The notes below the pieces were generated by a model, which did not search any database, had not been told where the DNA came from, and saw only the letters and a list, made by a program, of their open reading frames with translations. Positions 1 through 64,000 of a stretch of DNA of 64,000 bases are shown here, piece by piece. A program made the position numbers and the translations under genes. The first letter of the stretch is position 1, and each line of letters begins with the position of its first letter. The DNA comes from Brugia malayi (Eukaryota; Nematoda; Chromadorea; Rhabditida; Onchocercidae). Location of the stretch: NCBI RefSeq assembly GCF_000002995.4, contig NW_025062479.1:22688721-22752720 (forward strand), in the 5' to 3' direction.

Positions 1-3000
1 TGACACAGTAAACTTTGATTAAATCAAAATTGATAAAATATTTAATTTGACAAATTGATAAGATTGATAAAATTGAAATTGATAAAATATGTAAGCAGTT
101 GCTGCATTACAAATTAAATATGTCGCTGTAAAAATTTCAAATTATTTTCAAATAAGTTCGCTAATGTTTAATTTTAAACTTTTCTTTTCAAAATCAAAAG
201 TAATCGAATAATTTTTTATGTATTTTAAAAATATTGAAAATGTAATCTAAATTATTTTTTATATTTTTTTTTTTTTTTTTTTTTGGTAAGAAAAATTAAT
301 TATCGTTGATTGAAATGATTATTTCAGTAACGGATAAAATTTACATTTTTTTTTTTTTATTATTTCTCTCTTTTTCCTTTTCATTTTCTCATACTTTTTC
401 CCATTTATTCTTATATTGTCCAATCCATAATCAATATTATATGAATTTGAATTTCTTTTAAATATTTAAATTTAAACAAATTTGTCAACAAGAAGTATTA
501 AAAATTTCATATTTCTATCACATAAACAATATTTGATAAAGTTAAATCAAAAAAAAAAAAAATAATTACAATTCATTACTTAAAAATAGTTCTGTCGAGA
601 AAATGGGAAAATTTCTAAAAAAAAAATAATAATAATAATAAATGTCTAAAAAACTATGCATGGACGCATTAAAATTAAAACGCACTAACTAATTTGCTTT
701 AAACAAAAGAAAAAAATGACAAATGCGCGCATATGACAGATGCGCAAATGGCAAATGGTAATTTGAAGATAATAGTTTGACACATAAATTAATAGCAATA
801 TTTTATTTACATAATTTTTATACTAATATTTTCAACTTTCTATTTTTTATTTTTTGAAAATTTTTGTTTCAATTTCATTCTTGCATGCATATTTTGGTTG
901 AAATTATCACAAAATGATAACAGTTTTAAAGATAATTTTTAATCTATCAAACAATTAAATTCATTAATTTTGTTTTTTTTTTTTTTCTCTCAAACAAAAT
1001 TATTTTTTCGAATTTTGACTAATTCTTTTATTTGTCCTCTTTTTTTTTTTTTTTTTTTTTTAATCTTATCTTTTTTGGAAATAATCTAAATTTTGAATTT
1101 TTAGAAATTCATTAATTGTGAAAAGTGTTATCACAAAATGGCGACGAGAAAAAAAATGACAGAAAAAAAAGTGAAATAATCAGAAATTCATTCTGATCAG
1201 TGCAAAAATTTGAAATGCAAAAAGAACTATTAAATGGAAAATAAATAAATAACTTTTTTTTTGATATTATTAAAAAGAAAATAAGTAAATAACTTTTTTT
1301 TTTTTTGATAATATAAAACTTTAATAATGCTTTAACTGTAATACTTAATAAAAATTAAACTAGCAGCAAGTTTCTCACTTAAATTTTCTACTTTATAAAT
1401 TATAATATTATTTTTATTCTTAATGATTTCATTCTAAAATTTCTAAATCTATCGTAAATCATATCTTTTTAAATGAATTTAATGAATTATTTTCGATGAG
1501 TTAAAATATAATTCAACTTTAATATATAATAGTTATTTTTTAATAAACAATTATTCTACAAAAACGCTTCAAATCTGAAAAGCAACAAATTTAACTTAGC
1601 TTTTTAATTTAACAAAATAATTTTTATATATTTTATCGTATGCAAAATAAGGACAAATGCATTTTGTTAAGTTTAAATTTAAAATGAAATCTAAAAAAAA
1701 TATTAATTGTTGTTCCTCAAAAAGGGAAAAAAAAAAGAACAATTCTCAATCGTTTAAATAAAAAATTTTCCAATTGAATTTATTTAAATTGAAAATGGAG
1801 TAAAAGTTTTATTGCAAAATGTGCTTTTGATATATGATATGACATATTCGATGAGTAATAATATTAATGCAAAAATAATTGAAATGTCAAAAAAATTTTT
1901 GAAAATTGTTTTTCATCAATTTTATTGATAATAGTTTTTTTTTTCTTTGATTATTTCATTAAATATATGTGATAATAAATAATATTTAATGGCTGAAAAT
2001 AATATTTAATGGTTGAAAAAAATAATCTTTGAATGAAAATATATAAAATGTATGAAAGTTTATAAATTTTATGATTGTGAATAATTCAATGCTATTTAAT
2101 TATCATAGTATTATAGGGATTTATAATAAAAATTTTTAATTTTTTTAGTTGTACTTAATTGACTGTCACATAATTATAATAGTACCATAATAATTTGTAA
2201 TAATTTTTTTTTCTTTTAATTTAATAAATTTAAAAATAATCTATGTAATTTATATGATGCAATCGTCATTTATATGAACAATTACTAATGAAATTAAATT
2301 TGCATAAAATTGAAATTAAATTTTTTGTCATTTTTTTTTTCTTCCCATTTTGTACTAATTTTAATTTCTGATCTAATTAAATTTCACCTTTTAGCAGGGA
2401 AATATTTTAATTGCAAGGTGATATTGGTGATTAATTAGACGGCAGATAATATTTTCGCTGAAATGAAAGATAATATAATACAAAAATTTATTAAAGACAT
2501 ATAATTATCATTTTGGGAGCATTTAAATTTGATATTAAATTTGATATTAAAATTTTCATTAACAGATATAAGTTGTAAAAATTATCAAATTAATTGAATA
2601 AATGTAATAATTTAATATAATAAATAATATTTGGAATTGTAACATTACAACACGAAAGAAATATAATCCCAACTTCCATTGTTTAAAAATATTATTTAAT
2701 TAAGCAAATATTAATTTTTAATTAAATAATTGAAATTGTAATATTAAAATTTGTGAAGAATATTTATCTTAATTCTCATTATGATAAATGATACATAATT
2801 AATTTAATAAAAATTTTTTTTTAGATCTTTTGAAAAAGTAAATAATATCATAATATTATCATATTTTATATAATATATAATTCTTATAATTAATAGAATA
2901 TCTTAATAGAGAGTTCAATTAAAAATAGATTAATAGAAAGTTGAATTAACTTAAATACTTAAATATCAATACATATAAATATGATAAATCTAGAAATGGA

Positions 3001-6000
3001 GAGAGAGAGAGAGAGAGAATACAGTATGAAACAATGTTTTTGTATTAATTTAATTTTTATAAAAATTCAATTAATGAAATATTAAAATTTTGAAAAATAT
3101 TTAAAATATAAATACTAAATTTTACAAATATAATTGCTAAAAATTTAAATCAATTGTTGATAACTCTAATTTCAATGAAAATATTCGACGTAGAAAAATC
3201 ATTGTATGAATGTTAAAATTAGTTAATTTTTTCTTCCTGAATTTGTAGATGAACAATTAAACTAAGTATTTGTCATTTTAGTAATAAAATTAAAAATGGA
3301 AATGAATAGAATTAGAAATGGAAATGAATTTATTAGCAATAATTGAAAGATCGATTTTGTAAAGTGTTAAAATATTGATTAGTTTTGATAAACTTTTGCA
3401 CTATTAATTGATACTATTTGTTAATTATACTGATTACAGATATTTATGATTAAGATTAGCTTATCATGATTTATCATAGAAAATCACGATTCTATTTTGC
3501 AATAACTATCAGAATGTGTTAAGACAAGTAATTATATGTAATCAGTATATTTATGAATGATAATGATAATTTCTTACTTTTGATAGAGTAATAAATATGA
3601 AGTAAAAAAAAAAAAAAATGATATAATGATGAGTTTTATAATTTATGAACATTAGAAAGGACAAAGAGTAAAATTGTGTAATGTATTCTACAAATGATGA
3701 ATAATTCTTTTCAAATTTAATGAAGCGTAAAATGAAATTTGTTATAATCGTTCTAACAAAGACAGAAAATTAACTTTTGAAAAGGAAGTTGAATTTATAA
3801 TATTTGTTTTCTTTGTTTTGTTAGACCTACTAAGTTTGCAAATATTAGAAATTATTCCGATCAAATATTTGCTAAGAAGAAGAATTGATAATAAATGAAA
3901 TTTAAATTGAAATAAAACCTAAGAAATAAAACATTTACAGAAATAATTCCAATAAATACATTCAGAGGTATTATATTTAGTTTTATTAAAAAAAAAAAAA
4001 AAAAAAAATATTTTTGGTGATAAAAAGAAGAAAAAGTAATAAATTGATTGCAAATTATACAAAAAGTAACAAAAAAAAAAAAATTAATAACTGATCGAAA
4101 TGAAAAGATTGAATTAGAAGTAAATTTGAATTTATTACTCAAAAATTGAAAATATTATTGATTTAATAGAATACATATAGCGAAATAAACTACTTTTCTA
4201 TAAATTTTCTATAAATAATTGTTACGTTTTTTATTTTAATTTAAATTCAATTTAAATGTTTCAATTTTTTTTGTTTCATTTATTGTTTACTCTATTTTTG
4301 AACATTAACAAATAAGAAATAACTTTTTTTAGTAAACTTATAAAATTGCAAATGTTATTAATTTAATAGAATGTCTATAATGGAAGTATTTCTACCAGTT
4401 TTTATATTTGATAAAATATTCGAAATTTTTATATTCAATATCAGAATTTTTTATTTTTTTTTTTTTGTACTTAACAAAACAAAAGAAAGAAATATTATAA
4501 ATTCAACTTCTTCTTACCTCATTAACCTTTCCATTTAATAAAAATGATATTGAATATAAATGTTGAAATTAATTGCCTCCCTTTCCCCTTCTTCAATGAA
4601 AAAAAACCAATCATTTCTACCTTTAAGAATGCAAAATAAATGAGGGGAAAAAGGTGGGTAAAAAGAGTTGAAAGATTATTACTTACCTTTTCACAATGAT
4701 ATAATTTCAATACTTACCTGATTTGTAAAGAATAATTGAAATGTATGCAAACATTTTATTGAAAAATGATCAAATATACGAAATAGCCTCTTCGAATTTT
4801 TTTTTTTCGTCTTTTAAAGAGTAAAAATGTGAGGGAGCAAAATCGATGATAAAATGAATTGAAAAGTTTTTGATGTAAAAGAATAAAAATGAAAGGAATG
4901 AAAAATACGAATATGACAAAATGAATAAAGTAAATAATACTTCAAAATTAATTTAAAGTATTATTTGAGGAAATTAATGAAGCATAGGATAAAGTACTAA
5001 ATGAAAGAAATTTTTGAATGAGTAAGAAAAAGCAGTAAACAAATAAACAACCGTAGAATGAGAAAAAGAGGAAGAAGGAAAGAAAGAAAGAGAAAAAAAA
5101 AAAAAAGGTAAACAAACGAAAAATAAAGTTATTTGTTATTTTGAATAATGCAAATAGTTGGTTATTAAATACTTTTGAAATTGCTATGATAAATTAATCT
5201 TTCAATTTTAGTCAAAATCAATAACCATTTAGAAAATTGAGTAAATTTTCTTTTTTTTTAAAAAAAATTCAATAAAAAAAAGCAAATTTTTGGTTAGCTG
5301 AAAAATACAGGCATGTTTTAGTTAATTTAACAATAAATAGCAGAAAAAATGACGAATGAATGATGAATTGTTACTTTTAAAAGTTTTTAGGATTTTTTGA
5401 AATTTTGAAAATATAGAATAATAACAAAAGTATAAAATGTTTTAAGATGATTCAGCATAAATTTGGAATTTTATTAAAGTTTTCTTTTTTTTTTTTTTCA
5501 TTTACTTTTGATATTATTAATTTTAATAAATGATTAAAATAATTATACGAGTATATAATTATCATAACACTATAGTAATTAGATAATTAAATTAATTAAC
5601 TTAAAAAGAGTAGTATTTCCTTTTTTTTTTTAATTTTTTGAATTTAAGTAACTTATACAGTATATAATTGATTGATATGATAAATTTAATCAATTTTTTT
5701 CCAACCATTTTAAGATCATAAATTAAAGTGTTATTTCTATCGATTAGTACTTATAATATCATAAAAAAATAATCATATATAAGCAAAAAGTATTCATCAC
5801 TATAGCATTTATTTTATCAAAATAAAATCTGATTAAATATTTTCAAATAAGATTTAAAAATTTGTTTTTTAAATTTTTGAAATTTAAAATGGTTGATTGT
5901 TAAGGCTAAGATTAATTAGAAAATGGTTAGTTTGATAAGATAGCACAATTAAACAATCAGTTTAATCAACATTTCTCAATTAAAATCTATTATCTTTGTC

Positions 6001-8873
6001 CATACCGACTTTTCTTTTTTTCAAATTAGAACAAATAGTAATAATTTAAAACAAAAATTTTTAAACAAAAAATATTTCATTAATTAAAAAAAAATAATTA
6101 AAAAAAAATTAAAATAATTAAAACAAAAATTTTTAAACAAAAAAATATTTCATTGAGAGTAATTATCGTAATTGAAAAATTTTCAAACTTTCATAATTTC
6201 AGTATTTAAATTTTACTTTTATAAGAAATAATGCTGTGAAATTTTATTTGATAGAAATGAAGCAAATTAATCTCTGCAAAAATTTCCAATTATTTCATAA
6301 CAATTATTTTTTTTTTCAAATTTTATTTCTAAAATCTAAAATTGCTATCGTTTTTTTTTCTTTCTTCCTCTATAGAATGCTAAAAAAAATTTTTTTGGAA
6401 AAGAAAAATTTGATAAAATAGAAAATGTTAAATTAGCAATATAAAACAGCGAAAAGCTTATAATCAAAAATTATTTTCATCCGTTGCTAAGGATAAGTTT
6501 ATGTGCAAGAAATTTTCAACGAAATTCCAATAAAAATTAAATTTCGTTACACGTGATGACGTCTATTGCTGACGTTCATTTGTCGTCAAAGGAATTGAAT
6601 TTAAGAATTGAAAATAATTAAAATGATAAATAATTTAATTAGGATAAGGCAAGTTTTCATTCATTTAAATTTTATTACAATTTATTATTTCTTATATTGC
6701 TCTTTTCCTTTTATTATTTTTTATACTTTTCCTTTCTTTTTTTTTTTTTTTTTTTTTTTGTTTCTTAAAAAATAAATTTTTTCTTATAGAGTTAAAATCA
6801 AAAAAACATTGCTCCAAATAATATAAAAAAAAAAAAATTGCTCCTTTCATTTGAATTTCAATAAAATTTAAGTCTTACGGTAGAAATTGTACTTAAAATC
6901 AATTTTGTCAAATTCTAAAGTATTACTATAAGTTAGTAGATGTTATTTATGTTCGCATTTGTTAGTAGGAAAAGGAATTTTTTTCGTTTTTTTCTTCTTC
7001 TTTCTTTTTTATTAAATAATGAAAAGGACAACAAAAAAAAAAAAAAAAAAAAAGAAAGAGAGAGAGAGAGAGAGAGAGAAAATGAAATTAAAAAAATATT
7101 TTAAAGGAAATCAAAGTATTAAAAGATAAACGAATAAAATATATTTACCAAGTAAATATTGTCATATCCGTAGGATAAATTGTTGTCACTTTTAATTAAA
7201 ATGTATAAATTATCAAACCAAAAATTTTTAGTTTTTAGTTTTTTGAAAATAAACACAAAGTAACTATTAAATATTGAATTATAAATAAAAACTAAGCTAT
7301 TATTTGTATTGAAAGAAATGTTTTCACAAAATTTTTATTAAAAAAAAATTAAACAAAAAGAAAAATTAGGGAAATGCATACTTTATATAATAGTGCAAAC
7401 TTACCAACATTTAATAAATTATTTCAAAAGTTTTTGTTCAATTTTTTTTTTTTTTATTTTTTTAATAAAAATTTTTTTATTTGAGAATTATCTCTCTGAG
7501 ATAATATAATGATCACATTAAAATTCATAAATAAATGATAAGGATTAAAATTTTTAGTTGAAAAAAAAAAAAAAAATTGAATAAGAGAATAAATGAAACG
7601 AAAGTAATGTTATAATAAGCAAATTTTAATTTACAATTTTTTTTTTAATTTTAAAAAAAACTTTTTTTTTAAATATTCATTAATTATAAATTAATCTTAT
7701 CTTAATTATTAATTTATTTGCTATAAAAATATTAAAATAATTTGTATTGATTAACCCAAAGTTTTTTTAAATATTTCTTTTTGTTTGTTCAAAAAAAAAA
7801 AATTGAAAACGAATGATTCATAGATGAAAATTAAAAAAAAAAAAGTTCGTTGCACTTAAAAAGCAGTCTGAGTCATCATTAAATACTGAGAAAATGAACT
7901 GACATTTAAAAATTAACATTTCGTGAATTTTTGCACATTCGTAATTGTTTGCTATTCTTTTCCCATAAAAAGAAAATTAAAAAAAAAAAAAGGAAAACGA
8001 AGAAATCAATTTTGAAAAATTTTTAAAATATTTCCATGGATTAGTAATTAATAAAATGTCTAACAGTTTTTTTTTTTCAAATTTTATCTTTAACAATTAT
8101 TTTGATTTTTCGGTACAATTTCATTTCAAATTTGTTTTAAAAATTAAATTTTGATTAGCAAATAAGAAGTGATATTATTGATTAAGCAATAATAATAATC
8201 TAATTAATTAATTAATTTATAAAACATTGATAAAATTTTTCAAATAAAACTGTTTTCTTTTTTTCCTTTCTTTTTTAAGAATTATTATGGTTTCTTTTAA
8301 TTTGTAATGCTAAAATAATAGTTACAAAATGAATTATTTCAACAATTTATTGCAGATTTAAATAAATGATTTCCGTTTTGAAAATATTTGCTAAAAGTGA
8401 AAGTAATCTTTGAGAGTTATAACTTTCAAATAGATTAATTAATTAATTAAAATTAATATTCCTTTATCATTTTTCAATTTGCTAAATCATTTTCAACTAT
8501 AATTTATAGAGTTGACAAAAAGAAAAGAAAAGAAAAGAAGCGAAGACGAATGAGAAAAGTAATAATGTAAAAGTATTTAACAAATAATCAAATAATGTTG
8601 TCCTTTCTTTTTTCTTTTTTCTAAGAATGAAAATTTTTTCTATCAAAATTACAAATTAAAAATGAAACCAGTTTGTAATTGCAAATTAATATCTATCATC
8701 CATTAATTGATAATACTGAAATTAACAAAAAAAAATTTTTACTTAATTGTTATAAAAAAAAAAAAAAAAAAATGAAAATGTAATTATTAGCATTTGTAAT
8801 TAGTATTATTTCTATCAATAAATTCATTTTTTTAAAAAATTCTTTTGGTTCAAACTCGTTTAACAAAAAAAAG

Positions 8874-8923
8874 AAATGAAAAGAAATGAAATGAAATGAA
8901 ATGAAATGAAATGAAATGAAATA
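8874..8923. repeat. (GAAAT)n pentanucleotide microsatellite
   Basis: About ten near-perfect GAAAT units lie in a row, with one GAAAA variant near the left end. The minus-strand frame through it reads as repeated His-Phe-Ile-Ser, an artefact of the repeat and not a gene. Confidence 0.9.
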
Positions 8924-9907
8924 AAGAATACCGTAATGGTTGTACATTTTAAATGATACAGTAATAAATGAAAAATCAAATGAAATTAAAATGAAAAGTT
9001 TGTTAAATGAAATTTAAATGAAAAGTAAATGAAATTTAGGACAATAATTAATCGATAATTATTAATTAATATTTTTAAGTATTTTATGCAAATATTATAT
9101 TTTATTATATGTATTATAAATATTCCATGCAAATATTATATATAACTGAAAGAATTTATAAAAAAGAAAAAAATGCAATTTGTTATAAAAGTTTTATCAA
9201 TGATTTTATCAGTGAAAAATTTTGCCAATGATAAGATCAGTTAGTAATAATTATACATTTTAATTATTAAAAGATAAAAAAAATCAACTAAGGATAGGCG
9301 ATAAAATTCAGGAAAAGTAAAATTATTTGAGCAATTTTTAAAAGTAATTGAAATTTTTTTTTTTTTGAAAAAAATAGTTGAAATGACTGAAATTTTAGAA
9401 AAAAATAAAAAATGGGAAAGAAGTGCCTTCCAATTATTAGTAATATTTGATGTGTAAAATCTTAACTATTACTTTTTTTTTTTTTTTTTTTTTGTTTTAA
9501 AAATTTTGTCAAATAATTCAAATGTAAAATTTATAAGTAACATTGAGAAAGGCAACAATTTTTTTTTTTCTAATATTTAAAATATGAATTATTTTTTCAT
9601 TGATTCTAAGCAAGAAATGAATCATTGAAATGAAATTTTATAAACTTTTCTATTCTGTGTTAATAATAGATGAAACTTTTATATTTCATTTATTTTGCAA
9701 ACAATTTTTATTTAATAGCTATTAAATAGTTGCATGCTGTGAAATCAATTGCTATGAATTCTGGAAAGAAAACTATTAAAATTAATATTTCCATATTTCT
9801 TTCTTTTTTTTTTTTTTTAATTTCAAAATATCATTTTTAAAAAAAAAAAAATTACTTCTCAAATATTTTATATTTACATAAATATTTATATGAATTTTTT
9901 ATTTTTA

Positions 9908-10204
9908 TTTGTATTTGAATGAATTATTTAAATACAAAACAAAAAAGAAATTTTTATTATTTATTATTCTAAATTGAAATATTCTTTTCTTAAATAATAA
10001 TAAGTACAGACAAATACAATTTCATATTTATTTTAGCATTAAATGAAATATGAAATTTGTATTTATATGAATTATTTAAATACAAAACAAAAAAGAAATT
10101 ATTATTATTATTATTTATTATTCCTTCTTTTCTTAAATAATAATAAGTACAGACAAATACAATTTCATATTTACTTCAACATTAAATAAAACATAGAATT
10201 TGAA
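9908..10204. repeat. 148 bp tandem duplication
   Basis: Two adjacent copies (about 9908-10055 and 10056-10204) share the segments TTTAAATACAAAACAAAAAA and AATAATAAGTACAGACAAAT in the same order. They differ by small substitutions and by length changes in an ATT microsatellite. No coding content is seen. Confidence 0.85.
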
Positions 10205-10622
10205 ACAATGAATAATTTTTTTTTTTTTTTTAAATTAATTTTATCAATGATAGAATGACAAAGTAAAAATAGCATAATACGAAATCGTAAACTAAAAGTA
10301 ATAAATTAGAAATGATTCAAATTTAATTTAAAAAATCACTCTGAATTTATCGTTCGATAAATTAAGCTTAAAATATGATTATTATTTAGTTCAATCGTTT
10401 ATATAATAACATTTGAAATTAGATAATACATTAATTGATCAATTTTGAAAAACTTGTTTTGATACATTGCGCATTTTTTTTTTTTAAATGCTAAAACGAT
10501 AAATGCGCAATTATCCCATCCTCTATGATAAATTATGGTATTAGCAAAAGAATGTCACTTATAATTGTCAATGAATAATGCATATTTAAGTCTGCTCATC
10601 ATATTATTACTTTCATTGTATT

Positions 10623-10649
<27 letters not shown>

Positions 10650-10658
<9 letters not shown>

Positions 10659-12440
10659 GATAACAGAAACTGATAACTTATCAAGACATTTAAAATTTTT
10701 TAATCAATAAATCAATTTCTTGATGATCAAAAAGAATTTCTTTAAAAAAAAACTGATAACAAAAGCTGATAACTTATCAAGACATTTAAAATTTTTAATC
10801 AATAAATCAATACTTTTTGATGATCAAAAAGAATTTCTTTAAAAAAAAACTGATAACTTATCAAGACATTTAAAATTTTTAATCAATGAATCAATATTTT
10901 TTGATGATCAAAAAGAATTTCTTTAAAAAAAAAAAACTGATAACTTATCAAGACATTTAAAATTTTTTAATCAATGAATCAATATTTTTTGATGATCAAA
11001 AAGAATTTCTTTAAAAAAAAAAACTGATAACTTATCAAGACATTTAAAATTTTTTAATCAATGAATCAATATTTTTTGATGATCAAAAAGAATTTCTTTA
11101 AAAAAGAAAAACTGATAACTTATCAAGACATTTAAAATTTTTTATCAATGAATCAATATTTTTTGATGATCAAAAAGAATTTCTTTAAAAAAGAAAAACT
11201 GATAACTTATCAAGACATTTAAAATTTTTTAATCAATAAATCAATTTCTTGATGATCAAAAAGAATTTCTTTAAAAAAAAACTGATAACAAAAGCTGATA
11301 ACTTATCAAGACATTTAAAATTTTTAATCAATAAATCAATACTTTTTGATGATCAAAAAGAATTTCTTTAAAAAAAAAAACTGATAACTTATCAAGACAT
11401 TTAAAATTTTTTAATCAATAAATCAATTTCTTGATGATCAAAAAGAATTTCTTTAAAAAAAACTGATAACAAAAGCTGATAACTTATCAAGACATTTAAA
11501 ATTTTTTAATCAATAAATCAATTTCTTGATGATCAAAAGGAATTTCTTTAAGAAAAAACTGATAACTTATCAAGACATTTAAAATTTTTTAATCAATAAA
11601 TCAATTTCTTGATGATCAAAAAGAATTTCTTTAAAAAAAAACTGATAACAAAAGCTGATAACTTATCAAGACATTTAAAATTTTTTAATCAATAAATCAG
11701 CATTTTTTGATGATCAAAAAGAATTTCTTTAAAAAAAAAAAACTGATAACTTATCAAGACATTTAAAATTTTTTAATCAATAAATCAATTTCTTGATGAT
11801 CAAAAAGAATTTCTTTAAAAAAAAACTGATAACAAAAGCTGATAACTTATCAAGACATTTAAAATTTTTAATCAATAAATCAATACTTTTTGATGATCAA
11901 AAAGAATTTCTTTAAAAAAAAAACTGATAACTTATCAAGACATTTAAAATTTTTTAATCAATAAATCAATTTCTTGATGATCAAAAAGAATTTCTTTAAA
12001 AAAAACTGATAACAAAAGCTGATAACTTATCAAGACATTTAAAATTTTTTAATCAATAAATCAATTTCTTGATGATCAAAAGGAATTTCTTTAAGAAAAA
12101 ACTGATAACTTATCAAGACATTTAAAATTTTTTAATCAATAAATCAATTTCTTGATGATCAAAAAGAATTTCTTTAAAAAAAAACTGATAACAAAAACTG
12201 ATAACTTATCAAGACATTTAAAATTTTTAATCAATAAATCAATACTTTTTGATGATCAAAAAGAATTTCTTTAAAAAAAAACTGATAACTTATCAAGACA
12301 TTTAAAATTTTTAATCAATAAATGAATATTTTTTGATGATCAAAAAGCATTTCTTTAAAAAAACTGATAACAAAAACTGATAACTTATCAAGACATTTAA
12401 AATTTTTTAATCAATAAATCAATATTTTTTGATGATCAAA
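10650..12440. repeat. ~90 bp minisatellite array, about 20 copies, with ~543 bp higher-order period
   Basis: The monomer contains CTGATAACTTATCAAGACAT, TTTAAAATTTTTTAATCAAT, then TTGATGATCAAAAAGAATTT and an A-run. I count 20 occurrences of GACATTTAAAATTTT between about 10683 and 12394, so the mean spacing is about 90 bp. Two monomer classes exist: a short one, and a longer one with an inserted AACAAAAGCTGAT segment. The variant GATCAAAAGGAATTTC followed by TTTAAGAAAAAACTG occurs at about 11531 and again at about 12074, which indicates a higher-order unit of about six monomers. A decayed copy follows at about 12525-12570. Confidence 0.97.
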
Positions 12441-12599
12441 AAGAAAAGAAAAAATAAAAAGGAATGAATGAATGATAAAATAGAAATTTGTTATTAATAG
12501 TTAATTCAATTTCAAATTAACGCACACATTTTAAATTCTTTATCAATAAGTCAATATTTTTTAATGATCAAAAAAAAAAAAAGAAAGAAAAAAACAATT

Positions 12600-14990
12600 A
12601 TTGTTTGATGAATTCTAATTATACCATTAATATGTGAGCAATAAAAATATTTTCTAATAAAAAATTTTTATTCATTTTTAAAAAGTGCAAATTTTATTTA
12701 TTTTTAAAACAGAAAATAAAAATTTTCTTTTAAAATTCCATTTTATAATTATAAATTTTATAATTAATCCTAAACATATAAAACAAAAAAAGTAAAAAAG
12801 AAAATAAAAAGCAAAAAAAAAAAAAAAGAATGAAAAGTTGAATGTAATAGAAATGAAAAATGTAAGAATTATACTAAAAATAGATGAGACAAGGTCAAAT
12901 AAAAAAAACTAAAATTTATTTATTTTTTTTTTCTAAAATTTCATCCACTTTCATTATTCTATCCAAAGTGATTTTATCGTATATTAATTTAAAAAAAAAA
13001 AAAAAAAAAAAAACGAACAAATTTGTTATCAAATAAAATAAAAAATTTTCTTTTTTTTCCACAATAATTATATGAAGAAAATAAGTAAATAAAATAAAAT
13101 AAAAAAAAACGAAAAATATTTTGGCAGTAAAATTTTTCTGCATAATATTTCCTTCTTTCCTTTCTTTTTTTTCCTTTAAATTAGCAAATATTTTCCTTTT
13201 TTGTCAATAAGATAAGCTATTAGTTAAAACGAATTTGTCTTATTTTTTTTTTACTAATTTAAATATTTGCTTTATTAATTTAATTACTAATTTAAATATT
13301 TGTATTATTAATTTATATATTTGTTTTACCAATTTAATCACTAATTTAGATATTTGTTTTAGTAATTTGATTAATTAGTGATTAATAAATTAGTGATTAA
13401 ATTTAAATATTTGTTTTACTAATTTAATTGCTGATTAAAATATTTGTTTTACTAATTTAATCACTAATTTATATATTTGTCTTACTAATTTAATCACTAA
13501 TTTAAATTTTTGTTTTACTAATTTAATTACTAATTTAAATATTTGTTTCACTAATTTAATTACTAATTTAGATATTTGTTTATTAAATATTATAAAATTA
13601 CAGAATTAAAATAATTTTGAATTTTAATAATGCGCAATAAGCTAAATTACAGATATATGCGCATAAAACTACTGATGAAAACAAATATTTCGTTTTTTTC
13701 ATCATATCATTTCACAAGAAGCAATAAAAATTTGATGCAATTCAAAAATCAGATTGCAGTAAATTTTAGTAAATTAATTTTTATTAAATTAAACAATTAA
13801 AAATTTTTATTATGTTATAATATTAATTAATTAAGCAAACTGTGCGCAACATTATTGAAGAAAGAAAACAATAAAATTTTAATAAAAATAAAGCAAATTT
13901 TGGTAAAAAAACTAGTAAAAAAATAAATAAATAAATTGAATTTGATGTGAAATAAATTATTTATATATGCATTAACTGAAATAACAAAAAAAAAAATATA
14001 GTAAATTTGAATTTAAATTTAAGAAAATTGAGAGGAAATAAAAGTTAGATTATTTATTATTATAAATTAACTGGAATATGAAATGGAAGTATTATTGGAT
14101 TAAATGAGCATTGAATAAATTAAATTCAACCAGTTTTATTTATTAAATGCATTTAATAACTATACTATAATATGAAATGAAATGAAATTGTTGATTTAGA
14201 AATGGTTTTGAAGTGCTCATTGATGCATGCATACTTTTAATTTAATTTGATTTGATTTGAGTAAATTTTAAAATTTAAATGGTATTCAAATGAAGCGGAA
14301 GAAATTCCATTAAGTAATATTAATTTAATACAACAAATTCATAATATGTAAATTATGTGGTGCTTTTCCTATTTTTAAAGTCATTTTTTTTTTTCTTGAA
14401 AAAAATGTGATTTATTTCAACTATTTGTTTATTTATTTATTACTTTAAAAGAAATATTTATTTTTTTTTTGAATGAAAAAAGTATATTTTAAAAATTATT
14501 GATAAATGTGCATTTGTTTGATGCACAAATAAAGCATAGAATTTATTTTAATCAAAATAATATTGCATATGCTTTGCTTAAAAGTTAGAAAAAAAAACAA
14601 AAATAAAAATTAATTATTAATTTATTCCAATTATTCTGATGCAATTTACATTTGATAAAATTTTGCTATGAAAATTTCACATTGGAGAGTTTATTTTGCA
14701 TTAATTATAGAACTTAATGAATACAAATAAACAATTAAATACCTTTTTTTTTTTAATTTTCAATTTTGAAAAAAATAATTTATTTTCACAATAAGTTGTT
14801 TAGTTATTTTTTTTTACTCTCCTTTTTTTTTTTTTTTTTTTTGTTGTTTTTGTTTACTCAAACAATATTGTGCAAATTTGAGAGAAAAAGCTTTAACAAT
14901 TGATATGTTAAAGTAGATAAAACATAATCGATCATTAATTATTCAAGTAATTAAAGAAAAAAAAAAAGACACAGTAAATAATTTTTAGTC
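12600..14990. other. AT-rich region downstream of mec-2, no gene seen
   Basis: No exon-like segment is visible on either strand. It contains the ~33 bp array listed below and several homopolymer runs. It lies just beyond the mec-2 3' end, which reads from the right on the minus strand. Confidence 0.65.
13245..13585. repeat. ~33 bp AT-rich tandem array
   Basis: About ten diverged units are built on TTTTACTAATTTAATCACTA followed by ATTTAAATATTTG. Divergence between units is clearly higher than in the arrays at 10.65 kb and 55.95 kb, suggesting an older expansion. Confidence 0.85.
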
Positions 14991-14993
14991 ATT

Positions 14994-14999
14994 TTTATT
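14994..14999 (-). terminator. Probable mec-2 polyadenylation signal AATAAA
   Basis: The minus strand reads AATAAA 37 nt after the stop codon of the last mec-2 exon (stop at 15037-15039). It is the canonical metazoan hexamer at a short 3' UTR distance typical of nematodes. AATAAA is common by chance in this composition, so position is the main support. Confidence 0.55.
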
Positions 15000-15036
15000 G
15001 ACAAACAAAACAATAAACAACAAATATTGTTGATCG

Positions 15037-18000
15037 TTATTGTTGATCATCGATCAGGCAAGAAGTACTTGTTGATAGATTATCAGAAGTAGAACAAGCC
15101 CATGATGAGCCACATAATGCCCGTGTAGTATTACTTTCCGAAAATTCTCGTTCCAGAAGGAAACGTTCTAAGCTGAAATTAATAATTCAAATTTATGTGA
15201 AATTATTAAATTTCAAAAAAATTCAATCATTTTTTTTTTTTTTTTTAATAAAAAATTATAAAAAGTTTTAATAGTTTCGCTTCCTTTTTTTTCTTCCAAT
15301 TTTCTGAAAAAAACAAAAGAAATCGATAGTGAAATATTTGTTAAAAATAATTAAATTATAAATTCGGTAGAAATAATATGCGGAACTAATCAAAATAATT
15401 TTAATAATAAATTTCTGAGAAAAAAAAAATTAATTTCAAATCTTCTGATAGAGTTGAATTAATGAAATATTTTTTAGCATTTAAAAAATGAAATATCTCT
15501 TTTCTAAGAGTTATTTCATTTTTTTTTTTTTTCAAGAAATATTCAAAATGATATTTTTGAAGTTTCTCAGTAATTCTTTATAATCACTCAAAGATTAGAA
15601 TTTATAAGATAATTATTAATAGTTTGAAAAAAATTTAGAAATTTTCAGCATAAAATTAGAAAACGATTTATTTTTATCATTTAACATAAAAATTATTCTC
15701 TTTTTCAATTTATATTCATTCTTTGTTCAAGAAATACATTTTTCTTGTTTTTATTTGAATTATCAAAATTTATATTATCATAATTGATTTGTCGCTTTAA
15801 ATTAGCTCCTTGAATTTTTCTCGATCAAATTAACATAATTATCATTTGATTCCAGAAACACTTGGAGCTTTTCTGGTGATAGCGTTGAAGTAGTAAACAA
15901 ATAACTCGTAGCACTTATCATTATCACTTTATCAGTTTCATATATTTCCAATTCCTAGTAGTACTTTGAAATATTTATTATCCATGTTAACAAATATTTT
16001 GTTTACTGCGCAATTTGTCGCAATTTTCATTCTTTATCATTTATCATAATCATTTGTTAGTGTTAATTGATGGTTTGTGCAGTTTATTCATCATTCAATT
16101 TCAATCATTGTCACATAATCAAACAAATGTGACATTTTTATTGAAATTTTTGCTAGTCCCTTGATCATTTAATTCAGAAGAATAATCTTCTCCGTGATGA
16201 GTTATAAATTTAAATTTATCCATTGTGTCGCATCTTCGTAGCTTCAATTGATGGATGAATCACTTAGATGATGAAGTAAATATATCACGTGTAACTACGC
16301 TTATACGTGTAATTACGCTTATACCATCATTTGATAAGTAGGATGTAAGTTCACTTTAACTTCGTATATTACTTTAATGTCACATCGTTGTCGTTTCCAA
16401 TGGTAATTCAAGCAGATCTTCGCATCTGTCCTTCTATTTGCTAACTTTTGCGCTTTTCCAGTAAATTATCGCTTCATTGATGATCGTTTCCTTAAGAAAT
16501 GAAAGTGGCGGAATATTTCATTGCTCATTTCGCATCGATTCATTCATTTGTTTGATTTCCTGTTTTTACATTCAGAATATCTGATCAAATTAAAGTAGCA
16601 GTGGAAGTGAATTTGATGAATACTTCATCTAAAATAATTTATCGAAAATATTTTTGACCAACTAAATTATAGCTAATTAAATATGTATTTTAATAATTCA
16701 ATTAATTTGTTAGTATTATTAGTCTCATTTATTATATGTAAAATTAAGATATGCAAAGTTCTACTTACCCAGTTTTATTTGGCTTAATCTTGCTCCAACT
16801 TTCACTGTTGCTGTTTGTGACGTTTCTATTCTCGATGATACGTCGAGAGTTCTGAAATGTAATTTAAATTTGAATTAATCCAAGTAAAAGATGATCAGAG
16901 TTGAAATAAAAGCTAGAATTAATTATTAAAAAAAAAAGAACAAAATACCTAGTGAATATAAAAGAACGGAAATAATTATGCATCTCTTTAATATGACTAA
17001 ATTTAATTTCCACTCTTTTGGCTAAAATAAAGGATTGGTAATTTTCCATTTTCCGGAAAATATTTTAGCTTCCTTTCAACCAAAAATATCAAAAATTTTT
17101 ACTGCCAGAAAGCATAAATTTGCACTGTTGCAAAATTAATTTAATTTTCATAATTTAAATCAAAATATGAAAGTAAAATAAATTAATGCAAGAGGAATAC
17201 ATGAATATCACTGACCTTTGGCGATGATAATGTGATAAGCTGCTGCTGGAACTTTTGCTCGGTGTTGCATTTTGTCGTGCAGTGCTGTTTGCATGATCGA
17301 TTTTGATATTGTGATTGCTTGAATCTCGAAATATTTCTTGCACCCATTCCGGATACTTGTGCATGCAACACGGACGTATACGGCGAAATTGGGCCGGAAT
17401 TTCTGCTCTGAATCCGAATTCATACTATGTGATTTAGATTGATCTTCCGGAAAACCAGTAAGAATAGGGAGAAATCAAGTGATAAGTGAAATAATCAAAT
17501 GAAAAGTCTTAAAATAATTTTCTTTAACTCTTAAAATAATTTAATATAATTAATGAATTAAAATTATTATTACTGTTTTATGTGACAAAATTTGCATTTT
17601 AATAAAAGCACAAAAAGCAACAATGAATATTTGTTGAAAAATAAAAACGTCAATTGCGCTTTATAAGCAAAGTGGAAAAATTGCCATTTGAAGCCATCTG
17701 CTGTAATTGATAATTTAATTTGATCAAAAAATTAAATAAATTCTTTTACAAATACAGAAAGAGAGGAAAAAAGAAAAAAAAAATGCCAAAGAGTAGAAAA
17801 AAAAAAAAACGAAATATTCTCCAAAATTTCATTTATTATAATTTTAACAAATAGTATTATCAGTTTATCAAATTTAACTTAAACATTTTTTTTTTCTGCA
17901 AACAAAAATGATAAGCTAAATTAGCATTAGAAAATATAAAATAAAAAACAGAAAGAATATGTGTAAATAAATTTGAAAATGATAAAAAAAAAAATTTATT

Positions 18001-21000
18001 CCTAATTTACTTTTTTTTAGTGCACATGCAAATAAAATTTAATCATAATAAATTGAAATAATTGAATACAATTATTCATATTTTAATATTTTAAAAGCTT
18101 TTCTAGCAATAAAAAATATTTTTGTGCAAAAGATAAACAAACAAATAAACAAAAAATAAATAAATAAAATAGAAAAAAAAAAAAGGAGAACATTATTACT
18201 ACAACATAACAACATTGGGAAAAAAAAAATAATAAAAAGGAAGGAAATTGTTCCATTCTGATAGTAGCGATAGTGTCAGCTTGAGTGTGTTTTAGTCATT
18301 CTGAAAATGAAATTTCAATCAAAATTTCAATTTTCCGCCTGTATTTATAAAATAATAAATTTTATTGGATTAATTGTAGTGATTATATTTTGATTTTTTA
18401 TCTCTCAATAATATCAAACTTTTCAATCATTTGATAAAAGTGCATAATTTTGTTGTAATAAGTTAATTAGTTTACTATTTAACTTAAAATTTTAACATTT
18501 TTCTATATTTGTAATTTATATGTATTTATTGTATTATATTCTAAATGAATTAATTCACATCTAATTTCATATTTTTGTAATTTTTTTATTAGCATAGTAA
18601 AAAAAAAATCTCATATTGATTAAATCAACTAATTAAATGATTTTTAAATGAAATAGTGAAAAAAAAAAATAAAACGAATATTTATTGAAGAGTATAACAT
18701 TCTCTAATATCATCTACAAAATTATTTTGTTGATATTTATTAATAAGCTAAAAAAAATTTAATCTATTGGAAATTAATAAACTAAAAAATTTAATCTATT
18801 GTTTCTTTCTTTCTTTTTTCTTTTTTTTTTTTTTTTGAAACATTGAAATTAAATTTAAATTAAAACATAGTCTTACACCTTAGGAGTAGCACGATGAAAA
18901 AATGATGACAATAAATCAATGGGAAGTGGAAAGATTATTGTCGAATTTTTCTCCGCGCTTAAAAAAAAAAATTTTAATGAATTGAGATATATTTGATATT
19001 ATTTGAAGTAATTTCATATATTATAGAACTTAATCGTACAACTTTTTTTAAATATTTATTTAGTATTTTTATTACAATTTCAATTATTCCAAATAGAATT
19101 TCAATTCTTTCTTCAAATATCAGTTTTAATCTTTGATAAAAAGAAGGTTATACTTGTAAAACTAAACTTTTTCTGTGAGATGAAATTTGTTTAATCTTTA
19201 AAATTTCTTTCTCGTAATACTCAATATTTTAAATGTCATCATTATCCCTTATAACTATCTCTTTTTTGTTGGTTAAATCAAGAAATCTGATATTTACCAA
19301 AGAGATCAAATTAATGGCTATTGATAATAAAATTACAAATTAATAAGATCAAAAACAAATGATCTAATATGCTTATTTGTTTTTTTTTTTTTTGCTTATA
19401 AATATATCTATATATTTTATATTAATCTACCTATCTATATTTATTATTTTGTAGTAAATAATATGTCTAAGATTAATTTATTTTGTTCTTTTTTTTTTTT
19501 TGCATTTACTCGAGAAATTTCAGTCCATTTTTTTGTATTTACTCGAGAAATTTCAGTCCATTTATTTTGTATTTACTCGAGAAATTTCAGTCCATTTTTT
19601 TTGCATTTACTCGAGAAATTTCAGTCCATTTTTTTTGCATTTACTCGAGAAATTTTGAAGTAATATAAGGTCAATATAAGGTTAACCTTATTGAGTTTAA
19701 AGTTTGCAAATATCGTAGCTGTAGCGCAGATGGTGATTCAGCAATTACTTCAGCGGCTTCTTTAAGAGCACGTGATGCCTTCTGTTCACCTTCCGCAACA
19801 ATTACCTAAAATTTTAAGTGAAGAAAAAAAAAAAAATGAAATATGAATTGAATTAATACTTTTCCCTTTTTCAAATCTCTGTGGAAACTATTAGGTTTTT
19901 TTTGCAAATCAATTTAAAACTTCGATTATTTATTTAATCCTTAAAAATGGTAATTAATTTTAAAAGATATTAGTTATTAAAAGTAATTAATTCATTTTAT
20001 TTATTTAATTATAGTTACAGTTAAGCTGGTTTAATGTTAATTAATGAACTTTTCGAGAAAAATTATAAGTTCAACAAATAATTTAAAAAAATAACCTTAG
20101 CTCGAGCTTCACGTGCAGCTTCAGCTTCTGCAGCCATAGCACGTTGAAGTTGAATTGGAAGTCGAACATCTTTTACTTCTACTCTTTCTACTTTTACTCC
20201 CCATGGTTCTGTAGCTTCATCAAGTGTTATCTGAAAATTTTGCTTCTATTTAATATTATTTAAATTACCCGAAAATTTACTTTAAAATCATATTAATTTA
20301 ATCATCTAAAAATTTACTTTTATTTAATATTATCTAAATTACCCGAAAATTTACTTTCAATTCATATTATTTTAATTATCTGAAAATTTACTTTCAACTA
20401 ATACTATTTAAATTACCCGAAAATTTACTTTCAAATCATATTATTTTAATTGTCTTAAAATTTGCTTCCATATTTATTTACATTAATTACATATGTTGCA
20501 ATATTGTAATAAGTAATTATCCAAATCATAACAAATAAATATAATAAATATTATTTGAGAAAATGTTAAAATTCATTTAGTTTAAGGAATGAACAAAAAT
20601 GAAATTTTTACTACTATTCATTGAATTTATTACTTTATTAAATGAAATTATTTTTAAAGAATTAAGCCAAACATACTTGCATTTGCAACGAAATAGCTTC
20701 TCGATCAGAAAGCATTTCGGTTAAAGTTTTTGTTCCAAGAATATTCCTTAATGTTGTTTGTGCGAGTAGTTTTGTTGATCTAAATTTTATAAAAATTTGT
20801 GTTAATTAAATTTCGCTATCAATTATCTCATATGTTATCACATTGAATATAAATTAAAGCATTTCAGTATCTAAGAATAAATATCATTGAAATATTTATA
20901 ATTATTTTTCATAAATGTATAAAATATGTTTACTTTTATAACTTAAGACAATGAAAAAGAAATAAGAGAGAAAAAGAAGGACTGAAATTGGATTTTTTAA

Positions 21001-21486
21001 ATTATCATTTGATTATCTAGTAAAAATGAAAAATTTTAACTCTAAACTTATTTCTCATTAACGAAATAATTTTATTTGTTCATTTGCAATTCGTATTTTA
21101 AAAGAAAATTTAAAACAAAACATTTTAATACTAAAAAAAAAAAAAAACCTCGCAGCATCTTCAACATTAGTAACTGATACAGTAGCATTTGATATTCGAA
21201 AATAAACAACTGCATCTACAGCTACAGTTACCGAATCTTTAGAAAGAATCTGAAATCAGCCAATTTTCTCAATTTTAAAATTTTTTAAAAAAAAAAAATA
21301 GAAAAGTAGTTTAAACATATATGTAATATACAATGATAGGTTGTCAAAAGTTTCACTTAGCTTACGATAGTATTGATTAGTATTTGATAAAAAATGATAA
21401 AGTTTTGATGAATGAAAAAGTTGAACAAAATTGCTTATAAAAATGATAAATTAAACTACTATTAAGTAGATAAAAAGAAATTAGTG

Positions 21487-21517
<31 letters not shown>

Positions 21518-24500
21518 AAGTAAATATTTTTTCATTTAAATATTTGTATATGAAATTTACCTTGGTGATAATTCAATGCAAATGTGACATACTTTAATAC
21601 ATTGTTTTTAATTATGATAAAATAAAATAAAATATGAAAGTGAAAAAAGGAGGTGATAATTTAATCAAAAATGAATATCTGAATGTTACCTCTTGAGGAG
21701 GCACTTCGAATGAGATCACACGTAAATCAACTTTACGATATGTATCTATGCATGGCACAACAAAAAATATGCCTAAATATTGATTTTATAATAAATTAGT
21801 AAATTTTTATAATTTAAGAAATTAAATTATCATATATTTAAAGGTGGTTAAAAAAAAAAAAAAAATTAATTGAGCAGTATACCAGGGCCTTTTGCGCCAC
21901 CAGGCATTAAACGACCTAATCGAAATACCACGACCCTTTCATATTCTTGTACAACCTAAAATAAATATTTTAACAAACACAATGATAACCAGAATGAATG
22001 ATAAATGATAACGAACGTACTTTCTTATCTCATTGATCTCTTTTATCTTTTTATCAAAGTTTATACATATTGATTGCTTTTATAACACTTTTCATGTTTA
22101 GTTTTTTCTTTTTTTTTTTTTTGCATAAAAAAAAGACGAAATTAAATTGTGGCAAAGATTTTAGAATGTATAATTTTTTAATTAATTTTATATTTAATTA
22201 ATTTTTTTTTACTTTTTATTAATATTATCTGCTAGTAAATCAATATGAAATGATTAAAGTTACATATTAAGATCAGACTTTTTTGGCAAAATTTGTTAGA
22301 TCATTAAGTCTCATATTGTTTTCCTTTTTTTTCTTTGTGTTTATTTTTTGTATTTTTGTATTTTTTTTTTGAAGCTTTAAAATAAGCGATAAGTTGTTTA
22401 CACATCGAAATGATCAGATATTTAATAAATGAATTTGACATTCAAATACTTTAATTCAAAAATGATTACTAATAATTATTGGAAATAATGACATTAGTGA
22501 AATAATTAACTTATCGAAGTGAAAAAAATAATTAACTTACTTTGACGCACATACATACTGAAATTGGTAATGTGAAAAAGATCAATATATAAGATAATAT
22601 CGTTAGAATCCAACCACAAAAGCCTAATTCACTTTGTATATTAGCTGAAATAAAAAGTAAGAAGTATGAATATATGAAATATATGTGAAAAATATATGAA
22701 ATTTTGATTAAAATTTAAAGACTGAAGTTTGTAAATAAATGTGTGTGAAAATTTTGCTTACCTTTAATAAATAAATGAATCAAAAAAGATGCATTTATGA
22801 ATATATAGACTTTATATTTTATATTTATATTTGTATTTATATTTATACTTATATTTACATATTTATCGTCATACTTATATTTTTATTTACATTTATAGTT
22901 AGATTTATATTTATTCTTATATTTCATTAATTAGCACAAGTAGCTTATATGTTGGCAGAGATAGAAAAGGAAAAAAGGAGAAAATGAAAATTATTATAAT
23001 ATAATAAAATAAAATAGTTTTAACTGTGGCAATAATCATATTTCTCATTTCTTTCTTGCTTTAGAATAAATAATAATTTTTTTTTTTTTTAATTTCCATA
23101 ATTTTAAGTTCATTTTTACTTAAATTTTATTACTGATTTATTGTCAATTCTCTTAATCTCCGTTAAAAATGTATTAAAAAAAAATTAATATAATTTAAAT
23201 AAAATCACTGTTAATATTATATTATAATTGACTCTTCCTCAACTTAATAATATTTTATTGGAAAATATTTTCCTATTAATTCCATCTGACAAATGGTGCA
23301 ACTTTGTTTCCTAACTGATAAACTGATAATGGGCGCAGTTTTATCAATATTCATTTTTGGCATATGCATTAACAATTAGTAAATAAATTGTAATTAAGAA
23401 TGATTTTGTATAGCAAAAATTTCATACTCAAAATGAAAAAAAACCAACTTTATTCTGTCAACTTTATTCTTACTTGTTCCATAAAAAAAAAAAGTAGGTA
23501 TGGGAAGTCAAACTGCAATTTAAGAGAAATATTGAACAATAAGAATTCATTACTGAAATTATTCAGTTATTAAAGATTGTTTCATGCATATAAAATTATA
23601 TGCTTGAAAAAAGCCTAATAAATTTTATGAGCATTTGAGAATTTCTGCAAAAGTAACTTGCAGTCCAAATTTTAGAAAAATTTCTAACTTGATTTCTCAA
23701 GTAAGATGAAACGTTAAAGGATGACAATATTGATTGATTTTGTCTCAAGCAATGCTAAAGAATAGCAATATTGATTGATTTTGTTTCAAGCAATGCTAAA
23801 GAATAGCAATATTGATTGATTTTATTCCAAGCAATGCTAAAGAATAGCAATATTGATTGATTTTATTTCAAGCAATGCTAAAGAATAGCAATATTGATTG
23901 ATTTTGTTCCAAGCAATGCTAAAGAATAGCAATATTGATTGGTTTTGTTTCAAGCAATGCTAAAGAATAGCAATATTGATTGATTTTATTTCAAGCAATG
24001 CTAAAGAATAGCAATATTGATTGATTTTATTTCAAGCAATGCTAAAGAATAGCAATATTGATTGATTTTTGAAACAACCATAATTCTCGACGAAAAAATT
24101 TTTTTATAACTGTGATTGTATTAAATGTATGAAATGATTGAAAGATTCTAATATTAGCTTACGATTGCATTTTGCCTCAATTTCAGCTTGTTGTTTCACA
24201 TTTGTGTCAAATTTAACTACATTTGTACATGATTGATCATAGTTCAAACCATTTACAGTAGACATTCGATTCTTTTTCGCGAGAATTGATGGACTTTTTG
24301 GTAACTAAAGAAGGAAATACGAGAGAAAATAAAGTAAAATAGAGATCACTATTTTCATTTCATTAAAATTATAGTATTATTTCAAAAAAAAAAAAAGTTT
24401 CACATATCTGAAAAAAAGATTTATTTAGTGCTAGGAAATAAATTCTATAAACTAATTTATGTTATACCTGTTCGATCAGATTATCAACTCTTTCCATAAC

Positions 24501-24671
24501 AGATTTTTCTGCCTCATCACTACTATCATCACTTAATGGAAGATCATCTTTGATATTGAGTGAAGTAAATGATTGACTTCTTTCATCAATGAAATGACTA
24601 TTGGTAGGATTCATCGATGATGATGATGATGATAATATGAATTCATGTTTAGATGTTGACATTGTTGACAA
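15037..24671 (-). CDS. mec-2: MEC-2 ortholog, stomatin/SPFH-domain mechanosensory channel subunit
   Basis: Stomatin family member that in C. elegans binds the MEC-4/MEC-10 degenerin channel at the plasma membrane of touch neurons. Exons (5'->3'): 24671-24468, 24304-24163, 22644-22541, 21955-21883, 21772-21690, 21249-21149, 20779-20677, 20230-20096, 19805-19687, 18957-18879, 17424-17216, 16851-16769, 15167-15037. All phases agree; 521 residues. Residues 1-115 are Ser/acidic-rich, with the MEC-2-like [10 protein letters not shown]. The membrane hairpin (about 125-149) includes Pro142, matching the cholesterol-binding MEC-2 P134, and Cys148 and Cys182, matching palmitoylated C140 and C174. The SPFH domain follows ([48 protein letters not shown]), then a helical part ([20 protein letters not shown]) and [17 protein letters not shown]. 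The tail has [14 protein letters not shown], as in MEC-2, then a divergent Ser-rich end. Family identity is certain. MEC-2 rather than UNC-1 or STO rests on the N- and C-terminal matches. Confidence 0.95.
15850..16580 (-). other. Less AT-rich non-coding island in the last mec-2 intron
   Basis: Between the last two mec-2 exons, base composition is noticeably more balanced than in other introns, with few homopolymer runs. Yet there is no long open frame on either strand. Repeated short elements such as TATCATTTATCATAATCATT and two copies of CGTGTAA[C/T]TACGCTTATA (16288-16321) are present. It may be a 3' UTR of an alternative isoform or an intronic regulatory element; the sequence does not decide. 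Confidence 0.4.
16585..16628 (-). other. Candidate alternative terminal exon of mec-2
   Basis: On the minus strand a strong acceptor (ATTATTTTAG) precedes position 16628. Joined to the phase-1 donor of the exon at 16851-16769 it would add [14 protein letters not shown] and then stop at 16587-16585. That gives a short alternative C-terminus in place of the 43-residue end encoded at 15167-15037. The less AT-rich stretch that follows (about 15850-16580) could then be its 3' UTR. C. elegans mec-2 is known to have alternatively spliced 3' ends controlled by MEC-8, which makes this plausible. It remains a reading from splice signals only. Confidence 0.3.
19497..19656. repeat. 35 bp tandem array, about 4.7 copies, in a mec-2 intron
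   Basis: The unit is TTTACTCGAGAAATTTCAGT followed by CCATTTTTTTTG. The array begins about 30 bp beyond the 5' splice site of the exon at 19805-19687 on the minus strand. Copies differ mainly in T-run length. The two plus-strand frames open through it are products of the repeat. Confidence 0.93.
23708..24075. repeat. 41 bp tandem array, about 9 copies, in mec-2 intron 2
   Basis: The unit is GCAATGCTAAAGAATAGCAA followed by TATTGATTGATTTTGTTTCAA. Most copies differ at only one to three positions (G/A in TTTTRTT, C/T in TTYCAAG). It ends about 90 bp before the exon at 24163-24304 and lies wholly in the intron between the second exon and the hairpin exon. Confidence 0.95.
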
Positions 24672-27276
24672 ATATTCAATGAGACAAAATTAATACGGAT
24701 ATGTTACTAACGAAAGAAATATTCAAAAACTTTTCTTAAATCATTCAAATTAAGGAAAAGTCATTTTCACGATTAAACTTTAATAAAAAAATAAAAAGAA
24801 AAAAAAAAACTAATAATTATTAAAATTTACAAATTGTAAAATACAAATTGATCAGACTAAAACGATTCAAAATATAGGTATAAATGTATAAAAATGAGCA
24901 AGTAGTTTAAAATATTAGAAAGTTAGCATAGAGATGGTTGCATTTATTTAAAATGCATGAGAGAAAGTTTATTCTACATCCGCTTAAGCAAAAAAAAAAA
25001 GAAGAAAAGACTTAAATTTTTACGCTATTTAAAAGAAGGAGGAATAAAAGAGATGAAGCTAAGAAAAGATGTCACAATGCCGCCTGAATGATTTAAAGAT
25101 TGTTAAAGAAAAAATGAAACAAAAAAGAAAATAAAGTAAAAAAGAAATATTATCTTTTACAATTGGTTCATATATTTTCATATTGTCTTAGTATTTGTCT
25201 CACATATTTTTTTTTTTTCATTATAATATTGGAAAATTTTTAAACATTCACAATTTTCAATTCAATTTTTAATTCAATCTTCAAAAACACATAACTATAG
25301 CATGCAGTAAGTACCATTATAGCATGCATTATTGCTATCATTTTTACATTTCTCTCCAAGAATAGCTAATATCATCTTTCAAAACATGACATTTAACCAT
25401 TTTTTTTTTTTTTTTTTAAAATGCATTCCATTTTATATTTTCGAATTTTGAACTCGTTTTTTTTTTAAGAAAAAAGATGAATTTTTTATTTGTAAAATTT
25501 TAATTAAAGTTTAAAAATATGTATATTAATTAAAAGAAGAATAATTATTATGTAATAAATAACTGAAAGGTCTTTCATTATTCATTTTGCTCTCATTACA
25601 ACTATAATTATAAGAAATTACACGATTATTACTATTATTGTTGTTATACGTTATATATTATTCATAGAAATATAATTGTAAATATCTTTCTTATAATATT
25701 GTTATCGTCCTTTAAGAAGTAAAGTTAGAGTAAGTATAAAGTAATTATAAGGTAGGCTAGGTGCATGGCTAAAGTTAATTAATTTTTTTTTTTTTTTGTT
25801 TGTTATTAATAATGATACTTATTTCCACTTTTCATTCTCTTTCCAAAAACAAAAAAAAAGAAAAGAAGAAATATTTATAACATTATTTATTTGTTTGTTT
25901 ATAATATTTGTTCATGATACTATTTATTAAAACATGCTATTATTTACTAGTTCTCTTCTTTCTTTTTTTTAAAAATTAATTTTATAGCATTTTTTATCAT
26001 TTATATAAAATTATCCTTTTCATAGTAACAAAAAAAAAAGGAAAAAAAAAAGAAAAACATGAGAATGAAAGGAAAAATTTATGAATTCAAAATAATTAAA
26101 ATTTAAAGAATAGCAAAAAGGAAAGAAGAAAAAAGTGAAATGCTTTCATATGGTAATGAAAAAGGGAAAATTTTGTTGAAAGCTATATTGTCAAACAATG
26201 ATTTATGTAAGCATATGAAATAACTAAAAATCAATGAAAGTAAGAAAAAGAAAAACCAATAATTACAAAGTAATCAAACATTGTTAATTCAATTATTTCT
26301 AATATATTTTATCTTATAAAAATTCATATATTTTATAAAATTTACATTTAATTCAAAAATTGATATTTGAATTTTTGTGACAAAAATTTATAAATTTTTA
26401 ATAGTTTGTATAAAGATCAAATATATAAGATATATAATTACAAAGTAATCATACATTGTTAATTCAATCATTTCTAATATAAAATTTAAATTTAATTCAA
26501 AAAACAAGATTTGATTTTTTTGTGACAAAAAAATTATTAATTTTTTATTGAATTTTGGATAAACGAAATAATTTGTATAAAATTACTTTTGTATCAAATA
26601 ATTAATACCATATCTAATTTCATAAACGTTGATATTGTCTACTGGAATAAAAAATTCAAAATTACACAACTTGACAATAACATAGTAAATACAAATTTTA
26701 TAGTAAAATTTGTTTATGACTAGGAGAAAAAAAAAAAACTTTAATTTGCAAATATTATATTTTCTAAAATGTTTATCTGAACATTAACTAATATGTAAAT
26801 TTGAGAAATCTAGGAAAAAAAAAAGAAGAAATGGATTTGTAATGCAAAAAAAAAAAAATTGTAAAGACGATGAAACTGGTTTATTTTCTTTTGATAAATT
26901 TTATTTAATAAAATTTAATTGTTATCGATTTTGCTAACATCGTAAAATTGTTTTCCTTTAGCTAATGAAATAAGAGAAAATTTAAGCATTGCATTCAGTG
27001 ATTGATTTTATTTTTCACTGTTAAAAGAGAAAAAAAAAAACGATGAGAAAAGGAATAAAAATAGCAGCAAGCATAGAGATTGAAATTGAATTAAACTAAC
27101 CAAAATGAGTGGAATAATTAGTGAAGGATATTAAATTTTAAAAAGGATGAATCATCTTAAGATCTTATTAGACTGAGAGCTAAGCAATATAATGATTAAG
27201 TTAATTTAAAATAGAGGAAAAGATGACAAAAATTTGTCGTTGACAAATTTGATAGATTAATTAGAGACAGACAGAC
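24672..27276. other. Upstream region of the short mec-2 first exon; no other exon seen
   Basis: This separates the ATG of the short isoform (24671) from the alternative first exon at 27277-27760. It is AT-rich with simple runs. On the minus strand TTTCTTTCGTTAG ends near 24709, about 37 nt before the ATG, and could be a trans-splice or 5' UTR acceptor. If the longer isoforms exist, the whole stretch is also intron for them. Confidence 0.5.
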
Positions 27277-27760
27277 CTCTAGTAGAATTAAATTGTTCAC
27301 GATGATGTAATTTCGATTCTTCTGCGATACGATGACTTGCTCTGGCTATTATTTCTTCTGTCGTTGGTCGTATCCATAGCAAAGATCGACGTCGTTCGTT
27401 GTTAAGATTATGCGACAGACGTCGCATTGTTGTTGATTGTTGATTTCCGGTACCGAACGGATATAATGATTCCGTGCTTCGTGTTAAAATTTTTTGAGTG
27501 TTATCGTCAGTTGATTGGGTGATATTGCTATCAATGTTATTAATGCCATCATCATCATCATTATCATCATTATCACAATCATCAACAACGAATGAGCGCA
27601 AATGATCATTATCATTGGGCGCTTTTGACATTTGTCTTTTGTTTGGCATTGTTAAACCAACAATCGTCAATATTCCACCCTCCAAATCTTCTTGAAATTT
27701 TTCTCGTTGAGTTAATATGGAACAGCAATTGCTTGTGATAGATCCGATAAATGGTAGCAT
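27277..27760 (-). CDS. mec-2: Probable alternative first coding exon of mec-2 (long N-terminus)
   Basis: This open segment encodes about 161 residues from ATG at 27760 and ends at a donor (AGAG|GTCTGT) in phase 1. It is far less AT-rich than its surroundings and has no poly-Phe/Lys bias. It holds an acidic Asp/Asn-rich stretch (about residues 60-75) and the motif RRRSLLWIRPTTEEIIARAS. Joined to the acceptor of the hairpin exon (22644) it reads ...[16 protein letters not shown]. The C. elegans MEC-2 sequence just before the hairpin, as I recall it, is very similar (ANIQNEFGVCGW). That gives 567 residues in all. No pyrimidine-rich acceptor precedes the ATG, so it looks like a first exon. Alternative: the 5' exon of an unrelated gene whose other exons are not visible. 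Confidence 0.65.
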
Positions 27761-30700
27761 TAAAATTTTGTCTCTTTGCGTTAGCCTTTTTTTTTTTTTT
27801 TGAAAAACTTTAAGCGCTTTTTTAGTTCATTAAAGCGATATGAAGTGTTTCCTTTTTTTTTTTTCCTTTTCCTTTCCTTTTTTTTTTTTTTTTTTTTGAC
27901 TTTTTCCGCCTTAGATATATTTATTTTCCGCCTTTCGTCCTTTTCTTGTACTTAACTGCTTCTGTTGCTGTAACATTTTGTCAACAATTAATGATTAATA
28001 TTCATGCATAGTTTGTTTACTTTTCTGAAAAAGTTAATCAATGTCCAACGATGACAAACATTTTATTATTTCACTAATTTTCATTCATAAATTTTTATGC
28101 TCTTCTCTTCTTTTTTTTTTTTTTTTTAAATTCTTGCATTATATAATTTCAAAAAAATTTTTGCCAAAAACCAGTTAAAATTATTTGGTCTTTTTTTTTC
28201 TTTTTTTTTCCTCGGTTTCTTTTTTCAAACTTTTAGCTATTTCTTTTCCACTTCATTATTTCCTTTGAGTATTTCTCCCAAAAGACAGTATGTATTTCTC
28301 ACTTAATATGGTTTATTTTAATCGTCAACAAAAAAGAGAAAAAAAAAACGAAAAAGAAATCAGTAAAATGTAGCAAGTAGTAGTAGTAGTAGTAATAGTA
28401 CTAGTAGCGTTTCATAAAAATATTCCTGAAAAAAAAAATAAGAAAAAAAACTTAATTCTAAAAAAAAAATTAAAAAAAAAAGCTAAATTCTAGCAAATTT
28501 GTATTAAAATTTAACATTACAACAAATATTTACATTTATCCGTCTTATCACAATGATTTCATCAAGTGATGAAATTAAATTTTAATTTATTTCAATGCAT
28601 TAATTTTATTCATTGTTATTATTTCAATCATAAATAACTCTTATTTAGGATAAATAAAAGCTAATAATTTCGTTTGTTGCATTGATGTCACAATTTTTAT
28701 GTGTGCTGAAAAAAGAAGAATAAAGACGAACTAAAATTTTAATTCAAATTCTTATCTTTGTCCTTTTTACTTTTTTATTTTTGTAACAATAGTTCAAATT
28801 ATCCATGGAAAAATTCAATTTTAAATTCTAATTTGATCATTTATTCACTTCAAATGTATGTCTATTTCAGAGTTTAAAAGGAAATATTGCAAAAAAAAAA
28901 AAAAATTTTTAAATTTATAATCTTTCAAATGCATAAATTTTATGATTATTTAGCATTCAAAAACTTCAATAATAGGCGAAAAAAAAAAAAAGTTTTTTTT
29001 TTTTTTTATAAATGCTAACAAATGGATAGAATAAGCTTTTCTCAAATTTCTGATTGCTTTGTAATTTAAATTCTCATAAGCAGTAAACATTCTAAATTAT
29101 TTACTTTAAGAGGATGCTAACCTATTAGAAAGACATATCAAATTTAGATAAATTAATGCAATCAAATATTTTTGTGCTATTTCATTTCTTGCACTGCAGT
29201 GAATTATATAAATAATTTAGTAGTATTAAAAAAAAAAAAAAAAGAATTCAAATATTTTTCAAAATTCAATATAGTATTAAGAAAAAAAAAGAAAATTTAT
29301 TGATTTATTTTATCGATAAAAAAATCAATATTTTATTTATCAGTTTATTTGATATGTTAATTTAATCCATCTATAGCTAGCTGTAAATAAAATTAATTAA
29401 TTAAATATTTGAATTGTTAAAAAAGAATTTAATTTAAAAAACATGCAAAAAAAAAAAATATCAAATTATTGAATGTATTATTTTTATTATCAAATAATCA
29501 CATTCATATACTGCTAATCATACCTAATTTTTCCCTAACAATCTCATTAATCATGCTATCATCAATATAATAAACACTTACTTTTTACTTTCTTACTAAC
29601 TTCAAAATTTCTCAAATGCACTTATTGTTATGCATTAATAAAACTTAAATTCTCACACTAAATTGAGTAAAAATAATCAATTTCAGAAAGCATTGAGAGG
29701 AAGATTAACGATAAGATTTGTTAGCAAAAAAAAAAAATTTTTCACATTGTTTAAAAAAAAAAAAAAAAAAAAAATGTAAAAATGGATGAAAGTGGAATCT
29801 GAGAGAAATGAAAACAAAGAAATCAATAAAAAAGAAAGAAAGGAAAAAAAAAAGAAAAGGATGGAACCAGGCAAGAAAGTATATTTGGCATAAAGCTATT
29901 TTGATGCAAAATGAAGTCGCCAAATAATCATTGAATTATTGGCTTTTGGTCAATAACACAAACTAATAGGATGGCATTTTGCTTGGTGAAATTGAAATTA
30001 CTTTTACTATGCTTAATCATTTCAAATATTTTACTACTAGTAAATTTAATTCATTTATTTCAAAAAAAAAAAAAAAAAAAAAGGAATGCCTTCAATCTTT
30101 TGTTTTTGTTTGTTTGTTTGTTTTGAAAAAGAAATAAATAAATTTATCATATAATTTAATTAATAATTCATCTTTTCTTTATTTTATAGAAATAAGATAG
30201 CGAATATTTGTCAGTTTAAGAAATATTTATGCATTTAATAATTCAACAATATTTACATTTCTGAATAAGCAAAAATTAAATAAAACTATTCATTATTATT
30301 ATCATTTATTGTTGTTTATTGTTATTATCACTATTGTTAAAAATTAATTTTATTATCATTGTTATTATCACTACTGCTATTATTATTAATTATTCCCAAT
30401 AGTGCTATAATTTGAAGTGTTATTTACATTTTTGAGTAATCATTTTTGAATAGGTAAAAACCATTCATTCATTATTATCAGTTATCACTGCTATTATCAC
30501 TACAGTGGTGATAACAATGACAGTTTAAAATAGAAATGTTTCGGAAAAACGGAAATTGTATAATCGGAAAAATGAATATAGTAAAGTATGATAATGAATA
30601 TTTTGATTGGTTATTCAATTAGAAAAGCACTGAAATGAATTTTAAATGGTGCGTTGAGTGTAATTAAATCAATTTGAAAGCGAATGAAATGTAAATGAAA

Positions 30701-31784
30701 TTATCACATTTATATAATTATTATACACTTCAAGTATTATTGCATTGCAATCATCACAGCATTAATTCATAAATATTTGAAGGCAATAAAATAATAAATT
30801 AATTTTTAGAAAGTAAAAATACATTGAGAATAATTGAAAATTTATTATTGTTTATGTGTTTATGAATTTTGTTTAATACAATTAAAATTAAAATTAAGAA
30901 TATAAGATTTGAAATGAAAAAAATTTGAAAAAAAATCAAATGATCAAATTTTTATTTTACAAATTAATTTTCAAGGTTAAAAAAAAAAAATTCAAATTAT
31001 TTAAAATCTTTTCATTTAAATTTTCATTTCTCATATATATTAAAATATGAGAAACATAAGTTAAAATATTCTAACTTAATATTTCTGCAACTATCGTTGA
31101 GTGCATCAATAAATTTAATCAATAAAATTTATAAAATGTATTAAATAATTCGATCAATTTTAATTTAAATCATTTTTCAAGTAAAAATATTTCACTGTAC
31201 CGAATGATTACTTTACTTTTTCAAAAAGTATTATTATCAAATACAAATTGTATCAGTGCTAAAAATTTGAATTTCAAATTTTTCAGAGAAATGAGAAGGA
31301 AAAAAAATAATGAAAAATGTCAATCATATAGTAATCAGTGATATTGCAATAGCATTCATCAACAAACATCATTTTGACATTAGAATTCAGTGGGGAGAAT
31401 GAAATAATAATCACAAACGACTACTATTTATATTACCTCTAAATTTTGGATAAGTTATTTTAGTACAAATTTTTCTATGATAAAGTATTTCTCATACAGT
31501 TATCAGTTGTTATCATTTAATCCTTTTTTTGGAAAAAAAAGAGGATAATATTAAGTATTTCTTAAATATTAATAGTGTTAATTTTTGTAATTTTAATTAT
31601 GTCTAATTTTTTTTTTAATTTAAATAATAATTAAAATTTTTTTAAACTTTTTACAAACTAAAATTGTTTGTTTTCTCAAGTTAGGAAATTCATTAATTTT
31701 TTTTTTTTTTTTTTGTAATTAAAATTTGCTAAAGTTAATTTTTCATTTTTTATGTGTGGTAAAATTTAGATGAAAAAAACTTAC
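27761..31784. other. AT-rich stretch without supported exons
   Basis: Contains homopolymer runs, a (GTA)n-like microsatellite at 28377-28420 and ATT/ATC microsatellite-like sequence at about 30290-30520. A good minus-strand acceptor at about 28424 (poly-T then CAG) leads into the reverse of the GTA run, but in the phase needed by the upstream donor it hits a stop at once. I therefore do not call an exon here. Confidence 0.5.
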
Positions 31785-34700
31785 TCGGTAATAATTCATA
31801 TCGACGATACCAACGTTCAAATACTCCAGCTGACAAATGCGCAAAAACCATATTACCTTAAGCTTTCATATCGAAAAATGCACAAAAAAAAAAAAAAAAA
31901 AAATAACTAATTGCTTTTTAGTCAATTTAATATTTCCTATTATTATTTCAGTTTTTTCAGTTTTCAGTTTTTTTTTTTTTTTAAAAAAAATTGTTTACTA
32001 ATAAATTTTGATTTATACTTAAGAATGATTACTATCTTTTTTATGAATATATTGTTTTTTTTTTTATGATTTACTTTTACCCATGTTAATTTTTTCCTAA
32101 AATTACAAATTTCCATTCATTATAATATAATATTGGAAATGAATTAATGAGTAAAAGTTTAATCGATAATCGGAAATATCAATCATTCATTCATTCATTC
32201 ATTGATTCATTTTTTTTTTTTTTTTTGGATATTTCAATTAAAATTTCATTAATTTATCCTTCCGATTAACTTACTTTTTTGATTTTTTGGTGTTGGAAAA
32301 AATCGAAATGGTTCAATGTGTATTTCAGGACTATTAACAACCATAATAATGATAATATTTGTGAAAATAGTATACGAACGAACAATTGTGATCCAAAAAG
32401 CTCCATCACATGTTGAAACTACAAGTTATAAATTTCAAAAAAAAAAAAAAAAAAGTTGAAAAATTAAAAAAAAAATAGAATGAAAATTTTGCTGCTAAAT
32501 AACTTTGTAAAAATAATTTTTCACTTTTTTTTTCCCTTTCTTCCTACTTTATTCATCATCGATTCATATTAATTAGTAGTGTAAACAACAATAATTTTAT
32601 GATATTTGATGTTAATTATCTATCATTTATATATTTTAGAAAAAAAAAAAAAAAAACGAAATTTAATCTTAAAAAAGTTGTGAACTAAATTTTTTGCTAA
32701 CTTTTTTTTTTATGCTAATTATATAAATTCAAAAACAAAAAAAATAAGTGAAATGAATTTACTATAAAAAAAATTGATATAATTCATAAATCTAATTTCA
32801 ATTTTAATTTTACAAACAAATTTCTAAATGTGACTGAATGATTTGGAATGAAATTTACTATGTTTAATTGAAAGGTAAATAAATTTATAGCTTTGATTTT
32901 GGAATAGTAAAATTTTTTTTTTCTTTTTTTTTTTTGAAATAAAAAGGGATAATTGCTAGATAAACAGAATATATTCCAAAATTTATGGAAAATTTATTAA
33001 AATCATAATGAAATTTAATAAAATATTCAATTCAAAAATCAGATCTCTTCAATGACTAAGCAAATTATTTATGCAAATAAAATTAAATCAAATTAACTTT
33101 TTCAAAAATCCGTCAAAAAAAATTAATTTGTTTCTAATTAGTGCAATTAATTATTTCTAAGCATAAATTTTTACGGATTATTTCACAAGGAATAAAAATG
33201 AAGCTAAAGAAGAATTGTTTCATTGGATAAAACAAATTTTAATTTTTATAGCTAAAATATTTCATTAAGAAAAAGAAAAAAAAATTTGAATTTTAAAAAA
33301 TTCTCATTAACCAAAAAAAAAAAAAAAGTAATGTAATGAAAGAGTTTGATTTAATGAGGAAAAAAATTTTTTTAAAAATAATTTGGCAAAATATTCTTTA
33401 AGACAAAAGTTGTTATAAGCATCGTTAATTTTACTTTTCGAAGAAAAAAAAAAAAAACAACGAAAGAAAAGAAAAAATATGGCGGAAAAATAAATATTCA
33501 AAAGAGTATTTGAACTGTGATATATGAACGAAATATAATGTTGAAAAATATTATTTTAGCATTTCTATCTTTTTTTTTTTTGATTAAAGTTTGAAATTTT
33601 AATACAAAAATTTGAAAATTTTTGCTTTATACTAAAATTGAAAGCTTTATTATCATTGAAATGTGATAATTTTGATATGCAAAAATTGAAAAATTATTAT
33701 AATATTGCTAAATTTATTAATTTATTTAAATTGTTTACAGTTTAATTGTTGTTTGTGAAATAGAGTAAAAAGTAATGAGCAAAAAGGTATATCTCTTCTG
33801 ACAATAACAATAAATATTAATTTTTATGGACTAATTAATAGCAAATGTCGATCACTTTTACTAGTAAACTAATTCTCATTTAAGCTAACTTAAAATAAGT
33901 TAAAGTTAAAAACATTCATGAATAGAAGTTATCAAAATATAGTATTATTTTTTTTAAGGTAATTATCATTTAAGCTAACTTAAAATAAGTTAAAGTTAAA
34001 AAGATTCATGAATAGAAATTGTCAAAATATAGTTTATTTTTTAAAATTGTTTATCATTTCATAGATTAATAAGACCATAAAAAAGAATTTTATCAGTAAA
34101 AGTAATCAAAATATCATGCCATTATCAGTTTTCGTATTTTTTTTTTTCAAATTTTGCTTGGAATTATTTAAATAATTATACTAATAAAATAATAAATAAT
34201 AAACAAATAATCCATTTTGCTTTTTTTTTTTCTTTTTCCAAACTTTAACAACGAATTTAAACGAAACTATAAGTGCTTTCAAAAAAGAAAAAGAAAAAAA
34301 AAGTGAAAATGGTTTAACACATAAAACAAATCATTGATAATCATCAAATGAATTCGATCATTTGTTTAAGTTAGCAAAAAAAAAAAAAAAAATTCATCCA
34401 AAACTTTCATCCAATATTTCAAGAATTAATTGATTATTTAGTTTGTGTAATTTTTGTGAACATTTTTTTGTGGAAATTTTATCAATAATAATAAATGAAT
34501 TAAAATAAAATATCTAAATTTGAAATTTGAAAAAAAAAATAAAAAATATTTTTTTTTTTTCAAATCTAACAGTTGAGTAGTTAAAAGGGAAAAGAGAGGG
34601 GAAAAGAAAAAAAAAACTTTTAGGGATAGTTGTCATCGTAACATTGGCTTGAAGCACATTTAAATATGACAATACCAAAGGGATTTAAAAAAAAAAAAAA

Positions 34701-37700
34701 ATGAAAAAATGAAAAAAAAAAAATTTTTTTTTTTTTGAAAATGATAGGAATAGTTAGATGAATAAGCTAAGATAACAATAACAATAATAAAATACAAAGT
34801 AAATTGTTGAAATTTTAGCAAATCTATGAGAATTGAAGGTGTACAGGCGCTGTTGGTAAAGTGTAAGAAGAAAAAAGTGAAAAGAAAAGTATTCAGCACT
34901 TTTCCGCCCAATTCACATTTGAAATAATGAGATAAGAAAATTTAACGGGCAATTTACATACGTATGTATTATATATGGTTAGTTCCTAAAAAAGAATGAA
35001 GAAAAAAAAGTTTTATTTATAAATTTTTTTTTTAAAAAAAGATGATGCAATTAATTAAACCTAAATATAATTAATTAAATTTGAGTTTAAATTTTAACAA
35101 AACGATAATCAATCGATTATTTATAAAATTTCATAAAAAGAATTAAAAAAAAAAGTTTTATTTATAAATTATTTTTTAAAAAAAGATGATGCAATTAATT
35201 AAAGTTAAATATAATTAATTAAATTTGAGTTTAAATTTTAACAAAACGATAATCAATCGATCATTTATAAAATTTCATAAAAAGAATGAAAAAAAAAAGA
35301 AATAAAAAGAAATATTCACTGATACATAAATCCATTTTATAATTTCCATATTTTCATAAACATTCTAACAGCTTTTCTATCTTTTTCATTTCTCCACCTC
35401 TTTCTCACTTTCATCATATTTTAATCTTATGGAAAAGAAGTGGTTTTTAAATTCTTTTATGATGAATTAATTAAAAATTTATTTCGTAAATAAAAAAGAA
35501 AAAACTTTGGTTAAATTTGAAAATTATCAAAAATTTTTAATTCAAAAAAAAAAAAATAAATTTTATTTACATTTATAAAAAATTTTATTTACAAAAAAAA
35601 CAAAGAGCAAAAATCACAAAATTTTCATTTAAATTAATTTTATTTTGACACTTTCCTTTTTTGAAGTTATTGTGAAAAGATAAATTATAATCAAAAATGA
35701 TTGATAAATATTTTGAAAAGAAAAGAAAAGTGAATGGCCCTAAAGTGGAAGCATATGAAATTGTAATTTATGTTTTTTCTCATTTTTTTTTTCATTTTAT
35801 TTTCACTAAAATATTGGAAAAACATTTATTAGTCAAAGTATAAATTAGTTTTTTCTTTTTACTCTTTAATTTTTATTAATTTAAAATATTTATTTTTACT
35901 TTTTTAAAAATCAAAAATTATTTCATATATTGGAAAAGAAGAATTGAGGATTTAAGATGACATCAAAATTGTCACCCGGCATATATCACCGATATTTTAG
36001 GCTTTACTTTTTTCTATTACTCACACTTTTCATTTAATGCATTTTTCACACAAAAAATTTTCAGGTAAAATTTTAATTTACTTCTGGGTAAAATTTACCT
36101 ATTACTGATAGAATAAGTAAGAACAATAATAATTTGTAAATTTAAGATATAACAAATTTATGTGTAAAGAAAAATAAGTAAAAGCATTTTTCTACTAAAT
36201 TAAAAAAATTTAAAACTGATGCTGAAATTTTTTTTTGCGATGTAAATAAAATTTAAAAATGTTTATTAGCTGAGCAATTGAAATAATTGAACAGAAATTT
36301 ATTTATTAAATTTGTAATATGAAATATTATATATTGCATAGTGCTATTCATTGATTTAATTACTTTAAAATCGACGAAGAAAATGTAAACTAAATTTGAA
36401 TGTTTTATAAAAAAAAAAAAAAAAGAAAATTGAGAATAAATTAGAAATATATTTCGTTCCTTTTTTTTTTTTAAATAAAATTTCTATTTATTTTTATTAT
36501 TATTATTTTTCTATTTCTATATATATTTAAAATATTCTATCAAAATTTCATGTAAAATATGAAATTTCAAAAAAAAAATTTGATTTAGTAAAAATTAATT
36601 TTTCTTCAGTAAATAATTACATATTTGTTTTACTAATATTGCATGAATTATTAATATATTCAAATTTGTTTTTTTTAAATTAATTTCAATTTTGATTAAT
36701 TAATGATATAAAATTTGAATATTTTAAAATTTTTTTGTTTTCTTTTCTACCTCAAATAATAGTCGTATAGCAATGTGAATTATTAGAGAATTTCGTATTA
36801 AAAAATATTAGCAAAAATTGTTTGATTATCAATTTTAAAGTAGTAAACACGAAGTAATTTGATAATCAATGATAAAACCAATAAAATATCAATTAACAAA
36901 CATACTTAGGTGACAATAACTCTTAAAGTCTCTTTGATAAATGTCTCATTTTAAGGACCAATGAGTGTGACAATTAAAAAATTCATTTGAATTGTTTTTC
37001 TATTTTTTTCATTTTCTGTTTACTTTCATTTATACTTAAATATTTGAATTCTTTTATATGCAAAAATAAAATGTTACTAAAAATTAATATTATATATATT
37101 TTTTAAAATTGCCATATGATATAATAAATAATGTTTATAAATTAACGAGAGGAAAAAAAAATTGTTTAAAATAGGAAAAAAAGTATTTGTATAAAATTTC
37201 CAAAAGGCTTATTGAAAAAAAAAAAAAAAAAGGCAAAGGAAGTTTTTAAGCTGTGACATTAAAATTTCCATTTAAATAAATGCCTCAAAAGTAAAAAGCA
37301 AGAAGTTAACAAAATTATTATTATTATTTTTTTTTTTTTTCCTACACTTTCTAATCTTTTCTTTATTTTTTTTTTTTTTTTTAACAGTTGCAAAATTTTT
37401 TTTGATACTTTTTTTTCTTCTTTTTGAAATAATGCAAAAATGATTTAAGAAAACATTTAATTATCTAAAAAAGATAGCAAAAATTTTTAATTATAACAAA
37501 ATTATTTAAAAGTAAGCAAAGAAAGAAATTAATAAAATCAATTTAAAAAATGATAAAATTATATTTTTCAAAATATTACAAATATTACATTTCGAAATGT
37601 GAAAAAATTAAAATTTTTATTGCGTTCATTTTTTTTTTCTTTTTTTTGAATAAACTTAACCTTAAACTTAAGTTACGTCATAATTTAAAATTTAAAAATA

Positions 37701-40700
37701 CATTTAATAATCTAAAAGATAGCAAAACTTTTTAATTATAACAAAATTATTTAAAAAATAACAAATAAAAAAAAAGCAATAAAATCAATTAAAAAATATA
37801 AAATTGTATTTTAAAAAAAAATTTTTTTTTAAAAAATGAAAAAAAAAATTTCAAAATGTCATAAATATTACATTTCGAAATGTGAAAAAACTAAAATTCT
37901 TATTGCGCTCATTTTTTTTCAGAATAAATTTAAGCTTAAACTTAAGCTTACGTCATAATTAAAAATTTTTGTTATCTTTTGCAAATTTTTCATACTTACT
38001 TTTGAAAAAAAAAAAAAAAAATGCGAATTATTTTTAATAAAATTAATTAAAAATGATAGATGAAATTATATTTTTCAAAATATTACATTTTTTTTTTCAT
38101 TGCACTGATCGTTTTGGAATGAATTTTCAGTAAATGAATTTCAAAAAAAAAAAAAAAAAAAAACTTCCGAGAAATCAAAACCATAAAAATATTTTACTTA
38201 CTTTAAAATGTTACTTAATAAGTATGATAAAAAGGTTTTGCAAGTTTTTTTTTTTTTTTTTTTTTATTGATGAAACAGTGCCTTAGGCATTAATGCATAT
38301 CAATTTGTTAAAGCTTTTTAATACTTAAAACTACCGTATTGACTCCTTTTTCTACTTTTTTTCTTTTTTTTTTTTTTGATATGTTCAAATTATTTTGATT
38401 TACATTTTAAAACTTTTCGTTTCATCGCTTTTTAAAAGAAAAAAAAAAAAAAAACGAAAAAAAATTAATTTAAATATTTCTGTTAATTTAAATATTTCTA
38501 CTGAGATTCTAAAAAAAAAATAAAAAGTTTTAAATTTTAAATTAAAAAAATATTATGTTTATTTTTCCATTTTTGCAACAATATATTAGCATTTATTTTT
38601 TATAAATATATAAATATTTTATTTTAAAGAAGGAAAAATTAAGAAATACAAAAACTTTCCATCGAAATATTTATTTACTTTTTAATAGCTAATAATAAAA
38701 GTCCAATTCAATTTTAAAATGATATCAATGATAAATGATAATATTAATTCATCTTAACAAAATATTAATAATAATAATAATGTATTATCATTTAATTTTT
38801 CAATTTGTGTTTTTAAATTAAAAATTGAAAGATGCAAAAAAAAATTATTGCTAAAATATTTATCAATTCTGATATGCTATAATCGAAGTGAAATTTACTT
38901 ATTATAATCAATGATTCATATCTTAAAATTACTTAAATTGTTGCAATTATGAAAAAAGAAAAAAAATCTCAAATTCAATTTAACGATGCAAAAGAAAAAT
39001 GAGTTCGTTTCAAGTTGAAAGAGAGAAAGAAACTTAAATAATGAATGATTTAAATTGATTATGCATAATAAGTAAGTGTAATTTGTCTCAATTACTTACT
39101 TAAAAGTAATCCAAAAATTTGCAATTGAGAAAAGGAAAAATGAGAGATAATTTCAATTCCTGAATTATTTTCCGGATAATTCAGCATTTGCATAAGGAAA
39201 TAATCAAAATGAATGAGAAGAAAGAAGGAAAAATAAAACGGAAACTTACCTGGTACCAAATTAAATGGTTTTTTATAATTTCGATTACTACGGATCATTT
39301 GATCAATATGATGACGTTGATATGGACGATGATGCCAGTTGTTATCAGGCATTGTATGAATTTGTTCTGAATGTAATAACCGGAAAGTATCAACCATTCA
39401 GGATTTCTGATCCTTCAGGTACATACAGAAATGTTTTATAAATCAGTTCAAGTAAATTATTGCAATAATTTAGTCGCGTAACGATTTAAAATTATTTCAA
39501 CAAATTGTAAACAAACAAACAAACAAACAAACAAAAATGCATTTGTAAAATTATTTTCAAATTATTAAAATACTTATTTTACAAATCAAACAAATAAAGT
39601 AAAAATTGAAAGCAATGAAATGTGAAATTTTTAAATCTTTTATATGTAAGCAAAAATAACCAAAAAAAGATTATTTACTGAGTTAGAGATCGAATCAAAA
39701 TTAGAGAGAAAAAAAAAACAAACAAAAATGAAAAAAAGAAAAGAAAGAACGAAAAAAAAAAAAATTGACGAAAATGTCAAAAAAATATAAAGTTTAAAAG
39801 ACAGAGAGAGAATGGAAAAAAAAAAAAAAACAAAAAATAAAATATTTGAAATATTTTAATTTCGTATTTAATTTAAACTTATCTAACACAACTCAAAATT
39901 TATCAAATATTTTAATTTTTTACTTTTTTTGACTATAATTCAAATAAAAAAAGTAATAATCAATTAAGATTTTAATTGTAAAAGATACTATTTTCCTTTT
40001 CTTTTTTTTGTAAATACAATTAGAAAAATCTAAATGAATTAAATGAATTATGCAAATATTTCATAGATTTTATTAAATATTTGAAATTAATCGTTGCCAT
40101 TTTCAATTTTCAGATAAACATTTCTTTCAAATTTAATTGTCTTTTTTTTTTTAAAAAATTTATTTTGACAAATTCTGTCATTAATAATTATTTATAGAAT
40201 ATAAAAATTTTTTTCTTATCAACGCTGAAAATGTAATTTTAAAAAAAAAGAACAAAAAGTTTTTGAATTAGAATATGAAAAAAATTAGCACAAAAAGTTT
40301 TCAAATTTAATATGCGCAATAATAATTTTTCAGAATGAAATAAATTAAAAAAAAAAAAAAAAAAACAGTTGAAACTTATATAAATACTAAAATACATAAA
40401 TTATACAGAAATCGAATTAATTAAATTGAAATATGAAATTGAAATACATTGAAGTATGCTAATTGATTTGAATTTCAAAAAGAAATAACAAATCTTTTAA
40501 TCTACTAATATAAGCATTGATATAAGAAGAAACTGAAAGATTTAAATTCCTAAATTATAATTTTAATTTTTATTTTAATTATTTCATTTATTAATTTCAA
40601 ATTAAAAGAGAGAAAAAAGAAACGATAGTGTTTGAAATAAATTTTTGAGCATGAAAAGAGGAAAATTATATTTGAGTTTTGCTTGACTAGTTCAATTCAA

Positions 40701-43700
40701 TGAATTCATCACATTGACATTTTTAAAATTTGGTGTGAAAATGAGCCATGGCCTAGTATTTCTTTGGCATTGAATAAAGCAAATCATTTTAACATAGGCT
40801 GCTACTTGATAGCATTGGCCATAACTTGATAGTCTTGGCCATATTACTTGATAGCATTGGCCATAACTTGATAGTCTTGGCCATATTACTTGATAGCATT
40901 GGCCATAACTTGATAGTCTTGGCCATATTACTTGATAGCGTTGGCCATAACTTGATAGTCTTGGCCATATTACTTGATAGCGTTGGCCATAACTTGATAG
41001 TCTTGGCCATATTACTTGATAGCATTGACCATTACTTATATGTTGCAAAATGCAATTCAGCAATCATACGATTATATTTTATCACAATAAACTTTAATTA
41101 TTACTGCTCACAATATTTGATTACAAAAATAAATTTTATTTCTTTAAAAAATTTTTCATTTTCTAAAATTTTTTTTTTTTTTAAAAAAATAAGTTACAAA
41201 GACAAAAAGAATGATAAAAAAGAGAGAGAGAGAGAGAGAAGAGAGAGGAGGAAAAGGTGAAAGAAAAAAAAATGCCAAATTTACAAAAAAAAAAAGAAAG
41301 TATTGAAGAAGTAATTTTGTTTTAAAGTTTTTTCTTTTCTTTTCGTTCCTTTTCGTTTCTTTTCTTTTTGAAATGACAAATTGGTGCTATTGGCAAAGTA
41401 AAATAAAAATGAAAAAATCATAAAAATACGAAATAAAATTAACCAAACAAAATGTCTTTTAGTACTTTAAACTTTATTTGATGCAAAAAAAAAAAAAAAA
41501 AGAAAAAAGATAAAAATAAAAAATTTAAAGTTAAATTATCTTTTTTCTTTTTTAGTAATGATAAGAAATAAAACAGTAAAAAAGAGGAATGAAAATAAAA
41601 GTAAATGATAAAATTAAGTATATTGATAAAATGGTAATTGTATAGTTAAAAAAAAAAAAAAAAACAAGGAATGTCGATGGTTTAAATCAAAACTTGTATA
41701 AAAAAGGATAAAATTGAAAATTAAATTAAAATTAAAAATTAAATTAAAAATATAATACTCTGATTTCATTAATAAAATAATTTCATGCAAATTTCTTATA
41801 TAATATAACAAAATTGTTATCATATTTTAAATTCTCACTAAATTCCATTTCATGCATAATTCTAAATTCTTTTTGATTTAAATTTTTAAAAAATTTAATT
41901 TCCATCCTATTTCTTTCCTTTTATAAAAATTAATATTTAAATCATACAAGAAAAAATAAAATTCGATTTCAATTTCTTATAAATTTATAAAAAAATTTTT
42001 TCAGTAAAATTTTTTGTTTTTTCTTTCTTTACGAATGCTAATTGTTACAGTAAGCAAAAAGTTATAATTTTGAAATTATTTAATAAATTTTTTAATAATT
42101 AATAAAATATTTCCTTTAAAAAAAAAAAGAAAGAAGCATTTATGTTTCTTTTATAAATTGCATTAAGTTTTAGAAGAAAAAAAAATAAAATATTTTTCAT
42201 TTTTGCTAATTTTATCAAAATGTGAGCATTAAATAAGCTAATTTTTCATATTTTAATTTTTATATTTTAAGTTTCATATTTCTATTTTTTTTTTCTTCAT
42301 CTAATCTTCTTCATATTAATCCTACAATTTTTCAGTTATTTGAATGTAAAAAAAAAAAAAAAAAAAAAATTGCTATGCAATTAACAAAATTATCCGAAAT
42401 TTTTGATCAAAAAATCAAGAAATGAAAAAAAAAAGTAATCAAAAAATTTCATTTATTAATAATACTTTGAAAATATTTTTTTTTTGATGTTATTTGTTTG
42501 ATTTCAAAAAGTTGGAATATTCCATAATATTTTTGAAGTTCCATTAATAATTTTCATTTTTAACAGAATTAATTTAAAATTAGCTATTTGATAGAATAAA
42601 AATTAAAATTAATTTTTATTACAACTATTGCATTCTCTTAAATATCTCACTGAATTTGTAGTTTTTAATAATCCTATTTAATATTCTTAATTTATTTATT
42701 AAAATTTTGCATTACATTCCTTTTAACACCTTAAAATGGATAGCTAATTAAGTGAGAGATTAAAAATTTTAATTAAAAAGGAACAAAATTACATTTTAAT
42801 TAAATTTCAAAATCCTTTTGCGACATAAACATAATAATATATTACAGCAATAAATCATATATCAGTGTTCTAAATAAGTTATAAAAAATCATTTTAAATA
42901 TTTATATTGCAAAAAATTTTGAAATTTTATTAAAATAAACATAGTATGCTTTAAATTAAAAATTTTAATAAAGTATTAAACTGAAAAATTTAAAAATAAA
43001 AATATCAAAAGATTAAAAATAATAAATTTTAGTTTAATTATTAACAGAAAAATAATAAATTGCAGCAATAAATCATATCACATACACATATAAATTATCA
43101 TTGTTTATTCTTTTTATCATTTTTTCCCTTTTTTTGTCTAAATAATATTTTCATTTTTATTTTTTAATATTATCTAAGCATTAAAGAAGTAATTTTAAAA
43201 AGTTATACATAAAAAAAAACTTAAAAATTAAAAATTAATTTACATTAAACAATCAATAAAAATTAAATTAAATTGATCAAAAATTGAGTGAGTGAAAAAA
43301 GTTAGAAATAAAAAAATTATTTTTCTAGCAATTTTCATTGTTTTTTCTTTTCTTAATTAAAACTAAGAAAAAATTTTCAGGCAATGAATTATAACTGAAA
43401 TAATTTTCAAATTTTAAACAAAAAAGCAAATCTTAAAAAAACATTGAAAAAAAATTTTTTTCATTAAAATTTTGGCCTATAATTTTCAATAAGCTATGTG
43501 TAAAATAACAGTAAAATAAATTATTTTCTTTATTTAATTCCATTTTTCGTTTGGAAAAAAAAAATTTAACAATTGCATAGTTTAAATTAAAATTTAAAAC
43601 ATTGAAATCATTTCATTATTTATGAAAAAATGCTAATTAAATAAACTTAAAATAATTAACTGTAATGTAAAGCATTACAAAAAAGTTAGAAATATATAAG

Positions 43701-46700
43701 AAGCAATTAAGCATATTAATAATTTAAATATTATTTAATTTAAAAATGAAAAGAATAAAAAATAAAATGAAAAAAATGAAGGATTAAATAATAAAATCAA
43801 ACAATACCCATCCATCATGGAACACTTATTATTTACCCGCCCTTCACAATGGGTTAAATTTGTTCAAATGATCAGATAATAAGGAACAACCATTTTTTTT
43901 TTTTTTGCTCTTTTCTTATATTTTTCATTTTTAATTTCATGAATTGTTTATAGGCAGGGGCAAAAAAAAAAAAAAAAAAAAGAGACTAAGTTAAGTGCGT
44001 TTGCATAAATAACCAAATAGTACCTACTAGGCTACTAGGCCTACTTGGCTTGGCCTTATATGTTAAACATTCATTTTGGCCCAATCGAATAAATAAATAA
44101 TCTAAAATCGGATGGATTGACAAATCAAAAAGGAGGCAAACTCATTAATCACTTATTCTTTTATATTCTAATATATAAATAAGCTTCGTTTCATACTAAT
44201 CTTTAGCATACACATACAAACATGCACACATACACACACACACACATACAAACAGACAAACAGACACATACACATACACACATAAGTATGTATGTATGTA
44301 TTAAAGTTTCCATTCTTCATCATTTGTATTGACAAGTTGAGATTTATTAAAAATGCAAAATAAAAATGCTAGAAGAAATTCTATTATTATTCATTGAGTT
44401 AAAGGATATTTGCATTAATTAATTAATTAATTAATTATTTTGTTCAGCTAATTAATTATTCATTAATTAATTTCTATTAAATAAACTATTAAAATAATTA
44501 TTAAAAGATAAACAATATGAAATAGTTTTGCGCCCAATATTAATATTATTATTATTGTTATTACTATTATTATTATTGTTATTGTTTAAATGAAATATTT
44601 CTTAATTTTCATGAATTAATTAATTTTTCAATTATTTATAAATACATCAAAATTTGTTAATTTCAATTTTATTATATGATTTAATTATTTTATAAATATT
44701 TATTTCCATTTCCATTAATTCTAATAATAAATATTAAAATGAAACGAATATTTTATTATTAATGCAACAATTTCAACATTTCATTTTTAAATTTTATTAT
44801 TAAAGTGAGAAAAAAATTTTTTTTTTGCAATTGTTAAAACAGTTGCAAATTTTTTTTTTCTTTTTTTTCTGTTTCTCTTTAAATGATTTTATTTTAAAAA
44901 AATATTTCTTTCACTTTATTTTTCATTTTATTTTTTTTTTTTTTTTAAATGATTGATAATTCATACATCCGTTTCTAATTTATTATTTTATTAGCACACA
45001 AAAATTTTTTTATTATATTAAAATAAATGTAAAAAAAAAAAAAAGTTTTTTTTTCTCATTTTAACATCTATGTGAAATTTTTAAATGTCTGTATTACATT
45101 TCAAGGGCAAAAGAAAAAAAAAATTTGCTGAAAATAAAATGAAAGAATTTATTACTTTTAATAAATAATACTTAGTACTTTAAAATGAGAATATCGAACA
45201 ATAAATCTTAATTAAAAATTAAGAGGAAATAATGTTAAATCATTTTTAACACATTCATTCATAGGTAACAGAATGATTATTTATCATTATTAAATTGAAA
45301 ATATTACATTTATCAAATAGAAATGAAATTGTTCCTTTTAATAAAAATTTTCAATAAAAAAAAAAAATTATAAATTACAATATGATTTGATTTTATGTTT
45401 AATATTGAAATATCAAAAAAAAGAAAAAAAAATTAAAAACGAAAAAGACAGAAATAAAAATCATTTATTTGAATTTTATTTAATTTTCTATTTTAGTTAT
45501 AATATTATTGTTATTGTTTTTTTTTCATGAATGGACTAATTAATTAATTCATTAAAGTTAATTAATATTTCTATTCGTTTTTTTTTTTTTTTTGTTTACA
45601 AATAACTACATAATGGTAGTATAATAGAAACATTTTGAATATTAATTTGTTAAATAATTATTAGTAAACAAAACAATTGTTTTTTTCTTCTCTCTCTCTT
45701 TCTCTCTCCCTCTATTCTAATACTTTTACTTTATTCATCTAAATTTTTTGAACCTTACAATTTTTATCTTTAAAAGTGAAACAAAGACAAAGAGAGAAAG
45801 AGAGAGAGAGGTAAAAAAAAGAAACAAAAAGATGAAAAATAAAATTTAAAATATTTTTAGCATAAATCAAAAAGATATTTACGAGGTATATTCTAAATGA
45901 AACTACAAATATTTATGAAAAACTTATATTAAAGTAATTTGATATGCAAAAGGTATCATATTACCACAGGTATCATTGATAAATAAATATCTTTGCATAT
46001 TTATTAATATATGTATATTTAAGTGTATAGAAGATCAATATATATTATATCATTTATCAATGATAATAAATATATATGATAAAAAAAAAGTGATAAAAGT
46101 AATAAATATATAATAAATAACAAATATAAGTATTATTAATATTTGCATAAATAAGAAGAAATTATAAATAATTAATTTCATTATTTAAGAAATAAAAAAG
46201 AGATAACATTTTTATTGATAATTAACAAATTATATCAAACTTACCATCAAATGTTTCATTTACATTTTGTTTAGCAAATGTTCCAAATTCCGATTTGTTT
46301 AAATATTTGTATTCTAATTCTTTTGCTCGTGTATGATTTACTTTTTTTGGTATAAAACTCTATAAGATAAATTGCATTAAAATTAAAATTTATTAAATTT
46401 TATATTTTAATATTATTAAATAAAAATAATTTGAGCATTTTTGTTTTTTTTTTTTTCATAATTTAATTTATTAATTGTATAAACTTATGATACCTTAAAG
46501 TAATAACAAAAAAAAAAAAAAAAAATGCGAAGAAAAAAAAATAAAAATTATTGTCTTTACGGGTTGTATATGTTGTTCCTGAAGCATTCTAAGCCGGAAA
46601 CTAGCATGTGGCCCACGAATTGCTTCCTGATAATGCGTACCGAAAGATTTATATCTATCAGTACGTGTTTTCAATTGTTGATTTATATTTGCATCAACTG

Positions 46701-47767
46701 AACTTAAATTTTCCATCGGTTCCATCGCATCATCACTTTCATCATTTCTCAATGTTTGCTTTTGCTAAAAGTTAAATTTATATGATTAATGCTAGTAATA
46801 ATAATAAAAAAAGTAACTATTAATAACAGTATTAATAGTAACAATAATAATTACGTAATAATTATGGCAACAATAATAGTAACAACAGCAATAATAATTA
46901 CGGTAATAATTATGGCAACAATAATAGTAACAACAGCAATAATAATTACGGTAATAATTATGGCAACAATAATAATTACAGTAATAATTGTGGCAGCAAT
47001 AATAGTAACAACAGCAATAATAATTACAGTAATAATTGTGACAGCAATAATAATAGCAACAGCAATAATAATTACAGTAATAATTTGACAGCAATAATGA
47101 TAGCAACAGCAATAATAATTACAGTAGTAATAATAACAACGATAAATTACAGTAATAATAATGAAAACGATAGTAATAATATTAAGAACGACAATAAATA
47201 CAGTAATGATAATAGCAACAACAGTAATAGTTCATTCAAAATTTTCCTTTATTTTAGCATCAAAATTAACAAAATATATGACATAACATTAATATTACCT
47301 GCAATAATAATAATAAACAATAATAGTGATAATAATAAGTAATAATAATGACAATAATAATGATAGTTCATCTCCAAAATTTTGCTTTATTTAGACATCA
47401 AAATTAAGAAAATAAATGATATAACATTAATATTATCCGTTAAAAAAAGTTATTTAATTAATTAAATATTATAATTACTTATTATCTAACTTTTTTATCA
47501 CTGTAAAATCACTAAATATATGCTTGCAATAAGATTTGATAAGATAAGAGCGCTTAAAAATGCTAAATTATTATCTAATTTAGTTTAATTAATTGGATAA
47601 AAATAAGTGTAATAAAAAGAATTATTAAAACATACTGTTCGACTTGATATAGCTGCTGAACTTTGAACTCTTGACAGAGATGATGACATGATCGGTGATG
47701 AAGATTTGATCATTTTAAATGATTCCCTCCTCATTCGACTTGTATTTTTAGCTGATGATTTATTCAT
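31785..47767 (-). CDS. Six-exon coding module, probable long alternative 5' end of mec-2 (or a separate unknown gene)
   Basis: Exons (5'->3'): 47767-47636, 46764-46561, 46359-46245, 39366-39250, 32418-32275, 31856-31785. Every junction has GT-AG sites and matching phase, giving 261 codons from ATG at 47767. The N-terminus is Ser/Arg-rich. Then come GTHYQEAIRGPHASFRLRML, HTRAKELEYKYLNKSEFGTF and a His/Arg-rich part (NNWHHRPYQRHH). A hydrophobic segment AFWITIVRSYTIFTNIIIIM follows, then SPEIHIEPFRFFPTPK and GVFERWYRRYELLP. I do not recognise this protein. The last exon ends at a consensus donor (A|GTAAGT) in phase 1, the phase of the mec-2 hairpin exon, giving ELLP-TNIQSELG and a 667-residue protein. 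I found no other downstream partner. Reading through the donor would instead stop after SKFFSSKFYHT, so a separate gene ending near 31.75 kb remains possible. Confidence 0.6.
33876..34055. repeat. 90 bp tandem duplication
   Basis: Two adjacent copies begin TCATTTAAGCTAACTTAAAA at 33876 and 33966 and run through ATTCATGAATAGAA. They lie in the intron between exons 39366-39250 and 32418-32275 of the upstream module. A few substitutions and T-run differences separate them. Confidence 0.88.
34998..35290. repeat. 145 bp tandem duplication
   Basis: Two copies share GTTTTATTTATAAATT (35010 and 35155), GATGATGCAATTAATTAAA and ACAAAACGATAATCAATCGA. It lies in the same intron as the 33.9 kb duplication and has no coding content. 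Confidence 0.88.
37449..37975. repeat. ~250-275 bp direct duplication, diverged
   Basis: Two copies share AAAGATAGCAAAA, TAATTATAACAAAATTATTT, TTACATTTCGAAATGTGAAA and TTACGTCATAAT in the same order, with A/T indels between them. A further partial copy may begin near 38030. It sits in the intron between exons 39366-39250 and 32418-32275. Confidence 0.8.
40806..41038. repeat. 42 bp minisatellite, about 5.5 copies, with 20+22 bp sub-structure
   Basis: The unit is TTGATAGCATTGGCCATAAC followed by TTGATAGTCTTGGCCATATTAC, so each unit is itself an old duplication of a ~21 bp element. Because 42 is a multiple of three, several frames stay open on both strands. These give repetitive peptides of 14-residue period with no sign of selection as protein. 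It lies in the intron between exons 46359-46245 and 39366-39250. Confidence 0.95.
44218..44304. repeat. (CA)n / (GTAT)n compound microsatellite
   Basis: Interrupted CA dinucleotide repeats with ACAGACAAACAGACA interruptions are followed by GTATGTATGTATGTAT. It lies in a long intron of the upstream module. Confidence 0.85.
46790..47345. repeat. Trinucleotide-rich array with 48 bp period
   Basis: The core of the array (about 46858-47110) repeats a 48 bp unit containing TAATTATGGCAACAATAATA and GTAACAACAGCAATAATAAT. It grades rightward into irregular AAT/AAC triplets. The period is a multiple of three, so frames on both strands stay open. It fills much of the intron between exons 47767-47636 and 46764-46561. 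Confidence 0.9.
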
Positions 47768-50530
47768 AATTGTTGCTGTAGCAATAATAATTACAATTAA
47801 ATTTTACACAAATTACATTTTAATTCATTCCTATACGAAATTTAATTCAATTTTAGCTTTCAAATATTTCTATTTTTTATTTTTAGATAAAACTTTATGA
47901 GATAAATTATATTTTAGTATGCCTGAAAGAAAGAATAGCAAATAGAAATAAATATAATACATAATATACACGCATATACTTTCATCAAAAATTATTCGTA
48001 ATTAAGCAAAGTAATATTTTTATAATTTAAAATTATTAATATTTGTTTACATCCATTACGTAATTATAATGCTAACTAATGATTAAACGTAACATTTAAT
48101 GTTAGCAAGAAAAAAATTTTTTTAAATTTAAGAGAAAAAATTTAGTTAAATTGTAATTACTTTGTGATAAATTTAAAAAAAAAAAAAACTGAACAAATAT
48201 TATTTTAAACTAATAAATTGCAAAATTAAAAATGTTTGAGCAATTAAATATGATATTATAATATTTTAATAAAAATTATTTTTAATTTAATAAATTTTTT
48301 TTTTAATTTCAATTTAATTTAGAAATAGATAGAATTTTACACTAAATACTATTGTTCTAATGAGCAATTTAACTAATTAATTCTAAATGAATAAAAACTT
48401 TTTTTTTTTACTAATTAATTCTATGAATAATAGTGTACAAATAAAAATAAGCAAATGATTAATTAATTTTAAAATTTAAAATATTATTTAATAATTTCAA
48501 AAAAATTATATATATTTGGTCATAGCTTAGATAATGAAAACTTAGTTTTAACACAGTTAGTTTTAACTTTCATTTTCTTAAATATTTTCATTACTTCCTG
48601 TTAATTTTCAATTATTTCTACTTTTTTTTTTTTATTCTTTTCTTTTCTTTTTTTTTTTTGCATTTTCTAGTATTATTCTAAGTTACATTATTGAAATTTA
48701 TTCAAAAAAAAAAGATGAAACATTAAAATTTGATCTGAAATTGAAAGAATTAATTTTGCATTAAAAATTTTAAAATTATTCATAATTTTTTTCACTTATT
48801 TTAAAAACATCAAACTGAATTATTTAATTATCAAATCAGAAATGCAAATTAATTATTCATTTCTTATTTAATTTAAATATTATATCGATTTATCACTTTT
48901 TACTATTATAAAATAATTTTTTTCTCTAAAAAATAAATTTTAAAATTTTTATTTGTTTTGCAAAAATAATAAAAAATGTTGAATAAACAAATTTTTGCAC
49001 TAATAATTTAGATGAATTATTTTCATTCTTTTAAGCAAAAAATGAAAATAACAATATTCTAACCAGATGTTTGCCTAGCTAGAATATTATTATTTCTAAC
49101 TTAGCCTTAACTAGGCTTAGCCTAGATTTGGCCTAATTAGAATAATGTTATCTAATGTACAATTATTGAGTATTTGTTGGCTAATACTTATTATTTTTCT
49201 TAATTACTTTTATCGAATATAGAATACAACTTTAAATATATTATAATTATATTTTGAGCAATCTCAATTTGATCGCTTAACACAAACAGAATTGATAATA
49301 GTTTTATCATTTCTGATTATATGAAATGAAATTAATTTGAAATTGGCATTTATTACATTTACTAACAGTTAAGTAAACAATAATTCTTACAAAAAAATTG
49401 TTTTGTATTTTAATTATTTTAATTTTTTCAAGTACTAAATATAAACATTACTGTAATAATTGAGAATAATTATTGCTAATAATATTGATTACATTATTAT
49501 CAAATTAAAATTAAATTTTTGCAAAACAAAAGGAAAATAAAAATTTCTGAAAAAAAAAATGAAATGAAAATGGAATATAAATAAATAATCGATTTCTACT
49601 CTCAGAGAATTTATTTTTTTTTTTTTTTTTTAAATCAAAATGAACGAAATAAATTGAAAATTTGTTTTTCGGTATTTTTCATTTATCATTTTTATTAATT
49701 TCAGACAATATTAGGTACTTAAGTACTTGAGTAAAACATTTGATAAACAATTTGTCAAAAGCATTAAATATTATTTTATTAGTCAAAATTTTACAAGTTA
49801 AAATTCAAATTAATAATAAAATATCAATTTAACGAGTAATTAAAAAATTTTAAAATTCAAAGTTTATAAAAAATAAAACTAATAATTTTCATTTTGTTTT
49901 CAACAAATAGAAACAATACTTTTTTTACTGAATGAAAATATTTCTATCAATCAATCTTAAAAATTTTGTTAGTGTAATTTTAAATTCTCTTTTTTCTTTT
50001 TTGAAGTTTGTTGAACGATTTTCTTTTTTTATAATTTTGGTGCAAACTTTAACTTTTTCTTTCTAAAAATATTTTTTAATTAATTATCAAGAAAAAGATG
50101 AGTTAAAAAAAAATTAAAATTTTAATTTTACAAAGTTTTTGTTTGAAAAAAATGAATAATTACATCATAGATTAAATAAATATTTTGATAGTTAAAAAGT
50201 ATTACTAAAACTTCTAACTGTTAATAATAAAAATAAATTTTGAAGAAAAAAAAAATTTTCTTCTTTATATATGAGCTAAATGTTTCCGTAATTTTGACAA
50301 AGATTATTTTTTTTTATAATTGAGATGTTGTTTTAAATCTCTTTTTTTTCACTTATAATTTAGAATTTTGATCGATATTATCCAAGTAATAATTTAAAAT
50401 TTGTTGATATTTAAATTTTACAATCGAAAAAATTTAATTTCAATTATCAGGTATTAAATTTGCAATTATTGTCTTGTAAAAATATAATTTTGTTAGTTAA
50501 AATTATGCAGCAATAAGCAGTATTGGAATT
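47768..50530. other. Divergent intergenic region between the upstream mec-2 module and WDR35
   Basis: About 2.8 kb of AT-rich sequence lies between the ATG of the long minus-strand module (47767) and the WDR35 X-box. I see no additional exon. It must hold the WDR35 upstream sequence and, if the long module is transcribed from here, that promoter too. A small island near 49070-49150 has several GCCTAG/CTAGGC-type motifs, unlike the surrounding sequence. Confidence 0.55.
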
Positions 50531-50544
50531 ATTACCATGGTAAC
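50531..50544 (+). promoter_or_regulatory. X-box (RFX/DAF-19 site) of WDR35
   Basis: ATTACCATGGTAAC matches the nematode X-box consensus RYYNYYATRRNRAC at all positions and is nearly palindromic. It ends 112 bp before the WDR35 ATG, inside the usual window for DAF-19 sites of C. elegans ciliary genes. The downstream gene is an intraflagellar transport component, the class DAF-19/RFX controls. A TTTCAG at 50577-50582, between the X-box and the ATG, could be the trans-splice acceptor. Confidence 0.88.
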
Positions 50545-50656
50545 AACAACTAAGAAAATATATTTCTAACAGCTAATTTCAGTTTAGCAAACTAATCAAT
50601 AATTAAAATTTCATTCAAATTCTCTTTGAAAATTCTTCGCATCAAAAAAAATTTTA

Positions 50657-53600
50657 ATGATATTTGTATATCTAAGCAAAAAGGTTATATTTTTATTCAT
50701 TTAATTTTCGTTTTTTTTTTCTTTTTTTAAAAAACAAAAGAAAAAAGTTTTAAAAAGCAAAAAAAAAAAAACGAAATAAATAGGAAGAAAACTAACTTTC
50801 ATCAATATTTACATCAGGATTTTAACAATTTTTGCTAGATAAATGGTATGAGTTGACATCCTTAAGTGTCTCATTTTGGTGACATGGTGACATTTTTGTT
50901 TTGGTGACATTTTATGATGATTGCTTCCTTCTGTTTTTTTTTTTTTTTTTTTTTAATCATTGATTAAGAAATGGAAGTTTGTATGGAAAAGAAATGAAAT
51001 TGCTATTCAACTCATCTCTTGAGAGTGCATTTGTTTGATTGATAGCATATTTTATTTGCAATGAAAAAAAAACAAAAACAAAAAAAAAAAAAAAGAGAAA
51101 TTTTGTTTTTTTTTTTTTGCTCTTAAATTTTAATAATCAAAATTTTAAGTTAAAATTTGAAATATTTTAGATTTCAATTCCAAATAGTACTAAACTATAT
51201 TGTGTATCATGGATGAAAACATCAGGATATATTGCAACTGGTGGAAATCAAGGATTACTTAAAATTCTTAAACTACCATCAAATTCGAGTTAGTGCCTTT
51301 TTTTTTTTATTTTAATTTGTTTTAAAAATTATTAGAATTGAAAAAAAAATCAGTGCAATTTATTTATTTCCATATTTCTACATTTATTCTTATATTTATT
51401 TTATTTATTTCCAATATTTTATAAAATATTCAGTATTTTTTTTTCTTCAAATTTCTCTTCTTCTTTCTCAAAAAAAACTTCAATTGTAAAAAATCTGTTT
51501 TTTTAAGAAAAGAAAAAATATTTAACTTTTTAAAATATATTACTTAAATATAAATGATAGGTAAATAAACAATTACAATAACTTTTGCAGACAATAACAA
51601 TGCTTCCTCAATAACAACAAAAAAGCTTCAGTTGTAAAAAATCTGTTTTTTTAAGAAAAGAAAAAATATTTAACTTTTTAAAATATATTACTTAAATATA
51701 AATGATAGGTAAATAAACAATTACAATAACTTTTGCAGACAATAACAATGCTTCCTCAACAATAACAACAACAACAACAACAGCGATGTCAACAAATTTA
51801 TCAATGAATCAAAATTTAGATGGACATTCGAATGTTGTTCATATAGCAGAATGGAATGAGTGCTATCAGAAGTTGACAACATGTGACAGTAATGGTTTGA
51901 TAATTGTTTGGTTGACACAAAGTGATAGTTGGTATGAGGAAATGATCAACAAAAGGAATAAATCAGTTGTGGTTGGTATGGCATGGAGTCATAATGGTAG
52001 TAAAATTGCAATCGCTTATGAGGATGGTTTGTCATTTAATTATTAAAAAAAAAAATTTTTATTTTAAAATTTCAATTAGTCGTTTTTAATTTTTAAATTT
52101 AAATATTTTATGGTGAAATCGTTTAAAATTAAAATTAATCATTTATCATTTAAAAACTATTTACATTTTAAGTATACTTTTTTAATTTTTGAAATAAGTA
52201 ATACTTATCATAATATGATATTAAAGTAAGCATTAATTATTTTACTACAATGTTATGCAAACAAGTAATACTTATTTTAATTTAGGTATTTATTTTTAAT
52301 TTTTGAAATTAGTAATACCTATCATAATATGGTATTAAAATAAGTATTAATTATTTTACTACAATATTATGCGAACAAGTAATACCTATCTACATTTTAA
52401 ATATACTTTTTTAATTTTTGAAATGAGTAATACCTATATATTAAAGTAAGCATTAATTATTTTACTACAATATTATGCAAACAAGTAATACCTATCTTAA
52501 TTTAGGTATTCATTTCTAATTTTTAAAATAAGTAATACCTATCATAATATGGTATTAAAATAAGTATTAGTTGTTTTACTAAAATATTATGCTAACAAGT
52601 AATACTTATCTTAATTTCGATATTAATTTTTAATTATTAAGTAATACCTATCATAATGTGATATTGAAATAAATATTAATATTATGCTAACAATTAATGC
52701 CTATTTACATTTTAAGTATAAATTTTTAATTTTCAAAATAATTAATACCAATGTCATATTATTATATTAAAATAAGTATTAATTATTTTACTATAATATT
52801 ATGCAAACAAGTAATACTTATCTTATTGTAGTATTATAATTATAAAAGATTTTAAATTCGATACTAACAAATAATATTGAAAAAAAAAAGAGAAATTTAA
52901 ATTGTTTGAAGCTGATTTGAAGAAAATGGCAGAAAATGATGGATGAATGAATGAAACGAATTGTATAAAAATGCTGAAAATATAAAATTAATGAAGAAAT
53001 GGAATAAATAGAAAAAGCTCAAATAATGCACTAATTTTCTTTTTTTTTTTTTAATTTAAAAATGAAATTTAGAAAATTTTAATGAAATAAATTTTTTTTT
53101 TTTTTGTAACGAATAGAACAGATTTTGAAAAGATTTATTGTTTTCTCTTTTTTTTTTTTTTTTTCAAAAGAAATATTTACAAAAAATTTAAATCAAAAAA
53201 ACAAATTAAGAAAGAAAAAATTTTTTTTAATCGAGAATGATCACAAAAAAAAAAAAAAAAAATTAGATCAAAATATTGAATTGAAAGAAGCATTTTTTTA
53301 ATTAGGTAATATATATATTATTGATGTCTTTCTTTTTCTAGAAAAAAAAAAAGAAGAAGCAAAATTTTAAATTATAATTTTTAATTTTATTTCTTTTAGG
53401 ACAAGCAATTGTTGGTTCGGTTGATGGGAATCGTTTATGGAATAAAAATGTTGCAAGTAATTTGGTGACACTCTGTGTAAATCTTTTTTTTTTCATAATT
53501 TTAATTAGCAAAAATGTTTGATAATTTTGATAGATCAAATTTTATTATTAAAAGAAATGAAAAAAAAAAAATAAGAAAACAAAGAAAATCACATAAATAA

Positions 53601-53679
53601 AAGTTAGAAATAAAAGTTTTTCAATATTTTTGAGATTACTTTTGTATAATTTTAAGTTCTTTTCCGAATACTATAATTA

Positions 53680-53729
<50 letters not shown>

Positions 53730-56700
53730 AAAAATAAAATAATTTATCATTGATATTATAAGTGTAGTATTAAAATTAAATTTTATTTGAAAAAAGTTTA
53801 TTAAAATTTTTGAAATTATTACAGTGGTCAGGTGACTCATCATTGGTACTATTCGGCTTAATAGACGGTGAAATACAGTCATATGATGCGACAGGTGTAT
53901 TTATATATAAATTACGTATGGCTTGCATAGAAAATGTTGAATTGGAAACAGCCTTAAATAGTAAATTATTTGTATTTTTTTGTCTAATTCAAAATTATTT
54001 CAACTATATGTCTCATTTGTTATGTACTTTCAAATTGATAAAAATAATTTAAATAAATAAAATTTGTTTCTTTTTCTTTTAACTAAAAATTTTATTTTAG
54101 AAGATTTACGACGTATTACAATTGTTTCGATGGAATGGTTCACTCCATTAACTCAAACAAATGAATATTCAAGCAATTATCAAGTTAATTTTAATTAATT
54201 TAAAATTGACAAAAACAAAAATATATGTACAAATTTTGTAATTTTTAAATTAATTAAATGTATCATACAAATAAAATATAAATTTAAATAATAATTTTTT
54301 TTTTTAATATTATGAATTTTGTTTCTTAAATTTCTTTTTTTCTGCATTATTTTAATCGTTATAATATATTAGTTTCAAATCTAATTGCAAAATTTAATAA
54401 TTATTAAATTTTCGTTACTGCGACGATGTCATATCCCGGATGATCGACCGCGATTTCTTGTTGCATATAATCATGGTATCATACAATTAATGCGACATGA
54501 AAATGATTCAAGTATTTAATATTTAATAATTAATAATAGAAATAAAATATGTGCATAATAGAATTTTAACATAATTATTATTTTTCATTTTTTGATAACA
54601 ATTAAAAAATTAAAAAATTTTATCCTTGTATATTTAAAATGAATATAATAATTATAATTACTAATTTAATTTATGCAGATCCAGTTATCATAAAAATACC
54701 AAATATGATAATTAGTAAGGCACGTTGGTCATCTGATGGTTCAATGCTTGCAATTTGTGGTTTACAAACAGATTTAGAAGATGAAAAATGTATGATACAT
54801 TTTATAACTGCTTATGGAGAGGTAATTAATTTTATTTGTTTTTTTTTTTTAGAAAAAATATTGATTACAAATATATAATTTTTGTTATTTATTTTTTTTT
54901 ATTGAATTATTTTAATAGCTGCTTTTCATTCAATTATTTTAATAGTTTATTACTTACAAAAATTACAAAATGTTAAAAAAATATTCTTTTAAATTAAAAA
55001 TATTTTTTGTTATCTTTCTTTTTTTTTTTTTTTTTTTTTTTTTATTGAAATTAATTATTTGAATGCATAAGAAGGAAGAAAAGTACAAAAAAAAGAAAAA
55101 AAAAACTTTATGATTAAATATTTTAAATTTTATTTCTGAAAAATTTTTTAAAAATTATTTTATTCTCTTTTTGCATACATTTTGCATATATCATTTGATA
55201 ATTTTCAAAAAATTTTTTAGCCTTTAAGAAATTTGCTAGTACCAGGACAAGCAATTACTGATATATCATGGGAAGGTGATGGCTTACGACTTTGTGCAGC
55301 AGTTGATAGCCATTTATTCTTTGCGAACATTCGACTCGATTACAAAGTGAGAAAATATTTATTACAAATTATTCCATCAAAATTAATTTATATTATAAAA
55401 ATGTGCATAAACTTGAAAAAGATTTAAAATCTCAAAAGTAAAAAATTAAATTTAATTTATACAAATTAATGTTTCAATCAACAAATTGTTAAATTTAATT
55501 TATTATTCATAATAAAAAATTATTTCTAACAATTTGATTATTGAATTAATATTTTTGATCTCTCTCTCTCCTTCTCTTTTTTTTTTTTTTGAAATATTAT
55601 ATTCATAAAAAAATGAAAGTCCAAATAAATTGTTTATCTGCTAGAAATAAGTCAAATTAGATATAAGTAAGTTAATTTTAAAATGGCATATAAATTATGC
55701 TATGATAATTTTCAACGAAAGAAAAAGTATACTTCAAAGAAACTTTTGAATTCTTTCAAAATTTCATTTTTTAAAATTTCATTTCATTTCATTTTTCTTT
55801 TTTTTTTTTTTTTCAGTGGGCTTATTGTGGTCATACAGTTATTTATTCATATGAAAGAATGGAAAGTAAAGAGCACTGCGTGGTATTTTTTCAAACAAAA
55901 CTTGAAGAAGCTTATTTACAATATGTCAAACCAATAGTTGCATTAGCATCTTCCAATGAACACTGCATCTTGATAACACGTGTAGAGAATCAAATTGGCC
56001 AGGTTTCATTTCTTTTTTCTTCTCCTTATCACTTATCAATGAACATTGCATCTTGATAACACGTGTAGAGAATCAAATTGGCCAGGTTTCATTTCTTTTT
56101 TCTTCTCCTTATCACTTATCAATGAACATTGCATCTTGATAACACGTGTAGAGAATCAAATTGGCCAGGTTTCATTTCTTTTTTCTTCTCCTTATCACTT
56201 ATCAATGAACATTGCATCTTGATAACACGTGTAGAGAATCAAATTGGCCAGGTTTCATTTCTTTTTTCTTCTCCTTATCACTTATCAATGAACATTGCAT
56301 CTTGATAACACGTGTAGAGAATCAAATTGGCCAGGTTTCATTTCTTTTTTCTTCTCCTTATCACTTATCAATGAACATTGCATCTTGATAACACGTGTAG
56401 AGAATCAAATTGGCCAGGTTTCATTTCTTTTTTCTTCTCCTTATCACTTATCAATGAACATTGCATCTTGATAACACGTGTAGAGAATCAAATTGGCCAG
56501 GTTTCATTTCTTTTTTCTTCTCCTTATCACTTATCAATGAACATTGCATCTTGATAACACGTGTAGAGAATCAAATTGGCCAGGTTTCATTTCTTTTTTC
56601 TTCTCCTTATCACTTATCAATGAACATTGCATCTTGATAACACGTGTAGAGAATCAAATTGGCCAGGTTTCATTTCTTTTTTCTTCTCCTTATCACTTAT

Positions 56701-59700
56701 CAATGAACATTGCATCTTGATAACACGTGTAGAGAATCAAATTGGCCAGGTTTCATTTCTTTTTTCTTCTCCTTATCACTTATCAATGAACATTGCATCT
56801 TGATAACACGTGTAGAGAATCAAATTGGCCAGGTTTCATTTCTTTTTTCTTCTCCTTATCACTTATCAATGAACATTGCATCTTGATAACACGTGTAGAG
56901 AATCAAATTGGCCAGGTTTCATTTCTTTTTTCTTCTCCTTATCACTTATCAATGAACATTGCATCTTGATAACACGTGTAGAGAATCAAATTGGCCAGGT
57001 TTCATTTCTTTTTTCTTCTCCTTATCACTTATCAATGAACATTGCATCTTGATAACACGTGTAGAGAATCAAATTGGCCAGGTTTCATTTCTTTTTTCTT
57101 CTCCTTATCACTTATCAATGAACATTGCATCTTGATAACACGTGTAGAGAATCAAATTGGCCAGGTTTCATTTCTTTTTTCTTCTCCTTATCACTTATCA
57201 ATGAACATTGCATCTTGATAACACGTGTAGAGAATCAAATTGGCCAGGTTTCATTTCTTTTTTCTTCTCCTTATCACTTATCAATGAACATTGCATCTTG
57301 ATAACACGTGTAGAGAATCAAATTGGCCAGGTTTCATTTCTTTTTTCTTCTCCTCATCACTTATCAATGAACATTGCATCTTGATAACACGTGTAGAGAA
57401 TCAAATTGGCCAGGTTTCATTTCTTTTTTCTTCTCCTTATCACTTATCAATGAACATTGCATCTTGATAACACGTGTAGAGAATCAAATTGGCCAGGTTT
57501 CATTTCTTTTTTCTTCTCCTTATCACTTATCAATGAACATTGCATCTTGATAACACGTGTAGAGAATCAAATTGGCCAGGTTTCATTTCTTTTTTCTTCT
57601 CCTTATCACTTATCAATGAACATTGCATCTTGATAACACGTGTAGAGAATCAAATTGGCCAGGTTTCATTTCTTTTTTCTTCTCCTTATCACTTATCAAT
57701 GAACATTGCATCTTGATAACACGTGTAGAGAATCAAATTGGCCAGGTTTCATTTCTTTTTTCTTCTCCTTATCACTTATCAATGAACATTGCATCTTGAT
57801 AACACGTGTAGAGAATCAAATTGGCCAGGTTTCATTTCTTTTTTCTTCTCCTTATCACTTATCAATGAACATTGCATCTTGATAACACGTGTAGAGAATC
57901 AAATTGGCCAGGTTTCATTTCTTTTTTCTTCTCCTTATCACTTATCAATGAACATTGCATCTTGATAACACGTGTAGAGAATCAAATTGGCCAGGTTTCA
58001 TTTCTTTTTTCTTCTCCTCATCACTTATCAATGAACATTGCATCTTGATAACACGTGTAGAGAATCAAATTGGCCAGGTTTCATTTCTTTTTTCTTCTCC
58101 TCATCACTTATCAATGAACATTGCATCTTGATAACACGTGTAGAGAATCAAATTGGCCAGGTTTCATTTCTTTTTTCTTCTCCTCATCACTTATCAATGA
58201 ACATTGCATCTTGATAACACGTGTAGAGAATCAAATTGGCCAGGTTTCATTTCTTTTTTCTTCTCCTTATCACTTATCAATGAACATTGCATCTTGATAA
58301 CACGTGTAGAGAATCAAATTGGCCAGGTTTCATTTCTTTTTTCTTCTCCTTATCACTTATCAATGAACATTGCATCTTGATAACACGTGTAGAGAATCAA
58401 ATTGGCCAGGTTTCATTTCTTTTTTCTTCTCCTTATCACTTATCAATGAACATTGCATCTTGATAACACGTGTAGAGAATCAAATTGGCCAGGTTTCATT
58501 TCTTTTTTCTTCTCCTCATCACTTATCAATGAACATTGCATCTTGATAACACGTGTAGAGAATCAAATTGGCCAGGTTTCATTTCTTTTTTCTTCTCCTT
58601 ATCACTTATCAATGAACATTGCATCTTGATAACACGTGTAGAGAATCAAATTGGCCAGGTTTCATTTCTTTTTTCTTCTCCTTATCACTTATCAATGAAC
58701 ATTGCATCTTGATAACACGTGTAGAGAATCAAATTGGCCAGGTTTCATTTCTTTTTTCTTCTCCTTATCACTTATCAATGAACATTGCATCTTGATAACA
58801 CGTGTAGAGAATCAAATTGGCCAGGTTTCATTTCTTTTTTCTTCTCCTTATCACTTATCAATGAACATTGCATCTTGATAACACGTGTAGAGAATCAAAT
58901 TGGCCAGGTTTCATTTCTTTTTTCTTCTCCTTATCACTTATCAATGAACATTGCATCTTGATAACACGTGTAGAGAATCAAATTGGCCAGGTTTCATTTC
59001 TTTTTTCTTCTCCTTATCACTTATCAATGAACATTGCATCTTGATAACACGTGTAGAGAATCAAATTGGCCAGGTTTCATTTCTTTTTTCTTCTCCTTAT
59101 CACTTATCAATGAACATTGCATCTTGATAACACGTGTAGAGAATCAAATTGGCCAGGTTTCATTTCTTTTTTCTTCTCCTCATCACTTATCAATGAACAT
59201 TGCATCTTGATAACACGTGTAGAGAATCAAATTGGCCAGGTTTCATTTCTTTTTTCTTCTCCTCATCACTTATCAATGAACATTGCATCTTGATAACACG
59301 TGTAGAGAATCAAATTGGCCAGGTTTCATTTCTTTTTTCTTCTCCTCATCACTTATCAATGAACATTGCATCTTGATAACACGTGTAGAGAATCAAATTG
59401 GCCAGGTTTCATTTCTTTTTTCTTCTCCTTATCACTTATCAATGAACATTGCATCTTGATAACACGTGTAGAGAATCAAATTGGCCAGGTTTCATTTCTT
59501 TTTTCTTCTCCTTATCACTTATCAATGAACATTGCATCTTGATAACACGTGTAGAGAATCAAATTGGCCAGGTTTCATTTCTTTTTTCTTCTCCTTATCA
59601 CTTATCAATGAACATTGCATCTTGATAACACGTGTAGAGAATCAAATTGGCCAGGTTTCATTTCTTTTTTCTTCTCCTTATCACTTATCAATGAACATTG

Positions 59701-62700
59701 CATCTTGATAACACGTGTAGAGAATCAAATTGGCCAGGTTTCATTTCTTTTTTCTTCTCCTCATCACTTATCAATGAACATTGCATCTTGATAACACGTG
59801 TAGAGAATCAAATTGGCCAGGTTTCATTTCTTTTTTCTTCTCCTTATCACTTATCAATGAACATTGCATCTTGATAACACGTGTAGAGAATCAAATTGGC
59901 CAGGTTTCATTTCTTTTTTCTTCTCCTTATCACTTATCAATGAACATTGCATCTTGATAACACGTGTAGAGAATCAAATTGGCCAGGTTTCATTTCTTTT
60001 TTCTTCTCCTTATCACTTATCAATGAACATTGCATCTTGATAACACGTGTAGAGAATCAAATTGGCCAGGTTTCATTTCTTTTTTCTTCTCCTTATCACT
60101 TATCAATGAACATTGCATCTTGATAACACGTGTAGAGAATCAAATTGGCCAGGTTTCATTTCTTTTTTCTTCTCCTCATCACTTATCAATGAACATTGCA
60201 TCTTGATAACACGTGTAGAGAATCAAATTGGCCAGGTTTCATTTCTTTTTTCTTCTCCTCATCACTTATCAATGAACATTGCATCTTGATAACACGTGTA
60301 GAGAATCAAATTGGCCAGGTTTCATTTCTTTTTTCTTCTCCTCATCACTTATCAATGAACATTGCATCTTGATAACACGTGTAGAGAATCAAATTGGCCA
60401 GGTTTCATTTCTTTTTTCTTCTCCTTATCACTTATCAATGAACATTGCATCTTGATAACACGTGTAGAGAATCAAATTGGCCAGGTTTCATTTCTTTTTT
60501 CTTCTCCTCATCACTTATCAATGAACATTGCATCTTGATAACACGTGTAGAGAATCAAATTGGCCAGGTTTCATTTCTTTTTTCTTCTCCTTATCACTTA
60601 TCAATGAACATTGCATCTTGATAACACGTGTAGAGAATCAAATTGGCCAGGTTTCATTTCTTTTTTCTTCTCCTTATCACTTATCAATGAACATTGCATC
60701 TTGATAACACGTGTAGAGAATCAAATTGGCCAGGTTTCATTTCTTTTTTCTTCTCCTTATCACTTATCAATGAACATTGCATCTTGATAACACGTGTAGA
60801 GAATCAAATTGGCCAGGTTTCATTTCTTTTTTCTTCTCCTCATCACTTATCAATGAACATTGCATCTTGATAACACGTGTAGAGAATCAAATTGGCCAGG
60901 TTTCATTTCTTTTTTCTTCTCCTTATCACTTATCAATGAACATTGCATCTTGATAACACGTGTAGAGAATCAAATTGGCCAGGTTTCATTTCTTTTTTCT
61001 TCTCCTTATCACTTATCAATGAACATTGCATCTTGATAACACGTGTAGAGAATCAAATTGGCCAGGTTTCATTTCTTTTTTCTTCTCCTTATCACTTATC
61101 AATGAACATTGCATCTTGATAACACGTGTAGAGAATCAAATTGGCCAGGTTTCATTTCTTTTTTCTTCTCCTCATCACTTATCAATGAACATTGCATCTT
61201 GATAACACGTGTAGAGAATCAAATTGGCCAGGTTTCATTTCTTTTTTCTTCTCCTCATCACTTATCAATGAACATTGCATCTTGATAACACGTGTAGAGA
61301 ATCAAATTGGCCAGGTTTCATTTCTTTTTTCTTCTCCTTATCACTTATCACTACTGATATGTTATCACTATTGATCTAATCATTCATCTGTGATAAATAA
61401 TTAATGAAATGCTTACAATGAAGCATTGAAATGAAATTTACTTTAATTGAAAAAGAAACAACAAAAAAATGTAGTTTAATTGTTAAGGAAGAAAAAATTA
61501 TAAATTAAGCAATTAATTATTTTAAAAAAAATGTATTCTTTTTTAATATTTATTTACAAATGACACAAAAAAAAGATTGAATTTTTAAGAAAAAAAATGT
61601 AGTTATAATTAAATAGTTAATTAAGAAAAATTAAGTAATTATTTATTATTAAATGATTGATTTGAAGAAAATTAAGTAATTAATTATTTGAATATATTTT
61701 TCAGTATCTTATGCAAATTTGCAATGGTATTGGAACAACAATCGATTCCAAATATATTAATTTAGAGCCAAAATATGTGGTAATGAATGATTCTGAAGTT
61801 GTAATTGCAAATAATTTATCATTTACCATTTGGCAGTATAATATTCCATGTGTTATAAATCGAGAAATAAATGTAAATGTTGACGATTCAATGACAAATG
61901 ATCAAAAGTAAATAAAATTTCATTTTGATAATTTTTTTTTTTCTTTTTTAATTGAAAATAAAATTTAAGTCTTTTTGATATTTTAATTCATTTTTAATAA
62001 TATTTCTTTTTATTTTTAACTTTCTATTATTATCATCATTATCATCATAATCGATAAATTAGTGATTAAATTGTGATTAAATTAGTGATTCTATTAGTGA
62101 TAATTATTTCTAATATTTTGCTTTTTTTCTTTAACATATTTTAAAAAATTAATGAAATTTTAGGTTATATTATGTTGATGAAAATGATGAAATTGATGTC
62201 ACATCATCTAATATTATGCGAGGACGAATACAAGTAATTAAATTTTTGAATTGAATAACATAATACTTAATAATGTTACGTATTTCATTTCTAATTTATG
62301 TAGATGTTAATTGAATTAGTAATTAAGTATAAATAAGTATTAAATGTTACATTAGAATTAGTAACTTAGCATAAATGAATGTTGAATATTACGTTACACG
62401 TAATTAACATAATTAAATGGATTATAGATATAAATAAACGTTAAATAATACGTTGCACGTAAATAACATAATTAAGTGAATTATTAATTAGGTATAAATC
62501 ACGTAATTAGCACAACTAAATGAATTAGTAGTTAGATACAAATAAACGTCAAATATTGCGTTACAACGCTAAATATTGTTAATTAGCATAATTAAATCAA
62601 ATAGTAATTAGTTCCAAATAAGCGTTAAATATTGCGTTACACGTAATTAACATAATGAAATGAATTTGTAATTAAGTATAAATAAGCGTCAAATATTACG

Positions 62701-63484
62701 TTGCACGTAATTAACATAGTCAGAATGAATTAGTAATTAGGTATAAATAAACGTTAAATATTACGTTACACGTAATTAACATAATTAAAATGAATTAGTA
62801 ATTAGGTATAAATAAACGTCAAATATTACGTTACACGTAAGTAACATAATTTTTGTACAAAAAATTTCAAATAATCATTGCTCAAAATTTGTTTCAGCGG
62901 CAGAGAGATGAAATATGTGCAATAGGAATCTCGAAGGAATTCATTCTCGTTGTAAGTGTTTGAATCAAAATTTTGTTTTTAACTAATACTTTTCAAAATA
63001 TTTTCAAAAACTAATTAAATTGACTTTATGGATTATTTTCAATCATTCAATTCATTTCAGTAATTTTATTAAATTTTTTCTTCTTTGCTACTACATTTAG
63101 CATATTTATTTTAACATTAATTTTCCTTTTTTTTTTTTTTTTATAAATGTGAAATTTTTGATATAATTAATAAAAATTACAATAATATAATATTATTGAC
63201 GTAAATTACGTGAACTAAAAGTATTGCATATTAAAAATTAGCACTTGAAAACGTTATTGCAGTGTCGAAATTCTGGCGCAGCAAATTATTATTCACTACC
63301 AGAAATAAAATTACAATCAGTTCTTAATTTGGGTTGTCGGGTTGAAAAATTAGAATTGAATTGTAATGGAACACGAATTGCTGCACTTACTGCTAAAGGA
63401 TTAAAATTATTCGAATTGCGTGATAATATTGTAGTATCATTGTATCTTGAACGAACCGATGCATGGAATATTAAGTGGGATTCG
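50657..63484 (+). CDS. ifta-1: WDR35/IFT121 (IFTA-1), IFT-A complex subunit, 5' part; runs off the right edge
   Basis: Peripheral subunit of the IFT-A complex, which drives retrograde transport in cilia and membrane-protein entry. Exons: 50657-50683, 51171-51288, 51739-52026, 53400-53476, 53825-53960, 54101-54183, 54415-54511, 54679-54821, 55221-55346, 55817-56002, 61705-61907, 62164-62233, 62898-62951, 63263-63484. Phases agree throughout and give 610 codons, about half the ~1180 residues of human WDR35. It is colinear with that protein: [109 protein letters not shown]. These cover the first WD40 propeller and much of the second; the TPR part is beyond the window. The start gives the short family N-terminus before ISIPN. 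Oddities: exon 3 opens with an Asn/Thr-rich insert ([15 protein letters not shown]), exon 7 has no AG acceptor, and exon 10's end is amplified in the next intron. Confidence 0.96.
51471..51766 (+). repeat. 148 bp tandem duplication spanning the exon 3 acceptor of WDR35
   Basis: Copy A (about 51471-51618) and copy B (51619-51766) are nearly identical. Each contains ACTTTTGCAG followed by ACAATAACAATGCTTCCTCA, the 3' splice site and first codons of exon 3. The acceptors end at 51590 and 51738. Only copy B leads into the open exon; using copy A gives an in-frame stop after about 15 codons. The upstream site is therefore a decoy acceptor. Confidence 0.95.
52190..52830. repeat. ~110 bp diverged tandem array in WDR35 intron 3
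   Basis: About six diverged units carry AAGTAATACCTATCATAATA and ATTATTTTACTACAATATTA. They recur near 52199, 52311, 52429, 52531 and 52641, with partial units on either side. It lies between exons ending at 52026 and starting at 53400. No coding content is seen. Confidence 0.85.
54409..54414 (+). other. Defective or non-canonical 3' splice site (TTTTCG) before WDR35 exon 7
   Basis: Exon 7 codes for the conserved [20 protein letters not shown] segment and must join exon 6, which ends at 54183 in phase 0. The last in-frame stop upstream is at about 54383-54385, and there is no AG between it and the exon. The sequence at the expected position is AAATTTTCG|TTACTG. With the boundary after TTTTCG the phase is exactly right and the match to a TTTTCAG acceptor is complete apart from one missing A. 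This is either a non-canonical acceptor, a mutation, or a one-base assembly or sequencing error. Confidence 0.75.
55954..61350 (+). repeat. 83 bp tandem array, 65 copies, each containing the end of WDR35 exon 10 and its 5' splice site
   Basis: Units recur at exactly 83 bp from the first copy inside exon 10 (GCATCTTGATAACACG at 55965) to the last (61277), which is 65 copies over about 5.4 kb. Each unit holds 49 bp equivalent to the end of exon 10, including AGAGAATCAAATTGGCCAG, then the donor GTTTCATTTC and a pyrimidine-rich stretch. The first copy is the coding one and reads GAACACTGC; all later copies read GAACATTGC. The main other difference is T or C in CTCCT[T/C]ATCAC, with C in 16 copies. 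Units also carry an E-box CACGTG, two TTATCA and one TGATAA. It makes up almost all of the 5.7 kb intron 10. Confidence 0.99.
62260..62860. repeat. ~64 bp tandem array in WDR35 intron 12
   Basis: About nine diverged units are built on AAATATTACGTTACACGTAA followed by TTAACATAATTAAATGAATT and AGTAATTAGGTATAAATAAACG. They fill most of the intron between exons ending at 62233 and starting at 62898. Unit similarity rises to the right, suggesting recent growth at that end. Confidence 0.9.
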
Positions 63485-63671
63485 GTAAATATTTCAAAAA
63501 AAAAAAAAAATTTTTTTTTTTAAAATTTCAATTTTCAAAAAAAAAAAAGAAAATTTATCAAAAAGGAAAGAAATTTTAAATTATGAATGAGAAAGGAAAG
63601 AAAGAAATTTTTTTTTTTCTTTTTATATATTATATTTTAACCGTAAAATTTTTTCTTTCTTTTTTTTTCTT

Positions 63672-63702
<31 letters not shown>

Positions 63703-64000
63703 AATAATAAATGAAAAAGAAATCTTTGTAAAAATGTCATTTTAGAAATAGAATTTGTTTAATTTAAATTGTTTAAGTAAGACTAAAATTTGCTCAAATA
63801 TGTTAAAAGAATAAGAACAAAAAAAAAAAAAAAAAAAAATAAAGAAAAAAGGATAAATGGATAAACATAATTATAAATCAAAATTTATATTAAAATATAA
63901 AACGAATTTGTATATATAAAATAATTGTATGATTTTTGTTTTTTGTTAAATTTATTTTAATTAAGTATAAAATTTAAATATTTAAATTTATTGATTCATT
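63485..64000. other. Start of WDR35 intron 14, cut by the window edge
   Basis: This follows the donor TCG|GTAAAT. The stretch is homopolymer-rich, with no further exon before the window ends. Human WDR35 continues from the equivalent point with the rest of the second propeller, so the next exon should lie to the right. Confidence 0.8.

Follow-up and report, generated by a model that had tools for sequence, protein, structure and literature searches.

Which 5' splice site closes exon 10 of the Brugia malayi WDR35/IFT121 gene when the end of that exon, together with its donor, stands in 65 nearly identical tandem copies, and how could such an array have arisen? In the window, i.e. the whole analyzed stretch of 64,000 nucleotides, TRF reported an array at 55954-61350 with a period of 83, 65.0 copies, 99% matches and 0% indels. 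Direct parsing resolved this into 65 head-to-tail units of 83 bp at 55954-61348, from inside WDR35 exon 10 into intron 10, followed by a 2-bp CA, with 65 unit starts and all 64 spacings between them exactly 83. Each unit is composed of the 49 last bases of exon 10 and the 34 first bases of intron 10, and a 30-nt probe for the exon-10 boundary met 64 further exact or near copies at 83-bp steps. The first-pass annotation had described a 65-fold tandem amplification of a unit straddling the exon/intron boundary, with the exon end and its donor repeated another 64 times in intron 10, and both the TRF result and the parsing bear this out. Among the 65 x 83 bases only two positions vary, both of them outside the 9-nt donor, which reads CAG/GTTTCA (slash at the boundary) in every unit. 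Position 10 is C in copy 1, giving CAC, a synonymous His codon in exon 10, and T in the other 64 copies; position 74 (intron base +25) is C in 16 of the 65 copies, all of them among copies 2-65 and in uneven runs. The coordinates of the array and of the gene features around it are collected in Table 1.

Table 1. Features in and around the WDR35 array, in window numbering.
Feature	Position	Strand	Details
148-bp tandem duplication doubling the exon-3 acceptor, ACTTTTGCAG	51471..51768	+	146/150 compared bases identical
WDR35 exon 3, reached via downstream copy of doubled acceptor	51739..52026	+	splice model
WDR35 exon 10, 186 nt, phase 0	55817..56002	+	splice model in frame with neighbors; same junction in filarial gene models
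Unit copy 1	55954..56036	+	exon-10 end (49 bases) plus intron-10 start (34 bases); sole copy with C at position 10
First 5' splice site, CAG/GTTTCA (productive by gene model)	56000..56008	+	score 4.33, 17th of 20 WDR35 donors
Unit copies 2-65	56037..61348	+	64 decoy donors; T at position 10 throughout
In-frame TGA met on unit retention	56054..56056	+	computed for 1, 2, 3 and 64 units
CA, 2-bp microhomology restarting the unit before unique intron	61349..61350	+	
WDR35 exon 11, acceptor TTTTTCAG	61705..61907	+	splice model; acceptor score 6.86

Minisatellites have units of roughly 10-100 bp, and the array belongs to this class, as its units run head to tail, are of a size within that range and were matched at one locus. 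All 65 unit matches in the whole 86.8-Mb assembly lie inside the array (the counts being lower bounds, since distant relatives could be missed), and a dispersed satellite family, which would occupy many loci, was thus rejected. The HhaI and MboI repeats are likewise tandem or repeated sequences of the B. malayi genome, but the consulted excerpt of the genome report (PMC7181701) presents them as multi-locus families, whereas the WDR35 unit was matched at a single intron. None of ten 124-kb sequences simulated with the local composition (1.24 Mb) contained an array with a period of at least 20, at least three copies and a score of at least 200. A CA is common to the start of the first unit (TTC/CAATGAAC), the unit junctions (TAT/CAATGAAC) and the end of the array (TAT/CACTACTG), which would fit a tandem duplication between short matching ends. 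In the T/C pattern along the array, one 14-copy block occurs twice, a result reached by 83 of 3000 full and 364 of 3000 run-preserving shuffles, and the autocorrelation of the pattern stays below the 95% permutation limit (0.28 vs 0.47); the repeated block is weak evidence of block exchange, and higher-order block structure was set aside. Titles and abstract openings in the open-licence literature yielded no report of the array, and the window gave nothing in Rfam at gathering threshold or in a bacterial-code tRNA scan.

An error of assembly, in which the true locus would have far fewer units or a very different number of them and the copies would have been evened by consensus polishing, appears unlikely. 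According to the same genome report (PMC7181701), the assembly was made from PacBio RSII reads with HGAP, gap-filled with PBJelly and corrected by Quiver and repeated rounds of Illumina ICORN; short reads, moreover, are not placeable within 83-bp repeats, and the gene model of Wuchereria bancrofti spans the junction of exons 10 and 11 within a 2,693-bp contig, which could accommodate no more than about 11 additional units. That contig may, however, be a short-read collapse or reflect a true species difference, the B. malayi array has unique sequence on either side within a single contig, and its internal variation, i.e. the 16 C variants in uneven runs, would not necessarily be present in a collapsed or copied consensus. 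Because of the gap filling and Illumina polishing, the B. malayi copy number and the near-identity of the copies call for independent reads. An array age of about 19,000-206,000 generations, calculated from absent private mutations (one expected mutation or its 95% bound) with two mutation rates, was not relied on, since the polishing may have evened the copies.

The host protein matches WD repeat-containing protein 35 of PDB 8fgw (E 4.2e-125) as well as filarial WDR35, with identities of 90% to Loa loa and 92% to Brugia pahangi. Our gene model, made from the window and the following flank, comprises 21 exons in frame from exon 3 to position 69428, ends short of the end of the gene, and has one junction out of 20 without an AG acceptor. 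Peptides of two more upstream exons were found near 50669 and 51174, and with these counted the array exon becomes exon 10. The join of exons 10 and 11, i.e. ...GQ or ...NQ to Y[LF]MQI, is found in eight of the ten relatives' proteins fetched, namely those of Loa, Cercopithifilaria, B. pahangi, Elaeophora, Onchocerca, Acanthocheilonema, Setaria and Thelazia; the model of Dracunculus is without this stretch, and that of Dirofilaria starts downstream. The W. bancrofti gene model has the same join, all of these junctions being gene models that support the boundary but are not RNA evidence. The first-pass annotation had called this ciliary gene essential; mutants of the Caenorhabditis elegans orthologue, ifta-1, are viable. 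The identification of the gene as WDR35, the numbering of the exon (once the two upstream exons are counted), its end at 56002 and the start of the next exon at 61705, all proposed in the first-pass annotation, were confirmed in this way, and its claim that only the first donor gives the conserved protein was supported.

Splice signals within the unit were compared with those of the gene, the donors by means of a position matrix from the other 19 WDR35 donors (leave-one-out). The other GTs of the unit score 0.34 and 1.76 as donors. Its three AGs score -2.45, -10.93 and -2.81 as acceptors, the last being the AG just before the donor, and the AG acceptors of WDR35 range from 3.76 to 12.19, so that the unit is without a plausible acceptor. 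Since the array thereby offers donors and no acceptors, stepwise (recursive) removal of the intron is unlikely. Recursive splicing elements are defined by an acceptor directly upstream of a regenerated donor, and such a ratchet was rejected on the scores of all three AGs. A 17-nt micro-exon inside the unit was ruled out on the same ground, and so was a tandem exon duplication giving alternative exons, the unit starting 137 nt inside the 186-nt exon and having no acceptor-like AG. Predicted RNA structure gave an accessibility of 0.081 at the first donor against a median of 0.029 (only about 3-fold), which does not set copy 1 apart convincingly, and the fold is no better than shuffles (z-score 0.27); structure hiding the decoy donors was not used as an explanation. 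Retention of 1, 2, 3 or 64 units stops the frame at codon 80 counted from the start of exon 10, at the same TGA each time, as had been anticipated for the later donors. The corresponding unit-retained tail is absent from the Wuchereria and B. pahangi proteins, the two examined out of 104 matches. As to distances, intron 10 measures 5,702 nt from the first donor and 390 nt without the 64 extra units. The low rank of the first donor, 17th of 20, and its distance from the acceptor, with copy 65 only 390 nt away, are points against its use.

Taken together, the locus is probably best read as a young minisatellite that was born across the exon 10/intron 10 junction of WDR35, in the pseudoautosomal region (PAR), and was later amplified, with the first donor dominant by exon definition. 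A tandem duplication with 2-bp microhomology across the junction would have founded the array, which would then have reached about 65 copies via unequal exchange or slippage. Exon 10 would have stayed in place as copy 1, so that the first donor still yields full-length protein. Through exon definition, the exon-10 acceptor and the first donor would be recognized as a pair, which would make that donor strongly dominant, and a minor frame-stopped isoform keeping at least one unit would be cleared as faulty mRNA. In its effect the array is probably near neutral. Duplicated 5' splice site constructs in globin genes also make identical donors compete for one acceptor, but with two or a few engineered copies as against the 65 natural donors of WDR35.

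A human precedent is the VNTR in intron 18 of ABCA7, which consists of 25-bp units, the first two bases being the exon-18 donor, and which measures 592 bp in the reference and 9,711 bp in one allele, as given in the available part of the report (PMC5954066). Two frame-shifting isoforms are described there, at 14 +/- 6% and 2 +/- 1% (PMC5954066); going by the order of the text, the former stems from a cryptic exon-18 acceptor and the latter from retention of one unit. The ABCA7 and WDR35 arrays both start at the donor of a coding exon, carry a donor in each unit and are of kilobase length, and in both cases retention of one unit brings a frame shift and a stop of translation. The ABCA7 unit, as described there, begins at the GT and its copies vary slightly, whereas the WDR35 unit also holds 49 coding bases, so that all its copies agree from -49 to +34 except at position 10 (copy 1) and at +25 (16 copies). 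Furthermore, the ABCA7 array is polymorphic and RNA-tested, whereas that of WDR35 is known from the sequence of one assembly. In the light of this precedent the B. malayi array is an unusually clean new case of a known type, the tandem array that includes a splice donor, and the best prediction is that the first donor dominates and that one-unit retention gives a minor, stopped product. Among the intronic VNTRs that affect splicing, another minisatellite within a coding gene is TERT VNTR6-1, for which the opening of the abstract (PMC11830802) does not mention repeated copies of the exon's own donor.

The ABCA7 data also bear on whether, as one alternative of the first-pass annotation has it, the array lowers or tunes WDR35 output by copy number, e.g. 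by holding U1 snRNP, by favoring later donors or intron retention, or by changing the skipping of flanking exons. Identical donors extend over 5.3 kb in WDR35, every retention tested leads to the same stop, and in ABCA7 exon-19 skipping goes up and total expression down with array length, with a 33% drop in expression from the smallest to the largest diploid allele combination (PMC5954066). The unit-retained isoform of ABCA7 is, however, unchanged with length in the same account (PMC5954066), which means that more donors did not bring more use of donors, and we consider such tuning to have little likelihood in WDR35. A length effect, if any, may come from causes other than the extra donors.

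If introns were defined purely across themselves, the last, intron-proximal donor would win, most transcripts would be stopped and the gene would be crippled in this strain. The 390 nt from that donor to the exon-11 acceptor are close to the median of the modelled WDR35 introns (399 nt), and the intron from the first donor is about four times as long as the next longest (1,373 nt). Use of the last donor would, on the other hand, require an exon of 5.5 kb, and a coding sequence that stays in frame over 20 modelled junctions (one without an AG acceptor) at 90-92% identity to Loa and B. pahangi speaks against a dead gene, which makes this outcome improbable.

The genomic setting adds to the picture of a young minisatellite with a dominant first donor. 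Chromosome X of B. malayi is given as 24,943,668 bases long with a putative PAR of about 2.6 Mb from about 22.3 Mb on (PMC7181701, in part). The contig of the window has this same length, and the window, at 22,688,721-22,752,720, lies inside the PAR; the excerpted text of PMC8575316 describes a comparable PAR in B. pahangi. With the array thresholds given above for the simulations, we found 19 arrays in 124 kb of sampled PAR (seven of nine stretches) and two in 190 kb sampled from the rest of X (two of 19 stretches), four of the nine PAR stretches, namely the window and three flanks, having been chosen because of the array finding. For the five PAR stretches chosen irrespective of it, arrays were present in four, against two of 19 (Fisher p 0.0065), a comparison of few stretches, all of them from X, with a PAR that is also poorer in GC. 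This suggests that the nematode PAR in question is rich in minisatellites; an array longer than that of WDR35 (7 kb) sits outside it. Among 21 array consensuses the words CTTGATA, ACGTGTA and CTCCTTA seemed enriched (p 1.1e-5 to 3e-5 one by one, with 809 seven-base words tried), and raw PAR counts, which include some arrays, gave 42 CTTGATA vs 18.0 expected and 15 TTGGCCA vs 3.8. After masking of arrays, observed and expected counts in the PAR were 8 vs 15.1 for CTTGATA, 2 vs 2.5 for TTGGCCA and 3 vs 2.8 for ACGTGTA, and a recombination word shared by the arrays was ruled out on these three words, the ones covered by the masked test.

Two further readings draw on this setting. It is conceivable, at long odds, that the array acts as a copy-number rheostat, its dozens of identical donors without acceptors catching U1 snRNP and thereby slowing or rerouting the excision of intron 10, in which case WDR35 output and, through it, sensory cilia would depend on how long the array is; as male recombination is expected to be concentrated in the PAR, the length could in that case change fast and differ between X and Y copies. 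Retention of the array, and of other arrays in the PAR, for the help that repeats give to X-Y pairing or recombination, a reading not exclusive of the others, is very improbable: array density in the sampled PAR and the minisatellite-like tandem repeats that make up many PRDM9 binding peaks of human PAR1 (PMC4102438, in part) agree with it, but the words common to the unit and other arrays are not enriched in non-array PAR, and the density may follow from recombination rather than serve it.

Other splice boundaries of WDR35 place the young minisatellite in a wider context. Using a 15 + 15 nt probe around each of 42 boundaries, we found nearby copies at three, namely the exon-10 donor, the exon-15 donor and the exon-3 acceptor. 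For random positions, copies turned up in 118 of 241 cases inside WDR35 (many of them in the array, which takes up much of that length) and in 33 of 300 cases in the rest of the window; splice boundaries are thus not enriched for duplications. The exon-15 donor (64224, window numbering) starts a 63-bp array of 5.2 copies with 83% matches, in which the donor is kept in copy 2, the GT is lost in copies 3 and 4, and copy 5 has lost the last G of the exon with the GT still there; it is an older, decayed array compared with the fresh one at exon 10. At exon 3, splicing to the upstream one of the two acceptors runs the frame into a stop. That one gene carries a young array, an older one in decay and a plain duplication would point to a recurrent mutational process rather than to selection for a single special element.

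The array is thus a real minisatellite across a splice junction, most likely a young one, in a gene where duplications cross splice boundaries at three places and include both fresh and decayed arrays. The apparent richness of this nematode PAR in minisatellites brings to mind human PAR1, where PRDM9-bound sites have minisatellite-like repeats, as described in part in PMC4102438. Lastly, the locus represents a natural extreme of the classic splicing question of how one donor is chosen among identical ones. Its 65 donors share almost the same surroundings, the donor chosen can be told in each case from product length, and the RNA of this worm is open to sequencing, which makes the locus a good natural experiment on donor choice, one for which a human precedent exists.

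Tandem repetition at WDR35 splice sites extends beyond the 83-bp unit, which joins the end of exon 10 to the start of intron 10, as the exon-3 acceptor is present twice owing to a tandem duplication and the exon-15 donor is spanned by a short array (see table). Copy 2 of this array carries an intact decoy donor, while the GT is gone from copies 3 and 4; it is an older array.

Tandem arrays in WDR35, in the window and elsewhere on chromosome X (L009, flank following the window; L020, X stretch outside the PAR)
Unit (bp)	Copies	Matches	Position	Location
148	2		window 51471-51768	exon-3 acceptor
63	5.2		L009:205-532 (64205-64532 in window numbering)	exon-15 donor
41	15.7		L009:4436-5072	later WDR35 intron
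42	5.6	97%	window 40803-41037	
29	232	88%	L020:1-7002	X, about 10.2 Mb

Upstream of the conserved exon 7, no usable AG acceptor was found close by in the preceding intron (window 54184-54420). Because the nearest AG leads into an in-frame stop, the WDR35 model requires either a TG intron end or skipping. Among the B. pahangi gene models here, one ends after the exon preceding exon 7 and another omits both exons.

The 41-bp array has a GC content of 0.41, against 0.22 in the surrounding stretch; both it and the 83-bp unit contain CTCCTTATCA and CGTGTA. Elsewhere, the 42-bp array stays open in a reading frame of either strand, and the 29-bp array covers 7 kb, beginning at the boundary of the sampled stretch.

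Outside tandem arrays, TGATAA occurs at about twice expectation in the sampled pseudoautosomal sequence (350 observed vs 177.4 expected; stretches L009-L011, L031-L035 and the window), an excess that is smaller in the X sequence sampled elsewhere (318 observed vs 242.4 expected).
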